From assembly GCA_902592265.1 (NCBI GenBank), contig CACJDV010000002.1, forward strand, positions 24,622-88,621: DNA of 64,000 nucleotides. Direction: 5' to 3'. The position numbers and the translations under genes were made by a program. The stretch is from an uncultured Pelagibacteraceae bacterium. GTDB taxonomy: Bacteria; Pseudomonadota; Alphaproteobacteria; Pelagibacterales; Pelagibacteraceae. Of this stretch, positions 1 to 64,000 are shown piece after piece (the stretch's first letter is position 1; every line of letters starts with the position of its first letter). The notes below the pieces were generated by a model. The model did not search any database, was not told where the DNA came from, and saw only the letters and a program-made list of their open reading frames with translations.

Positions 1-294
1 TCTACCAATAATCTTTAACTTTATTTTTTGTTTATTTAAATCTTCAATTTTTTCTTTAAGAAAATTTTCCAAAAGATTAAACAGAAAATTGATTTCTTTT
101 TTTGGCCTCTTCCAGTTTTCTGTTGAAAAAGCATACAAGGTAAGAAATTTTATATTATTTTTAATTGTTTCTTTAATAATTTTTTCAACCGTATTTAAAC
201 CAGCTTTATGACCAGCATTTCTTGAATTTTTATACTTCAACCCCCACCTACCATTACCATCCATGATAATGGCTACATGTTTTAATGGGTTCAT
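1..294 (-). CDS. uppS: Isoprenyl (undecaprenyl diphosphate) transferase, N-terminal part, runs off the window
   Basis: cis-prenyltransferase that makes the undecaprenyl diphosphate lipid carrier for cell-wall synthesis. The visible 98 codons begin MNPLKHVAIIMDGNGRWG, the family signature with the catalytic Asp of the MDGNGRW loop, and later contain STENWKRP, also typical. The start ATG (294-292) overlaps the frr stop in an ATGA arrangement, so the two genes are translationally coupled. The C-terminal part lies beyond base 1. Identification is firm from the signature; the rest of the protein cannot be judged. Confidence 0.93.
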   Translation of the reverse strand, partial: MNPLKHVAIIMDGNGRWGLKYKNSRNAGHKAGLNTVEKIIKETIKNNIKFLTLYAFSTENWKRPKKEINFLFNLLENFLKEKIEDLNKQKIKLKIIGR

Positions 295-842
295 ATCGTC
301 ATTATTTCTTTTTCTTTTGTTGAAACTTTTTCATCAACTGTTGCAATATGTTTGTCTGTAATTAATTGAACGTTTTTTTCAAAAGATTTTTCTTCATCCT
401 CACCTATTTCTTTAGATTTTAAAAGTTTTTTTAATTCTTCATTAGCATCTCTCCTTATATTTCGAATTGCAACTTTACATTTTTCACCCATTGCTTTTAT
501 TAATTTTTTTAGTTCTATTCTTCTCTCTTCATTCAATCCAGGAATAGGAAGTCTAATTAATTGTCCATCTACTTGAGGATTAAGTCCTAACTCAGATTTT
601 TTTATAGCTGCATCTACTAAAGGCACATTATTTTGGTCCCATACTTGGATATTAATCATTCTAGGCTCTGGTGTTGTAATACTTCCAATTTGATTAATTG
701 GCATTTGTTGTCCATAAACATCTACTTTTACAAGATCCAGCATCGCTGAATTAGCTCTTCCAGTTCTTAGTGAGGATAGCTCTTTAGAAAATACCTCAAT
801 CGCTTTATCCATTTTGAGGCTATGTGATTTTTCATCGAACAT
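291..842 (-). CDS. frr: Ribosome recycling factor
   Basis: RRF splits post-termination ribosomes together with EF-G. The 183-residue length is normal, and the sequence follows the family throughout: the N-terminal helix with SLRTGRANSAMLD, the central beta domain around QMPINQIGSITTPEPR, and the C-terminal helices with LTEE-like region RLPIPGLNEERR and IRNIRRDANEELKKL. The start ATG follows the tsf stop directly (TAAATG). The pyrH gene that often sits between tsf and frr is not here. Part of the rpsB-tsf-frr-uppS operon. Confidence 0.97.
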   Translation of the reverse strand: MFDEKSHSLKMDKAIEVFSKELSSLRTGRANSAMLDLVKVDVYGQQMPINQIGSITTPEPRMINIQVWDQNNVPLVDAAIKKSELGLNPQVDGQLIRLPIPGLNEERRIELKKLIKAMGEKCKVAIRNIRRDANEELKKLLKSKEIGEDEEKSFEKNVQLITDKHIATVDEKVSTKEKEIMTI

Positions 843-1694
843 TTATTCGCCTATTTTAATTCTGCTGAATTCCTTTATTTTCAAATCGTTTACAGCAAGT
901 TCTTTTAAAACATCTTGAACTTTCTTTTTAGGCTCCATCACCCAAGCCTGAGTCATAAGAGCATTTTCTTCTTTAAATTTATTCATTTTTCCTAAGCTAA
1001 TCTTTTTAGCTATGTCCTCTGGTTTACCAGAATTTTTAAGCTCTTCTGTTATTAATTCTTGCTCTTTATCAATAATTGCTTTGTCAATTAATGTTGACTC
1101 TAAAGCTAAAGGATTTGAAGCTGCAATATGCATTGATAATTGTTTACCAAATGTTTTTACATTTTCAGAATTTTCTTTAGTTTCCAACGAAACAATCACT
1201 GCTAGTTTTGCCAGGTTGTCCTTAACCACTGTATGTAAATATTGATAATTAGTCGAAGAAGAGTTTGAGATAGTTTTTGTTTGTCCAATAGTTATTTTTT
1301 CTCCAATTTTAGCAATCAAAGCAACCAAATTATCCTCAACTGAGGAACCATTTTTCATTTTAGCTTTATTAAGATTTTCAAGATTAGAATCATTTTGGTT
1401 ATTTAATTCACTTAGCTCTTTCACAAAATTTATAAAATCATCATTTTTTGCTACAAAATCTGTTTCACAATTAACTTCGATTATTGAAGTCTTTTTTTCA
1501 TCACCACTAATTGCAACAACACCTTCTTTTGCCTCTCTTGACATTTTTTTTGATGCTTTTGAAATTCCTTTTACCCTTAAAATTTCTACAGCTTTATCTA
1601 GATCACCATTAGCCTCTTTTATTGCTAAGTTACAGTCTTTAAAACCAGCTCCTGTAGCAATTCTTAACTTTTTTACTTTTTCGACATCACTCAT
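843..1694 (-). CDS. tsf: Translation elongation factor Ts
   Basis: Guanine-nucleotide exchange factor for EF-Tu. The N-terminal UBA-like domain reads [21 protein letters not shown] (residues about 6-27), where family members usually have RE.TGAGMMDCKKAL. The core contains [15 protein letters not shown] (about 72-86), the EF-Tu contact region, and the C-terminal dimerization module ends with FSRIKIGE. At 283 residues it has the usual length. It sits one base from rpsB, the standard rpsB-tsf pair. Confidence 0.97.
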
Positions 1695-1695
1695 A

Positions 1696-2505
1696 CTAAT
1701 TTATCATTTCTTTCTTTTTTTTACTAAATTTTTCCTCTAATTTTTCTCTATCTTTTTCTTGTACAGTCTTAGATGATTTTGTCTCTTTTTTTATATTCTC
1801 TTTTTTCTCAACTACAGGAATTGAACTTTTTGCAGAAATAATTGTCTCTTTAATTAAATTACAATATAAATCTATTGCTCTTCTGGCATCATCATTACCT
1901 GGGATTGGATAATCAATACCATCAGGATTTGAATTACTATCTAATATTGCAACAATTGGGATTCCCAATTTAACTGACTCCTGAATGGCAAGTGACTCGT
2001 AATTTGTATCTATAATAAATACTAAATCAGGAACTTTTTTCATTTCTGCTATGCCACCCAATGATCTTTGTAGCTTATCTTTTTTAACACTCATTTTAAG
2101 AAGTTCTTTTTTTGTAAAACCTCTATTTTCTGACACTAGATTTAATTCTAATTGTTTTAACTTTTTGATTGAATTTGATATAGTTCCCCAATTAGTTAGC
2201 ATTCCTCCTAACCATCTATAGTTTACAAAATATTGATCAGTCTCTTTAGCAACCTCAGCTATAGCCTCTGATGCTTGTTTTTTTGTTGAGACAAATAATA
2301 TTTTTCCATTATTAGATATAACTTCGTGAACTTTTTCTAGCGCAATTTTTGTAAGTTCTAAAGTTTGAGTTAGGTCTATTATATGAATGGAGTCTCTTTT
2401 GCCAAAAATATATTTTTTCATTTTTGGGTTCCATCTAAGTGTTTTGTGTCCTAAATGAACACCCGCCTCTAATAATTGTTGGATTGTAACGTTAGGTATT
2501 TTCAT
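1696..2505 (-). CDS. rpsB: 30S ribosomal protein S2
   Basis: Ribosomal protein S2, needed to recruit S1 to the small subunit. Signature stretches are [25 protein letters not shown] near the N-terminus, [12 protein letters not shown] at about residues 95-106, and the [10 protein letters not shown] and [27 protein letters not shown] regions. After about residue 225 a lysine- and glutamate-rich tail of about 45 residues follows, longer than in the E. coli protein but common in low-G+C genomes. First gene of rpsB-tsf-frr-uppS. A hairpin at 2514-2552 overlaps its ribosome-binding region. Confidence 0.97.
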
Positions 2506-2513
2506 ATTTATTC

Positions 2514-2552
2514 CCGGTTAAGCCACCACAGTAATTTCCAATTAAGGACCGG
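2514..2552 (-). promoter_or_regulatory. Candidate structured rpsB leader hairpin over the ribosome-binding site
   Basis: The 5-base arms CCGGT and ACCGG (2514-2518 and 2548-2552) are inverted, and the proximal arm covers the GGGAA Shine-Dalgarno sequence just upstream of the rpsB ATG. In other bacteria S2 is known to regulate its own leader RNA. That this hairpin does so is inference from position and pairing only. Confidence 0.35.
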
Positions 2553-2635
2553 AGGTATAAAACCAAAAACTGTGTGCGTTTTTGTTAATTTTAGAGACTA
2601 TTTACAAAGATTTTTTTTATTTAACAAGCTTAAAA

Positions 2636-5600
2636 TTATCGAATAATTGCAGAAATCTCTTTATTTCTAATTATATTTAACATTTTTCTATCGATATTTC
2701 TCTTATTCTTAAGTGTAAAATCTAATTCATTATTTTGGTCTCGTATCTTAATTTTAACAACTGTATTTCCATCATTAGGGATAATTTTTGAAATTTCGCT
2801 CAATTCCTCTAATGATTTTAAGTTAAAAAGTACCTCTTCGATTGGTTTATTTATCAACTCTGAAAGTGAGGCTATTTTCTGAACATTTATTCTCTTAAAA
2901 CGATTTTCTTCATCTGAAACAGATTTTGCTAAAGTTAATATTATCGATGATCCCTCTTTTAATATATCTCGATTTTTTTCCAAAACTTCGGAAAAAATAA
3001 ATAATTCAAAAACACTTGTTAGATCAGTTAATTTTAAAACAGCGTAAGAATTACCTTTAGCTGTTTTTCTCTCTACTATTTTTAATAAAGTTGCAGCAAT
3101 ATTTGAATTAATTATCTCATGATCATTATTAAAACTTAAATAGTCTTTTATATTATAGTCTGCAAATATTTCTTTAAATTGATTTAAGGGATGATCAGAT
3201 ATAAAAAAGCCAATTGACTCAAATTCTTTAGATAATCTTTCCTCAAACTTCCAATCATCAATCTTTTTTATTACTTCATTATCCTGCATGTTATTTTCAC
3301 CAAATAAATCAATCTGATTAGTAGATTTATTTTCATAAATATTTTTAGATTTTGTAATAAAATTTGGTATTGAATCGAATAACGAGTGTCTGTTCAAGTT
3401 TATATTATCAAAAGCACCTGCTTTAACTAAACCTTCTAATTGTAACTTATTTATATCTTTTGGATTTACTCTATTTAAAAAATCATTTATCGAGCTAAAT
3501 TTTCCATTTTTCAGTCTTTCTTCAACAATATTTGAAATTGCTTCATATCCAACAGCTTTGATGGCTCCCAATGCATAAAAGAATTTTTCTCCATCTGTTC
3601 TAAAATCGGCATAACATTCATTTATGTCTGGTCTTACTATTTGTATATTTAATCTTTTTAATTCCTCATAAAACTCATTTAATTTGTTTTGATTAGAAAT
3701 GTCCATTGTCATTGATGCAGCAATAAATTCTTTTGGATAATATGTTTTTAAATAAGCAGTTTGATATGAAATAATTGCATATGCAGCTGCATGACTTTTA
3801 TTAAATCCATATTCCGCAAAAGGCTCTATTTTCAAAAATATTCCTGCTGCAACATCCTTACTTATTCCATTATTTACAGCACCAGAAATAAAACTTTGTT
3901 TTTGCTTTTCTAATTCTGCCCTTTTCTTTTTACCCATTGCCCTTCTCAAAATATCTGCTTGACCAGCTGTGAAGCCAGAAAGTTTTTGTGCAATTTGCAT
4001 AACTTGTTCTTGATAAATTATTACCCCATAGGTAGGTCTTAAAATATCTTCAAGTAAAGGATGTAAATAATCAGGTGTTTTTTTTCCATGTTTGCAATCA
4101 TTATAAATTGGTATATTACTCATTGGACCTGGTCTATAAAGTGCTACTAAAGCAATAATATCCTCTATGTGATTTGGTTTCATTTGCATTAATGCTTCAC
4201 GCATTCCAGCACTCTCAATTTGAAATAAACCAACAGTTTTTCCAGATGATAATAAATCAAAAACTTTTTGATCTTCAAAATTTATATTTTCAATATTAAA
4301 TTTTTTATCTTTTTTTCTTAATAGTTTTTGAGTGTTATTTATAACTGTCAAAGTTTTTAGTCCCAAAAAATCAAACTTGATTAATCCAGCATTTTCAGCT
4401 GAGTACATGTCAAATTGTGTTGAAGGTAATAATAAGTTAGATGTTGCGTCCTTATATAGTGGAACAGTCTCGGTTAAATCTTTATCAGCTATGACAACAC
4501 CAGCAGCATGAGTTGCAACATTTCTATTTAATCCTTCTAATTTTAATGAAAGATCTGTAAGTTTCTTTACTCTACTATCCTCATTTATCAGTTTTTGAAG
4601 TCTAGGTTCTCCAGCTATACACTCAGTTAGATTTTGTGGCCTTGATGGATCAAACGGTATCATTTTCGATATACTATCAACAAACCCATAAGCCAGTCCT
4701 AAAACACGTCCAACGTCTCTTATAACCATTCTAGCCTTTAATTTTCCAAATGTAATTATATGAGCTACACTATTTTCATATTTTTTTGTCAAATATTCAA
4801 AAACTAAATCTCTTTTTTCTTCGCAAAAATCTATATCAAAATCTGGCATTGAGATTCTGTCTGGATTCAAAAATCTCTCAAAAATTAAGTTAAATTTTAT
4901 TGGATCAACATCAGTTATTGAAAGACACCAAGCGACCAGAGAACCAGCACCAGATCCTCTACCAGGTCCAACTGGTATATCATTTTCTTTCGCCCATTTT
5001 ATATAATCAGATACAATTAAAAAATAACTTGCATAATTCATTTTAATTATGATTTCTAATTCATGATCTAATCTATCTTTGTATTTTAAATAATTCTTGT
5101 CAGATAAAAAATCTTTATCATTTAAGTTAAATAAGTTTATAAATTTTTTATTGAGACCATCTATTGAGTTTTTCTTCAAAATTTCATCAGCGCTAATACC
5201 TTTGTCAGAACTGATATTGGGTAATATAGGTTTAGACGATAAGGGTCTAAAATTACATCGAAATGGAAAATTATAATTATTTTCTAATGCCTCTGGTAAA
5301 TCGGCAAACAAATCAACCATTTCTGAACTACTTTTAAGGTAATGATTGTTACTAAATCTAACTCTATTTTTTTCATTAACATAAGTCTTATTTTTTATAC
5401 ATATCAATGCGTCATGCGCTTCGTGCATATCTTTATTGATATAGAACACTTCATTAGTTGCGATTATAGGAATATCTAATTTTTTTGAACTGATTAAATT
5501 AAATTTTTCAAACTCTTTTTCATTTTGGTCACCATGACGTTGTATTTCAATATAAAATCTATCTCCATAATTAGATTTCAGTTTTGAAAAAATTTCACTA

Positions 5601-6073
5601 ATTTCCGAAAATTTACCTTTATTAAATAACTGTCCAAATAAGCCATTAATTGTTCCAGAGAATATTGCTACACCCTCATTGTTATTTAATAATTCATTTA
5701 AATCTAAATGAGGGTCAGAAAGTTCATCATTTTTTAAGTAAGATAAAGAAGACAAATTTATTATTGTTTTGTAACCGTTCTCATTCAAAGCAAATAAAGG
5801 TATTAGACCAGTTGTATCATTAAATTTAAAATTGATTTGTGTTCCAATTATTGGTTGAGACCCAGATTTAGATAATTTTTCAGCAAACTCTAATGCACCA
5901 CATAAATTAGAGGTATCACATAAACCCACTGCTTTTAACTTACTGTCTTTTGTAATATCTTTTAAATCATCTATCTTAACAGCTCCCTCACATATAGAAA
6001 ATTGAGAGTGTATTTTTAGATGATTGAAATTTGAGGAATTAGACTCTTGCATTAATGGTTTTAATATTACCAT
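2636..6073 (-). CDS. dnaE: DNA polymerase III alpha subunit
   Basis: Replicative polymerase of the chromosome, 1145 residues, the normal size for DnaE. The N-terminal PHP domain starts at HLKIHSQFSICEGAV. Two catalytic aspartates lie in PDFDIDFCEEKRD (about residue 410) and the third in LIKFDFLGLKTLTVI (about 567). Helix-hairpin-helix and OB-fold regions follow toward the C-terminus. The longest frame starts 35 bases inside lolD. The internal Met-8 (MQESNSSNFNHLKIHSQ) would shorten the overlap and fits the family start better. Downstream lies the rpsB leader. Confidence 0.97.
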   Translation of the reverse strand: MVILKPLMQESNSSNFNHLKIHSQFSICEGAVKIDDLKDITKDSKLKAVGLCDTSNLCGALEFAEKLSKSGSQPIIGTQINFKFNDTTGLIPLFALNENGYKTIINLSSLSYLKNDELSDPHLDLNELLNNNEGVAIFSGTINGLFGQLFNKGKFSEISEIFSKLKSNYGDRFYIEIQRHGDQNEKEFEKFNLISSKKLDIPIIATNEVFYINKDMHEAHDALICIKNKTYVNEKNRVRFSNNHYLKSSSEMVDLFADLPEALENNYNFPFRCNFRPLSSKPILPNISSDKGISADEILKKNSIDGLNKKFINLFNLNDKDFLSDKNYLKYKDRLDHELEIIIKMNYASYFLIVSDYIKWAKENDIPVGPGRGSGAGSLVAWCLSITDVDPIKFNLIFERFLNPDRISMPDFDIDFCEEKRDLVFEYLTKKYENSVAHIITFGKLKARMVIRDVGRVLGLAYGFVDSISKMIPFDPSRPQNLTECIAGEPRLQKLINEDSRVKKLTDLSLKLEGLNRNVATHAAGVVIADKDLTETVPLYKDATSNLLLPSTQFDMYSAENAGLIKFDFLGLKTLTVINNTQKLLRKKDKKFNIENINFEDQKVFDLLSSGKTVGLFQIESAGMREALMQMKPNHIEDIIALVALYRPGPMSNIPIYNDCKHGKKTPDYLHPLLEDILRPTYGVIIYQEQVMQIAQKLSGFTAGQADILRRAMGKKKRAELEKQKQSFISGAVNNGISKDVAAGIFLKIEPFAEYGFNKSHAAAYAIISYQTAYLKTYYPKEFIAASMTMDISNQNKLNEFYEELKRLNIQIVRPDINECYADFRTDGEKFFYALGAIKAVGYEAISNIVEERLKNGKFSSINDFLNRVNPKDINKLQLEGLVKAGAFDNINLNRHSLFDSIPNFITKSKNIYENKSTNQIDLFGENNMQDNEVIKKIDDWKFEERLSKEFESIGFFISDHPLNQFKEIFADYNIKDYLSFNNDHEIINSNIAATLLKIVERKTAKGNSYAVLKLTDLTSVFELFIFSEVLEKNRDILKEGSSIILTLAKSVSDEENRFKRINVQKIASLSELINKPIEEVLFNLKSLEELSEISKIIPNDGNTVVKIKIRDQNNELDFTLKNKRNIDRKMLNIIRNKEISAIIR

Positions 6074-6722
6074 TAACTATTTCCAACATGCAATCTGACT
6101 TTTTAGCAAAAAATCTATTATGAGTTGCAAATATAATCATTCTGTTAGCATTTATTTGTTTTTTTAAAAGATCAAAAACATTTTTTGCTGTTACTAGATC
6201 TAAACTTCCAGTTGGTTCATCGGCTAAAATAATTTGGGGATCGTTTATTAAAGCTCTAGCTATTGATACTCTTTGTTTTTCACCTCCAGAAAGCTCAGCA
6301 GGATAGTGGTAGATTCGATTTGATAAACCAACTTTTTTTAATAATTGTTTTGATTTCATTACAGATATATCTTTATTCTTCTCTATTGTAAGATTTGCTA
6401 AGTATACGTTTTCTAAAGCTGTAAAATCTGGAAGTAAATTATCTTGTTGGTATATAATTCCAATTTTATTAGCTCTTAAAATGTCATTATAGTTGGAATT
6501 TTTGAAATCAATTTGTTTATTTCCATATTTCATTATACCACCTGATGGTCTATCAATTAATGATAACAAGTTTAGTAATGTTGATTTTCCTGAACCAGAA
6601 GGTCCCATTAAAGAATAAATTTTTCCAAGTTTAAAATTATAAGTAAGTTTTTTCAAAACCCTCAAATTTTTTTGGTGTGTAAAAGACTTTGAAATATTTG
6701 ATAGTTTAATAAAATTACTCAT
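6039..6722 (-). CDS. lolD: Lipoprotein-releasing ABC transporter, ATPase subunit
   Basis: ATPase of the LolCDE complex, which extracts lipoproteins from the inner membrane for transfer to LolA. Walker A is GPSGSGKSTLLN (about residues 40-51), the Q-loop is YQQDNLL, the signature is LSGGEKQRVSIARAL and Walker B is IILADEPTGSLD. At 227 residues it matches LolD. It overlaps the upstream lolC-like gene by 8 bases, so the two are coupled. MacB/FtsE-type ATPases have similar motifs; the adjacent LolC/E permease decides the call. Confidence 0.93.
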   Translation of the reverse strand: MSNFIKLSNISKSFTHQKNLRVLKKLTYNFKLGKIYSLMGPSGSGKSTLLNLLSLIDRPSGGIMKYGNKQIDFKNSNYNDILRANKIGIIYQQDNLLPDFTALENVYLANLTIEKNKDISVMKSKQLLKKVGLSNRIYHYPAELSGGEKQRVSIARALINDPQIILADEPTGSLDLVTAKNVFDLLKKQINANRMIIFATHNRFFAKKSDCMLEIVNGNIKTINARV

Positions 6723-7947
6723 ATTTTAATGCTTTAACTGGATCTAGTTTTGCTGCTTTCAAGGCAGGGAAAATTGAAACAATAATTGTAATAATTATTG
6801 AGCATAGTGAGATTAATAAAATTGATGGTGGATTTATCTCCGAAGGCATAGTACTTAAAAAATATATTTCCTCTGGAAACAAGCTTATATTAAATAATGT
6901 ACTTAAAAATTGTCTTAAATTTTCAACATAGATTGAAAATGTTACGCCAAGGATAATTCCAAAAATTGTAGCAGTGGTTCCTATTATTACTCCAACTAGA
7001 AAAAATATTTTTATAATTGATTTATTAAGTACACCGATAGATTTTAATATTGCAATATCTTTTGTTTTATTTTTGACTAATATTGTTAAACCAGAAATTA
7101 TATTGAAAGCAGCTACAATAATAATTAAAGACAATATTATAAACATTACATTTCTTTCAACTTTAAGAGCTGAAAAAAGTGCACTATTCATATCTGACCA
7201 AGAATAAACAAATTCATTTTTAAAAATTTTCTGTACTATTTCTTTTTGGTCTTCAATTTTTTGTGGATTTTTAAGGTAAATTTCTAAATTTCTATCATCT
7301 TTATCAAAATTAAAAAATTCTTCTAGAGTTGATAAATTAATAAAAGCTATATTGTTATCAAAATCTATAAGTCCACTCTCAAAAATTGATACGACCGTAA
7401 AAGTTTTTTGTTTAGGAATATTCCCTATTATTGTCTCAATTCCACTTGAGGACATTATTGTAATATCATCTCCTATATCAAGATTAAGAGTAAAACTAAG
7501 CTCTTTTCCAATTGATATGAAATTTTTACTTAAATTATCTCTATTTCCTAAAAAATTTTTATTTTTTACTAATTCTAGTTTAGAGAAATCACCACTTGTA
7601 TAACCTCGCAGCATTATTCCCTTTGAAGTCTCACTTTTAATCATTATAGCCTCACCTGAGTTGCTTAAAATCAATTCATTAGAAATAAGTTTTAGATTAT
7701 TTTGTTTTAATTTTTCAATTTCGATTATATTTTCATATGGTTTGACAGTTATATGGGCATTGAAACCAACTATCTTATTAATTAGTTCTGTCCGAAAACC
7801 ATTCATAACAGACATAACAATGATTAAGACAGCAACACCAAGACTGATACCTATAAATGAAAAAATTGAAATAACATTAAGAAAGCCGTCTTTTTTTCTA
7901 GCTTTCAAAAACCTAAAGGTAATTTCTTTTTCTAAAGTAGAAATCAA
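6715..7947 (-). CDS. lolC: Lipoprotein-releasing ABC transporter permease (LolC/LolE family)
   Basis: Membrane subunit of the lipoprotein release complex, 410 residues. The N-terminal membrane segment FLNVISIFSFIGISLGVAVLIIVMSVMNGF is typical of LolC/E. A periplasmic domain of about 200 residues follows, then three C-terminal membrane helices of the FtsX type. Only one such gene is present, so it probably serves as a homodimer in place of LolC plus LolE, as is common in alphaproteobacteria. It overlaps proS by 4 bases. Confidence 0.93.
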   Translation of the reverse strand: MISTLEKEITFRFLKARKKDGFLNVISIFSFIGISLGVAVLIIVMSVMNGFRTELINKIVGFNAHITVKPYENIIEIEKLKQNNLKLISNELILSNSGEAIMIKSETSKGIMLRGYTSGDFSKLELVKNKNFLGNRDNLSKNFISIGKELSFTLNLDIGDDITIMSSSGIETIIGNIPKQKTFTVVSIFESGLIDFDNNIAFINLSTLEEFFNFDKDDRNLEIYLKNPQKIEDQKEIVQKIFKNEFVYSWSDMNSALFSALKVERNVMFIILSLIIIVAAFNIISGLTILVKNKTKDIAILKSIGVLNKSIIKIFFLVGVIIGTTATIFGIILGVTFSIYVENLRQFLSTLFNISLFPEEIYFLSTMPSEINPPSILLISLCSIIITIIVSIFPALKAAKLDPVKALKYE

Positions 7948-9278
7948 TTTTTTTCTTTTTGTTTTTTAATTATTTTTATTATTTCAGCTATTTCTAATTT
8001 TTGAGTTTCTTTTCCAACTTCTTTAAATTCTATAGAGTCACCATCGGTTTGTTTACCTATTATTATTTGGTAAGGAGCGCCTATTAAGTTCATCTTTTTT
8101 ATTTTTGATGAAAAATTTTCATCTGTATCATCAATTATTGCATCAATGTTATTTTTTTCTAATTGAGAATTAATCTTGTTTGCTTTTTCTAAAGTTGAAT
8201 TATCATTTTTGTTTATCATTGGTATTATTCCAATATCGTATGGTGCAACAGATATTGGCCATTTCATGATTTCATTTTTCTCATCATATTTTGCCTCTAT
8301 TATTGCACCCACTAATCTTGAAACTCCTATGCCGTAAGAGCCCATTTTAACAAAATCTTTTTTACCACCAGGAAGATCTACAGATGCTCCCATTGGTTTT
8401 GAATATTTGTCACCAAAATAAAATATATGACCAACCTCAATACCTTTGGTTTTCAATCTATTAGTTTCTGAGACTTTTTTTTCAAACTCATCCTTATTAA
8501 ATTTTTCGTCAGTAACTGAATAAAAATCTTCATATTTTTTTCTTAATTCTTCTAGAGATTTTTTCTCTAATACTGTACCTTCGCTTTTTAAATCAAAAAT
8601 TCTTTTATCCGTATAAATTTTACTTTCACCAGTTTCGGCTAAAATAATAAACTCATGAGAAAGATTACCTCCTATGGGACCGGTGTCAGCAGCCATTGGG
8701 ATGGCTGTAAGATCTAATCTTTTAAAAGTTTTTAAATAAGACAAGAAAAATTTATTATAAGAGAACAAAGCTTCCTCATCAGAGATATCAAATGAATAAG
8801 CATCTTTCATATAAAACTCCCTGCACCTCATTATTCCAAATCTTGGTCTAATTTCATCTCTAAATTTCCATTGAATATGATATAAAAGTTGCGGAACAGA
8901 TTTGTAAGATTTGACTGAAGCTCTAAATATGTCTGTTATAAGTTCCTCGTTGGTTGGACCATAAAGCATTTCACGATCTTGACGATCTTTTATTCTAAGC
9001 ATTTCTTCACCATAGTCCTCGTAACGCCCACTCTCTTTCCATATTTCACTTGATTGTATAGTTGGCATCAAAATTTCTTGAGCTCCAATTTTGTTTTGTT
9101 CTTCTCTAACAATTTGTTCAATTTTTTTCATTACTTTGAAACCTAATGGTAACCAAGAGTAAATTCCGGCTGATGATTGTTTAATCATTCCCACACGTAA
9201 CATTAATTGATGCGATTTTATTTTAGCTTCTGAGGGATTGTTTTTTAAGATCGGAATAAATGACTGCGAAATATACAT
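7944..9278 (-). CDS. proS: Prolyl-tRNA synthetase, short form without editing insertion
   Basis: Charges tRNA-Pro. Class II motif 1 is around GIYSWLPLGFKVMKKIEQIVREE, motif 2 around KFRDEIRPRFGIMRCREFYMKDAYSF, and motif 3 in GSYGIGVSRLVGAIIE. The protein is 444 residues, whereas the E. coli enzyme is about 570. The motif 2 to motif 3 distance shows that the editing (INS) domain is missing. That form is known in alphaproteobacteria, so Ala-tRNA-Pro editing would depend on a separate protein. The C-terminal anticodon-binding domain is present. Confidence 0.97.
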   Translation of the reverse strand: MYISQSFIPILKNNPSEAKIKSHQLMLRVGMIKQSSAGIYSWLPLGFKVMKKIEQIVREEQNKIGAQEILMPTIQSSEIWKESGRYEDYGEEMLRIKDRQDREMLYGPTNEELITDIFRASVKSYKSVPQLLYHIQWKFRDEIRPRFGIMRCREFYMKDAYSFDISDEEALFSYNKFFLSYLKTFKRLDLTAIPMAADTGPIGGNLSHEFIILAETGESKIYTDKRIFDLKSEGTVLEKKSLEELRKKYEDFYSVTDEKFNKDEFEKKVSETNRLKTKGIEVGHIFYFGDKYSKPMGASVDLPGGKKDFVKMGSYGIGVSRLVGAIIEAKYDEKNEIMKWPISVAPYDIGIIPMINKNDNSTLEKANKINSQLEKNNIDAIIDDTDENFSSKIKKMNLIGAPYQIIIGKQTDGDSIEFKEVGKETQKLEIAEIIKIIKKQKEKN

Positions 9279-9279
9279 T

Positions 9280-9525
9280 CTAGGTGATTATATTTCTTAT
9301 ATTTAAATATTCAAATTTCATAAGTAAGTAAATGATTATAAACAAAACTGTTGTAATTCCAGTACAATAAACAAATTTCTTTAACATTTTTGGATTTTCT
9401 GGAGAACCTGGATCCTCTCCTTCAATTTTAATCACTTTATTTCTCTCTACATCTATTGGTAGAATTGCAAAGAAAATAATCCACCAAATGATTATGTAGA
9501 TTATTGCTAATCCTGTGGGGCTCAT
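9280..9525 (-). CDS. DUF1467 family small membrane protein
   Basis: An 81-residue protein with two membrane helices (about residues 4-23 and 52-71) and the segment WWIIFFAILPIDV...EGEDPGSPENPKM, which matches the DUF1467 family of alphaproteobacteria. Function is unknown. It is sandwiched between rnj (overlap of one base) and proS, its usual position in the class, which supports the assignment. Confidence 0.85.
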   Translation of the reverse strand: MSPTGLAIIYIIIWWIIFFAILPIDVERNKVIKIEGEDPGSPENPKMLKKFVYCTGITTVLFIIIYLLMKFEYLNIRNIIT

Positions 9526-11183
9526 TAGATCTTCACCAAATTAATATTAGCAAAAGGTTTTTTCCCAGTTTTTTCTTTACTAAACTTACGGCATGCAATT
9601 TTAAGTGCATCTATTAAATTATGTTCTTGTTGTTTATTGCCGAGTTTAAATGTTCTTGTTGTTTTTTCAATTTCATCCTCTAATCCGTATAAAAACTCCT
9701 CTTTTTCATAAACAGGTAATCCTCTAAAAGTAATTATAGGATTGTTATGAATATTTCCCTTTGGAGTAATTAGAATTGTCACTTCCAAATAACCATTACT
9801 ACTTAAATTTCTTCTATCCTTTATAGATTGGGAATCCTCTTCAACACTAATACTTCCATCTAGATATAATCTTCCACTTGGTGCTTTGTCGTAAACTTCT
9901 GGTTTATCTCCAGGATATAATTTTACAATATCTCCATTTTCTACTTGAACAGGATGAGGAACCTGCATTTCTTTAGCAAAATTGATATGCTCTATCATGT
10001 GTCTATGTTCTCCATGAACTGGAATAACACATTGTGGTTTAACCCATTGGTACATATCTCTAAGATCCTCTCGATTTGGATGCCCTGATACGTGAATAAA
10101 CTCTGTTTCTTCAGAGATCACCTCAATACCATCTTTCACTAATTGATTATGAAGTTTATAAAGTTTTTTTTCATTGCCTGGAATGATTTTTGATGAAAAA
10201 ATAACAGCATCATCTTTTTCAACAAATACATCTGGATGAATATAATTAGCAATTCTCATCATTGCACCCATTGGTTCACCTTGACTTCCTGTGCATAAAT
10301 AAAGAATTTTTTCTCTAGGGAAATTTTTTGCATCTCTAGGATCAATAGGTTCAATTGTATTTTTTAAATATCCACATTGTTTTGCAGCCTTATAAATTCT
10401 ATGCATTGATCTTCCAACTAAAGATATTTGTCTTCCAGATTTTTCAGCACAGTAAAAAGCTGTCTCCATTCTTGCAACATTTGATGCGAATGAAGTAATG
10501 ATAACCTTTTTTTTTAATCGACTAACTATATTTATCAAATTTTTTCTTACATCTAACTCTGATCCTGATCTTCCAGCACTGAAAACATTTGTAGAGTCAC
10601 AAATCATAGCTAAAACACCTTCATCGCCTATTTCCTTTAATCTTTTAGAATTAATCTCATCACCAATTAATGGATTAGGATCAACTTTCCAATCTCCAGT
10701 ATGTAAAATTACTCCAGCTGGGGTTTTAATTCTCAAACCATTGGGCTCTAATATTGAATGTGTTAAAGTAATGTATTCAATTTCAAAATTTTCTAATGAG
10801 ATATTTCCATTTAATTCAACGATTTTCAGATCTTTAGTTATATCAATATGCTTCTCTTTAAATTTTTCCTTTATTAAAACTGCAGTAAAAGGTGTTGCGT
10901 ATATCTTGCATTTAAGTTTTGGCCATAAATGAGCGATTGCACCAATGTGATCCTCGTGGGCATGGGTGAGAACTATACCTAGTAGATTATCTTTCTTTTC
11001 AACAATAAAACCTGGGTCTGGATAAATTAAGTCTATACCAGGAAGCGTATCGTCTGCGAAAGTAACACCGATATCAACCATAATCCATTTATGATCACCT
11101 GGTAAACCGTAGCCGAACAAATTCATGTTCATACCAATTTCACCAGATCCCCCAAGTGGACAAAATAATAGTTCTTCTTTCAT
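9525..11183 (-). CDS. rnj: Ribonuclease J
   Basis: Metallo-beta-lactamase/beta-CASP nuclease with endonuclease and 5'-3' exonuclease activity in mRNA and rRNA processing. The zinc-binding signature LTHAHEDHIGAI lies at about residues 72-83. LHTGDWKVD and the beta-CASP HVSGHPNREDLRDM and PVHGEHRH motifs follow. At 552 residues it has the normal length, including the C-terminal domain. It lies between coaX and the DUF1467 gene, as in many alphaproteobacteria. Confidence 0.96.
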   Translation of the reverse strand: MKEELLFCPLGGSGEIGMNMNLFGYGLPGDHKWIMVDIGVTFADDTLPGIDLIYPDPGFIVEKKDNLLGIVLTHAHEDHIGAIAHLWPKLKCKIYATPFTAVLIKEKFKEKHIDITKDLKIVELNGNISLENFEIEYITLTHSILEPNGLRIKTPAGVILHTGDWKVDPNPLIGDEINSKRLKEIGDEGVLAMICDSTNVFSAGRSGSELDVRKNLINIVSRLKKKVIITSFASNVARMETAFYCAEKSGRQISLVGRSMHRIYKAAKQCGYLKNTIEPIDPRDAKNFPREKILYLCTGSQGEPMGAMMRIANYIHPDVFVEKDDAVIFSSKIIPGNEKKLYKLHNQLVKDGIEVISEETEFIHVSGHPNREDLRDMYQWVKPQCVIPVHGEHRHMIEHINFAKEMQVPHPVQVENGDIVKLYPGDKPEVYDKAPSGRLYLDGSISVEEDSQSIKDRRNLSSNGYLEVTILITPKGNIHNNPIITFRGLPVYEKEEFLYGLEDEIEKTTRTFKLGNKQQEHNLIDALKIACRKFSKEKTGKKPFANINLVKI

Positions 11184-11930
11184 TTATTTAATTAGTTTAG
11201 AAATTTTTATAAGACCATTAACAGTGATATTTTTGTTTTCAATAACTTTTGTTTTTATTGAATTCTTAAATAAATCAGAAAAGCCACCCGTAATAACAAC
11301 CTTATAAGATTTTCTTGTTTCTTTCTTAATCAAATTAATAATATTGTCAATTAAACCTGCATAGCCCCAAAAAAAACCTGATCTCACAGCTGAATAAGTA
11401 TCTATTCCAATAACCTTTTTTATTTTTTTAAGATTAATTTTTGGAATTAAAGAGGCCTTATCAGCTAAAGTATTTAATGAAATACTTATACCAGGAGCAA
11501 TAACACCTCCTCTATAAGTGTTACCCACTAATACATCAAATGTTGTAGCTGTACCAAAATCTAAAATAATAAAATTCTTATTAGGTTTCATTAAACTTGT
11601 TGCATTGGCTAATCTATCAGAACCGACTTGTTTAAAATTTGCTTTAATGTTCAAGATAGATTTTAAATTGAGATCTTTTATTTCATAACATCTAACTTTT
11701 GTTTTTTTTGATATAAATTTTTTTATGAATTTAAAATTTTTTGGAACAACGCTACAAAATAATATTTTTTTTATATGCTTAAAATCTTTTGTTAAAATCT
11801 TAAATTTTCTATCTAAAATTGAGTTTGTCACCAAGCTTGATGAAAAACTTATTCTTTTTTTTACCTTATTTTTTGAGTCTATTAAAAAAAACTTAGTTTC
11901 TGAATTTCCAATATCACCTAGAATAAGCAT
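11184..11930 (-). CDS. coaX: Type III pantothenate kinase
   Basis: First step of coenzyme A synthesis from pantothenate. The nucleotide/phosphate loop LILGDIGNSETKFFLID is at the N-terminus; the usual DIGNT has become DIGNS. IILDFGTATTFDVL (about residue 119) holds the second acidic metal site and YRGGVIAPGISISLNTL the pantothenate-binding loop. 248 residues, normal. It is adjacent to rnj and birA. Confidence 0.93.
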   Translation of the reverse strand: MLILGDIGNSETKFFLIDSKNKVKKRISFSSSLVTNSILDRKFKILTKDFKHIKKILFCSVVPKNFKFIKKFISKKTKVRCYEIKDLNLKSILNIKANFKQVGSDRLANATSLMKPNKNFIILDFGTATTFDVLVGNTYRGGVIAPGISISLNTLADKASLIPKINLKKIKKVIGIDTYSAVRSGFFWGYAGLIDNIINLIKKETRKSYKVVITGGFSDLFKNSIKTKVIENKNITVNGLIKISKLIK

Positions 11931-11938
11931 ATCTATGT

Positions 11939-12478
11939 TTATACTCTTTTTTTAATTAATTTCTTTAGATTGTTTTCAAAAATCTTCTTTAATTTTAATT
12001 CAAATTTTTTTTTTGAAATATTTTTATTAACTAGTTCATTAAGATGAGTTGTTGGATAATTCTTTATAAATGGACTTTTTATCAAGTTTATTCCAATACC
12101 TACAATTAAATAAGTATTATTAAATTTATTTACTTTTTCTTGCAATATTCCACATATCTTTTTTTTTTGAATTAAAAGATCGTTAGGTTTTTTAAAATAA
12201 ATTTTTTTTTTATAATATTGTGAAATACATTTTTTAACCATCAAACTATTAATTTTAGTCAACTTATTTAAAGATATTTTAAAGTTTTTAAGATTATAAA
12301 AAAAACTAACGAACAAATTTCCTTTGTAGGAAATCCATTTTTTTCCATACTGTCCTCTACCATTGATTTGTAAATTAGATAAAATCATTCCAAAGTCATG
12401 GTTATATCTTTTAATTATTCTTATTGCAGTATTGTTGGTACTTCTTACTTTGTTAAATCTAAATACTTTAAATCTCAT
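11939..12478 (-). CDS. birA: Biotin-[acetyl-CoA-carboxylase] ligase, short form
   Basis: Attaches biotin to the acetyl-CoA carboxylase carrier protein. The ligase core is visible: GRGQYGKKWISYKGNLFVSFFY (residues about 40-61, the biotinyl-AMP loop), KPNDLLIQKKKICGILQE and IVGIGINL. With 179 residues it lacks the N-terminal repressor HTH of E. coli BirA and most of the C-terminal SH3-like domain. It should therefore be an enzyme only. The ATG overlaps the nuoN stop by one base. Confidence 0.9.
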   Translation of the reverse strand: MRFKVFRFNKVRSTNNTAIRIIKRYNHDFGMILSNLQINGRGQYGKKWISYKGNLFVSFFYNLKNFKISLNKLTKINSLMVKKCISQYYKKKIYFKKPNDLLIQKKKICGILQEKVNKFNNTYLIVGIGINLIKSPFIKNYPTTHLNELVNKNISKKKFELKLKKIFENNLKKLIKKRV

Positions 12479-13899
12479 TAAATTATATTAATTTTTGAAA
12501 CTGCATCAATTAATTCGCTTGGAAAAATAAAATACATTAAAATTAATATCGTAGAAACTGTTAAAGAGAACTTTAACCAAACACTTTGATCATTGTCATA
12601 ACTCTCCTTTTCTTCGTCGAAATACATTATCTTAATAATACGCAAGTAATAAAATGCTGCAACTACAGTTGATAATAACCCAACAATGGCTAGAAAATAC
12701 ATTGACTGTTCAATTACAGACTTAAAAATATAAAATTTTGCAAAAAAACCAGCTAGTGGTGGAATTCCAGCAAGAGAAAATAAAATTATCAACAAAGAAA
12801 TTGATAACAACGGATGATTTTTTGACAATCCTGATAAATCATCTATCTGTTCATAATAAACATTATTTCTTTTCATCATCAACAGACATGAAAAAAAACC
12901 TAAGTTCATTATAATATAAATGGTCATATAAATAACTGAACTTTGTATTCCTTCATTTGATCCAGTTGCTAATCCAGCTAAAGCGTATCCAATGTGACTT
13001 ATCGAGCTATAAGCTATTAGCCGCTTAAGATTTTTTTGTCCGATTGCTGCAATCGCACCAAAAAGCATAGATGCGATTGATAGAAAAATTAAAATCATTT
13101 GCCACTGATCTATAAGATTTAAAAAAGGAATATACAGAAATCTTATAAAAACTGTTAATGCCGCAATTTTAGGAACCATTGTAAAAAATAAAGTCACAGA
13201 TGTTGGTGAACCTTCATATACATCTGGAGCCCACATGTGAAAAGGTACTGCAGAAATTTTGAACGCTAAACCTACTAAAATAAATACTATTCCAAAAGTA
13301 AGGGCGTATTCATTAGCATTAAATTGAGTTGAAATAACACTAAAATTTGTTGATCCTGTAAAACCATATATCAAAGAACAACCATATAATAACAAACCTG
13401 AAGACAATGCGCTTAAAACAAAATATTTTAATCCTGCTTCAGATGATTTTAATTGATCTCGGTCAAAAGTTGCCAATACGTATAAGGCTAATGATTGAAG
13501 CTCTAGACCCATATAGAAAACAATTAGGTCATTTGAGCTGATCATAATCATCATTCCCAACACAGAACTTAGAATTAAAATTGGATATTCAATTTTAAAA
13601 ATTTTAAAAGTCCTTAAATAGTTTGATGAGATGAGCAAAACTACAAAAGCTGCAATTAAAGTGATAATTTTCATAAATGAAGCCAAATAATCTATGACAA
13701 TACTTTTATTAAAGATGACTGTTGGATTTACGCTGATTGTTTCATTAAATGTAATTACCGCAGTAATCAATAAAACTAGCAATGAAATATTATGAATAAT
13801 TTTTGAACTATTTTTTTTAAAAACGCCTAAAATAAGCAAAAACATTATCGATAAAGATATAAAAATTTCTGGAAATATTAATTCAATATTATCCATCAT
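12478..13899 (-). CDS. nuoN: NADH-quinone oxidoreductase subunit N
   Basis: Antiporter-like proton-pumping membrane subunit of complex I, 473 residues with about 14 membrane helices. The family stretches GLAFKISAVPFHMWAPDVYEGSPTSVT (with the essential Lys) and LKRLIAYSSISHIGYALAGL are clear. Last gene of the nuo operon, overlapping nuoM by 4 bases. Confidence 0.97.
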   Translation of the reverse strand: MMDNIELIFPEIFISLSIMFLLILGVFKKNSSKIIHNISLLVLLITAVITFNETISVNPTVIFNKSIVIDYLASFMKIITLIAAFVVLLISSNYLRTFKIFKIEYPILILSSVLGMMIMISSNDLIVFYMGLELQSLALYVLATFDRDQLKSSEAGLKYFVLSALSSGLLLYGCSLIYGFTGSTNFSVISTQFNANEYALTFGIVFILVGLAFKISAVPFHMWAPDVYEGSPTSVTLFFTMVPKIAALTVFIRFLYIPFLNLIDQWQMILIFLSIASMLFGAIAAIGQKNLKRLIAYSSISHIGYALAGLATGSNEGIQSSVIYMTIYIIMNLGFFSCLLMMKRNNVYYEQIDDLSGLSKNHPLLSISLLIILFSLAGIPPLAGFFAKFYIFKSVIEQSMYFLAIVGLLSTVVAAFYYLRIIKIMYFDEEKESYDNDQSVWLKFSLTVSTILILMYFIFPSELIDAVSKINII

Positions 13900-15377
13900 T
13901 TGCTTGCTACACTATAGTTATAGGTATTGATTAAATCACTTATTGAAACCTCAATAGTGTTTATCAATGGTTCTGGATAAAAACCAAAGTATAAAGTTGG
14001 AATAGCTAAACAAGTAAGGGTAAATGCTTCTGATTTATTTAAATCAATCATCTTTTTTAATTCTGAGTTAATTAACTTTCCAAAAATTACTCTCTTGTAT
14101 AACCAAAGCATATATGCTGCTCCAATAATTACTCCTAAACTTGCTAATACTGCTACTAAAAAATTATCTTTAAAAGCAGCCATTAAAATTAAAAACTCAC
14201 CAACAAAGCCACTTGTACCAGGTAACCCAAGAGCAGCCAAAGTAAATACCATAAATAAAACTGCATATTTAGGTATAATTGTAACGATACCTCCATAAGT
14301 AGTGATTAATCTTGAATGCATACGATCATAAACAACACCAACACATAAGAATAAAGCAGCAGATACTAGACCATGGCTAATCATTTGAATTATACTTCCT
14401 TCTATTCCTTGCTGTTGGATTGTAAAAATTCCTAAAGTAACAAATCCCATATGAGCTACTGAAGAATACGCAATTAATTTTTTCATATCTTCTTGCATTA
14501 AAGCAATTAATGAAGTGAAAATAATTGCAATGACACTTAATGTGTAAATCAAAGGAGTAAACACTTCTGATGCAGATGGAAAAAGACCTAAAGAAAATCT
14601 TATAAATCCATATCCAGCCATTTTAAGTAAAATTGCTGCTAATAAAACTGATCCTGCTGTTGGAGCTTCAACGTGAGCATCTGGAAGCCAAGTATGAACT
14701 GGCCACATAGGAGTTTTCACAGCAAATGAGCTAAAAAAAGCTAGCCACAATAAATTTTGATATTTAGTGTCTATGCCTAATTCGTAAAGCTGAACTACGT
14801 CTGTAGTACCTGTGATCCAATAAATCGAAATTATTGCTACTAACATAAGAACGGAACCTAAAAGAGTGAATAAAAAAAACTTAAAAGCAGAATAAACTCT
14901 TCTAGTACCACCCCAAATCCCGATAATTAAAAACATTGGAATTAGTCCAGCCTCAAAAAATAAGTAAAACACCACAAGATCAAGAGAGCAAAAAACTCCA
15001 ATCATGAAAGTTTCCATGATAAGAATAGCTATTAAAAATTCATTTAATCTTTTTGTAATTGAATTATTTACTGAAATTATACATAGAGGTGTAATAAATG
15101 TTGTAAGAATTATAAATAGTATTGAAATCCCATCAACTCCTACTTTGTAATTAATTAAACCTTCAATCCAAATTCTATCTTCAACAAATTGAAAGGCAGA
15201 TGTCGTTTGGTCAAATAAAAACCATAAATAAATGGATAAAAAAAAATTTACTAAAGATGTAAATAAGGCAACATATTTTACAGTGATTTTATTCTCACTT
15301 TTACTTCTTGTGAAAAACAAAAAGAGTGCTCCAATAGAGGGTAAAAGTATTAATGAAGAAAGAATAGGAAAGTTCAT
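13896..15377 (-). CDS. nuoM: NADH-quinone oxidoreductase subunit M
   Basis: Antiporter-like subunit of complex I, 493 residues and about 14 membrane helices. The signature KTPMWPVHTWLPDAHVEAPTAGSVLLAAILLKMAGYG and the MKKLIAYSSVAHMGFV stretch define the family, and the FYLFFEAGLIPMFLIIGIWGG region carries the conserved Glu. It shares one base with nuoL. Confidence 0.97.
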   Translation of the reverse strand: MNFPILSSLILLPSIGALFLFFTRSKSENKITVKYVALFTSLVNFFLSIYLWFLFDQTTSAFQFVEDRIWIEGLINYKVGVDGISILFIILTTFITPLCIISVNNSITKRLNEFLIAILIMETFMIGVFCSLDLVVFYLFFEAGLIPMFLIIGIWGGTRRVYSAFKFFLFTLLGSVLMLVAIISIYWITGTTDVVQLYELGIDTKYQNLLWLAFFSSFAVKTPMWPVHTWLPDAHVEAPTAGSVLLAAILLKMAGYGFIRFSLGLFPSASEVFTPLIYTLSVIAIIFTSLIALMQEDMKKLIAYSSVAHMGFVTLGIFTIQQQGIEGSIIQMISHGLVSAALFLCVGVVYDRMHSRLITTYGGIVTIIPKYAVLFMVFTLAALGLPGTSGFVGEFLILMAAFKDNFLVAVLASLGVIIGAAYMLWLYKRVIFGKLINSELKKMIDLNKSEAFTLTCLAIPTLYFGFYPEPLINTIEVSISDLINTYNYSVASK

Positions 15378-17290
15378 TATTTAACAATTAAAAAAGTTAA
15401 AAAAGCAGAAAAACCAAGTAACATTATAAATGCATATTGGTATATATAACCGCTTTGAAATTTATTGGCTTTAATAGAAAACTTTTTAATTAACCAGGAG
15501 ATGCCATCAGGTCCAAAGCCGTCAATAACTTTAATATCAAAAAATTTCCACAAAAATAATCCAAATTTTTTTGAGGATTTTATAAATAAGATGTCATAAA
15601 TTTCATCAAAATACCATTTATTAAATAAAAATTCATATAATGGTTTATTTATATTTACTAGTTGACTTGGAAAATTCTTATTTTTAACAAATAAATAATA
15701 AGCAAATGGTATTGATAAAGTTACAAAAGTCGGAGTTAAAATTAAAAACCATAATGGTGGATGATCAGTGCTTAGAGGTTCTAAAAAGAGGATTGATTCT
15801 TTCCAAAAATTATTTATTCCCTCATAGCCTATAAATAAGTCTTTAAAAATGAACCCAGCAAAAATTGCTCCTATAGATAATATTATTAGAGGTATTAACA
15901 TAACTAATGGTGACTCATGCGTCTCTTCAATCTTAATTTCCTTGTTGTTATATTGCCCGTGGAAAGTTTTAAAAATTAGTCTCCATGAATAGATGGATGT
16001 TAAACAAGCTGTAAATATTCCTATACCAGCTGCATAGTACCCAGTGGTAGTACCACTCAAAAATGCAAATTCTATAATCGCGTCCTTAGAATAAAAACCA
16101 GATAACAAAGGAAAGCCAGTTAATGCTAAAGTTCCTATTATCATTAGAGTATAAGTGTAAGGCAATTTTTTCCATACTCCTCCCATATTATTTATATTTT
16201 GCTCATCTTTAAATGCGTGAATAACCGACCCTGATCCTAAAAAAAGTAATGCTTTAAAAAATGCATGGGTAAATAAATGAAACATTGCAACATTATATGC
16301 CCCTACTCCAGCTGCAAAAAACATGTAACCTAGTTGACTACATGTGGAATAAGCAATGATTTTTTTAATATCTGTTTGAACTAAAGCTACAGTCGCTGCA
16401 AAAAAAGCGGTGCTCATACCAATTATAGTAACGATGTTTAAAGCTAACTCTGAATATTCAAATATCGGAGAGCATCTTACAACTAAAAAAACTCCAGCTG
16501 TAACCATTGTGGCTGCATGAATTAATGCTGAAACAGGTGTCGGACCCTCCATTGCATCTGGTAACCAGGTGTGTAAAAAGATCTGAGCCGATTTACCCAT
16601 AGCACCAATGAACAAAAGCATACAAATTAAATCTATGGCATTAATTGGTATACCTAAAAAATTAAGTTTTTTATCTACAATTGTTGGGATTTGGTCAAAA
16701 ACTTCAGTGTAGTTAACTGTACCAAATAAATAAAAGATCAAAAATATACCTAGAGCAAAGCCGAAATCGCCAACTCTATTTACAACAAATGCTTTAATTG
16801 CAGCTGCATTGGCAGTCTCTTTCTTAAACCAAAAACCAATCAAAAAGTATGAGCAAAGACCTACACCTTCCCAACCAAAAAATAATTGAATAAAATTATC
16901 AGCCGTTACTAGCATTAACATAGCAAATGTAAAAAGCGATAGGTATGCCATAAATCTTGGTTTATGTGGATCATGCGACATGTATCCTATTGAATAAATA
17001 TGAACTAATGCAGAAACAAAAGTTACGACTACTAACATTATCGATGACAATGCATCAATTTTCATTGACCAATTTACTTCTAATGATCCAGAATTAATCC
17101 ATGTAGCAATTTTAATATTTTCCTCGTATTGATTAAAAATTACTTCATAGAATATCATTGCTGAAAGAACAGCTGAAATAGATACTAATAAACTTGTAAC
17201 AATTTCTGAATTTCTGTCCCCAATCAATTTTCCAAAAAATCCAGATATAATTGAGGCAATTAATGGTAATGCTATAATTGAAATTTCCAT
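15377..17290 (-). CDS. nuoL: NADH-quinone oxidoreductase subunit L
   Basis: Distal proton-pumping subunit with the lateral HL helix, 637 residues. Seen are FFGWEGVGLCSYFLIGFWF, GKSAQIFLHTWLPDAMEGPTPVSALIHAATMVTAGVF and IKKIIAYSTCSQLGYMF. The C-terminal amphipathic and anchor helices are present (end at about residue 636). Spaced one base from nuoK. Confidence 0.97.
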   Translation of the reverse strand: MEISIIALPLIASIISGFFGKLIGDRNSEIVTSLLVSISAVLSAMIFYEVIFNQYEENIKIATWINSGSLEVNWSMKIDALSSIMLVVVTFVSALVHIYSIGYMSHDPHKPRFMAYLSLFTFAMLMLVTADNFIQLFFGWEGVGLCSYFLIGFWFKKETANAAAIKAFVVNRVGDFGFALGIFLIFYLFGTVNYTEVFDQIPTIVDKKLNFLGIPINAIDLICMLLFIGAMGKSAQIFLHTWLPDAMEGPTPVSALIHAATMVTAGVFLVVRCSPIFEYSELALNIVTIIGMSTAFFAATVALVQTDIKKIIAYSTCSQLGYMFFAAGVGAYNVAMFHLFTHAFFKALLFLGSGSVIHAFKDEQNINNMGGVWKKLPYTYTLMIIGTLALTGFPLLSGFYSKDAIIEFAFLSGTTTGYYAAGIGIFTACLTSIYSWRLIFKTFHGQYNNKEIKIEETHESPLVMLIPLIILSIGAIFAGFIFKDLFIGYEGINNFWKESILFLEPLSTDHPPLWFLILTPTFVTLSIPFAYYLFVKNKNFPSQLVNINKPLYEFLFNKWYFDEIYDILFIKSSKKFGLFLWKFFDIKVIDGFGPDGISWLIKKFSIKANKFQSGYIYQYAFIMLLGFSAFLTFLIVK

Positions 17291-17291
17291 T

Positions 17292-17603
17292 TTATCCTTT
17301 TAATTTATCTATTTCTTCAACCCTTATAGTTCCTGCGTTTCTGTAATAGACAACTATTATAGCGAGGCCAATCGCAGCTTCAGCAGCAGCAACAGTCAAA
17401 ATAAATAATGTAAAAACTTGTCCTGTTAAATCACCAAGATAAATAGAAAACGATACTAAGTTAATGTTTACAGCTAATAATATCAACTCAATACTCATCA
17501 AAATCACTATAATATTTTTTCTATTAAGAAAAATACCGATGACTCCAATACTAAAGATAACTGCGCCTAAAGTAAGATAGTGTCCTAAACCTATTTCAGT
17601 CAT
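17292..17603 (-). CDS. nuoK: NADH-quinone oxidoreductase subunit K
   Basis: Small proton-channel subunit, 103 residues and three membrane helices. The conserved glutamates are in [12 protein letters not shown] (helix 2) and [17 protein letters not shown] (helix 3). It overlaps nuoJ by 8 bases. Confidence 0.97.
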
Positions 17604-18231
17604 CTATCTTAACTCCTTTATTTGACGGGACCTCTAAAACTTCAATACCCTCAGATCGTTCTCTGGAAATTTGTTTTAAATAACTTTGTGTTTTAACACC
17701 TTCTCTTTGTCTAAAAGTAAGAACGATTGCACCTATCATTGCAATTAATAATATCATTCCACTTATTTGAAAAACGTGAATATAATCTGTGTATAGAACT
17801 TGACCTAATGAATGTGTATTACTTATTTCATTAGAAATTTGGTTAGTATTTGGATTTAAAAGTTCAGGTTTATATTTCCAACCTCCTACAACAATAATTA
17901 ATTCGAAAAAAATAATTGTACTTATAATTAAACCAACTGGAATGTGACCTGAAGAAGATGTTTCAGAATTAAACCATTGATTTTTTTGTTGAGCAACATT
18001 TAACATCATTACAACGAATAAGAACAAAACAGCTACTGCACCAACATATACAATTAGCATTATCATCCCCAAAAATTCTGCTCCGATCATTATAAAAAGA
18101 CATGAAATACTAATAAAATCTAATATTAAAAAAAAAACGGAGTGTACAGTATTTTTTGAAACTGTAACCATGATAGCTGAAATGATTGCAATTATTGAAA
18201 AGATATAAAAAAATATTGCATGAGCTAACAT
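17596..18231 (-). CDS. nuoJ: NADH-quinone oxidoreductase subunit J
   Basis: Membrane subunit with five helices, 211 residues. [24 protein letters not shown] is the conserved helix 3 with the pi-bulge region, and the final helix is followed by [12 protein letters not shown]. The cytoplasmic tail is somewhat extended (about 35 residues). Confidence 0.96.
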
Positions 18232-18235
18232 AAAT

Positions 18236-18721
18236 TCACCTATAAGGATTATCTGATTTTATATTTGCCGCTAAAATATTTTCCCATCTATCACCATTAT
18301 CTAATAGTTTTTCTTTAGTATAATAAAGTTCTTCTCTCGTTTCTGTCGAAAATTCAAAATTTGGACCTTGTACTATTGCATCTACAGGACATGACTCTTC
18401 ACACAAACCACAATAAATACATTTCATCATATCAATATCGTAACGAGTAGTTTTTCTACTCCCGTCAGATCTTTCAGCTGACTCGATTGTAATTGCCTGT
18501 GCTGGACAAACAGCTTCACATAACTTACATGCGATACATCTTTCTTCACCATTTGGATATCTTCTAAGTGCATGCTCTCCTCTAAATCTTGGACTTATTT
18601 TTCCTTTTTCAAAAGGATAATTTATTGTTTTTTTTGATTTAAAAATTTCTCTTATAGCAATTAATAAGCCAGTTATAAAATCGACCATAAATATTGTTTT
18701 AAATAATCTTGAAATTTTCAT
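18236..18721 (-). CDS. nuoI: NADH-quinone oxidoreductase subunit I
   Basis: Peripheral-arm subunit that binds clusters N6a and N6b. Two 4Fe-4S motifs are intact: [16 protein letters not shown] (about residues 61-76) and [16 protein letters not shown] (about 100-115). [16 protein letters not shown] is typical of the alphaproteobacterial and mitochondrial form. 161 residues, normal. Confidence 0.97.
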
Positions 18722-19720
18722 CTAAATTGTAGGTAAAAGGTTAAAATAAAACAAATAACTCGCAGTCAAAACTACATATGTTAGAGATAGAGGAAGAAAT
18801 ATTTTCCAGCCTAATCGCATTAACTGATCATATCTGTATCTCGGTACAACAGCTTTAACCAAAGCAAATAGAACAAATAAAAGTAATATCTTTAAAATTA
18901 GCCAAATCACACCTGGAATCAAATTAAATGGATATAAATCAATAGGTGAAAGCCACCCTCCTAAAAATAAAATGGAACCTAAAGCGCACATTAACAAAAT
19001 ATTCGCATATTCACCTAACCAGAACATTGCATACATCATGCCAGAATATTCGGTTTGATATCCAGCAACTAATTCCGCTTCGGCTTCAGGCAAATCAAAT
19101 GGTGGTCGATTAGTCTCAGCTAAAGCAGAGATAAAAAATATCACAAACATTGGAAATAAAGGAATTATAAACCATATGTTTTGTTGAGCTAAAACAATAT
19201 CACTTAAATTTAATGATCCTACACATAAAAGTACATTAATAATAATTATACCAATTGAAACTTCATAGGAAACCATCTGTGCAGCAGATCTTATTGAACC
19301 TAAAAAAGGATATTTTGAATTGGAAGCCCAACCTCCCATGATAATACCATAGACCCCAAGAGATGAGACAGCGAAGATGTAAAGAATTCCAACATTTATA
19401 TTAGCTAAAACCTGACCCTCTCCGAAAGGTATAACTGCCCATGCTATTAAAGCTAGAGTCATTGTAATTATTGGAGCTAAAATAAAAATAACCTTATTAG
19501 AACTAGCTGGAATAATAATTTCTTTAAAAATATACTTTAGTGCGTCAGCTAACGATTGCAACAACCCAAAAGGACCAACAACATTAGGGCCTTGTCTCTT
19601 TTGAACAAAAGCCCAAACTCTTCTATCTAACCAAACAATCATGGCTACAGATACAAGAACCGGTATAAGAAGAAAAAGGATCTTATAGACCTCCTCAAAA
19701 ACTAAATTTATATATTCCAT
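18722..19720 (-). CDS. nuoH: NADH-quinone oxidoreductase subunit H
   Basis: Membrane subunit forming the quinone channel, 332 residues, eight helices. [30 protein letters not shown] near the N-terminus and [27 protein letters not shown] carry the conserved charged loop lining the quinone site. Confidence 0.97.
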
Positions 19721-19723
19721 TAT

Positions 19724-21757
19724 CTATCCTTCGGTGCCTGTTCGTTTAACCTCAAATTTAGCGTTATTACAATTCAACATTGTTTTTGATGAACGTGCAA
19801 TTACATTGGAAAAATAATAATCCTTATAAGTTATATCAAGGATTTCATCCTCAAAATATCTTGCAGTTACCTTTGTATCAGATGGGATTTCTTGTTTTTC
19901 TTTTTTTAAGTTTATATAATTAAACATACTGCTCACTAATTCATCTTTATCATTAAAAAGTCCTCTATTATTTATAAATTCAGCAAGATCATTAATAATT
20001 TTCCAATCTTCCTTGGCTTCGCCTGGCGGATATGATGCTTTGTATGCTTTTTGTATTTTACCTTCTAAATTAGTATAATGTCCTGATTGTTCTGTGTAAG
20101 CCGCTCCTGGTAAAATAATATCTGCTAGTTCTGCACCATTGTCCCCGTGGCTTCCTAAATATACAACAAACTCATTTTTTTTATTAAATCTAAGATTATC
20201 TTGTCCCATTAAAAAAACTAAATCGAATTTATTTTCATTTAAATTTTTTATTAATTCGTTACTTTGATCAATTATATCAAGATCTAAACTTCCAACTGTA
20301 GCTGCGTCTGAAGGTAAAAAGTTTAAAGGATTCCAATCATCGGTGAATTTATTGTTTGTTAATAAAAAATTTTTAAAAGAACTGTATAAGAATTCCGCTG
20401 ACTTAGATTTTAAAAATGATTCACCAAATATTATTATTGGTTTTTGAGCTTTAATGATGTCTTTGGAAAAATCATTTTTATTTTCAATAATATTTCTAAT
20501 TGTTTGAGTTTTTCCATCGAGGCTTTGATAAGGATATGTTAAGTCGCCTACATCATTTAAAGATACAATTTTGACTTTATTATTTAAATAAGCTTTGCGG
20601 ATTCTTGCATTTAACATGGTGGCTTCAAATCTAGGATTTGTTCCAATTAATAAAATCAAATCAGATTCTTCAATGCCATTAATTTTTGAATTAAATAAAT
20701 AATTTTCCCTTTTAGAGCTGTCAATAAACATATTGGATGACCTAGATTCGTAGTTTTTTGTATCAATAGTTCTCTCAAAAAATTCTTTAAATATGTAGCT
20801 TGCTTCCATATTTGCCAAGTCACCAACAAATCCAGCTATTCTATCTTTATCAGTATTTTTGATTTTTGATTTTATAATCTTAAAAACTTCGTCCCAAGAA
20901 GCTTTTTCAAACTTATTATTGTATTTGACATATGGTGTATCGAGCCTTTGATTTAGCAAACCATCACAAGCATATCTGGTTTTATCTGATATCCATTCTT
21001 CATTTATATCTTCATTTATTATTGGTAAAATTCTTTTTACTTCCCAGTCATATGTATCTACCCTAATGTTAGATCCAACAGCATCCATTACATCTATAGT
21101 TTCTGTTTTTTTTAACTCCCAAGGTCTTGCTTCAAACACATAAGGTTTTGAAGTAAGTGCTCCCACTGGACAAAGATCTATTACATTCCCTGACAATTCA
21201 GATTTAATTGATTTTTCCAAATATGTTGTAATTTGCATGTCCTCACCTCTTCCGATTGCACCAAGTTCAGGTACACCTGCGATTTCTGTGGCAAATCTTA
21301 CACATCTTGTACAATGAATACATCTTGTCATTTGTGTTTTGATTAAAGGCCCCATATTTTTATCAGGTACTGCTCTTTTGTTTTCTTTAAATCTTGATTT
21401 ATCAATTCCATAATACATAGATTGATCTTGAAGATCACATTCTCCACCTTGGTCACAAACCGGACAATCTAGAGGATGATTTGCTAACAAAAATTCCATA
21501 ACACCTTTTCTAGATTTTTCTATTTTGGGTGTATTTGTTTTTATTACCATTCCTTCAGTAGCTGGCATCGCACATGAGGCAATTGGTTTTGGAGATTTTT
21601 CCATTTCAACAAGACACATTCTACAGTTTCCTGCAATAGATAATTTTTCGTGATAACAAAATCTTGGAATTTCTACACCAGCCTTTTCACAAGCTTGTAA
21701 AACAGTTAAGCCTTCTTCAACTTCAACCTCTGTATCGTTTATTTTTAATTTAAGCAT
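19724..21757 (-). CDS. nuoG: NADH-quinone oxidoreductase subunit G
   Basis: Large iron-sulfur subunit, 677 residues. The 2Fe-2S (N1b) motif is in [19 protein letters not shown], the His-ligated N5 cluster in [17 protein letters not shown] and the N4 cluster in [11 protein letters not shown] with a later Cys. The molybdopterin-type domain follows (from about residue 220) with a divergent, reduced C-terminal part. It overlaps nuoF by 8 bases. Confidence 0.97.
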
Positions 21758-23078
21758 TTTTATCTAATAAATGTTGATCTACTAAGTAAGGAATATTCTG
21801 GGTTTCTTTTACAATTGGATCAAAATTATTTCTTTTTTTTATTTCATCTTTAAAGTGTCTTAGTAAACCTTGAACTGGCCAAGAGGACCCTTCCCCGAAA
21901 GCACAAATAGTATGACCTTCAATCTGCTTAGTAACATCTCCCAACATATCTACTTCATCTTTTGACGCCTCACCTTTTGCCATTCTTTCTAACATTCTCC
22001 ACATCCAACCTGAACCTTCTCTACAAGGTGTACATTGACCACAACTCTCATGTTTATAAAATCGAGCAATTCTCGCCATACATTTAATTATGTCTTGATC
22101 TTTATTTATTACAACTACTCCTGCCGTACCCAACCCACTTTTTTCAGCAACCAATGAGTCGAAATCCATAGTTAATGTCTCACATTTTTCTTTAGGGATT
22201 AATGGCATTGAGGATCCGCCAGGTATCACTGCTTGTAAATTATCCCAACCTCCTATTACACCCCCTGCATGAATATCAATTAATTCTCTTAGTGGTATAT
22301 TCATTTCCTCCTCAACATTGCATGGATTATTTACATTTCCAGATATGCAAAATATTTTAGTACCAGTATTTTTTTCTCTACCCAGAGAAGCAAACCACTT
22401 ACCACCTCTTCTTAAAATTGTCGGAACAACAGCAATAGTCTCAACATTGTTAATTATTGTAGGACATCCATACAAGCCCACTAATGCTGGGAAAGGAGGT
22501 TTTAATCTTGGTTGACCTTTGTTTCCCTCAATACTTTCAAGTAAAGCTGTTTCTTCGCCACAAATATATGCTCCTGCACCATAATGTATATAAATATCTA
22601 AGTCCCATCCCGTTCCAGCTGCATTTTTTCCAATTAATTTTTTTTCATAAGCTTCATCAATTGCAGCTTGAAGTTTTTGTCCATCAACAAAATATTCACC
22701 TCTTATATAAATATAACAAACATGAGCTTGAATTGCATATGAAGCTATTAAACATCCCTCTATTAACTTGTGAGGCTCGAATCTTAATATATCTCTATCT
22801 TTACAAGTTCCAGGCTCTGACTCATCACCATTAATAACTAAATAGTGAGGTCTAGATCCCACTTCTTTTGGGGCAAATGACCATTTAAGACCAGTGGGAA
22901 AACCAGCTCCACCTCTTCCTCTAAGTTGTGAATCTTTAATCTCATTTATAATCCAATCCCTACCTTTATTAGTAATTTCTTTTGTATTTATCCAATCGCC
23001 TCTTTTTTGGGATGAAGTTAAATCTGAACCCAAATCATTATATAAATTTTGAAAAATTCTATCTTGATCTTTAAGCAT
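21750..23078 (-). CDS. nuoF: NADH-quinone oxidoreductase subunit F
   Basis: NADH- and FMN-binding subunit, 442 residues. The NADH site is [17 protein letters not shown] binding includes [19 protein letters not shown], and the N3 cluster ligands are in [12 protein letters not shown] and TICAFG. It overlaps nuoE and nuoG by 8 bases each, so the three electron-input subunits are translationally coupled. Confidence 0.98.
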
Positions 23079-23679
23079 TTTTTAATTCCATTAGTGTTTT
23101 TCTTCCATTTTCAGGTTGGTTGTTTACTCTCCCTCTATAGGAACCTGGTTTAGGAGTTTCATCTTTTAAAATTTTATCTAAAATTTCTAAAGTTTTTTCT
23201 TTATCTAAATCTTCATAGTAATCATCATTGATTTGCATCATTGGAGCAGTAACACAAGCACCCAAACACTCTACTTCCATCCATGAACAATTTTTATCAG
23301 GTAATAATTCAGATTCATTTTCAGAAATTTTTTCCTTACAGGCCTCAACTAATTTGCCAGCTCCTCTAATCATACACGGCGTTGTAGTGCAAACTTGTAT
23401 GAAATATTTCCCAACAGGCGATAAATTAAACATGCTATAAAAAGTTGCTACTTCGTAAACTTTTATATAAGGCATATCTAAAAGTTTAGCTATATACTTC
23501 ATTGCTACTAAAGGGATCCAATTATTATTTTGTCTTTGAGCAATGTATAATAATGCCATAACTGCACTTTTTTGTTTTCCTTCAGGATATTTTGAAATAA
23601 TTTTATTTGCTGCTTCTAAAGAAGATGAATTAAATTCAAAATTCTCTGGTTGATCTTTGGCTGGTCTTTTTAAACTCAT
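23071..23679 (-). CDS. nuoE: NADH-quinone oxidoreductase subunit E
   Basis: Thioredoxin-like 2Fe-2S (N1a) subunit, 202 residues. Cluster ligands are in [11 protein letters not shown] and [15 protein letters not shown]. The N-terminal helical part ([17 protein letters not shown]) is family-typical. It overlaps nuoD by 4 bases. Confidence 0.97.
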
Positions 23680-24851
23680 CTATCAACCTCACCAAAAACT
23701 ATATCTAATGAACCAAGAACTGCGGGAACATCAGCCAACATATGACCTTTAATTAAATAATCCATCGATTGTAAATGAGAAAATCCCGGAGCTCTTATTT
23801 TACATTTATAGGGTTTATTTGATCCGTCTGATATTAAATAAACCCCAAATTCTCCCTTAGGTGCCTCAACAGCAGTATAAATTTCGTCTTCGGGAACCCT
23901 ATATCCCTCGGTAAATAATTTAAAGTGGTGTATTAAAGCTTCCATTGATTGTTTAATCTCTTTTTTAGAAGGAGGGGTTATTTTTCCATCAAAAGTTTTT
24001 ACAGGACCTTTTTCCATTTTTGCTAAGCACTGCTTTATTATAGATACACTTTCTTTCATTTCCTCAATTCTACATAAATATCGGTCATAACAATCACCGT
24101 TTTTACCAACTGGTACTTTAAATTCTAATTGTTCATAACAATCATAGGGTTGAGATTTTCTTAGATCCCAAGGAACACCAGATCCTCTTATCATAACACC
24201 ACTAAAAGAATAATCGAGAGCATCTTGTTTTGTAACAATTCCAATATCTACATTTCTTTGTTTAAATATTCTATTATCAGTCAATAAATTTTCTAAATCA
24301 TTTATAATTTTTGGGAAAGATTCACAGAATTTTAAAATATCCGTTTCTAATCCCGCTGGTAAATCCTGATGGACGCCGCCTGCTCTAAAGTAATTTGCAT
24401 GTAGTCTAGAACCAGATGCTCTTTCATAAAAAGTCATTAGAGTTTCTCTTTCCTCAAATCCCCATAAAGAGGGTGTTAAAGCTCCTACATCTAATGCTTG
24501 TGTTGTTACATTCAAAATATGGCTTAAAATTCTTCCGATTTCACAAAACATTACCCTAATAAACTGCGCTCTTATCGGAACATCAATATCTAAAATCTTT
24601 TCAATAGCTAATGCAAACGCATGTTCTTGGTTCATCGGAGCGACATAATCAAGACGATCAAAATATGGAACTGCTTGCATATAAGTTTTATTTTCTATGA
24701 GCTTCTCTGTGCCACGATGTAATAAACCAATGTGTGGATCTGCTTTCTCTACAACCTCTCCATCTAACTCTAAAATAAGTCTTAGCACTCCATGTGCTGC
24801 TGGATGTTGTGGACCAAAATTTAAATTTAGGTTTTTAATTTTTTTTGTCAT
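23676..24851 (-). CDS. nuoD: NADH-quinone oxidoreductase subunit D
   Basis: 49-kDa-type subunit at the quinone site, 391 residues. The N-terminal [22 protein letters not shown] carries the quinone-site His, and SYSFSGVM-like region [19 protein letters not shown] is present. Not fused to NuoC; the two overlap by 17 bases. Confidence 0.97.
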
Positions 24852-25440
24852 TATTTTCTTTTAGTTCTTTGATATATTTTGTGCCTTCCCATGGACTTTC
24901 ATAGTCGAAATTTCTGTAATTCTGTTCTAATTTTACAGGCTCACTAATTACTTTCTTTTGATCTTCATTATATCTAACCTCAGTATGACCAGTTAAAGGA
25001 AAATCTTTTCTTAAAGGATGTCCTTCAAAACCATAGTCTGTAAGAATTCTTCTTAAATCTGGATGATCCTTAAAATTTACTCCATACATATCAAATACTT
25101 CTCTTTCCATCCAATTAGCAGATGGAAATATAGATGTAAGAGATGGAATAACTTCATTTTCACTTATACAATAAGTTAGAATCATTCTTTGATTAAACTC
25201 ATGGCTCAAAAACAAATATACAATTTTAAACCTTAAAGGTTTTTCAGGATAATCAACAACTGTTATGTCAATTAATTGTTTAAATTTTGTATTTTTATTT
25301 GTTTTTAAAAATAAAGTTACATCAATTAAATCCTCCTTATCTATTTCTGCATAGATTTGATTATGTTTAATTTTGGTACTATTAATTTTAGTTCCCAACT
25401 CAGAATTAATTTTTTTTTCCAAATCAATTAAATTATTCAT
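24835..25440 (-). CDS. nuoC: NADH-quinone oxidoreductase subunit C
   Basis: 30-kDa-type subunit without cofactor, 201 residues. Signature: [42 protein letters not shown]. It is a separate gene, as in mitochondria-like alphaproteobacterial complex I. Confidence 0.97.
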
Positions 25441-25441
25441 T

Positions 25442-25957
25442 TTATCTAGTAAACGAACCTTTGTTTCTTATTTTTTTTTGTAATTGCATTATTCCATACA
25501 ATAAAGATTCAGCCGATGGCGGACAACCTGGCACATACACATCGACTGGTACAATTCGATCACATCCTCTTACAACAGAGTAAGAGTAATGATAATAGCC
25601 ACCACCATTAGCACAACTTCCCATTGATATCACGTATCTTGGCTCGGGCATTTGATCATAAACTTTTCTTAAAGCAGGGGCCATTTTATTTGTTAATGTA
25701 CCCGCTACAATCATAACATCTGATTGCCTTGGTGAACCTCTGGGTGCAGCCCCAAACCTTTCAACATCATACCTTGGCATTGCAGTTTGCATCATTTCAA
25801 CTGCACAACAAGCAAGACCAAAAGTCATCCAATGCAACGAGCCAGATCTAGACCAATTTATTAAATTATCTAATGAAGTTGTTATAAAACCATTTTCACT
25901 AAAATCTTTAGCAAGTTGTTTAAATTCTTCGGGTACTTGATCTAATTTATTATTCAT
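25442..25957 (-). CDS. nuoB: NADH-quinone oxidoreductase subunit B
   Basis: Holds cluster N2, the electron donor to quinone. Ligands are the tandem cysteines in [11 protein letters not shown] and the cysteines in [18 protein letters not shown] and VPGCPPSAE. 171 residues. One base separates it from nuoC and 10 from nuoA. Confidence 0.98.
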
Positions 25958-25967
25958 TTAAGCAATT

Positions 25968-26336
25968 TTATTCCCAGTCTAACGCACCTTTTTTCCACTC
26001 ATAAATAAATCCAATCGTAAGTATGAATAAGAAAATCATCATTGAGGAAAAACCTAAAATTCCAATATTTCCTAAGGAAATTGCCCACGGAAATAAAAAA
26101 GCTATTTCAAGATCAAAAATTATAAAAAGTATTGCTACTAAATAAAAACGAACATCAAATTCCATTCTTGAGTCTTGAAATGGTTCAAATCCACATTCAT
26201 AAGCCGATAACTTCTCTGGATCTGGATTTTTTGGAGACAAAATAAAATTAATTACTATGAACGCGCAACTCAATCCTAATGCAATAATTAGGAACAATAT
26301 TATTGGTAAATAATCTTTTAAAAATTCCGCTGTCAT
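25968..26336 (-). CDS. nuoA: NADH-quinone oxidoreductase subunit A
   Basis: Three-helix membrane subunit, 122 residues. The loop [43 protein letters not shown] with its conserved Cys and acidic residues is unmistakable. First gene of the 14-gene nuo operon; its leader contains the Fur-type palindrome at 26411-26425. Confidence 0.97.
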
Positions 26337-26410
26337 GGTGGAATATATATCATTTTTTATAGCTAGATGAAGTGGTGTTAGGTCACATTATTCAAAATAT
26401 ACAGTGTATT

Positions 26411-26425
26411 TGATAATGATTATCA
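26411..26425. promoter_or_regulatory. Perfect 7-1-7 Fur-family operator upstream of nuoA
   Basis: TGATAATGATTATCA is a perfect palindrome around its central base and equals the 7-1-7 core TGATAATNATTATCA known for Fur-family repressors. It lies about 75 bases before the nuoA start, between tRNA-Asp and nuoA, and overlaps a possible promoter at 26413-26441. Regulation of complex I by iron is inference. Confidence 0.5.
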
Positions 26426-26441
26426 GGTTTAAACTTGTAAA
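26413..26441 (-). promoter_or_regulatory. Possible nuo operon promoter
   Basis: On the minus strand TTTACA (26441-26436) and CATTAT (26418-26413) are separated by 17 bases. The -10 box is weak (4 of 6) and coincides with the Fur-type palindrome. The -35 box touches the tRNA-Asp 3' end, so readthrough from the tRNA genes is an alternative source of nuo mRNA. Confidence 0.25.
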
Positions 26442-26442
26442 G

Positions 26443-26519
26443 TGGCGGGAGTGAAGGGACTCGAACCCTCGACCTATCGCGTGACAGGCGATCGCTCTAA
26501 CCAACTGAGCTACACCCCC
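26443..26519 (-). tRNA. tRNA-Asp (anticodon GUC)
   Basis: 77-nt cloverleaf with the 3' CCA encoded. The acceptor pairs GGGGGTG with CACTCCC, the D-arm is GCTCAGTTGGTTAGAGC, the anticodon stem ATCGC/GCGAT encloses CTGTCAC with anticodon GTC, and the T-arm contains GGTTCGAGTCC. It is 14 bases downstream of tRNA-Val on the same strand, so they may be co-transcribed. Confidence 0.97.
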
Positions 26520-26533
26520 ACTTTTGATTCTTT

Positions 26534-26609
26534 TGGTGGGCAGTAAAGGACTCGAACCTTTGACCCCCTCGGTGTAAACGAGATGCTCTACCAACTGAGC
26601 TAACCGCCC
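26534..26609 (-). tRNA. tRNA-Val (anticodon UAC), rebuilt by the integrated element
   Basis: 76-nt cloverleaf with encoded CCA. The acceptor GGGCGGT pairs with the 3' ACTGCCC, the D-arm is GCTCAGTTGGTAGAGC, and the anticodon loop TTTACAC gives UAC. The 5' half (26571-26609) is duplicated at 35399-35437. The element entered near the anticodon loop, so the present 5' half and everything upstream, including the promoter, come from the element. Confidence 0.97.
26571..26609. repeat. Attachment site, tRNA-side copy (39-bp direct repeat)
   Basis: Identical to 35399-35437. It covers the tRNA-Val 5' end through the anticodon loop. Flanks differ on both sides apart from a short AACCAAA similarity, so the crossover lies within these 39 bases, probably in the anticodon stem-loop. 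Confidence 0.93.
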
Positions 26610-26627
26610 AAAACCAAATAACGCAAG

Positions 26628-26656
26628 TGTTTACAACATTTTTATTAAGAAAGCAA
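26628..26656 (-). promoter_or_regulatory. Element-borne candidate promoter for tRNA-Val
   Basis: TTGCTT (26656-26651) and TAAACA (26633-26628) are 17 bases apart on the minus strand, with the -10 box 19 bases before the tRNA 5' end. The -10 box is imperfect. Some promoter in the element's left end is required, because the original tRNA upstream region now lies past 35437. Confidence 0.35.
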
Positions 26657-26696
26657 TAAATGGATTGTGGAGTTTTGAGTACATCTGTGAACATTT

Positions 26697-26718
26697 TGCG
26701 TAGACAATGCGTAGATGG
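26697..26718 (+). repeat. Integrase arm-type repeat, left copy 1
   Basis: Two TGCGTAGA octamers separated by 3 bases, followed by TGG. The same composite occurs at 26742-26762 and 35293-35314, always in the same orientation and only near the element ends, as expected for arm-type integrase or excisionase binding sites. Confidence 0.6.
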
Positions 26719-26741
26719 TTTTGTCATTCAAAATTTGTTTT

Positions 26742-26762
26742 TGCGTAGACGATGCGTAGATC
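26742..26762 (+). repeat. Integrase arm-type repeat, left copy 2
   Basis: Second composite of two TGCGTAGA octamers with a 3-base gap (CGA in place of CAA). It begins 45 bases after copy 1 and lies about 90 bases upstream of the integrase start. Confidence 0.6.
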
Positions 26763-26775
26763 AAAACGAATTAAT

Positions 26776-26796
26776 TACCCGCAATTCATTACGGGC
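26776..26796. promoter_or_regulatory. Inverted repeat TACCCG-N10-CGGG upstream of integrase
   Basis: The arms ACCCG and CGGG flank 10 bases. It has the same half-site and spacing as 28849-28870 and the same half-site as 35215-35248. It lies between the arm repeats and the integrase ribosome-binding site, so an operator is plausible; the stem is too short for a terminator. Confidence 0.35.
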
Positions 26797-26848
26797 ATTT
26801 TCTTAAAAAAATAAAAAAAGTAAAACAACAAAAAAAGGAAATATTATT

Positions 26849-28252
26849 ATGACTAAAATCGGACACAACGAACCGCCTAAAACTTTAGATGATTTTTTAA
26901 TTAAAGATCAAAATGAAAAAAGTACAGGGCGAATTAAATTAACAAACACAATCATTAAAAAATATTTAATAAAAAAATATGATGCAGCTAACGATAAGTA
27001 TTTGCCGCAAACTGCAAATGATAGTGAAAAAATTGGATTAAAAGTTAGAGCTAATATCGGTGGTTCTAAATCTTTTTATTATAAGCATGATCCAAAAGGA
27101 AAAACTATAAATGGTAAAAGACATAATTCAGTTTTTTATCATTTAGGAAATTTTCCTGAAATGTCAGTAGATAGTGCAAGATCATTAGTAGATGATTTAA
27201 AGCACGCAATTAAACTTGGTCAAGATCCAAGATCAGTGCTGGAAGAAAGAAGAAAAGCGAAAACATTGTCAGAGGTTATAGATCTATGGAAAGAAAAAGA
27301 TTTATATAAATCAACTAGGTTCGCTGCATCTACAATCAAAGATACTGAACAAAGATTAATGAATTGGATTGATTTAAAAGCATATAAACCAAGTACAAAT
27401 AAAATTATTGCTGCCAATTACAATGATCTAAAAATTGGATCTAAAAGGATGATTGAAATAACTAAATCTGATTTAATCGCATGGCACGCAGCTATAACAA
27501 AGGCTGGTTCATACCAGGCCAATAGATGTATGGATGATATGTCAATTATCTTTAATTGGGCTTTAGAAGAAAAGATAATCAAAGAAAATATTTGTAAGTT
27601 CAAGAAAAGCGAATTGAATGAGGAAAGCGATAGATTAGACGATGTTGATCCTTATTCACTTGTTGAATGGCGATTGATTAGAAAAGCTACAATGAAAATA
27701 ATTAAAAAAGAACCAAGAGTATTTTTAGCAGCAATGGCGATCCTATTGTATTTATATTGTGGTCGTAGATATAAATCAGAGATCTTAAACCTTAAATGGA
27801 ACCAGGTTGATTGGGATGCAAATATAATTAGATTACCAAAAACTAAAACGGGTAAATCTCAATTCTCAATTAACAAAATGTCTAGATGGGTATTGCGTCA
27901 GCTTTGGAAATATAACAAAGAAAATTTCAAAGGTAAGAAAGCTAAAACAATAAAAGCTGCGTATTTATTTCCAGCAACAAGAAAATCTAAAAAACCATAC
28001 ATCCAAGATATTAGAAAAACTTGGGTTAAAGTTTGTAAGTTAGCAAATGTAAGAATAGAGGAATTAGTTTTGTTAAGACATACTTGGGCCTGTCTTGCAT
28101 TAATAGCATCAAACGGAAATATTAAACTTGTTAAAGATGAGGGCGGTTGGAAAACTTATAAGATGGTTGAACGATATGCCAAGTATAACGAGAGATATTT
28201 ACAAAAAGGATCGGAAGTTATTGGAAATTACTTTGCCCGTGCAAAAGCATAA
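26849..28252 (+). CDS. int: Tyrosine recombinase / integrase (P4-like)
   Basis: Site-specific recombinase for integration into and excision from tRNA-Val, 467 residues. The N-terminal half (about 40-140) resembles the arm-binding domain of P4-type integrases (LKVRANIGGSKSFYYKHD, HLGNFPEMSVDSAR), then a core-binding SAM-like region. The catalytic part has Arg in CGRRYKSEILNLKW (about residue 306), Lys in PKTKTGKSQF, LVLLRHTWACLAL, then GGWKTYKMVERYAKYN with the Tyr nucleophile. Two features are odd: the HxxR box has Val where His is usual, and the later His is Trp (Trp is known in Cre). The start is preceded by AAAAAGGAAATATTATT. The gene lies next to the left att site, as usual for integrases. 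Confidence 0.95.
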   Translation: MTKIGHNEPPKTLDDFLIKDQNEKSTGRIKLTNTIIKKYLIKKYDAANDKYLPQTANDSEKIGLKVRANIGGSKSFYYKHDPKGKTINGKRHNSVFYHLGNFPEMSVDSARSLVDDLKHAIKLGQDPRSVLEERRKAKTLSEVIDLWKEKDLYKSTRFAASTIKDTEQRLMNWIDLKAYKPSTNKIIAANYNDLKIGSKRMIEITKSDLIAWHAAITKAGSYQANRCMDDMSIIFNWALEEKIIKENICKFKKSELNEESDRLDDVDPYSLVEWRLIRKATMKIIKKEPRVFLAAMAILLYLYCGRRYKSEILNLKWNQVDWDANIIRLPKTKTGKSQFSINKMSRWVLRQLWKYNKENFKGKKAKTIKAAYLFPATRKSKKPYIQDIRKTWVKVCKLANVRIEELVLLRHTWACLALIASNGNIKLVKDEGGWKTYKMVERYAKYNERYLQKGSEVIGNYFARAKA

Positions 28253-28321
28253 ATTAGTAGGTATTGGCTATTGATCCCCGCTGCTTAATTTAATACTACT
28301 CATTCCAGGAGTTATTATTAA

Positions 28322-28840
28322 ATGAGCAGCATACTTGGTAAAGGTATCGGATCGCTAATTTTAAAAGATTATGTTGATTGGAAAAAGATACAAAACATTG
28401 CTAGACGAAACGGGATTTATACTGCTGCTGGAGTAGCAAAATTAATCATTGAACATTCCCCTATAAAATCTGTTGGCGAAATGAAATTACAATGGGCCAA
28501 AAGAATTTATTTAGCTCAACAAAAGAACAAAGATGCATCGCTATATTCAATCTTAAAAGATGATTTAGAAGTATTAGAATTCTTGCTCGGCCATGATCCG
28601 TTGTTAATTCATTGGGGTGCAGAGTGGGAAAAAGCATTAACCAAGAAAAAAGTAAAAATTACTCGGGCTAAATTAAAACCTTATTCTAAATGCATTGAAC
28701 ACCACAGAAAAAAATACAATGAGTTCTTGGCAAAAAATAAAAAATTTTTTACTGATTGGCTGCATGAGAATAAACGGGATGATGAGTTTGATACATTCAT
28801 AATTAAACTTGAAAGAGCTATTAAGAAAAAAAGATATTAA
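28322..28840 (+). CDS. Unknown basic helical protein of the element
   Basis: 172 residues, lysine-rich, predicted mostly helical by eye, without a motif I recognise. The C-terminal third (EHHRKKYNEFLAKNKKFFTDWLHEN...ERAIKKKRY) could bind nucleic acid. The ribosome-binding site CAGGAGTTATTATTA is almost the same as that of the gene at 30655, which argues that both are genuine and expressed as element genes. It lies between integrase and the HTH gene, where satellites often place regulators. Function unknown. Confidence 0.75.
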   Translation: MSSILGKGIGSLILKDYVDWKKIQNIARRNGIYTAAGVAKLIIEHSPIKSVGEMKLQWAKRIYLAQQKNKDASLYSILKDDLEVLEFLLGHDPLLIHWGAEWEKALTKKKVKITRAKLKPYSKCIEHHRKKYNEFLAKNKKFFTDWLHENKRDDEFDTFIIKLERAIKKKRY

Positions 28841-28848
28841 TTTTATTT

Positions 28849-28870
28849 TACCCGCAGCTGCTCACGGGTA
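28849..28870. promoter_or_regulatory. Inverted repeat TACCCG-N10-CGGGTA before the HTH gene
   Basis: Perfect 6-base arms with a 10-base spacer that itself contains CAGCTG. It sits 46 bases upstream of the HTH gene start and recurs upstream of integrase and near the right end. Candidate operator for an element or helper regulator. Confidence 0.4.
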
Positions 28871-28915
28871 GGCAATCAAATAGATTTAGATCCAAAAAAG
28901 TATATTGCTGCTGCT

Positions 28916-29122
28916 ATGAGCAGTGAAACAAATAACAATTCAGTTTGGACAGATACCAAAGGGATCGCCAAACATTTTAATCTTAAACCAGCAACAATCC
29001 GTAAGCAAAGATCTAAACAAGTAAAAAATCAGCTGCCGTTTCATAAGATCGGTGGCCAGGTTAGATACAATGTAATCGAATGTGAAAAGGAAGTAGAGGC
29101 AAATAAATATGCGTACAAGTAA
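28916..29122 (+). CDS. Small helix-turn-helix protein, excisionase/AlpA-like
   Basis: 68 residues. The core WTDTKGIAKHFNLKPATIRKQR...LPFHKIGGQVRYNVIECEKEV fits the MerR/excisionase-type winged HTH (HTH_17 or AlpA style), with a recognition helix at about residues 24-33 and a VRY wing. Such proteins act as excisionase or as activators of integrase-region promoters. No strong Shine-Dalgarno sequence is visible, and the frame is open upstream to the previous stop without another start codon. It overlaps the next gene by 14 bases. Confidence 0.85.
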   Translation: MSSETNNNSVWTDTKGIAKHFNLKPATIRKQRSKQVKNQLPFHKIGGQVRYNVIECEKEVEANKYAYK

Positions 29123-29558
29123 AACTATCAAGGATCCAACATTCAATATCTATCGTAGAGGTGGCAGTGTTGAAAAAGCAATGGAAAGCAAAGGCGATGG
29201 AAAAGCTAAAGAAGAATTAATGCAATTAGCAAAGGATGAAAAAGATATTTTATTCGATGTTGAAAGTGAGATTACAGATATTCTTTTAGACAATTACAAC
29301 AAAGAGAAAAAACCAGGTCAAAGTTTTTTAGATTGGCTTGGTACCAAAGACAGAGAATATTTAATCAAGATACCTTTAGGCTTGGCCAGCGGTGGAAAAG
29401 TAATTTCTATTTCTGAATATTTAAAACAAAAAGAAAAACCTAGAATTAAAAAATTAAATCTTGATGCAGTTGCACCAGGAAAAGCATTATCAGAATTAAC
29501 AGATGCAGAAAGGGAAGTTGTTAGAAATCTATTGCGGATGACTTTTGGCCAAGATTAA
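29109..29558 (+). CDS. Unknown element protein
   Basis: 149 residues, acidic and lysine-rich. I recognise no family. Visible are a helical first half and GGKVISISEYLKQKEKPRIKKLNLDAVAPGK, followed by a helical end ELTDAEREVVRNLLRMTFG. The start lies inside the HTH gene and the stop shares a base with the next start (TAATG), so it is translated as part of a coupled chain. Confidence 0.75.
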   Translation: MRTSKTIKDPTFNIYRRGGSVEKAMESKGDGKAKEELMQLAKDEKDILFDVESEITDILLDNYNKEKKPGQSFLDWLGTKDREYLIKIPLGLASGGKVISISEYLKQKEKPRIKKLNLDAVAPGKALSELTDAEREVVRNLLRMTFGQD

Positions 29559-30229
29559 TGAAACCAAGTGAATACAAACAAATGATGGAATATTTAACTA
29601 GGCCCAAACAAAAACCAAGAGAATTTGAAAAAGCAGATAATTCGCCAGTGATGGTTAGCAACGGGGAAATTATGACAGAAAATCAATTTAAAAAATCTTT
29701 ACCATTAGAAGATCAGCCTGGATATGATCCTGATAAAGATCCAAATTTATTAAGAAGAATTAAATATTATCAGGGCGAAGAATTAGGGGCTGAATTTGAT
29801 AGAGCTATCGCAGAAGAAGATAAAGCATTAAAAAAACTTGGCAGAGATCCCGCAAACATCTTACAGAGAAATAGAAAAGTTCAGCCGTTAGTTCCTAAAA
29901 GAGCAACAACAAAACAGATGGTTGAGCTGAAAGGTAAAATAGATAAATATAAAAAAGTTCATTTTCCAAAAGAAGAAAAACCATTTACAAAAATTGCAAA
30001 GAACCTGGGTAAGAACAAAGAGTTTAAAAAAGAAAGTTTTAAATTAGATCCTTTACCTCAAATAGATTTTAGCACTATTGCACCACCAAAGACTAGAACA
30101 CCTGAAGAAATTGCAATGGAGCAAAGGTTCAATGAGCTTTTAAGAAAACAGAATGAGGAAAAAGTTAGAAACGCAACAACGGGATTAGCTGGTCTTGTTG
30201 GCGGCGATCCTTTTACAAAATTAAAATGA
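29558..30229 (+). CDS. Unknown element protein, charged and proline-rich
   Basis: 223 residues, no recognised family. The middle is rich in Lys, Pro and Gln (YLTRPKQKPREFEKAD; PLVPKRATTKQMVELKGK), and the end has a helix (TPEEIAMEQRFNELLRKQNEEKV) then a small GLAGLVGGDPF tail. Such linkers and helices suit a scaffold or an adaptor, for example a capsid- or packaging-modifying factor, but that is speculation. Start and stop overlap both neighbours (TAATG and ATGA). Confidence 0.75.
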   Translation: MKPSEYKQMMEYLTRPKQKPREFEKADNSPVMVSNGEIMTENQFKKSLPLEDQPGYDPDKDPNLLRRIKYYQGEELGAEFDRAIAEEDKALKKLGRDPANILQRNRKVQPLVPKRATTKQMVELKGKIDKYKKVHFPKEEKPFTKIAKNLGKNKEFKKESFKLDPLPQIDFSTIAPPKTRTPEEIAMEQRFNELLRKQNEEKVRNATTGLAGLVGGDPFTKLK

Positions 30230-30462
30230 ATAAATATGAATTGAAATATATGCTGGAACAGATGAGCAGCTCCGTTGATAGATTAACGGATGTAGCTGGA
30301 AAGCAGCAGCATCATATATCAGAGTTGTGGGAAGAAATAGGCCATAAGAATACAAAGATCCAAAAGCTAACAGAAAAAAATTATGAATTAGCGAGTGTCA
30401 TTCGAGGGCAAAGAGAAAAAGATTTAGCTGAAAAATATTGGGATGAAAGGATTGATAACTGA
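30226..30462 (+). CDS. Small coiled-coil protein of the element
   Basis: 78 residues. A long amphipathic helix runs over about residues 4-70 (YMLEQMSSSVDRLTDVAGKQQHHISELWEE...IQKLTEKNYELASVIRG) with heptad spacing of hydrophobic residues. It begins by ATGA overlap and ends by ATGA-like overlap with the 55-residue gene after it. The next protein is also a short helix with a similar layout, so the pair may associate. Confidence 0.7.
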   Translation: MNKYELKYMLEQMSSSVDRLTDVAGKQQHHISELWEEIGHKNTKIQKLTEKNYELASVIRGQREKDLAEKYWDERIDN

Positions 30463-30629
30463 TGACTAAAAAAGATTGGCTGCCCGATGTTAAAAAATTA
30501 ATGAAAATAGTTGAGCATCAAAAGCAAAGATTACATGACCAGGATTGGTTGATCCATAACCTGATTACAACAATAGACAAAATTCGTAGCGATGAGCTGC
30601 CGAATAAAAAGGAAAATAATTTGAATTAA
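30462..30629 (+). CDS. Very small helical protein of the element (55 residues)
   Basis: Starts MTKKDWLPDVKKLMKIVEHQ and is predicted to be one helix with His, Gln and Trp positions that echo the preceding coiled-coil protein (MLEQM...QHHISELWEE versus LMKIVEHQKQRLHDQDWLI). It may be a diverged duplicate or a partner. The ATG overlaps the preceding TGA (TGATG), and the stop lies 25 bases before the next gene, so it fills an otherwise empty gap in the coupled chain. Confidence 0.65.
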   Translation: MTKKDWLPDVKKLMKIVEHQKQRLHDQDWLIHNLITTIDKIRSDELPNKKENNLN

Positions 30630-30654
30630 ACCATTTAACAAAGGAGTTATTATT

Positions 30655-31305
30655 ATGTCGAATATTTTCAAACTTAATCAAGTCGTATCTAAAAATAAAT
30701 ACAACAAAGGAATAGCAGCAACACAAAGATTTGATGTTGTTGATCTTGGTAAGCCTGGGCCTGATGATTGGTTCAAGTTATATACATTCGATCAGCAAGG
30801 ATTAGATAATTTTCAGCCTTGTATGATTAGCAGAGTTAAAGATCCCGAGGGTAAGTTAAACCCCTATTTAATTGGTGGTTCAGAGGATTTTAAGGCTGCT
30901 TGTGCAGAGAAACTACCAAGAATTCAAGATGTTCATCTAGCATACGGAATAACAACGCATAAGAGATTATTTATTTGGCCCGTTGTTTATTTAGAAGATC
31001 TTAACGAGGGGATTGGTTGGCATATATCCGCTTGTGAAATTGCTAATGCAGCATTTACAAGATGGACACAGATAAGATCAGATAAACCAAATAGCAGATA
31101 TATTCATTTGGATTTAGACGATCAAGATCAGGTTCCAAAAGAAAAAGTTTTTGAAACACCACCTATTGATTATGAAACTGCCGTAAACAAAGCATTTAAA
31201 AATAGATACATAGGCAGCGAAGATCATCCTGTTTTTAAAAATGCTGGTTCAGTTTTAGAAACTAACTTTCAGAAAAAAACAATGAAAGGAATTATTAAAT
31301 CATGA
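30655..31305 (+). CDS. Unknown element protein upstream of the DNA polymerase
   Basis: 216 residues with no family I can name. It has mixed beta and alpha character, with many aromatic residues in the middle (DDWFKLYTFDQQGLDNFQPCM; KRLFIWPVVYLEDLNEGIGWHIS) and an acidic patch HLDLDDQDQ. The ribosome-binding site AAGGAGTTATTATT is the best in the element and suggests high expression. Its place before the polymerase makes a replication accessory such as a single-strand DNA-binding protein a reasonable guess, not a demonstrated one. The end overlaps the next start. Confidence 0.75.
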   Translation: MSNIFKLNQVVSKNKYNKGIAATQRFDVVDLGKPGPDDWFKLYTFDQQGLDNFQPCMISRVKDPEGKLNPYLIGGSEDFKAACAEKLPRIQDVHLAYGITTHKRLFIWPVVYLEDLNEGIGWHISACEIANAAFTRWTQIRSDKPNSRYIHLDLDDQDQVPKEKVFETPPIDYETAVNKAFKNRYIGSEDHPVFKNAGSVLETNFQKKTMKGIIKS

Positions 31306-31547
31306 GTAGAGATCATATTAGAGTTATTGACGATTATAGACACTGCCATGAGAATGAATTCTTTTTTACATACGATCCAAGAAAAACTTCAGGAACAAAG
31401 CAGCTAATGGAATATTTAGAAAATAATTTTGATATTGAATTTCAAGATATTCCAGGTTGGCAAATTAAATCAGTGGTCGTTAATACTTATGGCAATTACG
31501 AAGATAGGGAAAAGTTTGGGATAAGAGTAATTAGAAATGATTGTTGA
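31302..31547 (+). CDS. Unknown small element protein
   Basis: 81 residues with HIRVIDDYRHCHENEFFFTYDPRKTSG at the start and a strand-rich end (WQIKSVVVNTYGNYEDREKFGIRVI). No recognised family. It overlaps the preceding gene (ATGA) and the polymerase gene by 11 bases, so it is translated together with the polymerase. Confidence 0.7.
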   Translation: MSRDHIRVIDDYRHCHENEFFFTYDPRKTSGTKQLMEYLENNFDIEFQDIPGWQIKSVVVNTYGNYEDREKFGIRVIRNDC

Positions 31548-33390
31548 TACTCTTAAAGAAAATTTTGATTATCTTTGTGTCGTAGATACTGAATTCAAAG
31601 GCCAGCAAGATGAGGGCCAACTCAATGATCCTGTTTGCGTTGTTATCAAAGAATTAAAATCAGGTCAGTATCATAAGTTCCACGGCCCGAAATTAAAGCT
31701 GCCCTATCCACCCAACAAAACATTATGGATTGCTCACAATGTAATTGCAGAGGCCCATACATTTTTAAGTTATGGATTAAAGCTGCCGAAATATTGGTGG
31801 GATACTTTCATTGAAGATAAGAAATTAAATTTTGGCAAAGTCGCTAGACACTCGTTGCTAGCGGCTTGTGGCAGATACGGAATACAAACTATTTCAGAGG
31901 ATCTAAAAAAGTATTTCATTAATAAAATAATTTTACCTAATGAAACTTATACCCAGGATCAAATGTCCAAGATCCTTGAATATTGTACCAGCGATGTTGA
32001 TGCTGGAGCTGCACTATTCCTGGAGCAATGCAAAGAAATTGAAAAAGTAAAAAAATTTGATGGCCCTGAAATGATAATTAGTCAGGCCCTATTCAGTGGA
32101 GCTGCGGTTGCTTGCACGGCCAAGGTTGAGTTCAACGGGAACCATGTAAACAATGAGCTGCTAAAAAAGATTGATGATGCTTTTCCTTATGTGAAAAGAA
32201 AAATAATTGATGAATTAAATGCTGAATTAGATGTTTACGAAAACGATGTTTTAAAACAAGATAAGTTTGATACCTGGATCGAGCATATTGGTTTAGCTGA
32301 TGTATGGCCTCTAACAATTACAGGACAATATAAAACAGATGAAAAAACTTTAGAAACTTACAAAGATGCTCATCCTGATGTTAGAAAATTTAAACTAGCC
32401 CAGGAGTTTATAGGTTCTAGAAAATTAAAAGGTTTTATTGTTGGGCCTGATAAGAAAGCAAGATGCAGTTATAGGATGTATGGATTAAAAACGGGAAGAA
32501 CAAATCCATCAACAGCAAAGCATCCTTTCAATGCTCCAAAGGCAATGAGAAATTTAATCAAAGCTCCTGATAAAAATAAAATCAGTGTTAATTTTGATTA
32601 CAGATCGCAAGAGGTTGCAATAGCAGCTTATCTTTCCCAAGATCCAAATATGATGGCAGCGGTTCAAAAGACAGATCCGTATATTTACATTGCACAAATA
32701 AACAAAGCAGCTCCCGATGGTGCAACAAAGAAAACGCATAAGGTAATTAGAAATCTTTATAAGACCACAACACTTGCAGCTCTATATGGTCAGGGTGCCG
32801 TGAATATGTCTAAACGAATGAATTTAATAATTGATTATGGCCAAGAGTTATTTGTAAAAATTAAAAATACTTTTCCAACTTATTTTGCCTGGGCCAAGAC
32901 TATGTTTGATAAAGCAATAGTTAATGGTTATGCCGAAACAAAATATGGATGGCGATATTATTTTAAACCTGGCGAATTATATAATCCAAGAACCTTTTAT
33001 AATTTTCCTATTCAGGCCCATGGTTCAGAGATGCTGCGTAGAGCTTTAATTGATTTAACTTTTGCTGGTATTGAAGTTAATGCACTAATTCACGATGGAA
33101 TTGTAATTACACTAAATAAGAAAAATTTTAGAAAAGAATTTATTCAGGCTAAAGAAATATTAATCAATGCATCAAAAGCAATCCTGAATGAAGATAGCAG
33201 CACTGATTATTATTGCGATGTAGATTTCCAAATTATTAGATCAGGAATGATACAAGAGCCTGCGGATCAAAATAAATTTAATAGGATCATTGAATTAACG
33301 AATGAGTTTAACCTAGGGAATAATTCCAGGGGTACCCAAGGAACAAAGTCAGCCCCGTGGATAGATATTAATATTAATAAATATAATTAG
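31537..33390 (+). CDS. Family A DNA polymerase with 3'-5' exonuclease domain
   Basis: 617 residues, similar in layout to phage T7-type and PolA polymerases. The exonuclease domain shows VVDTEFKG (Exo I, DxE; about residues 16-23), AHNVIAEAHTF (Exo II, Asp replaced) and YCTSDVDAG (Exo III, YxxxD). Polymerase motif A is NFDYRSQEVAIAAYLSQD (about 350), motif B RNLYKTTTLAALYGQG (about 404-419), and motif C is LIHDGIV (about 518), where the usual HDE has become HDG; the catalytic Asp is kept. No 5'-nuclease domain. It probably copies the element's own DNA after excision, with helicase and primase supplied by helper or host. Confidence 0.93.
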   Translation: MIVDTLKENFDYLCVVDTEFKGQQDEGQLNDPVCVVIKELKSGQYHKFHGPKLKLPYPPNKTLWIAHNVIAEAHTFLSYGLKLPKYWWDTFIEDKKLNFGKVARHSLLAACGRYGIQTISEDLKKYFINKIILPNETYTQDQMSKILEYCTSDVDAGAALFLEQCKEIEKVKKFDGPEMIISQALFSGAAVACTAKVEFNGNHVNNELLKKIDDAFPYVKRKIIDELNAELDVYENDVLKQDKFDTWIEHIGLADVWPLTITGQYKTDEKTLETYKDAHPDVRKFKLAQEFIGSRKLKGFIVGPDKKARCSYRMYGLKTGRTNPSTAKHPFNAPKAMRNLIKAPDKNKISVNFDYRSQEVAIAAYLSQDPNMMAAVQKTDPYIYIAQINKAAPDGATKKTHKVIRNLYKTTTLAALYGQGAVNMSKRMNLIIDYGQELFVKIKNTFPTYFAWAKTMFDKAIVNGYAETKYGWRYYFKPGELYNPRTFYNFPIQAHGSEMLRRALIDLTFAGIEVNALIHDGIVITLNKKNFRKEFIQAKEILINASKAILNEDSSTDYYCDVDFQIIRSGMIQEPADQNKFNRIIELTNEFNLGNNSRGTQGTKSAPWIDININKYN

Positions 33391-33396
33391 GTATGT

Positions 33397-33726
33397 ATGC
33401 AGATAGACAAAACCAAAGTGAAAGAATTATTTATAGCTGGCAGTTTAAATCCCGCTATTGCAATGTTGTTCAGGGCCAAAGCTGGTATGCCTGGTCTATT
33501 AATTTATTTGTATGTGAAATGGCGATTAGGATTTCCGCATTACATGACAAAGCAAAAAAGAACCTGGATAAAATTAGACAATGTATCAATGGAAAAATAC
33601 GGGTTCGGTATGGATCCAAAAACCAAGAACAAAGCACTGCGAAAATTGGACAGAGAAAAATTAATTCAACTGCACTTGCTAGAAAATTCAGGCAAGGCTC
33701 CACAAGTGAGGTTATTAACTAAATGA
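33397..33726 (+). CDS. Winged-helix-like protein preceding TerS
   Basis: 109 residues. The second half, WIKLDNVSMEKYGFG followed by NKALRKLDREKLIQLHLLEN and APQVRLLTK, has the pattern of a winged helix (helix, recognition helix, two-strand wing). A DNA-binding role in transcription or replication fits. The stop overlaps the TerS start (ATGA). A parallel frame at 33393-33722 is open too, but its product is cysteine-rich and low in plausibility, so this frame is preferred. Confidence 0.75.
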   Translation: MQIDKTKVKELFIAGSLNPAIAMLFRAKAGMPGLLIYLYVKWRLGFPHYMTKQKRTWIKLDNVSMEKYGFGMDPKTKNKALRKLDREKLIQLHLLENSGKAPQVRLLTK

Positions 33727-34286
33727 CAAAAGAAATAGATAAGCAGCTAGATGACAAAGAAAAAAAGCTGCGTAAGAAAATTGAAAAGCAAGTAGAGAAT
33801 AAAAAATACCAAGATAAGATAACACCTATTCAGCAAAAGTTTATTGAGAATTACACTAGCAAATATGGTCAATGGTCAGCGACGCAATGTGCGATAGCAG
33901 CTGGCTATTCGCCGTCATCGGCCCATACAAGAGCTGCTGAATTATTAGATTGGCGAAAGCATCCTGATATTGCAATCGAGATCCAAGATCGGTTGGCTGC
34001 GTTGCGTGAGGCTTGGGATGTGAACAGAGATAAACATTTAGCAATGCTGGTTAAGATCCGTGATGCGTCAATGGAAAAAGGTATGTATGGAGTGGCTAAC
34101 AAAGCAGAGGAGCTGCGGGGCAAAGTAGCTGGATTATATGTTGAAAGAAATCTTACACTTACAAAAGAATTATCAAACGAGGACTTGCACGATAAGATGA
34201 AAGAAATATTTCCAACGAAAGAGGCTTTTCTAGCGGGCCAACGGGATATTATGAAAGATCTATTTCCTGATGATGACGAGGAGTAA
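33723..34286 (+). CDS. terS: Phage terminase small subunit (TerS)
   Basis: 187 residues. The segment ITPIQQKFIENYTS...SATQCAIAAGYSPSSAHTRAAELLDWRKHPDIAIEIQDRL (about 27-82) is the Terminase_2 DNA-binding signature with its HTH; a helical oligomerization part and an acidic C-terminus (LFPDDDEE) follow. TerS recognises the packaging start site and hands DNA to TerL. No TerL or structural gene lies in the element, so it must work with the large terminase of another phage, redirecting packaging to the element's DNA. A charged coiled-coil extension (about 1-25) precedes the HTH. Last gene of the rightward chain. Confidence 0.88.
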   Translation: MTKEIDKQLDDKEKKLRKKIEKQVENKKYQDKITPIQQKFIENYTSKYGQWSATQCAIAAGYSPSSAHTRAAELLDWRKHPDIAIEIQDRLAALREAWDVNRDKHLAMLVKIRDASMEKGMYGVANKAEELRGKVAGLYVERNLTLTKELSNEDLHDKMKEIFPTKEAFLAGQRDIMKDLFPDDDEE

Positions 34287-34618
34287 AAGTTTTTGGAGCT
34301 GGTCAAGAGGCGGTTAAAACTATGATCCAAGATCCCTGAATAATAGGTTGTTGCACTAGATTTAACTATATTTGAAATCCAGCCTTGAACCATGAATAAG
34401 GATCTGTTATTGAAATTTTATTAATAATAATTCCACCTTTAGCTGCTGTTTTCCATTATTCAGTGGCTAAAGGTTTTTTTTATTTTAGGGCTGGACATAG
34501 CTGGACTGAATGTAGGCAAATGTAGGCCTGAAAGTAACCCAATGTTACCCACCCCGTTTCTCGATTATTTAATTATAGCAACACTAATTTGAAATTTTTG
34601 ACAAGGTAACCTGGTTGC
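34287..34618. other. Non-coding stretch after TerS with terminator and short repeats
   Basis: No credible coding frame. It holds the terminator at 34435-34481 and a cluster of short direct and inverted repeats at 34489-34622. It could include the site recognised by TerS or a replication origin. Confidence 0.6.
34435..34481 (+). terminator. Rho-independent terminator after TerS
   Basis: ACCTTTAGC (34435-34443) pairs with GCTAAAGGT (34466-34474), a 9-bp stem with a 22-base loop, followed by eight T. It ends the rightward transcript of the element. Confidence 0.75.
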
Positions 34619-34622
34619 CTAC
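34489..34622. repeat. Cluster of short repeats, candidate packaging or origin site
   Basis: Direct pairs GCTGGAC (34490 and 34500 area), TGTAGGC (34511 and 34521 area) and the GTAACCC / GTTACCC inverted-type pair (34534-34550), with GTAGGCAA answered by the inverse TTGCCTAC at 34615-34622. Iterated short motifs directly after terS are typical of pac or origin sequences. Confidence 0.4.
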
Positions 34623-34828
34623 TTGGCGATAACTTGTTTTGCGTTTGCGTGATAGCAGCTCTTGCAAATAGAACCTTTAGAATATTCAAACTCACTAAAC
34701 ATTAAAACGAAATCTGTCCGTGCAATCTCTGTACGATCCCCGCCGCAAAAGATACATCTATCAATTTCAACATTCTCAAATAATGATTGGTGGTTCTCTT
34801 TTCCTGATGCGTTTTGCCAAGATGACAT
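34619..34828 (-). CDS. Small zinc-ribbon protein, only antisense gene of the element
   Basis: 69 residues with two CxxC pairs: CIFCGGDR (about 25-32) and SICKSCYHANAK (about 53-64), a treble-clef or zinc-ribbon pattern. A promoter with near-consensus boxes (34836-34864) starts transcription at or next to the ATG, so the mRNA may be leaderless. Opposite orientation and its own strong promoter suggest expression in the integrated state, as for a maintenance, immunity or anti-phage gene. No family recognised beyond the zinc pattern. Confidence 0.75.
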   Translation of the reverse strand: MSSWQNASGKENHQSLFENVEIDRCIFCGGDRTEIARTDFVLMFSEFEYSKGSICKSCYHANAKQVIAK

Positions 34829-34835
34829 ATAGGAT

Positions 34836-34864
34836 TTTATAGGAGCAAATGTTCTGAATGTAAA
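34836..34864 (-). promoter_or_regulatory. Sigma-70 promoter of the zinc-ribbon gene
   Basis: TTTACA (34864-34859) and TATAAA (34841-34836) with exactly 17 bases between. The -10 box ends 7 bases before the ATG, so the transcript should begin near the start codon itself. Confidence 0.65.
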
Positions 34865-34954
34865 ATAATTTTTTAGAATTCAGCTTAACAACTTAAAAAT
34901 TTTTTGAGGTCTATAAATGTCTAGATCTTGCTATATAGGTCTAACTATTAGGAT

Positions 34955-34972
34955 CCCTTTTGTATAAAAGGG
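34955..34972. repeat. Perfect hairpin CCCTTTT-GTAT-AAAAGGG
   Basis: 7-bp perfect stem with a 4-base loop, not followed by a T run on the plus strand. It lies in the structured right end of the element. Confidence 0.5.
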
Positions 34973-34981
34973 GTATTGGGG

Positions 34982-35001
34982 GTTGGACTTTGTTGGACTT
35001 T
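34982..35001 (+). repeat. Tandem duplication of GTTGGACTTT
   Basis: Two exact 10-bp copies in direct succession, with a related GCTGGAC motif at 34490-34506. It could be an iteron-like binding site. Confidence 0.5.
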
Positions 35002-35093
35002 AAGATTGGTTTAGGATCCCTCTAAAAGTATTCGTTAAAGCTCCATACATGCACCAGGATTGCTTATACCCGTGAGATTGAACATATTTGAGG

Positions 35094-35117
35094 GCATCGC
35101 AACAGCGATGCTCTTTT
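35094..35117 (+). terminator. Hairpin with T-rich tail (first of twin CGCAACAGCG hairpins)
   Basis: GCATCGC (35094-35100), loop AACA, GCGATGC (35105-35111), then TCTTTT. It is a good intrinsic-terminator shape on the plus strand. It could end a small RNA encoded between 34870 and 35117, since no protein gene precedes it. Confidence 0.5.
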
Positions 35118-35139
35118 AAGCATTTATTAATTCTTTTAT

Positions 35140-35155
35140 GGCCGCAACAGCGGCC
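35140..35155. repeat. Second CGCAACAGCG hairpin
   Basis: GGCCGC, loop AACA, GCGGCC: a 6-bp perfect stem with the same loop and flanking bases as the hairpin at 35094, but a different outer stem and no T run. The shared core with changed outer pairs points to conserved structure rather than simple duplication. Confidence 0.5.
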
Positions 35156-35214
35156 CAAAATACAACTCCAGCGAGTCAAAATTACAGATAAAAAAGCTAA
35201 TAAAACAAAGGCTT

Positions 35215-35248
35215 TTTACCCGTGAATTTGGCTGCATCTGCGGGTAAA
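35215..35248. promoter_or_regulatory. Inverted repeat TTTACCCG-N18-CGGGTAAA near the right end
   Basis: Perfect 8-base arms. The TACCCG/CGGGTA half-sites match those at 28849-28870, but the spacer is 8 bases longer, close to one helical turn (10.5 bp). It may be a site for the same protein. Confidence 0.4.
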
Positions 35249-35292
35249 TAAGATAAGGAAAATAAGGAATAATTGATCCTAGAACGATCCGT

Positions 35293-35314
35293 TGCGTAGA
35301 TAATGCGTAGATGG
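35293..35314 (+). repeat. Integrase arm-type repeat, right copy
   Basis: Two TGCGTAGA octamers separated by TAA and followed by TGG, nearly identical to 26697-26718 and in the same direction. It lies 85 bases inside the right att site. Confidence 0.6.
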
Positions 35315-35398
35315 CTTGATTTACTATTCCATCATTGATAGTCTATTAGTGTTGTGATTGCTTGTGTAAATGAAGATTTAATTTATTTGAGCTAGGTG

Positions 35399-35437
35399 GG
35401 TGTAAACGAGATGCTCTACCAACTGAGCTAACCGCCC
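35399..35437. repeat. Attachment site, distal copy (tRNA-Val 5' half remnant)
   Basis: Identical 39 bp to 26571-26609. It is the original chromosomal 5' half of tRNA-Val, now cut off from its 3' half. It cannot form a tRNA. Confidence 0.93.
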
Positions 35438-35557
35438 TTAACCAAAATTAGTGATTTTTATATCTTTTATGATAATTACGCAAGATATTTTAAATCATTT
35501 AATCTAGCAAAAATTAATAATTATTTTATTATAATCAAATATACAAACTAGTAGAAT
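35438..35557. promoter_or_regulatory. Original tRNA-Val promoter region, now orphaned
   Basis: On the minus strand TTGCGT (35483-35478) and TATAAA (35462-35457) are 15 bases apart, and the -10 box is 20 bases before the tRNA remnant, much the same placement as in the element-borne promoter. Transcription from here would run through the half-tRNA into the right end of the element. No gene in this gap. Confidence 0.35.
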
Positions 35558-36880
35558 TTAATTATCCCTCATAGCTTCATATATTTTTTCTGAAACTTTT
35601 TTATAACCAAAAATATTAAAATGTCCTGGTAAATTAAAAGGAAACATTTTTTTAGGATCATTTTCTAATGAAAGTAAACTTTGTTCTATATCAATTAAGT
35701 TAATATCTAATTTTCTTACTATATCTTTAACATCTTTAAAATAATTTTTTTTATAATCTTCTTTATTATTTTTATAACCTGTTAAATAAATAAAATAAAA
35801 ATTAGACTCATTTTTTTTCGTCAAAACTTTAGCCATATTTAATATTTCTTCTAATTTATCTTTTGAGATATCATTTTCATATTTATTGACATCTTTAAAT
35901 ATACTTTTGATATTAACTCTTACTTTGTATAATTTTAAGAATCGTAAAATTTCATTATAATCTTTTTTAATTTCCTCTTTATTTTTTTTGTGGATAAAAT
36001 TATTTAACAACTCATCAATATTATTTTGTTGATTCATTAAATTTTGAGAATAGTCGGTATCAAAAAAATATTTTTTTAAATTATCAGATTTGAGTTCATT
36101 AATTAATTCTTCAAGGTCGTTGTCATAAAATATCCATAAAACGTTTTTCACTTTTGGTGATATATATTCTCTTAAAGTAGCGTATTCAACTAAAGGGCCA
36201 TTTCCAGAATAGCCAAGATTTAGGACGCTTTTGTTACTAAGCTTTCTTAAGTTAGATCCTATATCATTGGGCCTATTCACACAGGCGCCATGAGTAAAAG
36301 AATCTCCTATCAACATGAATTCAATTTCATCTTCATCCCATTCAGAGTCTGGATTATTGAATCCATAACGATCACTTATGTAAGATGAAAAATAACCATT
36401 TTCATTGCAGTGGATTGTTTTTGAGTTTGAAATACCTCCAAGAGGAAAAATATTAGATGATTCAAATAAAAAGTTTTCTGGAGATATGCTTATAACAATT
36501 TTTTCATCAATTATTTTACTATCATTGTATATTTCTTTTAAAGATCTGCGGTCATAATTTTTAGAATTATTTTTCTCAAATATCTTAATTTTTTTTGATA
36601 AATTTTTTTTATCGTTCTTATTAGATACTTTCACTAGATAGTAAAACTCTGTGAGATATAAAGAAAAAACAACAGAAAAAAAAATAATAATTGTATATAA
36701 ACCAATCGATCTAAAATAAAAAATTAATAAGGAGAGTATAAAAAAGAAAATTGATACTATATAGTAAATAAGATAATAATCTCTTCTTTCACCATCCCAT
36801 ATAATTTCAGATCTATAAAAAGTATATATGAATAAAACTATAGAAATTATGAAATACAAGATTTGAATTTTAAATTTCAT
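35558..36880 (-). CDS. Membrane protein with SGNH-hydrolase-like domain
   Basis: 440 residues. Three or four membrane helices occupy the first about 90 residues. The soluble domain has FMLIGDSFTHGACVN (about residue 190; the GDS block with Ser), YSGNGPLVEYATLREY (Gly and Asn blocks), a long lysine-rich helical insert, and a C-terminal GHFNIFGYKKVSEKI with the His. This pattern is seen in acyltransferase- or esterase-like proteins that modify surface polysaccharide. Exact substrate unknown. First host gene beyond the element. Confidence 0.75.
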   Translation of the reverse strand: MKFKIQILYFIISIVLFIYTFYRSEIIWDGERRDYYLIYYIVSIFFFILSLLIFYFRSIGLYTIIIFFSVVFSLYLTEFYYLVKVSNKNDKKNLSKKIKIFEKNNSKNYDRRSLKEIYNDSKIIDEKIVISISPENFLFESSNIFPLGGISNSKTIHCNENGYFSSYISDRYGFNNPDSEWDEDEIEFMLIGDSFTHGACVNRPNDIGSNLRKLSNKSVLNLGYSGNGPLVEYATLREYISPKVKNVLWIFYDNDLEELINELKSDNLKKYFFDTDYSQNLMNQQNNIDELLNNFIHKKNKEEIKKDYNEILRFLKLYKVRVNIKSIFKDVNKYENDISKDKLEEILNMAKVLTKKNESNFYFIYLTGYKNNKEDYKKNYFKDVKDIVRKLDINLIDIEQSLLSLENDPKKMFPFNLPGHFNIFGYKKVSEKIYEAMRDN

Positions 36881-36988
36881 TATTTTAAAATATGTTCAAA
36901 TTTCTTATAAAGATTTTAATAAAAAATAAAATTGAAATAACAAATGAAAACTTATCTATTATTAACTTCGGTTAGATTTTTTTGCAAT

Positions 36989-38161
36989 TTAACAAAGATA
37001 ATCAAGCGCTTTGAGAATTCCACCTTTTTGATATGGTATCTTTGATTTCATCAATCCCATTTCAACACCAGCTAAAGTTCCAGCTAGCATCAATTCGTTA
37101 AAATCACCTAAATGTCCAATTCTAAAAATTTTTCCCGCAACTTTTGCTAAACCAGTTCCTAAAGACATGTTATAATGATCTAAAATTATTTTTCTCAAAG
37201 AGTCTGCATCATGTCCATCTGGGACCATCACGGCTGTTAAAGAGTCAGAATATTCTTCTGGATTTTTACAAAGTATCTCTAGGCCCCAAGCTTTAACTGC
37301 AACCCTAGTAGCTTCTGCAAATCTTTTATGTCTTGTGAAAACATTTTCTAAGCCCTCTTCAGTTAACATATTAATTGCTTCATCTAATCCATACAATAAG
37401 TTTGTTGCTGGTGTATATGGAAAATAACCTTTTTTGTTGTTTTCTAACATTGGTTTCCAGTCCCAATATGATTTCGGTAAATCGGAGCTTTCATAAGCTT
37501 TTAGTGCTTTTGAACTAATTGCATTAAAGGAAAGTCCTGGTGGTAATAATAACCCTTTTTGAGATCCACCTACTGTTACGTCAACTTTCCATTCTTCATG
37601 TCTATAATCTATAGAACCAAGAGAGGAAATTGTATCAACAAAGAGTAAGGCCGGATGTTCTGCATTGTCCATCGCTTTTCTTATTTTTCCTATTCTGCTT
37701 GTAACTCCTGTAGATGTTTCGTTGTGAACTGCACAAACTGCTTTAATTTTTTTTTCTTTATCTTCCTTCAATTTTTGTTCAACAATATTTGGGTCAACTC
37801 CTGTTCTCCAATCACCTTTTACAAAGTCAATTTCTAATTTAAATTTATCCGCAATATCGTACCAAAGAGTAGAAAAATGTCCTGTTTCAAACATTAGAAT
37901 TTTATCACCTGCACTTAAAGTATTTACTATTGCAGCTTCCCAGGCACCTGTGCCTGAAGCAGGAAATATAATTACAGGTTCTGAAGTTTTAAAAATTAAC
38001 TTTATTCTATCTAAAACTCTTAAACCAAGTTCTGCAAAATCTGGACCTCTATGGTCTATTGTCGGATAATCCATTGCTCTTAAAACTCTGTCAGGAACGT
38101 TAGTTGGACCTGGTATTTGCAAAAAATGTCGACCTGGTCTTATATTGTTTGAAATTGCCAT
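36989..38161 (-). CDS. sgaA: Serine-glyoxylate aminotransferase
   Basis: PLP-dependent class V aminotransferase, 390 residues, converting serine and glyoxylate to hydroxypyruvate and glycine. Seen: IPGPTNVPDRVLRAMDYPTIDHRGPDFAEL at the N-terminus, ASGTGAWEAAIVNTL, VDTISSLGS with the PLP Asp and VGGSQKGLLLPPG with the PLP Lys (about residue 200). It lies divergent to the sugar-acid-like cluster. In SAR11 it would feed glycine and serine interconversion, which matters because these bacteria need glycine or serine; that last point is background knowledge. Confidence 0.9.
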   Translation of the reverse strand: MAISNNIRPGRHFLQIPGPTNVPDRVLRAMDYPTIDHRGPDFAELGLRVLDRIKLIFKTSEPVIIFPASGTGAWEAAIVNTLSAGDKILMFETGHFSTLWYDIADKFKLEIDFVKGDWRTGVDPNIVEQKLKEDKEKKIKAVCAVHNETSTGVTSRIGKIRKAMDNAEHPALLFVDTISSLGSIDYRHEEWKVDVTVGGSQKGLLLPPGLSFNAISSKALKAYESSDLPKSYWDWKPMLENNKKGYFPYTPATNLLYGLDEAINMLTEEGLENVFTRHKRFAEATRVAVKAWGLEILCKNPEEYSDSLTAVMVPDGHDADSLRKIILDHYNMSLGTGLAKVAGKIFRIGHLGDFNELMLAGTLAGVEMGLMKSKIPYQKGGILKALDYLC

Positions 38162-38206
38162 TCTGCTGTATATGCTAAAGAAATTATATAATCAAACTTA
38201 TAATAT

Positions 38207-39361
38207 ATGACAAATAGTAGTAATACAATCGAGACCTTAGAAGTTTATGTTTTAAATAACCCTGATGAAGTTAATCCTCACTGGGTAAGCCATTTTATAG
38301 TTCCAACAGCAAATGAACTATTAATTAAGATCAAAACTAAAGATGGTAATTCTGGTTTCGGTCTGGCAACTAGCTATACGGATATCAAACCAATTATCAA
38401 GCCTTTCTCCAATGGTTTGCAAGATTTAATAATTGGGGAAGATCCTTTTTGCCCTGAAAAGTTGTATGAAAAAATTTTTGAATTAACAGACACTCGCCTA
38501 AGCAATGAAAAAGGTTGGAGTAGAGAAGCTTTAATTAGGATTTCTGCTGCTTTAGATATTGCATGCTGGGATTTGATAGGTAAAGCCTCTAAAATTCCAC
38601 TATATAAATTGTTTGGAGGTTACAGAAATAAAATCCCTGTATATGTAACTTGTGCTTATTACAGAGACGGTAAAACTGAAAAAGAACTTAGAGAGGAATT
38701 ACAAAAGCTAATTAAAATTGGCCATAAAAGTTTTAAAGTTAAAGTAGGTGGATTAAGTATAAAAGAAGATGCCAAAAGACTAGAAATAATTCGACAAGAA
38801 ATTGGTGACAATAAAGATCTAATGATTGATGTTAATAGAGCATGGGACCTAAAAACGGCTATTGAGGGAGTAAAAGAATTTGAGAGATTTAATCCAACTT
38901 GGATAGAAGAGCCTGTGAGATGGGAAGATGATAGAAGAAATTTAAAACTTTTATCACAACAAACAAAAATTCCTTTATCAGGTGGAGAAAGTGAAATTAC
39001 GATTTATGGATGTAGATCCATGGTGGAAGAAAATGCAATTCAAATTTTGCAATTTGATTGCACAATGTTTGGTGGTTTTACTAATGGTAAAAAACTATCT
39101 GCTTTATGTGAATTAAATCATTTAGATATAGCACCACATCATGATTGTTATATTCATGCTCCTTTAGTTGCGTCTTCTCCATCAGGAAGAATAGTCGAGT
39201 CATTTGATGATGAAAGAGATCCTCTACAAGCTCAATTATTTGAAAATCACCATAAAATGAGTGATGGTTGGATACATCTAAATGAAAATCCAGGTTTAGG
39301 ATTAGAAATTTCAGAAACCGCGTTAAAAAAGTTCGGTAAAATAGTTTACAAAAATAAATAA
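38207..39361 (+). CDS. Enolase-superfamily dehydratase (mandelate racemase subgroup)
   Basis: 384 residues. The N-terminal capping domain is followed by a barrel with SFKVKVGG (KxK, about 174-179), MIDVNRAW (metal Asp), WIEEPVRWED (metal Glu), LSGGESE (metal Glu), QFDCTMFGG (Asp of the dyad) and IAPHHDCYIHAPL (His of the dyad). This is the mandelate racemase-type His-Asp set, most often sugar-acid dehydratases. The substrate cannot be told. It precedes a hydroxyacid dehydrogenase by 17 bases. Confidence 0.88.
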   Translation: MTNSSNTIETLEVYVLNNPDEVNPHWVSHFIVPTANELLIKIKTKDGNSGFGLATSYTDIKPIIKPFSNGLQDLIIGEDPFCPEKLYEKIFELTDTRLSNEKGWSREALIRISAALDIACWDLIGKASKIPLYKLFGGYRNKIPVYVTCAYYRDGKTEKELREELQKLIKIGHKSFKVKVGGLSIKEDAKRLEIIRQEIGDNKDLMIDVNRAWDLKTAIEGVKEFERFNPTWIEEPVRWEDDRRNLKLLSQQTKIPLSGGESEITIYGCRSMVEENAIQILQFDCTMFGGFTNGKKLSALCELNHLDIAPHHDCYIHAPLVASSPSGRIVESFDDERDPLQAQLFENHHKMSDGWIHLNENPGLGLEISETALKKFGKIVYKNK

Positions 39362-39378
39362 ACCTTTAATTAAGTTTT

Positions 39379-42282
39379 ATGCGGTTTAGTTCAGATCAAA
39401 TACAAAGAATAGGAAAAGAAATAAGTAATAAAGTTGATGGGAAAACTTTATTTGATGAATTTTCTCGAGGTCGATACAGTACAGATGCATCAGTTTATCA
39501 AATCAAGCCTCTTGGTGTAGTTCTTCCAAAAGATACAAATGATGTTTTAAACCTAATGGAATATTCTCAAAAAAATTCCATTCCTCTTCTAGCTAGAGGC
39601 GGTGGAAGTTCTCAATGTGGTCAAACTGTAGGTGAAAGTGTAGTTCTCGATTATTCAAAACATCAAAACAAAATATTAGAACTTAATATAGAAGAAAAAT
39701 ATGTATGGGTTCAGCCAGGTGTTGTCTTGGATCATTTAAATTCATTTCTAAGACCGCATGGTCTATGGTTTCCTGTAGATGTATCTACAAGTAGTAGAGC
39801 AACTATTGGGGGGATGTCAGCAAATAATTCATGTGGATCAAGATCTTTATATTATGGGAATATGGTTCACAACGTGCTAGCTATCGAAGCAATTCTAGAT
39901 GATGGTTCATTACATACTTTCGATCAAATTAATAAAAACTATTTAACAACAACTAATAACCAAGATCGTTTTTATAAAATAATTGATAAATTTTTACATT
40001 TAAGACAGAAAGTTAGTAAGGATATTGATGAAAACTGGCCAACTACTCAAAGAAGAGTTGGTGGATATAACATTGATTTAATAGATCCAAACGGGTTTAA
40101 TTCATCAAATCTATTAGTTGGTTCTGAGGGAACATTGTCTCTTTTTAATAGAATAAAATTAAAGTTATCTGAGATTCCTAAAAACAAAATTTTAGGCGTC
40201 TGTTATTTTGATAACTTTCATCAAGCTATGGAATTAACAAAAGAGATCGTAAAATTAAAACCTACTTGTGTCGAATTAATGGATCAAAACTTATTAAATC
40301 TTGCAAAAGAAATTCCAATGTATGCTGGTGGTATTAAGAAATATATAAAAGGTAATCCAGAGGCAGTTTTGATGGTTGAATTTATAGATACAGACCAAAA
40401 TATTTATGAGAAAAAAATAAAAGATCTTGAGTATTTAGTTCTTAATCAAAATAAAAAAAATCAATTTTCTTTTTTTACAGACTTATCAGAGCAAAAAGAA
40501 GTTTTTGAGATTAGAAAAGCTGGATTAAATATTTTGATGTCGATGAAGGGAGATAAGAAGCCGGTTGCATTTATAGAGGATTGTGCAGTTTCTTTAGATC
40601 ATTTGGCAGAATACACTGCAAGATTAAATGAAATATTTAAAAGATATAACACAAGTGGAATGTTTTACGCTCATGCATCGGTTGGAACCCTTCACGTAAG
40701 ACCAGTTTTGAATATGAAATCTGACCAAGATATTAAAAACATGAGATCTATATCTGAGGAAGCTTTTGAAATGGTTAAAGATTATAAAGGTTCTCATTCA
40801 GGTGAACACGGAGATGGGATTGTTAGATCAGAATTCCACGAAATGATGTTTGGAAAAAATATCACAAATGCATTCGAAGAAATTAAAGATACATTCGATA
40901 ATAAGAATTTATTAAATCCAGGTAAAATTGTAAGACCTTTTAAATCAAATGATAGATCGTTGATGAGATATAAATTAGATTATCAAACAGAGAATATAAG
41001 TACTCATTATGATTGGTCTAATTGGGGTCAATTTTCAGATGCAATTGAAATGTGTAATAACAACGGCGCATGCAGAAAATTAGATTCAGGAGTAATGTGT
41101 CCTTCATACAGGGTAACGAAAGAAGAGAAAGATTTAGTTAGAGGAAGAGCAAATACATTAAGACTCGCTCTTTCTAATCAATTACCAGAGGGGTCTTTTG
41201 CATCTAAAGAAATGTATGAAACAATGGAGCTTTGTGTGAGCTGTAAAGCTTGTCAAAGAGAATGTCCAATGTCTGTAGATATGGCTAAGATGAAAAGTGA
41301 ATTTCTCTCTCATTATTACAAAAAATATAGTATGAGAATTAAAGATAAAATTATCTCTGATATGCCTAGGCTGATTTGGTTATATAAAATCATAAACCCA
41401 ATAATTAATAAGATTAAAAATTTTCCAGTTATTTCAAACATTATTAAAAAATTTGGTTTTGCAACTGAAAGAAGCTTGCCTGAGGTCCAAAATCAAAAGG
41501 CTTTAAAAGACATATATAACAATCAAGAAATTTCAGAAAATAAAGTGATTTTATTTGCAGATACATTTAATATTAACTTTGAGAATGAAAATTTGGTCTA
41601 CACAATTAAAGTATTAAATAAATTTGGTTATCAAGCAGTAATCCCAAGTTTTGATAGTGATAAACTTGATAGACCACTCTGTTGTGGAAGAACCTATATA
41701 TCATATGGTCAACTAGATAAGGCTGCAGATGAATTGAATAGATTTAATGACTATATTATTAAAAATAACTACTTTGAATTACCCATAGTAGGTATCGAAC
41801 CGTCTTGTTTGCTTACTTTTAGTGACGAGTATCAATCACTTAAAGGCATAAAAAATAGAGATAAAATAAAAAATAGATTTTATTTATTAGAAGAGTTTAT
41901 TTTAGAACAAATTAAAAAAGATAAAAATGTTAAATCAAATAGTTTTAGTCAAAATGTTTTAATTCATGGACATTGTCACCAAAAGTCTCAAGATAGAATG
42001 AAAGGACTTAAAGATCTTTTATCTGAGCTAAATATAAATAATAAGATGATAGATTCTAGTTGTTGTGGGATGGCCGGTTCTTTTGGATATGATAGTAAAA
42101 CTTATGAAACTTCAAAAAAGATGGCTAATCTATCTTTAATACCTGCAATTAATAGTAGTGACGAAAATGATTTTATAGTTGCAAATGGTACAAGCTGTAG
42201 ACACCAAATATCAGATTTATCAGAAAAAAAAGGAAAGCACGTTTCAGAATTGTTATTTAAGATTTTTGAAACTGTAAATTAA
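39379..42282 (+). CDS. Large FAD/Fe-S 2-hydroxyacid dehydrogenase (YdiJ-like)
   Basis: 967 residues. The N-terminal FAD_binding_4 part has PLLARGGGSSQCGQTVGES, followed by the C-terminal oxidase domain with SHSGEHGDGIVRSEF. A 4Fe-4S motif is CVSCKACQRECP, and a further cysteine set lies in CNNNGACRKLDSGVMCPSY. The C-terminal part has the CCG pattern (GIEPSCLLTF; DSSCCGMAGSFGYDS). This three-part fusion resembles YdiJ-type D-2-hydroxyacid dehydrogenases that feed electrons to quinone. The neighbouring dehydratase suggests a sugar-acid breakdown product as substrate. Confidence 0.88.
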   Translation: MRFSSDQIQRIGKEISNKVDGKTLFDEFSRGRYSTDASVYQIKPLGVVLPKDTNDVLNLMEYSQKNSIPLLARGGGSSQCGQTVGESVVLDYSKHQNKILELNIEEKYVWVQPGVVLDHLNSFLRPHGLWFPVDVSTSSRATIGGMSANNSCGSRSLYYGNMVHNVLAIEAILDDGSLHTFDQINKNYLTTTNNQDRFYKIIDKFLHLRQKVSKDIDENWPTTQRRVGGYNIDLIDPNGFNSSNLLVGSEGTLSLFNRIKLKLSEIPKNKILGVCYFDNFHQAMELTKEIVKLKPTCVELMDQNLLNLAKEIPMYAGGIKKYIKGNPEAVLMVEFIDTDQNIYEKKIKDLEYLVLNQNKKNQFSFFTDLSEQKEVFEIRKAGLNILMSMKGDKKPVAFIEDCAVSLDHLAEYTARLNEIFKRYNTSGMFYAHASVGTLHVRPVLNMKSDQDIKNMRSISEEAFEMVKDYKGSHSGEHGDGIVRSEFHEMMFGKNITNAFEEIKDTFDNKNLLNPGKIVRPFKSNDRSLMRYKLDYQTENISTHYDWSNWGQFSDAIEMCNNNGACRKLDSGVMCPSYRVTKEEKDLVRGRANTLRLALSNQLPEGSFASKEMYETMELCVSCKACQRECPMSVDMAKMKSEFLSHYYKKYSMRIKDKIISDMPRLIWLYKIINPIINKIKNFPVISNIIKKFGFATERSLPEVQNQKALKDIYNNQEISENKVILFADTFNINFENENLVYTIKVLNKFGYQAVIPSFDSDKLDRPLCCGRTYISYGQLDKAADELNRFNDYIIKNNYFELPIVGIEPSCLLTFSDEYQSLKGIKNRDKIKNRFYLLEEFILEQIKKDKNVKSNSFSQNVLIHGHCHQKSQDRMKGLKDLLSELNINNKMIDSSCCGMAGSFGYDSKTYETSKKMANLSLIPAINSSDENDFIVANGTSCRHQISDLSEKKGKHVSELLFKIFETVN

Positions 42283-43469
42283 AGAATTATTTTTTTGTTA
42301 TAAAAATCATCTATCTCTTCATCTTTATAACCAAAATTTTGCATTATTTCCCTTGTGTGCTCACCTAAATCTGGTGCACCTTTAGATTTTTCTGTTTTGC
42401 TTTTTGAAAATTTAATTGGCATTCCAACAGCTTTGCTTGGACCAGCTTTTTTATTACTTACCTCAATAATCATCTCTCTTTCAATAGTTTGAGGGTCTTT
42501 AAACATGTCGGTTATCGAATTTATAGGACCACATGGTAAACCATTTTCATCAAATATTCTTAACCATTCTTGAGAAGGTTTTTTGATGAATTCATTATTA
42601 AGAATTTCTACAAGTTCATTTAAATTTTCTTTTCTACTCGAATTAGTTGAAAATTTTTCATCCTCATTAAGATCTTGACGATTGATTGCCTTTAGCAACA
42701 TAAGCCATGTATTTTGATTTGATGCACCAATAGTAATCCATTTATCTTTAGTTTTAAAAGCTTGATAAGGTGCAGTTAAAGGATGAGCTGATCCAAGAGG
42801 ACCTGGAGATACACCGGTTGCACCAGCGATTGCAGATTGCCAGTATGTATGAACTATTCCTGCTTCATATAAAGATGTATCAACTTTTTGTCCTTCGCCA
42901 GTTTTATTCCTATGAATTAAAGCAGCTAAAATACCACTTGCAGCAAGTAATCCTGCAGTGATATCTGTAAGTGGCGCTCCTACTTTCATTGGAGGTTTAT
43001 TCTTATCTTCACCAGTTATACTCATTAAACCACTCATGCCTTGTGCTACTAAATCAAATCCTCCTTTATTCGCATAAGGACCTGTTCTTCCATAACCAGA
43101 AATTTCACATAAAATAATTTTAGGATTAATCTTTGATATTGTATCATAACCAATACCCAGTTTTTCTAATGTCCCTTTTCTAAAATTTTCTAAAACTACA
43201 TCAGAATTTTTTATCATTGTCTTAAAAATCTCAATTCCCTTTTTATCTTTCAAATTTAAAGCAATACCTTTTTTATTTCTATTCATCATTAAATAAGCTG
43301 CTGACACTCCATTGACGTCGGGAGGAAGGAAATTTCTAGTATCATCACCTCCTGGGGTTTTTTCTATTTTAATAACTTCAGCCCCTAGATCTGCCAAAAG
43401 TAATCCACAAGTGGGACCAGCCATTATTTGAGCCATCTCTAACACTCGAATACCTTTTAATGATGCCAT
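42279..43469 (-). CDS. Family III CoA-transferase (CaiB/BaiF)
   Basis: 396 residues. Typical stretches: RVLEMAQIMAGPTCGLLLADLGAEVIKIE at the N-terminus, DVVLENFRKGTLEKLGIGYD and GFDLVAQGMSGLMSITGE. Moves CoA between carboxylic acids. It converges on the FAD dehydrogenase (4-base overlap of the stops) and is followed upstream by an enoyl-CoA hydratase and a TRAP operon on the same strand, consistent with uptake, CoA activation and oxidation of an organic acid. Confidence 0.92.
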   Translation of the reverse strand: MASLKGIRVLEMAQIMAGPTCGLLLADLGAEVIKIEKTPGGDDTRNFLPPDVNGVSAAYLMMNRNKKGIALNLKDKKGIEIFKTMIKNSDVVLENFRKGTLEKLGIGYDTISKINPKIILCEISGYGRTGPYANKGGFDLVAQGMSGLMSITGEDKNKPPMKVGAPLTDITAGLLAASGILAALIHRNKTGEGQKVDTSLYEAGIVHTYWQSAIAGATGVSPGPLGSAHPLTAPYQAFKTKDKWITIGASNQNTWLMLLKAINRQDLNEDEKFSTNSSRKENLNELVEILNNEFIKKPSQEWLRIFDENGLPCGPINSITDMFKDPQTIEREMIIEVSNKKAGPSKAVGMPIKFSKSKTEKSKGAPDLGEHTREIMQNFGYKDEEIDDFYNKKIIL

Positions 43470-43475
43470 TTATTT

Positions 43476-44258
43476 TTATTTATTTTTAAATTTTGGCTTT
43501 GTTTTTTTTAGGAAGGATTGATATCCAATTTTAAAATCCTCGGTATCATAACATTTGTAACCAAGATTATTTATTTTTTCTGTTACTTTACCTTTCTTTA
43601 AAATATTTCTTGCAAACTCTTTGTGCCATCTGGCAACTTTAGGAGCACCTTCACATATAAGTTCAGCTGACTTATATGCTTCTTTCTTAACGTCTTCATC
43701 GTTAACTACTCTGTTAACCAATCTTTTTTCTAAAGCCTCCTGAGAGTCAAATACTCTTCCCTCAAACAAAATTTCCATAGCAGTTGAATAGGTAGTTGCT
43801 TTTAAAAGAACCTCTAGTTCTTTTGCAGCCATTGTTAAACCAAGTCTTTTTATTGGTATACCAAACCTTGAACTTTTCCCACAGATTCTAATGTCACAAC
43901 AAGCAGCTATTTCCAAACCACCACCCACACAAATTCCTTCAATCATAGCTATTGTAGGTACTGGACAATTAAATATTGTTCCTAAGGTTCCATGTAAAAA
44001 CTTTCCATAAGATTTTGCTAATTTTGATGATGATCTTTCTTTTTTAAATTCTCCAATATCATTTCCAGGTGAAAACGATTTTCCCCCTTCACCTCTTATG
44101 ATCACGCATCTAAGGTTTTTTTCTTTTGAAATTTTTTTAAAAATTTTACCAAGTTCTATCCACATTGGTTTAGTCATTGCATTTAATTTTTCTGGTCTAT
44201 TAATAACAACTTCAAATAAATGACTATTTATTTTATTTAGCTTAACTAAACTGCTCAT
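43476..44258 (-). CDS. Enoyl-CoA hydratase/isomerase family protein
   Basis: 260 residues, crotonase fold. The oxyanion-hole stretch is GEGGKSFSPGNDIGEF and IEGICVGGGLEIAACCDIRI. The general-acid position reads GIPIKRLGLTMAAKELE rather than the classic Glu-x-x-x-G pattern, so the exact reaction may differ from hydration. It adjoins the TRAP large subunit with no gap. Confidence 0.88.
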   Translation of the reverse strand: MSSLVKLNKINSHLFEVVINRPEKLNAMTKPMWIELGKIFKKISKEKNLRCVIIRGEGGKSFSPGNDIGEFKKERSSSKLAKSYGKFLHGTLGTIFNCPVPTIAMIEGICVGGGLEIAACCDIRICGKSSRFGIPIKRLGLTMAAKELEVLLKATTYSTAMEILFEGRVFDSQEALEKRLVNRVVNDEDVKKEAYKSAELICEGAPKVARWHKEFARNILKKGKVTEKINNLGYKCYDTEDFKIGYQSFLKKTKPKFKNK

Positions 44259-45545
44259 CTAACTCCTATAAAAATACTCTACTAATGTCATTGGTATTGC
44301 TGGTACATACGTTACTAAAAGTAATAAAATTAACAACACACATATAAATGATATATTTGATCTTGTTACATCCCAGATATCTGCTTTTGCAACTGAACAG
44401 GCTGTTACTAATACACTTGCTACAGGAGGTGTTTGCTGTCCTATGGCTAGGTTTAAAGTTACAATTATTCCAAAATGAACAGGATCAATACCAACTGCAT
44501 TAACCAATGGCATAACTATTGGTACGGTTAAAATTATTGCTGCAACTGAGTGTAAAAAGAAACCTATAATTAATAAAAATATATTTAAAATTCCTAAAAC
44601 TGCATATTTATTATTAGTAAATTCAATAATTGACTCAGCAACCTTTTGAGGAATTTGTTCAATGGTTAAAAACTCTCCTAATAAAACAGATGCTGCAACT
44701 AATAACATTACTGATGCGGTCTGTATCGCTCCCTCGCAGGCTGACTCATATAGTCTTTTAAAGTCTATTTCTTTATAGATAAAACCAATGACCAAAGATG
44801 CTACAACTGCTAAACCAGCTCCCTCTGTAGCTGTTACAACGCCTCCAAAAATCCCTCCTAAAATAATTATTGGTAGTAAAAAGGCTAAAGCTGCATCTTT
44901 TGCTGTTTTTTTTACGTTTGGTATATTGAATGTCTCCTCAACAGGGAAATTTTTCCTTCTTGCTGTAACATAAGCTGCCAACATAAGAAAAAATCCACCT
45001 ATTACTCCAGGAATAATTCCGGCAACAAATAATTGAACAACTGAACTTTGAGACATAACTGCATAAACAATCATTGGTATTGATGGTGGAATAATAATTG
45101 CTAAAGATGCTGAAGATGAAGTCACTGCAGCAGCAAATGCGCCTGGGTATCCTTTCTTTTTCATTGCAGGAATTAAAATAGAACCTAATGCAGCAACATC
45201 AGCAACTGCAGATCCAGAAATTTCAGCAAAAAACATTGAGGTTGCAATATTAATCATACTCAACCCACCTTTAATAAATCCAACTAGAGCAGAGGCAAAA
45301 GCTATAAGTCTTCTAGAAATACCAGCACTATTCATAATTGAACCAGCTAAAATAAATAGTGGGATTGCAATCAATGGAAACTTCATTGATCCATCAAACA
45401 TTACGATCGCAGTATCAATTAGAAAACTTGTGCCAGTTTTCATAACCATTGCAATAATAGTTGTTACTGCAAGGCCAATCGCAATAGGCACATTTATAGA
45501 CAACAAAAGTAACAAGACCATAAACATTGTCAGAATTATCATCAA
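44259..45545 (-). CDS. dctM: TRAP transporter large membrane subunit (DctM)
   Basis: 428 residues with about 12 membrane helices. Signatures: FPLIAIPLFILAGSIMNSAGISRRL, ISGSAVADVAALGSILIPAMKKKGYPGAFAAAVTSSSA and PPSIPMIVYAV. Sodium-driven uptake subunit that works with DctQ and DctP. It overlaps dctQ by 4 bases. Confidence 0.95.
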   Translation of the reverse strand: MMIILTMFMVLLLLLSINVPIAIGLAVTTIIAMVMKTGTSFLIDTAIVMFDGSMKFPLIAIPLFILAGSIMNSAGISRRLIAFASALVGFIKGGLSMINIATSMFFAEISGSAVADVAALGSILIPAMKKKGYPGAFAAAVTSSSASLAIIIPPSIPMIVYAVMSQSSVVQLFVAGIIPGVIGGFFLMLAAYVTARRKNFPVEETFNIPNVKKTAKDAALAFLLPIIILGGIFGGVVTATEGAGLAVVASLVIGFIYKEIDFKRLYESACEGAIQTASVMLLVAASVLLGEFLTIEQIPQKVAESIIEFTNNKYAVLGILNIFLLIIGFFLHSVAAIILTVPIVMPLVNAVGIDPVHFGIIVTLNLAIGQQTPPVASVLVTACSVAKADIWDVTRSNISFICVLLILLLLVTYVPAIPMTLVEYFYRS

Positions 45546-46051
45546 ATATCTCCTGTTTGCTCGTCGCCCGTATTTTGTAAAACTAAATTTTTATAATCTT
45601 CTGGAATTCTTAAAGTCTCAGATAGAATAAAAAGACATGATGCAATTGGAATTACTGATTGAACAAATGGTTGAGGAACCCATTCTAATGTCACCAGCGT
45701 TTCGCCTGTTATTAAGGTTAAAACTAAATAACCGTAATATGCTAATAATATTAAAAAACCATAAACCACTAGCTTAGATACAACAAAAAAAATTTTTCTT
45801 AATGGTAGCGGAAAAGCTTTAAAAATACTTGGTACACTTATGTGAGAACCTTTTAATGCGGCATAGGCGGAACCATAATATGTTATCCATGCAAGTTGGA
45901 CAGCAGCAACTTCATCGTACCAAACCAAAGCACTGCCGGCAAAACGAAAGGTAACTCCAAGTAAAACTGTTACTGCTAATGCTACCATCATTATAAACAG
46001 TATAATTTTTAGAATTTTTTCGTACGAATTTATAAAATTTTGTAATTTCAT
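45542..46051 (-). CDS. dctQ: TRAP transporter small membrane subunit (DctQ)
   Basis: 169 residues with four membrane helices and the family stretch LVWYDEVAAVQLAWITYYGSAYAALKGSHI. Coupled with dctM. Separated from dctP by 51 bases that contain a hairpin. Confidence 0.93.
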   Translation of the reverse strand: MKLQNFINSYEKILKIILFIMMVALAVTVLLGVTFRFAGSALVWYDEVAAVQLAWITYYGSAYAALKGSHISVPSIFKAFPLPLRKIFFVVSKLVVYGFLILLAYYGYLVLTLITGETLVTLEWVPQPFVQSVIPIASCLFILSETLRIPEDYKNLVLQNTGDEQTGDI

Positions 46052-46059
46052 ATAATATT

Positions 46060-46082
46060 CAGGCCCTCTGAATGAGGGCCTG
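46060..46082 (-). promoter_or_regulatory. Intercistronic hairpin between dctP and dctQ
   Basis: CAGGCCCTC (46060-46068) pairs perfectly with GAGGGCCTG (46074-46082), a 9-bp stem with a 5-base loop. No T run follows on the minus strand, so partial termination is less likely than protection of the dctP mRNA 3' end. It matches in position the hairpin of the other TRAP operon at 61111-61142. Confidence 0.7.
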
Positions 46083-46102
46083 ATAAGATCTATTTAATTA
46101 TA

Positions 46103-47077
46103 TTACTTTGCTAAAGATGATACTTTTTTTACTAAAGCACCACCAGTAGGAACTTCTGATCCAAATTGATCGTAAATTCCTTTACTAGCTGCAATAAAAG
46201 CACCTTTGTCCGCTTCGTTTACTTGGACACCAGCATCTTTAATTACTTTTAATAAAGATTTTTCAAGTTTAGCAGCTTCTTTGTACACAAATTTTTGTGT
46301 ATCTTGAGCAGCTTTCTCTAAAATATCTTGAACATCTGCAGGTAGTTTGCTCCAGTGATCCTTATGAACAGTTACATAAGCAGGAGTATAAACGTGACCT
46401 GTGATTGATAAATATTTTTGAACTTCTTGAAATTTAGCACTAGCTATTTGAGCATATGGGTTTTCTTGTCCATCCATTGTACCTGTTTTCAAAGCAGTGA
46501 ATACTTCAGAAAAAGACATTGGAGTTGGGTTTGCACCATATGATTGGAACATTTTAACTCTCCATTTTGATTTAGGAGTTCTTAATTTAATTCCTTTTAA
46601 ATCACCTGGAGTATTAATTGGTCTAGTATTATTTGTTATATGTCTAAAACCATTTTCCCATACAGCAATAACTTTGTAACCTGTTTTATCTTCAAGGTTT
46701 TTAAACATACCTGGTAAAACATTTTTTTCTACTTTAGCCATGTGCTTTCTGTCTTTAATAATAAAAGGCATATCAAAAACACCAAACTCATCATGAATAG
46801 AAGCCATTACTGATGAAGGTAACCACATATTAACTGTACCTAATTTTAGTTTCTGCATTCCTTGTTTGTCTTTTCCAAGTTGTGAAGAACCAAATACAGT
46901 TACTTTACCTTTATTGCCTAATCTCTTATTAGCAAGTTTAGCAAAATGATCAACTGAAGCTGAAAATAGAGAACCTGGTTTACCCACGTGTCCAAATTTT
47001 ACTTCAACTGAGTTTGCTGCAAAACTTAAGAATAAAGATGAGAACAATACAACGATTATTTTACTTAATTTATTCAT
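46103..47077 (-). CDS. dctP: TRAP transporter periplasmic binding protein (DctP)
   Basis: 324 residues with a signal peptide of about 21 residues (SKIIVVLFSSLFLSFAANS). The core has FGHVGKPGSLF, MDGQENPYAQIASAKFQEVQKYLSITGH and GIKLRTPKSKWRVKMFQSYGANPTPMSFSEVFTALKTG, including the Arg that binds the substrate carboxylate. C4-dicarboxylate-type family, actual ligand unknown. The ribosome-binding site is AAGGGAAATAA. Confidence 0.93.
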   Translation of the reverse strand: MNKLSKIIVVLFSSLFLSFAANSVEVKFGHVGKPGSLFSASVDHFAKLANKRLGNKGKVTVFGSSQLGKDKQGMQKLKLGTVNMWLPSSVMASIHDEFGVFDMPFIIKDRKHMAKVEKNVLPGMFKNLEDKTGYKVIAVWENGFRHITNNTRPINTPGDLKGIKLRTPKSKWRVKMFQSYGANPTPMSFSEVFTALKTGTMDGQENPYAQIASAKFQEVQKYLSITGHVYTPAYVTVHKDHWSKLPADVQDILEKAAQDTQKFVYKEAAKLEKSLLKVIKDAGVQVNEADKGAFIAASKGIYDQFGSEVPTGGALVKKVSSLAK

Positions 47078-47199
47078 ATTTATTTCCCTTAGTTATTATT
47101 TATTTAAAATAGGTTACCTAAAATATTAATATAGATCTAGTGAATAAATCAGCTTAGATTAAAAAATTTATTTAAGAAAATATCTGGAAAAATTTAAGA

Positions 47200-49578
47200 T
47201 TATTGTATGCTCGCTTGAGATTTATCGTCTTTTTTAGACATATCAACCTCAACCCACTCTGTCTTCTTAAGCTCTTTAGTTAAGGCAATTTTTAAAACCT
47301 CATCAGCAAACTCAACTGGAGTAATTTTTATCTCATCAATAATCTTTTTTGGCATGTCTACAAGGTCTTTTTCATTTTCTTTTGGAATTAAAACCTCTTT
47401 TATGCCTGCTCTATGGGCTGCTAATAGCTTTTCTTTCAGCCCACCAATAGGCAATACTTGGCCAGTCAATGTTACTTCACCTGTCATAGCCACATCTCTT
47501 TTTACTGGAATGTTTGTAATTGATGAAACTATTGATGTAACCATTCCTATTCCAGCAGATGGGCCATCTTTTGGTGTTGCTCCCTCAGGAACATGAATAT
47601 GAAAATCTTTTTTCTCAAATAATGGAGGAATAATTCCATATTCTAAGCATTTTGATCTTACAAATGATTTTGCAGCTTTAACCGACTCTTGCATAACATC
47701 ACCAAGCTTTCCAGTAATTTGCATACGGCCTTTACCTGGCATTGTTACTGTCTCTATTTTCAAAATTTCTCCACCATATTCAGTCCAAGCTAATCCTGTT
47801 ACTATACCCACCCTATTTTCACTCTCCAACTCACCTGATTTAAATTTAGGTACCCCTAAAAAGTCTGGTAGATTTTTTGAGTTGATATTGACTTCTTTTT
47901 CTTCTCCAGAGACAACCTTTTTAACTACTTTTCTCGCAATTTTAGAAATTTCTCTCTCGAGATTTCTTACTCCAGATTCCTTTGTGTAACTTCTAATAAC
48001 TTCTTTAATAATATCATCACCTAAATTCATTTCTTTTTCCTTCACACCATTATCTTTTATTTGTTTTGGAAGAAGATATTTGTTTGCAATATTTATTTTT
48101 TCATCTTCTGTGTAGCCTGCCAATCTAATTACTTCCATTCGATCTAATAGTGGAGGTAAAATGTTTAATGTATTAGCTGTAGTCACAAACATCACATCAG
48201 ATAAATCATAATCAACTTCTAGATAGTGATCATTAAAAGTCGTATTTTGCTCTGGATCTAAAGCCTCCAACAAAGCTGAAGAAGGATCTCCTCTATAATC
48301 ATTTCCAACTTTATCAATCTCGTCTAAAAGTATTAGTGGATTTTTAGTTCCAGCTTTTTTCATCATTTGAATAATTTTACCTGGTAAAGAACCTATATAA
48401 GTTCTTCTGTGACCTCTAATTTCTGCCTCGTCTCTCATTCCACCTACCGACATTCTTACAAATTCTCTATTTGTTGCTTTCGCAATTGATTTTCCTAAAG
48501 ACGTTTTTCCAACACCAGGCGGTCCTACTAAGCATAAAATAGGGCCTTTAATCTTATCCATTCTTTTTTGGACTGCTAGAAATTCAATAATTCTCTCTTT
48601 AACTTTTTCTAAACCAAAATGATCTTTATCTAAAACTTCAAGAGCTTTTTTTAAATCTATAACAACATCACTTTTTTTATGCCAAGGAAGATCTATCATC
48701 CAATCTAAGTAATTTCTCACCACAGTTGCTTCTGCTGACATTGGGCTCATATTTTTTAATTTTTTTAATTCTTGAAGACATTTTTTCTCAACATCTTTTG
48801 GCATTTTAGATTTAAGAATTGCTTTATTTAAACTTGTATTTTCATCTTTGCCGTCCTCAATTTCACCTAACTCTTTTTGGATAGCTTTCAATTGTTCATT
48901 TAAATAATACTCTCTTTGAGTTTTTTCCATTTGGGTTTTAACCCTTCCTCTAATTCTTTTTTCCACTCCAATAATGCTTGTTTCATTTTCCATTATTTTT
49001 ATGATTGCATTTAATCTTTTCTTTACATCAATAGTCTCAAAAATTTGTTGTTTCTCTGAAATTGTTGCAGTGATGTGTGAAGCAATGTTATCTGCAATCT
49101 GAGAAGGATCTTTTAATTTTTTAATTGTATTAATAGTCTCACTAGAAACTTTTTTATTTATAGAAGTTAATTTTTCCATTCGTCTGATTGCTGTAACGGC
49201 TAATGGATACAAATCTTCATCACCATCAATCACATCATTGTGAGGTGTAAAATCACAAGTTATAAACTTTTCATTATCCTTAAAATCAATAATTTTTACT
49301 CTACGAACACCTTCAACCAAAACTTTCACTGTTCCATCTGGGAGTTTTAAAAGTTGTAAGATACTACCTTCACATCCATACATAAATATGTCTGTTTTCT
49401 TAGGATCATCGATTTCAGAATTTTTTTGAGTTACTAAAATTATTTTTTTCTCTTTTTTCATCACCTCATTTAACGCAGAGATCGATTTATCTCTTCCAAC
49501 AAAAAGCGGGATTACCATGCTTGGAAAAACCACAATGTCTCTAAGTGGTAATAATGGTGAAGAAGTTTTTACGTCCAT
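47200..49578 (-). CDS. lon: ATP-dependent protease Lon
   Basis: 792 residues, one chain with N-terminal substrate domain, AAA+ module and Ser-Lys protease. Walker A is GPPGVGKTSLGKS (about 353), Walker B ILLDEIDKVG. The protease Ser lies in PKDGPSAGIGM (about 675) and the Lys in GGLKEKLLAAHRAG. Degrades misfolded and regulatory proteins. Neighbour of clpX and clpP. Confidence 0.97.
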   Translation of the reverse strand: MDVKTSSPLLPLRDIVVFPSMVIPLFVGRDKSISALNEVMKKEKKIILVTQKNSEIDDPKKTDIFMYGCEGSILQLLKLPDGTVKVLVEGVRRVKIIDFKDNEKFITCDFTPHNDVIDGDEDLYPLAVTAIRRMEKLTSINKKVSSETINTIKKLKDPSQIADNIASHITATISEKQQIFETIDVKKRLNAIIKIMENETSIIGVEKRIRGRVKTQMEKTQREYYLNEQLKAIQKELGEIEDGKDENTSLNKAILKSKMPKDVEKKCLQELKKLKNMSPMSAEATVVRNYLDWMIDLPWHKKSDVVIDLKKALEVLDKDHFGLEKVKERIIEFLAVQKRMDKIKGPILCLVGPPGVGKTSLGKSIAKATNREFVRMSVGGMRDEAEIRGHRRTYIGSLPGKIIQMMKKAGTKNPLILLDEIDKVGNDYRGDPSSALLEALDPEQNTTFNDHYLEVDYDLSDVMFVTTANTLNILPPLLDRMEVIRLAGYTEDEKINIANKYLLPKQIKDNGVKEKEMNLGDDIIKEVIRSYTKESGVRNLEREISKIARKVVKKVVSGEEKEVNINSKNLPDFLGVPKFKSGELESENRVGIVTGLAWTEYGGEILKIETVTMPGKGRMQITGKLGDVMQESVKAAKSFVRSKCLEYGIIPPLFEKKDFHIHVPEGATPKDGPSAGIGMVTSIVSSITNIPVKRDVAMTGEVTLTGQVLPIGGLKEKLLAAHRAGIKEVLIPKENEKDLVDMPKKIIDEIKITPVEFADEVLKIALTKELKKTEWVEVDMSKKDDKSQASIQ

Positions 49579-49638
49579 GAAATCAATATGGATATTAAAA
49601 TTATTTTTGCAATACCTTTTTACAAGTTATTAGGGTTA

Positions 49639-50907
49639 TTAAGCCGCTGTTGTCTTAGTTGTTTTGGATTTACTATCCTTTTTTGAATGAACAATAATGG
49701 GTTGCGACAGACCTTTAGCCGCTGATGAGTCGACTATTACCTCTTCAATATTTTCTTGACTCGGTAAATCATACATAGTCTTAAGAAGTATATTTTCTAA
49801 AATAGATCTTAAACCTCTTGCACCTGTTTTTTTGCTAATTGCTTTAATTGCAATTTCTTTAAGTGCAGAGTCTTTAAATATTAATTTAGCTCCATCTAGT
49901 TTAAATAACTCTTGATATTGTTTTGTTAAAGAATTTTTTGGTTCTTGCAGTATCTTAATTAAAGATTTTTCATCTAAATCTTCTAGAGTGGCAATCATAG
50001 GTAATCTTCCAATAAACTCAGGTATTAATCCATATTTAAGTAAATCCTCAGGCTCTAAGTTCTTCATCCACTCACCAGTCTTTTTATCTTGTATATTCTT
50101 AACATCTGCTCCAAAACCAATAGATGTTCCTTTATCTCTCTGAGAAATAATCTTATCAAGTCCCGCAAATGCTCCGCCACAAATGAATAAAATATTTGTA
50201 GTATCAACTTGTAAGAATTCTTGTTGGGGGTGTTTTCTACCACCTTGAGGAGGTACACTTGCAATTGTCCCTTCCATTATTTTTAATAAAGCTTGTTGAA
50301 CACCTTCACCTGAAACGTCTCTTGTAATAGATGGATTTTCAGATTTTCTGCTAATCTTATCGACCTCATCAATGTACACAATTCCCCTTTGGGCTTTTTC
50401 AACATTATAATCTGCTGCTTGTAACAATTTTAAAATAATATTTTCTACATCCTCTCCTACGTAACCTGCCTCAGTTAAAGTTGTTGCATCAGCCATTGTA
50501 AATGGAACATCTAAAATTCTAGCCAGCGTTTGTGCTAATAATGTTTTTCCACATCCAGTTGGACCAACTAAGAGTATATTAGATTTTGCAAGCTCTACAT
50601 TTTTACTCGTTTTATTTTCATAATTTAGTCTTTTGTAATGATTGTGAACAGCTACTGATAAAACTTTTTTTGCATGAGATTGTCCGATTACATAATCATC
50701 TAGGACTGTACAAATTTCTTTTGGTGATGGTAAACCATCTTGATGTTTTACAAATGTATCTTTACTTTCCTCTTTTATAATGTCCATGCAAAGTTCAACA
50801 CACTCATCACAAATAAATACAGTTGGACCTGCAATTAATTTTCTTACCTCGTGTTGGCTTTTGCCGCAGAAGGAGCAATAAAGAATATTTTTATTATTTG
50901 TGTTCAT
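49639..50907 (-). CDS. clpX: ATP-dependent Clp protease ATP-binding subunit ClpX
   Basis: Unfoldase, 422 residues. N-terminal zinc-binding domain: [31 protein letters not shown]. Walker A is [12 protein letters not shown], Walker [10 protein letters not shown]. The RGLRSILE sensor-2 region and the C-terminal tail are present. Feeds ClpP encoded just upstream. Confidence 0.97.
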
Positions 50908-50994
50908 AAAATTTTAAACGAATCAATAGAACTACTTTATTATAAATGACTCCTATTAATCAAGTTTTGGATTTTGTGAACTATATGTGGTGTT

Positions 50995-51606
50995 CTAAGA
51001 TCTTTTCTCTACTACAGAATCTATTAGTCCAAAAGATTTGGCCGCGTCTGCTGTCATAAAATTATCTCTTTCTAAAGCAGTTTTAATTTCATCCACAGAT
51101 TTGCCAGTATGTTTGGAATATATTTCATTCAATCTTTTTTTTAATGATAATACTTCATTCGCATGAATTTCGATATCAGTAGCCTGTCCTTGAAAGCCAG
51201 CAGATGGTTGGTGAACCATAATTCTTGAATTTGGAAGTGAAAATCTTTTTCCTTTTGTTCCTGCTGATAATAAAAAAGATCCCATTGAAGCTGCTTGTCC
51301 AATGCATAAAGTTGAGATATCGGGTTTTACATATTGCATTGTATCGTAAATACCTAAACCTGCTGTAACAAGTCCACCTGGACTATTAATATATAAAAAA
51401 ATTTCTTTTTTAGGATCCTCTGCTTCTAGAAATAATAATTGAGCTGTAATTAATGAAGCTACATTGTCATTTATTTGACCTGTCAAAAAAATAATTCTTT
51501 CTTTTAACAGTCTTGAATAAATATCGTAGGCTCTTTCCCCTTTGTTTGATTGCTCAACAACCATAGGTATTAAGCTACTCATATGCTCTGATAATTTATT
51601 ATTCAT
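50995..51606 (-). CDS. clpP: ATP-dependent Clp protease proteolytic subunit
   Basis: 203 residues. The catalytic Ser is in [14 protein letters not shown] (about 105), His in [11 protein letters not shown] (about 130), and Asp in the ERDNFM region. Forms the tetradecameric chamber. The N-terminus [19 protein letters not shown] is normal for the family. Confidence 0.97.
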
Positions 51607-51639
51607 AAAACTGATTCGTATTACTTATACAACTTGAGA

Positions 51640-53052
51640 TTACTTTTTGCTAACTTTTTTTGTTTTTTTGGCAGGAGACTTAGTTTTTGGGGTGGTTTTT
51701 TTTACCTCTTTTTTTTTAGTTTCAATTTTATTATTTGAAGCTTGTTTTGTTTCGTCATCTTGATTTTGAGATTGTTTTAATATTTTTTCTGCTTCTTCTT
51801 TTGAAACCTCTTTTTTATTAGATTTAGCTTTTTGTTTAACAAGATTCAAAATTTTTTCTTCATATACCGTTCCTCTTAAGCTAGCGAGAGCTGATTGATT
51901 TTTTTGATAAAAATCCATTACCATTTTTTCCTGACCAGGCATCATTCTTATTTGTTTTTGAACCTCAGCTTGCAATTCTTGTTCTGATACTTTTATCTGA
52001 TTTTGTTCACCAAATTCGTTTAAAATTAAACCAACTTTAATTCTTTTTTTTGCTATCTCTTCAAAATTATCTTTACTTTTTTTTTTATCTTCGTCTGTCA
52101 TTCCTTGAGAGAGAACTTTCACTTCTTCATCAACTAAATTTTGTGGGATTTCGTCTACTTTAAATTTCTCTAATTCTTTAAGAATTTGATTTTTTGACAA
52201 TCTATCTAGTGAATTTTTATATTCATCATTAATTTGTTTTGAAATAAGAGTTTTCAAATCTTTTAAGTCTTTTGCCCCAAGATTTTTTGCAAATTGATCA
52301 TCAATTTTTACTTCATCCGAAATTTTTACCGACAATATCTTACAATTAAATTTTGCTTTTTTATTTACTAAGTCTTTTTCAGGAAAGTTTTCAGGCAAAG
52401 TAGCTTCAACAATTTTTTGATCATCTTTTTTAACTCCAATTAATTGTTTATCAAAACCTTTTAAAAATAAATCTTTACCTAAAGTTAATTGTGTATTTTT
52501 CCCTTCCCCTCCTTTAAATGATTTTTCATCAACAGTTGCAGTATAATCAAATGTTACAAGATCTCCCTCTTTTGCTTTGGTTTCGGGTGGAGCATCTTTG
52601 AAGCTGGGTGTGTTTTTAGCTATCTCTTTAATTCTTTTTTCGGTTTCACTCTCGTCAATTTTAACTGTGTATTCATCAAATTTAATATTTTCTATAGATT
52701 TTAATTCAACTTTAGGAAACTCTGTGACGGAAATTATATATTCTAGATCTTTATCTTCACCATACGTTTTGAGATCCAATTTTGGTTGTCCTGCTGGTTT
52801 TATTTTGTTTTCCTCTAAAGCCTTTGTAGTTGTGTCTTTTAAAACTTTGTCTAAAACTTCGCTAAATACTGCTTTACCAAACTGTCTTTTTAAAACTTCT
52901 ACTGGAACTTTTCCTGGTCTAAACCCTTTTAAATTTACAGTACCTTTAATTTCTTCATACTTTTCATCCATATAAGAATTCATTGTTTTTTTATCAATGA
53001 AAACTTTTATATCTTTATTAAGACCTTTTTTATTTTCTACAGTAACTTTCAT
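51640..53052 (-). CDS. tig: Trigger factor
   Basis: Ribosome-bound chaperone and prolyl isomerase, 470 residues. The ribosome-binding loop is NLKGFRPGKVPVEVLKRQFG (the GFRxGKxP signature). The central FKBP domain (about 155-240) includes EGDLVTFDYTATVDEK. The helical C-terminal domain ends in a long lysine- and threonine-rich tail (from about 410), an extension over the E. coli protein. Order tig-clpP-clpX-lon is the standard arrangement. Confidence 0.96.
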   Translation of the reverse strand: MKVTVENKKGLNKDIKVFIDKKTMNSYMDEKYEEIKGTVNLKGFRPGKVPVEVLKRQFGKAVFSEVLDKVLKDTTTKALEENKIKPAGQPKLDLKTYGEDKDLEYIISVTEFPKVELKSIENIKFDEYTVKIDESETEKRIKEIAKNTPSFKDAPPETKAKEGDLVTFDYTATVDEKSFKGGEGKNTQLTLGKDLFLKGFDKQLIGVKKDDQKIVEATLPENFPEKDLVNKKAKFNCKILSVKISDEVKIDDQFAKNLGAKDLKDLKTLISKQINDEYKNSLDRLSKNQILKELEKFKVDEIPQNLVDEEVKVLSQGMTDEDKKKSKDNFEEIAKKRIKVGLILNEFGEQNQIKVSEQELQAEVQKQIRMMPGQEKMVMDFYQKNQSALASLRGTVYEEKILNLVKQKAKSNKKEVSKEEAEKILKQSQNQDDETKQASNNKIETKKKEVKKTTPKTKSPAKKTKKVSKK

Positions 53053-53062
53053 AATAAATTAG

Positions 53063-53147
53063 TGGTAGGGCGAAAAGGACTCGAACCTTCACAGATTGCT
53101 CTATCGGTTCCTAAGACCGACGCGTCTACCAATTCCGCCATCGCCCC
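53063..53147 (-). tRNA. tRNA-Leu (anticodon UAG)
   Basis: 85-nt type II tRNA with encoded CCA. The acceptor GGGGCGA pairs with TCGCCCT (one G-U), the anticodon loop is CTTAGGA (TAG), there is a long variable arm, and the T-loop is GGTTCGAGTCC. Ten bases upstream of tig on the same strand. Confidence 0.95.
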
Positions 53148-53236
53148 ACAAATTTAAGAGGTTTTATATATGATTGAAACTATTTGTCCAACGACAATTA
53201 TTGTAAATTATATAATTTTTACTCTATAATATTATT

Positions 53237-53488
53237 ATGATTGTTTCTCCATGTATAAGTATTTGCAAAACTGATCCAAAAACTGGCTATTGCTATGGGT
53301 GTGGAAGAAATAATGAAGAAAAAAAAATCTGGAAACTTGAAGATACAACTGATGAGTGGAAAAAAGAAAATCTTGAAGTTATCCAAAAAAGATTAACTGG
53401 CTGGCAACTAGAAAGTTTTAAAGAATCCTATACTTATAAAATTGAAAATGGTATCTCTCTTTTTAAAAAAAAATTATTAGATGAGTAA
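53237..53488 (+). CDS. DUF1289 family protein
   Basis: 83 residues. SPCISICKTDPKTGYCYGCGRNNEE near the start holds four cysteines in the DUF1289 spacing, probably binding a metal; the W..LEDTTDEWK segment also fits. Function unknown. Its stop overlaps the start of the next small gene. Confidence 0.9.
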   Translation: MIVSPCISICKTDPKTGYCYGCGRNNEEKKIWKLEDTTDEWKKENLEVIQKRLTGWQLESFKESYTYKIENGISLFKKKLLDE

Positions 53489-53654
53489 AACTACGATTAT
53501 AATTATTGTTTATGTTCTGGGTCTTATTTTTGGGGCTCTTTTTCTTGATTTATGGAGTGCCGACACCAACATCATCAAAGGATTAGTAGGACTCGGTTGG
53601 ACAGCTTTACTTTTAATTGGTTTATTTTTTGCCGAAAAAAATGAAAGAAATTAG
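53481..53654 (+). CDS. Small two-helix membrane protein (57 residues)
   Basis: Starts MSKTTIIIIVYVLGLIFGAL with helices at about residues 5-22 and 33-51 and a charged tail AEKNERN. The ATG lies inside the DUF1289 gene end and the stop overlaps the next gene by 14 bases, so three genes are coupled. No family recognised. Confidence 0.7.
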   Translation: MSKTTIIIIVYVLGLIFGALFLDLWSADTNIIKGLVGLGWTALLLIGLFFAEKNERN

Positions 53655-54063
53655 ATTTTTAATTTTTCTTTTATTAATAATTCTACCTTTCCAACACCTT
53701 AAATCAGAAATAATCATTATGAGTAAATGTGATGATAAACAGGATGAATTTTTAAAAAATGAATACATATTAAATCTAGACGAATTAATCATGACTAGAA
53801 ATTATGTTTACAAGGAAAAAACATATCAAAAATATCGATTAACTGATTTAAGTACTAAAAAATCTAACTCTTATGTTCGAAATATTTATGAAGAAAATGG
53901 TAAAATACTCACTCATAAGCACGGATATCCTCAATTTTATACTCAAATTCTTTTTGAAAAAGACAAACAAGAAATTTTCATGAAAACTGTTCTTAATGAT
54001 GAAGAAGGAATATCTAAAATTTCTTCTTGTAAAAAAATTGAGAAATTTAAAAAAGAAAGTTAA
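53641..54063 (+). CDS. Secreted protein of unknown function
   Basis: 140 residues from the ATG at 53641 (a longer frame begins at 53617). The later start gives a clean signal peptide: KEIRFLIFLLLIILPFQHLKSE. The mature part has few features (two cysteines, SKCDDK and SSCKK, could form a disulfide). I recognise no family. Overlaps the 57-residue membrane protein. Confidence 0.75.
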   Translation: MKEIRFLIFLLLIILPFQHLKSEIIIMSKCDDKQDEFLKNEYILNLDELIMTRNYVYKEKTYQKYRLTDLSTKKSNSYVRNIYEENGKILTHKHGYPQFYTQILFEKDKQEIFMKTVLNDEEGISKISSCKKIEKFKKES

Positions 54064-54185
54064 CTTTTTTTATTTTTCTTGGAGAAATTTTTTTTTCTAT
54101 TTCCAAATCTATTGTTAGTAATGTTACTTCTATGTTTTGCGTAAGCTTGTTTTTGGGCTTGTTTCATTGCTCGCTTTGATGACAT
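54060..54185 (-). CDS. Very small, strongly basic protein (41 residues)
   Basis: Begins MSSKRAMKQAQKQAYAKHRS and ends in a Lys/Asn-rich tail. About a third of the residues are Lys or Arg and there are no hydrophobic clusters, so RNA or DNA binding is a guess. Its stop overlaps the stop of the secreted protein from the other strand. A short gap of 4 bases separates it from the phosphatase gene upstream, so they may be an operon. Confidence 0.55.
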   Translation of the reverse strand: MSSKRAMKQAQKQAYAKHRSNITNNRFGNRKKNFSKKNKKS

Positions 54186-54189
54186 AATT

Positions 54190-54747
54190 TTAAAAATCTA
54201 TTTCTATACTACCAATTTTATTAAAATTCTTATCTGCAATAACTATTTCACCCGATGAAGGAGCATAATCTAAAGCCTCAGATATTACCACATAATGTGT
54301 CACAAAAATTAAATTTTCATTACTTTTGAATTTTTTAACATAATTTTTCAAATCCAACATTTGTCTTTTTTTATTGTTAGCAAACTTTGCGCTAAAAAAG
54401 GAATTTAAAAAATCTTTTGTTTCAAAATTTATAAAGGCTAATTTAGCAGTCTCTTTACAACGACACCATTCACTTGAAAAAACTTTAAAAATTGGAACAT
54501 TGTTTTCTATAAAAAAATTTCCAATCTTTTTTGCTTGGTTTCTTCCTTCTACACTCAAATTTCTTTGAGTATCACAGTTATTAATATCAAAATTTTCAGG
54601 ATCTCCACCACCTGGTGCATATGCGTGCCTAATAAATATAAGTTTACCACCTTTTTTGAGCTTTAAGGATAATTCTTGATTTAAATCTGCTTTAACCGTT
54701 GCAGGTAAAGTTATAAAAATAATGAGAAAAAATTTTATAAGTTTCAT
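54190..54747 (-). CDS. Secreted histidine phosphatase family protein
   Basis: 185 residues with a signal peptide (LIKFFLIIFITLPATVKA). The RHG-type motif is LIFIRHAYAPGGG, with a second Arg in VFSSEWCRCKETA and the His in LIFVTHYVVISE. A histidine phosphatase active in the periplasm is likely. Substrate unknown. Divergent from the UdgB gene, with 2 bases between the starts. Confidence 0.85.
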   Translation of the reverse strand: MKLIKFFLIIFITLPATVKADLNQELSLKLKKGGKLIFIRHAYAPGGGDPENFDINNCDTQRNLSVEGRNQAKKIGNFFIENNVPIFKVFSSEWCRCKETAKLAFINFETKDFLNSFFSAKFANNKKRQMLDLKNYVKKFKSNENLIFVTHYVVISEALDYAPSSGEIVIADKNFNKIGSIEIDF

Positions 54748-54749
54748 TA

Positions 54750-55430
54750 ATGACTATTAAATTAAAAAAAATAAATAATACAATTATTAAATGCAAAAAA
54801 TGTCCAAGGCTTGTTAGTTTTATTAAAAAAATTTCAACACAAAAAAGAAAACAAAATAAGAATGAAAAATACTGGGGAAAACCAGTCCCGGGCTTTGGTG
54901 ATAAAAAAGCAAAATTGATGATCTTAGGTCTTGCTCCTGCGGCTCATGGTGGAACAAGAACTGGAAGGGCATTCACAGGAGATAAATCAGGGAATTTTTT
55001 ATTTAAAAGTTTATTTTTAACAGGAATTTCTAATCAAGATTTTTCAGAAAAAGCAAATGATAATTTAAAATTACATAATACTTACATAACTAATATTCTT
55101 AAATGTGTTCCTCCAGGTGATAAACCAGAAGGTAATGAATTAAATCGCTGTTCAAATCATTTTGAAAATGAAATTGAAAATTTAAAAAATCTTAAAGTGA
55201 TCATAACTCTTGGAAAGGTTGCATTTGATAATTGTTTAAAAATTTATAAAAAAAAGTTTACGCTTAGCAAAAAATATGAATTCAGACACGGAAACAAATA
55301 TTTATTACCAGATAATAAAGTTTTAATTGCTTGTTATCATCCAAGTCCAAGAAATGTAAATACAAAATTAGTTACGACTACCATGATTAACAAATTACTT
55401 ATTAAAGCAAAGAAAATAGCTATGATTTAA
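54750..55430 (+). CDS. Uracil-DNA glycosylase, UdgB (family 5) type
   Basis: 226 residues. The N-terminal Cys pair CKKCPRLV and the later CVPPGDKPEGNELNRC are 4Fe-4S ligands. YWGKPVPGFGDKKAKLMILGLAPAAHGGTRTGRAFTGD is the catalytic front region of UdgB, and CYHPSPRNVNT the DNA-intercalation motif. Removes uracil and other deaminated bases. Family 5 lacks the polar Asp of other families, consistent with the Ala in LAPAAHG. Confidence 0.92.
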   Translation: MTIKLKKINNTIIKCKKCPRLVSFIKKISTQKRKQNKNEKYWGKPVPGFGDKKAKLMILGLAPAAHGGTRTGRAFTGDKSGNFLFKSLFLTGISNQDFSEKANDNLKLHNTYITNILKCVPPGDKPEGNELNRCSNHFENEIENLKNLKVIITLGKVAFDNCLKIYKKKFTLSKKYEFRHGNKYLLPDNKVLIACYHPSPRNVNTKLVTTTMINKLLIKAKKIAMI

Positions 55431-55842
55431 TAGTATCACAAAAATAAGGTTTAAATTTTGAGTAAATTTCATCGGGTATTTTTACTGGTTTACCTAAAAC
55501 ATTAACAAAAACTAAATGAACCTGTGCCTCAACTATAGTGTCATCACCTTTGGTTATTATTTGATTCATAAAAAAAGATGTTTTGGTTATAGATTTGACA
55601 AAAGATCTTATAGTTAGTTGATCCTCAAGACTTGCTGGTTTTTTATATTCAATGTTGCAAGCTTTTACTATGATTAATGAACCAAAATCTTTTTTTACTT
55701 TCTGATTACTGTACCCAATTAAGTGTAGAGCTTCTGTTCTAGCCCTCTCTAAAAACTTTAAATAATTAGCATAATATACGACACCTCCAGCATCAGTATC
55801 CTCATAATAAACTTTTAAAGTGTAAAAAAAGTTTTCATGCAT
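55420..55842 (-). CDS. ybgC: Acyl-CoA thioesterase of the YbgC family
   Basis: 140 residues, hotdog fold. VYYEDTDAGGVVYYANYLKFLERARTEAL holds the conserved DTDxxGVVYHxxY region with the catalytic Asp; the usual His is Ala-Asn here (YYAN). In other proteobacteria it is near tol-pal genes, which are not present in this window. Overlaps the UdgB gene by 11 bases at the convergent ends. Confidence 0.92.
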   Translation of the reverse strand: MHENFFYTLKVYYEDTDAGGVVYYANYLKFLERARTEALHLIGYSNQKVKKDFGSLIIVKACNIEYKKPASLEDQLTIRSFVKSITKTSFFMNQIITKGDDTIVEAQVHLVFVNVLGKPVKIPDEIYSKFKPYFCDTIKS

Positions 55843-55899
55843 AGTGTAATTATACCAAAAAAATAAACTATTTAATAGAAACTAAGGTATAAGAAGTTA

Positions 55900-56040
55900 A
55901 TGAATATATTTGTAATTTGGCTAGTAATGGTTACTGCCTGGAACTTTGGATATCCACAAGCTAGTCCTTTGGAAGATGTAATTGTAGCTGTTGTTCTATC
56001 TTTATTTAATATTTATTTAAAAAAATATCTTAAATTTTAA
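55900..56040 (+). CDS. Small membrane protein (46 residues)
   Basis: Reads MNIFVIWLVMVTAWNFGYPQ and ends YLKKYLKF, with two hydrophobic stretches (about 3-17 and 24-40). Ribosome-binding site AAGGTATAAGAAG. The stop lies directly at the end of the convergent DUF3047 gene. Conserved family not recognised. Confidence 0.6.
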   Translation: MNIFVIWLVMVTAWNFGYPQASPLEDVIVAVVLSLFNIYLKKYLKF

Positions 56041-56691
56041 TTATTCAGATGAAAAATATATATTTTGAAAATAAGCTACAGATTTCATTTTAGAATTATC
56101 AGTATCAGACATAATAGCAAGCCCATCAAGCTCATTGACTTCTAGATCGTGCAACCTTTTAAAATCCTCCTTAACATTAGCTTTAACTGTTACCCATTTA
56201 TTCAAATTAACTTTTGTACTAGCTAAAACATTATCTATCGATTTTTTTGTATATGGGCTTGAAAAATTAGACCCAACATCATTATTACTTGAGAAAACAT
56301 AATTAATAGCTCTATTTGACAATGGTGTGGCTCCAGTTTTTTTAATAACAAAAACTCTTGCAGCAAAATCATGCCCTTTTTTAGTATTTTCTTTGATACC
56401 TGAAAGATCTTTCTCAATTTTCCACGTTATATTTATGAATGGGGTCTTATCTAAGTCTATCTTGATCTCTTTTCCGAGACCAGAGGCAGCATTATCAGCA
56501 ACCGCTTTTAAATAATTTCCTTTATCATTCGTTCCAACTGTATAAAGTGTTTTATTTTTGGCCCCTCTTACCTTTCTAACCTGAAGTTCTGTAAGCTCTG
56601 TTTCAGTAAAATCAAAGACTTGCAGTTCTTCTGCTGAAGACAATTTAATAGAAAAAATTGCGATAATTAAAATGTTTAATATAATTTTCAT
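56041..56691 (-). CDS. DUF3047-like secreted protein
   Basis: 216 residues with an N-terminal signal peptide (LNILIIAIFSIKLSSA). The central part TWKIEKDLSGIKENTKKGHDFAARVFVIKKT fits the DUF3047 pattern, and the end has ELDGLAIMSDTDNSKMKSVAYFQNIYF, the usual jelly-roll-like close. Function unknown. Confidence 0.8.
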   Translation of the reverse strand: MKIILNILIIAIFSIKLSSAEELQVFDFTETELTELQVRKVRGAKNKTLYTVGTNDKGNYLKAVADNAASGLGKEIKIDLDKTPFINITWKIEKDLSGIKENTKKGHDFAARVFVIKKTGATPLSNRAINYVFSSNNDVGSNFSSPYTKKSIDNVLASTKVNLNKWVTVKANVKEDFKRLHDLEVNELDGLAIMSDTDNSKMKSVAYFQNIYFSSE

Positions 56692-56773
56692 AAAAATTTA
56701 AAAAAATTCTTAATACATTATTTAGACAAAATTTAAACATCCAATATTCAACATTTAAAACTATATCTAAAAT

Positions 56774-56911
56774 ATGAAGACAATTTCATTTTTTATACTC
56801 CTTATTTACTGGTCTATAATGATTTTTGCACCAGTTATGTCTAAAGATATCAAGTTTAGTAGAGCTAAAATTAATAATATTAAAATAGTTGAGCAAAAAC
56901 CAGAAAGTTAA
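56774..56911 (+). CDS. Small secreted or membrane protein (45 residues)
   Basis: MKTISFFILLIYWSIMIFAP forms one hydrophobic helix, followed by a polar tail of about 22 residues. The stop overlaps the SDR gene stop on the other strand. No family recognised; codon pattern and position in an otherwise empty gap support it. Confidence 0.55.
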   Translation: MKTISFFILLIYWSIMIFAPVMSKDIKFSRAKINNIKIVEQKPES

Positions 56912-57660
56912 TAAGTAGAACGGCCGCCACTAATATCAAAGACTGCAGCTGTTGAGAAAGTATTTTCCTCAGAAGAAAGCCAACAAATTAATGATGTAAA
57001 CTCTTCAACCTCTAAAAATCTTCCTCTAGGCACTTTTGATAGCATTCTTTGGACATGTTCTTTAGTCATTTGATCTAAAATTCTGGTTTTTGCTCCCGCT
57101 GGAGTTACTGCATTTACAGCTATATTTTTATCTGCAAGCTCTTTACCTAATGATTTAGTTAAACCTATCGCACCCGCTTTTCCAACACTATATGCACTTG
57201 CATTGGCATTTCCATCTTTTCCAGCTACTGAGGCCACATTTACAATCCTCCCATAATTGTTCTTAATCATATTTGGCACTATCGACCTGCAACAATTAAA
57301 AGTTCCCATTAAATTAATCTCTACAACCTTTTTCCACATTTCTATGTCATACTCCCATAATGTGGCTGTAGGGCCAGTTATTCCTGCATTATTAATTAAA
57401 ATGTCAATATTTGAGTTTTTTGTAATTTCTTTAACAATTTTATCAACTTCCTCATATTTAGACACATCTACAACATGAGAACTTAAATTAAGACTATCTA
57501 AATTTTTAACAGCAACCTCTGTAGCTTTAGGGTCGTTATCCCATATTATTACACTAGCACCAGACTCTAAAAGCCTTTTAGAAATATCAAATCCAAACCC
57601 TTGGGCGCCTCCAGTTACGACGGCAGTTCTATTTTTAAAATCATAACTAATTTTTTTCAT
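56908..57660 (-). CDS. Short-chain dehydrogenase/reductase
   Basis: 250 residues, classical SDR. Cofactor loop TGGAQGFGFDISKRL, NAG motif LINNAGITG, catalytic Ser in VNVASVAG, and YSVGKAG with Tyr and Lys. The Asp in IIWDNDPKA suggests NAD rather than NADP. Lies just downstream of the NCS1 permease, likely oxidizing the imported or derived compound. Confidence 0.92.
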   Translation of the reverse strand: MKKISYDFKNRTAVVTGGAQGFGFDISKRLLESGASVIIWDNDPKATEVAVKNLDSLNLSSHVVDVSKYEEVDKIVKEITKNSNIDILINNAGITGPTATLWEYDIEMWKKVVEINLMGTFNCCRSIVPNMIKNNYGRIVNVASVAGKDGNANASAYSVGKAGAIGLTKSLGKELADKNIAVNAVTPAGAKTRILDQMTKEHVQRMLSKVPRGRFLEVEEFTSLICWLSSEENTFSTAAVFDISGGRSTY

Positions 57661-57664
57661 TTTT

Positions 57665-59122
57665 TTATTCTCTTGCTAGTAAATAATATGTAAAAGCAGC
57701 GACAGTTGCTCCTATAATCCAAGAAAATGATTGAAGAAACATCAAATTAGCATTCCAAATTGTTGAAGCAGAAAAAATAAAACCTATAATTGCAGAATAA
57801 ACTGCTTTTATATGCCAGCCCCCACTATAATAGTAAATTCCGTTATTCTCTAAAGAATATATATCTTTATTATTTATTTTGCTCTTTTGAATAAAATAAA
57901 AGTCAGAAATCATAATTCCAAAGAGTGGTCCAAAAAAAGCTCCAAAAGTATCTATGAAAGATAAAGCTCCAACTTGACTTAAAAAAGTTAGCCAAAACAC
58001 TCCAATTATAAAACCTAGAATTGAAATTATTGCACCCGCACTCCTTGTAGATAAAGAGAAAGGTAAAAAATTTATTAAAGTGTATTGAGATGGAATAAAA
58101 TTAACTATTAAATTTGTCGAAGCAGAAGCAATAATTATAAAAATTAAAGCTAAGACAACCAGGAATAAATTATCTAGTTTTCCAATAATATCTGTTGGAT
58201 TCGTTAGTATTCTATTCAAATTTTCTGGATCTTGCTTCAAAAAAGCATCCATGCCAGAAACAATAAATAAAGCAAAGAAAGAGAAAATCAGTAAATTTAA
58301 AATTAAGCTTAAGTTTCCTTTTTTGAGCTGACTTTCATCTTTAACATACCTGGAAAAATCCCCAAAACTCAAAATAACAACTGAGAAATAAGCAAACACT
58401 GTACTAGTAACAGTTATTAATGGCCCAAAATTATTTTTATTAAGAAAATTCTCAGTATTTAAAATATTTAAAAAAGCTTGAGAAGTAAATTTAACATCAT
58501 TAAGCAAAACTGATAAAAAAAATAATAACATACCAAAATACACAGTAATAGCTGAAAAAATAATTATTCTTTTATTTACATTCATTCCAGCACTAAATAA
58601 AAACCCTTGCAAAATTAATGCAATGATAATTGCTGTCCAATCGATTAAATTCATTCCTAAAAAGAATGTTAGAAACATTTCTTTATCAAGGATTGCGGGC
58701 TCTGCTGAAAAAACTGCTATTCTTATTAAATAACTAAATGCTTTTGATAAAAAATATGTTTGAATACCAAATAAAAAAACACCAACAAAAAATCTTATCA
58801 ATCCAAAGTATTTCGCACCAGTAATTCCAAATGATGATCTTAGTAAAACTACAAAGGGTAATCCATTTTTTTGGGATGGTTTTCCTATCCAATTTGAAAA
58901 AATATATATTAATAGTGCTCCAAGTATTGTTCCAATGAATACAACGAAAGTATTAAGATCATAAATTAAATAAAGAGACACGATCAATGAAAAGCCAATA
59001 ACACTTTGTATGTTTACGCCCCAAAAGCAAAATAGAACTTTCCAATCCCAATTTTTATCAATTGGATTTACTGAAACCAAATCCCAATTAGTAAGATTTT
59101 TTTTTTTATTTTGAGGACTCAC
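57665..59122 (-). CDS. NCS1 family permease (cytosine/purine/allantoin type)
   Basis: 485 residues with about 12 membrane helices. Seen: NPIDKNWDWKVLFCFWGVNIQSVIGFSL at the first helices and the typical LPFVVLLRSSFGITGAKYFGLIRFFVG stretch. Sodium- or proton-coupled uptake of a nucleobase, hydantoin or vitamin; the substrate is not determinable. Between the SDR gene and TRAP operon. Confidence 0.85.
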   Translation of the reverse strand: MSPQNKKKNLTNWDLVSVNPIDKNWDWKVLFCFWGVNIQSVIGFSLIVSLYLIYDLNTFVVFIGTILGALLIYIFSNWIGKPSQKNGLPFVVLLRSSFGITGAKYFGLIRFFVGVFLFGIQTYFLSKAFSYLIRIAVFSAEPAILDKEMFLTFFLGMNLIDWTAIIIALILQGFLFSAGMNVNKRIIIFSAITVYFGMLLFFLSVLLNDVKFTSQAFLNILNTENFLNKNNFGPLITVTSTVFAYFSVVILSFGDFSRYVKDESQLKKGNLSLILNLLIFSFFALFIVSGMDAFLKQDPENLNRILTNPTDIIGKLDNLFLVVLALIFIIIASASTNLIVNFIPSQYTLINFLPFSLSTRSAGAIISILGFIIGVFWLTFLSQVGALSFIDTFGAFFGPLFGIMISDFYFIQKSKINNKDIYSLENNGIYYYSGGWHIKAVYSAIIGFIFSASTIWNANLMFLQSFSWIIGATVAAFTYYLLARE

Positions 59123-59147
59123 TTAAACAATATAAAACTTTAAATTT

Positions 59148-60482
59148 CTACTGTCCATATAAGAGAGTTGGTAACCATAAAGCGATTTTTGGAAATATGA
59201 TTATCAAAATTAACCCAAAAATTTGTAAGACCATAAACTGCATCATTCCATAGTAAATATCTTTTAAATCCCACTCTGGCACTACTCCTTTTAAAAAATA
59301 CGCAGATAATGCGACTGGAGGTGAAAGCCAGGCGGTTTGTAAATTTACAGCCACTAGGATAGCAAACCAAGTCAAATTAAATCCTAATGCTTCAATCAAT
59401 GGTAATATTATTGGAACGATAATCATTACTATAGGTACCCATTCTAGAGGCCATCCCAATAAAAATATCATTACCATAACCATTGCTAGAATTAAATATT
59501 TATTCATTTCAAGACCTAATAGAAATTCAGTTAATAAAGTTGGCGTTCCAAGTCTTGCGAAAACAGCACCAAAAAAATTTGAAGCTGCAACTAAAACCAT
59601 TATCAATGCTGTAATTTCAAGTGTTTTAACTAATGCTTCTTGTAACTTTGAAAGAGTTAATTTTTTATAGGCTAATGAAAGGAGCAAGGCACCCATCGCT
59701 CCACATCCTGCAGCTTCTGTCGGTGTTGCAAAACCGAATAAGATACTACCTAATGCTGCAAATACTAAAGCTGCTGGTGGCACTAGACCTAAAAAAAATT
59801 CAATCCAAACATCCTTCATGCTCGCAGCTCTCATGTCTTCAGGTATTACAGGTCCTAATTTTGGATTAATCATACATCTAATTGTTGTGTAACCTGCATA
59901 TAAACTTGCAAGAAGAATTCCTGGTATGATTGCGGCAGCAAATAAATCTATTACTGGGATTTCCATTATAGGTCCCATAACAACTAACATAATACTTGGA
60001 GGAATTAATATTCCTAAAGTTCCTCCGGCTGTAATAGTACCAGCTGCAAGTCTCACATCGTAACCAGATCTATTCATAGATTTTGCAGCCATAATTCCAA
60101 GTATTGTTACAGAAGCACCAACAATTCCTGTTGCAGCAGCAAATATTACAGAAACAAATAAAACTGCATAATATAAAGATCCTTTAACTTTTGCTAACAT
60201 CATTTGGAACGCTGAAAATAATCTTTCCATCAATCCAGCTTGTTCCATCATAATTCCCATAAAGACAAAAAGTGGGACGGCGGCAAGTGTCTGCTCCGTC
60301 ATTACCATAGAGAATTGGAGAGTCATTAAATAAAAAACTAGTTTTCCAAATCCTAAATAACCAAATACGAAACCTAAGAAAATTAATGTAAATGAAATTG
60401 GGAAACCTACAAATATTGCAAATAACATTACTCCAACAAGAATAAAACCTAATATGGCTGGGTCAATAAACTCAGCTATCAT
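59148..60482 (-). CDS. TRAP transporter large membrane subunit (second operon)
   Basis: 444 residues, 12-13 membrane helices. VPLFVFMGIMMEQAGLMERLF, AAATGIVGASVTILGIMAAKSM and the GILIPPSIMLVVMGPI stretch define it. It overlaps the small subunit by 4 bases. This is the larger-subunit type paired with the TakP-like binding protein at 61163. Confidence 0.94.
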   Translation of the reverse strand: MIAEFIDPAILGFILVGVMLFAIFVGFPISFTLIFLGFVFGYLGFGKLVFYLMTLQFSMVMTEQTLAAVPLFVFMGIMMEQAGLMERLFSAFQMMLAKVKGSLYYAVLFVSVIFAAATGIVGASVTILGIMAAKSMNRSGYDVRLAAGTITAGGTLGILIPPSIMLVVMGPIMEIPVIDLFAAAIIPGILLASLYAGYTTIRCMINPKLGPVIPEDMRAASMKDVWIEFFLGLVPPAALVFAALGSILFGFATPTEAAGCGAMGALLLSLAYKKLTLSKLQEALVKTLEITALIMVLVAASNFFGAVFARLGTPTLLTEFLLGLEMNKYLILAMVMVMIFLLGWPLEWVPIVMIIVPIILPLIEALGFNLTWFAILVAVNLQTAWLSPPVALSAYFLKGVVPEWDLKDIYYGMMQFMVLQIFGLILIIIFPKIALWLPTLLYGQ

Positions 60483-61093
60483 TTAGTCTCTCCAGGCCAC
60501 TCACCTTTTTTAGCTGCCCAATAACTTTTGAGAAGTTCTGAAACTCCTTGAACTAGTAAAAATACTATACCAATTAGTAAGCAGGTTTTTATTGGCCACA
60601 TGTAAGGCATCCATGTGGTATCCATACCTCTTTCACCTCTTTGAATTGACTCTCCAACAAATCCGATAGTCATATAAAGAAAAACAATTAAACCTGGAAA
60701 ATAGAATAATAGATATAACCAAAAATCTATTAAACCTTGATTTTTAGTTTTAAAATTTCTGTATAAAAAATCTGCTCTTATATGAACTCCTCTAGAAAGA
60801 GCATAACCAGCACCTAACATAAAAAGTGCTCCATATAAAAAACGACTTATATCATAAGCCCAAATTGTTGGTGCTAAAAATAATTTTCTTGCAAGAACTT
60901 CATAGGTCATTGCAAAAATTAATGGCATCAATATCCAGCAAACAATATTACCAATCCATTTACTGAATTTATCAATACTTGTAATAGATTTGGCCATCCA
61001 TAATGGCATGTCTTCAGGCATTTTTCCCAAACCGCCTCGCCTTTCGGCAATCATTTCATCTGATATATCTAGTTTATCTGGTTCTTCGGCCAT
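60479..61093 (-). CDS. TRAP transporter small membrane subunit (second operon)
   Basis: 204 residues with a charged N-terminal tail of about 30 residues and four membrane helices. LARKLFLAPTIWAYDISRFLYGALFMLGAGYALSRGVHIRADF is the characteristic stretch. Coupled with the large subunit; 69 bases with a strong hairpin separate it from the binding-protein gene. Confidence 0.92.
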   Translation of the reverse strand: MAEEPDKLDISDEMIAERRGGLGKMPEDMPLWMAKSITSIDKFSKWIGNIVCWILMPLIFAMTYEVLARKLFLAPTIWAYDISRFLYGALFMLGAGYALSRGVHIRADFLYRNFKTKNQGLIDFWLYLLFYFPGLIVFLYMTIGFVGESIQRGERGMDTTWMPYMWPIKTCLLIGIVFLLVQGVSELLKSYWAAKKGEWPGETK

Positions 61094-61110
61094 AAAGTTT
61101 ATGTATAAAA

Positions 61111-61142
61111 AATTAGAGCGGACTGTAAAGTCCGCTCTAATT
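61111..61142 (-). promoter_or_regulatory. Intercistronic hairpin between binding protein and TRAP small subunit
   Basis: A perfect 14-bp stem: AATTAGAGCGGACT (61111-61124), loop GTAA, AGTCCGCTCTAATT (61129-61142). Placement equals that of the hairpin in the other TRAP operon; sequence differs. The flanking A/T could also give partial termination. Confidence 0.75.
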
Positions 61143-61162
61143 AAATAAAGATTAATTACTGA

Positions 61163-62257
61163 TTACTTTAATGTTTCTGCGTGGGCCATTCCTAGCTTCG
61201 CATTAGACATTTGAGCACCACTCCAGAATGGAACTGCAATATCAGCAAATTCTTTCATCGAGTTATAAACTTCGTTAAAGAATTTATTTTCTTTTGCATT
61301 TTTATTTAAAGATGCTTTTGCTGCAGCCATATATTCTGTGAAATAATCTGAAGGTGTATCTTCTAGAATTACTCCATGTTTAGTAGTTAATTCTTGTAAT
61401 GCTTTACCATTCTCATAGATTCTGTAACTTAATGATTTAGCTAATGAAGCATTAGCTGCAACCTCAAGAGACTTTTTTTCATGATCACTCATAGCATTAT
61501 AAGTTTTTCCAGTAATATAAAAGTCAGCATTTACCACTACTTGGTGTAAACCTTGTAGATAATAGTGCTTTAACACTTTTTGGAAACCAAATGTTAAATC
61601 TGGTTTTGGACAACACCATTCAGCGGCATCAATAGTTCCTGCTTCAAGAGCTGGTAGAATATCTCCACCACCCATTGCAACAGATGCTATACCGATGTCT
61701 TTGTAAGTTTGTCCTGGAATTCCTGGAGGAGTTCTGAATTTATATTTTCTAAAATCAGCCATATCTTTAATTGGTTTTGGAAACCAACCTAAAGCTTCTG
61801 GGCCAACTGGTTGAATCATAAATCCTTTTATGTCTCTTCCCATTTCTTTCCAAAGTTGGTCGTATAATTCTTTACCACCACCATATTGGAACCATGATAG
61901 GAACGCTATATTGTCGATACCAACTCCACCACCAGCTACTGGAGATCCAAATAACATAGCAGCAGGATGATCACCTGACCAATAGTGTGTCCAAGCAAAT
62001 CCGCAATCAATTAGACCTTTATCTACAGCATCTAGAGTTTCTTTAACTCCAACCACTGCACCGGCAGGTAAAATTTCAAATTTCAAAGAACCACTTGTTA
62101 AAGTTGTTACTGTGTCAGTAAAATCTTTTAACATTTTAACTTCATCAGCCTTAGTGTTAAGAACAGTCTGACATTTTAGTGTCTTTGCAGCATTAGCACT
62201 AGATGCAAATCCAAGTACCAAAACAGTTGCAAACAACATTGAAATGATTTTTTTCAT
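61163..62257 (-). CDS. TRAP periplasmic binding protein, TakP-like
   Basis: 364 residues with a signal peptide ending SSANA. The stretches GFAWTHYWSGDHPAAMLFGSPVAGG, YKFRTPPGIPGQTYKDIG and AGTIDAAEWCCPKPDL resemble 2-oxoacid and chloroaromatic-type TRAP binding proteins (TakP group, usually dimeric), including the carboxylate-binding Arg and Trp. Ribosome-binding site AAGAGGAAA. Ligand not determinable. Confidence 0.93.
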   Translation of the reverse strand: MKKIISMLFATVLVLGFASSANAAKTLKCQTVLNTKADEVKMLKDFTDTVTTLTSGSLKFEILPAGAVVGVKETLDAVDKGLIDCGFAWTHYWSGDHPAAMLFGSPVAGGGVGIDNIAFLSWFQYGGGKELYDQLWKEMGRDIKGFMIQPVGPEALGWFPKPIKDMADFRKYKFRTPPGIPGQTYKDIGIASVAMGGGDILPALEAGTIDAAEWCCPKPDLTFGFQKVLKHYYLQGLHQVVVNADFYITGKTYNAMSDHEKKSLEVAANASLAKSLSYRIYENGKALQELTTKHGVILEDTPSDYFTEYMAAAKASLNKNAKENKFFNEVYNSMKEFADIAVPFWSGAQMSNAKLGMAHAETLK

Positions 62258-62390
62258 TATATTTCCTCTTGTTAGTTAAATTTAACGAATACATACAATC
62301 AGAAAAACAAAGGTCGTACAAGTGACAATTGATTAATATGAGTGTAAAGATGGACAAATGAGATTTATAAAAAAAACTTTTCAACTATAG
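62258..62390. other. Divergent promoter region between TRAP operon and GMC oxidoreductase
   Basis: 133 bases between two gene starts pointing away from each other. AT-rich, must hold promoters for both directions; no clear operator or riboswitch was seen. Confidence 0.5.
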
Positions 62391-63986
62391 ATGGAAAACT
62401 TTGATTTTATAATTTTAGGAGCTGGATCTGCTGGATGTGTTTTGGCAAATAGATTGTCTGAAAATCCAAAAAATAAAGTTCTCTTGATTGAGGCTGGCGG
62501 TAAAGATAATTATCCTTGGATACACATACCAGTTGGTTATTTCAAAACGATGCATAATCCTTCGGTTGATTGGTGTTATAAAACTGAGCCTGATGAAACA
62601 ATGAATAATCGATCAATTCGTTATCCTAGGGGAAAAACTTTAGGAGGAAGCTCAGCTATTAATGGTTTGTTATATATAAGAGGTCAAAGTAGAGATTATG
62701 ATGTTTGGCGTCAACTTGGTAATACTGGTTGGGGTTGGGATGATGTTCTGCCTTACTTTATAAAAGCTGAAGATCAAGAACGTGGTAAAAATGATTACCA
62801 TGGTGTTGGAGGGCCTTTGTCTGTTTCAGATCAAAGAATTCAATTACCGCTGTTAAATGAATTTCAAAATGCAGCAGAGGAATTTGGTATTCCAAAAACG
62901 AAAGATTTTAATACTGGTGATAATCATGGGTGTGGATACTTTCAAGTAACTGAGAAAGATGGATTTAGGTGTAGTACTGCAGTTGGATATTTAAACCCAA
63001 TTAAAAATAGAAAAAATTTAAAAATTATTACTCATGCTCATGTAAAAAAAATAAATTTCGAAAATAAAACTGCTAAAAATATTGAGTACTGGCAAGAAAA
63101 TGCTTTAAAAAAGGTTGCAGCTAACAAAGAAATAATACTCTCATCTGGGTCAATTGGATCACCTCAGATTTTGCAAACTTCTGGGATAGGTAATTCAGAA
63201 AAATTAAAAGACCTAGGTGTTACTATGGTGCATGAACTAAAGGGAGTTGGAGAAAATTTACAAGATCATTTAATGTTTAGACCAATTTACAAAGTTAATG
63301 GACTTAAGTCATTAAATAAAAAAGTAAATAGTTTATTTGGTAAATTAATGATTGGTCTAGAATATGTTTTTAATAGAAGTGGACCAATGACAATGGGCGC
63401 TAGCCAAATGTGTATGTTTGCTAAGAGTGATCCCTCTTTAGAATTGCCAGATCTTCAATGGCATGTGCAACCAATGAGTATGGACACTTTAGGTGCTACA
63501 AAAAACCACGACTTTCATGCATTCACACCTACTGTATCAAATATAAGACCAACAAGTAGAGGTCACGTAAATATTATTAATAAAGACTCAAGAATTTATG
63601 CAAAAGTAAAACTTAACTATCTTTCAACTGACCATGATCGTTTAGTTGCTGCAAAAGGTTTGAAACTTACAAGGAAAATAGTAATGGAGTCTGAAACTTT
63701 TAAAAAATATAAACCAGAGGAATATAGACCTGGTATTGATATTAATGACGATGAAGAACTTGTAAAAGCTGGATCCAATTATGCGCAAACTATTTTTCAT
63801 CCAGTTGGCACATGTAAAATGGGACAAGATGATATGGCAGTAGTTGATGAAAATCTTAAAGTAAAGGGATTAAATAATTTAAGAGTAATTGATGCATCAA
63901 TAATGCCTAATATAACTTCGGGTAATACTAATGCACCTACAATAATGATTGCCGAAAAAGGTGCTGATATGATACTTAGAAGTTAA
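62391..63986 (+). CDS. GMC family oxidoreductase, choline dehydrogenase-like
   Basis: 531 residues, FAD-dependent. FAD motif: DFIILGAGSAGCVLANRLSE. GMC signature PRGKTLGGSSAINGLLYIRG, second signature SSGSIGSPQILQTSGIG, and the catalytic His in TIFHPVGTCKMG (about 470), followed by DASIMPNITSGNTNAPTIMIAEKG. Oxidizes a primary alcohol such as choline or a polyol. The adjacent TRAP operon suggests that its substrate or product is imported there. Confidence 0.93.
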   Translation: MENFDFIILGAGSAGCVLANRLSENPKNKVLLIEAGGKDNYPWIHIPVGYFKTMHNPSVDWCYKTEPDETMNNRSIRYPRGKTLGGSSAINGLLYIRGQSRDYDVWRQLGNTGWGWDDVLPYFIKAEDQERGKNDYHGVGGPLSVSDQRIQLPLLNEFQNAAEEFGIPKTKDFNTGDNHGCGYFQVTEKDGFRCSTAVGYLNPIKNRKNLKIITHAHVKKINFENKTAKNIEYWQENALKKVAANKEIILSSGSIGSPQILQTSGIGNSEKLKDLGVTMVHELKGVGENLQDHLMFRPIYKVNGLKSLNKKVNSLFGKLMIGLEYVFNRSGPMTMGASQMCMFAKSDPSLELPDLQWHVQPMSMDTLGATKNHDFHAFTPTVSNIRPTSRGHVNIINKDSRIYAKVKLNYLSTDHDRLVAAKGLKLTRKIVMESETFKKYKPEEYRPGIDINDDEELVKAGSNYAQTIFHPVGTCKMGQDDMAVVDENLKVKGLNNLRVIDASIMPNITSGNTNAPTIMIAEKGADMILRS

Positions 63987-64000
63987 TGCTCTTTGATTTT

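Follow-up and report, generated by a model that had tools for sequence, protein, structure and literature searches.

The DNA analysed here, a 64,000-nucleotide stretch referred to below as the window, holds an integrated SAR11 element of 8,828 bp, measured as the spacing from attL to attR. The features of the element and its ends are listed below from left to right; the related elements by which conservation is judged are described further on.

26571-26618: attL, 48 nt, a direct repeat 96% identical to attR, overlapping tRNA-Val (26534-26609, minus strand)
26696-26766: arm-type integrase repeats, TGCGTAGA doublets, near attL
26849-28252, plus strand: tyrosine integrase, with Arm-DNA-bind_3 and Phage_integrase matches
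28322-28840, plus strand: protein without a family match; related elements have a gene at the same place, between int and xis
28916-29122, plus strand: small HTH protein of 68 aa, putative excisionase/regulator (weak HTH_17 and phrog_66 matches), position conserved
29109-29558, plus strand: o4, no assigned function, conserved in G036, G291 and L007 and also in L063, the second satellite type
29558-30229, plus strand: o5, no assigned function, position conserved, sequence weakly so
30226-30629, plus strand: two small ORFs of 78 and 55 aa, the first conserved in G036 and G291
30655-31305, plus strand: 216-aa protein, no assigned function; a relative always lies upstream of the polymerase
31302-31547, plus strand: 81-aa protein, no assigned function, 34% identical to its G036 counterpart
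31537-33390, plus strand: family-A DNA polymerase with an N-terminal exonuclease-like region (DNA_pol_A 2.6e-21, phrog_17 4.2e-33)
33397-33726, plus strand: small winged-helix-like protein (weak), position conserved, 25-31% identity
33723-34286, plus strand: small terminase subunit (TerS), 187 aa, with residues 32-82 (33816-33968) forming the HTH DNA-binding part
34285-34334, plus strand: conserved DNA element of ~45 bp at the 3' end of terS, a candidate for the packaging site or for another cis function
34435-34482, plus strand: intrinsic terminator (z -7.0)
34487-34622: short repeat doublets, above chance, earlier suggested as pac
34619-34828, minus strand: CxxC...CxxC protein, 69 aa, convergent with terS; all related elements seen complete carry it at their right end
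35292-35317: arm-type integrase repeat near attR, third copy
35399-35446: attR, direct repeat partner of attL

The unoccupied form of the site was found in G014 and G033, where the two flanks are contiguous over 364 bp at 97% and 373 bp at 90% identity, respectively. The GC content is 33.8% within the element compared with 29.6-30.6% outside. In the polymerase, the catalytic residues Asp354 and Asp520 are invariant in the alignment. Its motif C reads HDG, and HDA in relatives, in place of the HDE usual for family A, with both catalytic aspartates retained. The predicted structure of the 216-aa protein reached a pLDDT of 35. No primase or rep match was obtained among the ten element proteins scanned, a PADLOC scan of seven element proteins gave no match to a defence system, and in Rfam nothing but two tRNAs exceeded the gathering score.

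A small terminase subunit without a large one

The ORF at 33723-34286 is confirmed as a full-length Terminase_2-type TerS. It matched Pfam Terminase_2 at 5.5e-10 (40.5 bits against a gathering cut-off of 26.1) and the terminase small subunit family phrog_51 at 1.5e-14, while a profile built from its family recovered the SF6 TerS structures 3zqp and 2cmp at 7e-7 and 7e-6. The AlphaFold model is all-helical with a mean pLDDT of 83.9; SF6 DNA-binding domains align with its N-terminal part at TMt 0.85-0.87 but with Foldseek E values of ~0.07, and its named matches in the viral library were mostly terminase small subunits. Profile and model predict an HTH DNA-binding domain at the N-terminus and, behind it, a helical part for oligomerisation. 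The start of terS overlaps the stop of the preceding ORF (ATGA), and terS is the final plus-strand gene in a co-directional chain, so that profile matches and gene order agree with the preliminary description, in which a Terminase_2-type small subunit stood last in its gene chain.

Neither TerL nor portal had been seen near this gene, and the observation extends to the whole att-bounded element, among the genes of which Pfam and phrog profiles recognised no TerL, portal or capsid; the same profiles recognised no lytic or P4-like capsid-size genes in the element proteins. In the rest of the genome, an assembly that is 85.7% complete, neither Terminase_6N (for which positive controls matched) nor the HTVC027P-type TerL gave a match. 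Separation of the two subunits proves nothing by itself, because terS of the phages HTVC027P and 023Pt also lies on the opposite strand and away from terL, at about 4.7 kb (L005 13818-20513) and about 3 kb (L006 10404-15492), respectively. The orphan status of TerS therefore rests on the absence of TerL from the whole att-bounded element and not on non-adjacency.

Related elements and the ancestry of TerS

When 397 genomes of the order were searched with a polymerase profile, five further elements came to light, in G291, G303, G455, G150 and G129. The gene order of the window recurs in G036 (behind lpd, 8,811 bp), in G291 (also behind lpd) and in G303 (at tRNA-Met, 8,881 bp), whereas G455 (at tRNA-Thr, 8,930 bp) and G150 (at tRNA-Arg, 9,915 bp, spanning the record origin) are without TerS, the latter in a complete genome; the G129 element is interrupted by a contig end. 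In the genome of G303 a third copy of the tRNA-Met att repeat lies ~7 kb past the satellite (L094 10618-17700), which suggests a second island inserted in tandem. The whole-genome catalogues used are incomplete for SAR11. Among viral contigs, no close relatives were found with the single TerS, the CxxC pair or the polymerase pair as query, and deeper alignments were needed.

A circular form of the same family was found in L007, an IMG/VR contig of 9,177 bp, the catalogue entry being no proof of a virion. Its exact 99-bp terminal repeat implies a circle of 9,078 bp, and its attP core AATACACTCTTAATTAATTTC is the one found in the attB at lpd in G036 and G291. The integrases of L007 and G036 are 63% identical. 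Satellites in SAR11 have repeatedly used the 3' end of lpd for attachment (L004 4374-4394 and 13185-13205; L095 4617; L007 1526). Together with the window, G036, G291 and G303, this contig makes up the five TerS-bearing elements, none of which has TerL. A second circular satellite-like contig, L063 (1-5998), has a 123-bp terminal repeat and a length of 5,875 bp, and encodes a tyrosine recombinase, an AAA_25 protein, an o4 homologue and a TerS placed on the pelagiphage side of the tree, with no TerL. When 158 related TerS loci from viral contigs and phages were inspected, phage TerL, portal, capsid or replication genes accompanied 73, and the only small circles were these two contigs.

In the TerS-less elements the corresponding slot is empty in G150 and is filled in G455 by two unrelated ORFs. 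The latter (L097 7800-8649) encode proteins of 177 and 116 aa, the longer one resembling excisionase/MerR proteins at its N-terminus (weak matches); PADLOC gave a weak mad1 match to the slot protein (8e-4), and a different packaging or control module at this place is possible. TerS is consequently not universal in the wider lineage, and the complete genome of G150 shows that this lineage has other solutions. The CxxC protein is also present in G150 and G455, and in a distant version in L063. Its identity among the window, G036 and G291 is 77-87%, while their polymerases are 35-48% identical.

In the TerS tree, the five satellite proteins form one clade with support 100/100, on a long branch apart from the TerS of HTVC023P-type and related phages; the branch of 023Pt is very long and its placement unsure. 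The five elements likewise form one clade (99/97) in the polymerase tree, in which the branching order matches that of TerS and the satellite enzyme is far from pelagiphage PolA. Values of dN for TerS were 0.2-0.6 with dS mostly saturated, and omega was 0.16 between G036 and L007. TerS is thus under purifying selection and co-inherited with the polymerase. The agreement of the two trees marks it as an inherited core gene and not phage debris, and the slow amino-acid relative to synonymous change also argues for a maintained function. Outside the satellites, the nearest TerS are those of pelagiphages, at 35-40% identity, for example HTVC027P gp29 at 35%; the closest homologues are therefore not all non-phage proteins, the outcome that the preliminary description had named as speaking against its proposal.

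Comparison of the window TerS with 38 phage TerS gave identities of 40% for residues 32-82 (the HTH), 24% for 83-112 and 35% for 113-145 (the oligomerisation region), and 19% for the C-terminal part. It had been expected that the HTH would diverge while the part contacting TerL was kept; this was not observed, the HTH being the best-conserved region, a result that is informative but not final. Within the oligomerisation region, A125, E129, G133, G137 and Y139 are common to the window TerS and the phages. The charged N-terminal helix (residues 11-30) and the short acidic C-terminal tail, for which a role in tuning contact with TerL had been put forward, are indeed present but vary among satellite TerS: the N-terminal extension is common to the window and G303 and absent from the three others, and tail length lies anywhere between a few residues and an extended charged stretch. 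Charged C-terminal tails are seen in some phage TerS too.

At the 3' end of terS, a conserved DNA element begins with AAAAGTTTTTGGAGCTnnnCAAGAGGCGG at 34285-34313, at or just over the stop codon, and reaches ~34334. The window, G303 and L007 share its pattern TTTTTGGAGCTnnnCAAGAGGCGG letter for letter; none of 2000 shuffles aligned as well to G303, L007 and G291, and the G303 copy aligns significantly with G036. With zero mismatches, the element occurs across the 397 genomes of the order solely at the terS 3' end of the window genome and of G303, and it is absent from 2.9 million viral contigs apart from L007. On sequence grounds it is a candidate packaging site. It may also serve something else, such as replication or RNA roles, because it is partly kept in the TerS-less G150. 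A pac shared with HTVC023P-type phages was rejected, since the element is found neither at the TerS of HTVC027P nor in viral contigs beyond L007. Also rejected was the idea that translation runs past the terS stop into the FLEL-KRR codons that follow in frame, as indels in the G036 copy disrupt that frame.

Farther downstream, the terminator noted earlier behind TerS was borne out as a hairpin at 34435-34474, with a stability of -20.6 kcal/mol reached by none of 200 shuffles and a U tract next to it. The cluster of short repeats that follows had been proposed as the element's own pac site. It does exceed chance, its 4 close 7-mer doublets being attained in 3 of 3000 shuffles, but the compared sequences of relatives hold no counterpart save a similar doublet in G455, and because the repeats are not conserved the region is unsupported as pac.

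Proposed packaging route and its rivals

The best-supported reading, to which a probability of roughly 0.7 is given, is that TerS belongs to the core genes of a family of ~8.8-9.1-kb SAR11 phage satellites and redirects the packaging of a helper pelagiphage. Redirection by an orphan TerS, as originally proposed, thus survives on the strength of the satellite, the TerS without TerL and its inheritance, while the accompanying details of HTH divergence and pac repeats do not. The occurrence of TerS without TerL in L063, a different circle, supports the satellite reading. Counting against it are the distance to the nearest phage TerS, at 35-40% identity on a long branch, the related elements that lack TerS and the partial retention of the 3' element in one of them, and the sample of TerS-bearing elements, five in all, is small. 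Upon infection by a helper pelagiphage, the element would excise as a circle through its own integrase and putative excisionase, and would then replicate with its own family-A polymerase and host or phage factors. It would also make its own TerS, which would bind a site on satellite DNA and recruit the TerL of the helper, so that satellite concatemers would fill helper procapsids. Dependence on a helper, recruitment of TerL, headful packaging of concatemers and a recognition site are what we infer here. There is precedent in SaPIs, in which the satellite TerS directs helper packaging to satellite DNA (PMC6092414). The genome of HTVC023P-type phages averages about 58.8 kb (PMC9599517), which would leave room for about six to seven units of the satellite, provided that concatemers fill the capsid as they do in PICMI (PMC10803314).

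An alternative of low probability is that the satellite TerS interferes, mixing or competing with the TerS ring of the helper and forming no complete terminase with TerL. Such a role has a precedent in Rpp of E. coli PICIs, which has a TerS DNA-binding domain and acts by complexing helper TerS (PMC6739421), and the HTH is the part of the satellite protein most like phage TerS. The SaPI-like route is nevertheless favoured over the Rpp-like one because the protein retains the full TerS length and shares residues of the oligomerisation region with phages. Co-option of TerS, as a regulator or as a replication or partition protein of an integrative, plasmid-like element that phages do not package, is quite unlikely. 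The DNA polymerase of the element and the relatives that manage without TerS would suit this role, but a regulator would have no use for the whole TerS architecture, a TerS lacking a TerL partner turns up again in a different satellite type, and both circles were drawn from a viral-contig catalogue. Survival of one end (int ... pol, terS) of a decayed prophage is very improbable: although family-A polymerase and TerS are phage-type and HTVC023P-type phages have both, diverged elements keep a near-constant length and gene set while sitting at different att sites, a closed circle has them too, the ORFs are intact and selected, neither att nor arm sites are damaged, pelagiphage PolA is only distantly related to the polymerase, and among 50,697 phage records nothing usable matched the 216-aa protein, o4, o5 or the CxxC protein.

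SAR11 bacteria rank among the most abundant of the ocean, with pelagiphages a main cause of their death. If redirection by the satellite TerS is correct, satellites that steal pelagiphage packaging would bear on the yield of phages, on the transfer of genes and on how many virus-like particles are counted. A testable set is at hand in this family, comprising the TerS clade, the candidate recognition element, the TerS-less relatives as controls and HTVC023P-type phages as possible helper. A wider and distinctly tentative proposal is that these elements represent a SAR11 satellite lineage that has its own DNA polymerase but lacks a recognisable primase, helicase or capsid, and whose packaging module can be exchanged in the slot between the winged-helix and CxxC genes (the TerS clade, other genes in G455, or nothing in G150) and the cognate 3' cis element of the TerS clade might redirect pelagiphage TerL.

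Comparison with known satellites

SaPI-type PICIs of Staphylococcus aureus resemble the element as integrated islands with an integrase, no structural or lytic genes and a satellite TerS (PMC6092414), redirection of a helper being conjectural in SAR11. PICIs measure about 12-15 kb (PMC6092414), whereas the SAR11 family spans 8.8-9.1 kb; four elements measured 8,811-8,930 bp and that of the TerS-less G150 9,915 bp. A family-A DNA polymerase stands in place of a recognisable primase/rep module, TerS is last in one co-directional chain, and the host is SAR11. As to an AlpA/MerR-type or divergent regulator, the element has a co-directional 68-aa HTH protein whose HTH_17 and phrog_66 matches are weak. 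Judged by size and primase/rep module as read from its sequence, the element is not a PICI. The integrase, att repeats, empty site and TerS, together with the absence of structural or lytic genes, agree with what is generally understood by a marine phage satellite.

VEIMEs and tycheposons, said to have been described by Eppley in 2022 and Hackl in 2023, are reportedly tyrosine-recombinase islands of marine bacterioplankton, many of them thought to be phage-packaged satellites. VEIMEs are reported to exist both as concatemers within marine virions and as integrated elements of bacterioplankton genomes. The SAR11 element is similarly a tyrosine-recombinase island of an ocean bacterium, known here in integrated form and as a circular contig, and its family may already be among the catalogued VEIMEs or tycheposons. 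To judge from titles and abstracts, a literature search for Pelagibacter and phage satellites returned no paper on SAR11 satellites. PICMI of Vibrionaceae, reported in a paper that, like a review, also names both VEIMEs and tycheposons, is a small marine satellite that depends on a virulent phage and is packaged as a concatemer; it lies at fis and carries int, alpA and prim with no terS homologue (PMC10803314). The SAR11 element is likewise small and marine, and by analogy only might be packaged as a concatemer. It differs from the PICMI definition in lying at tRNA-Val, in having TerS and a polymerase and in giving no primase match.

P4-like satellites share an integrase with the element, in which no P4-like capsid-size genes were recognised. 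A cfPICI encodes capsid, portal, TerL and TerS; the SAR11 element is also a phage satellite with an integrase but has TerS alone, with no capsid, portal or TerL. The TerS of HTVC023P-type phages (HTVC027P gp29) is similar in being a Terminase_2 protein of a SAR11 virus, at the 35% identity given above, and in not being adjacent to TerL, whereas the satellite TerS belongs to its separate clade and the phage has TerL and capsid in the same genome.
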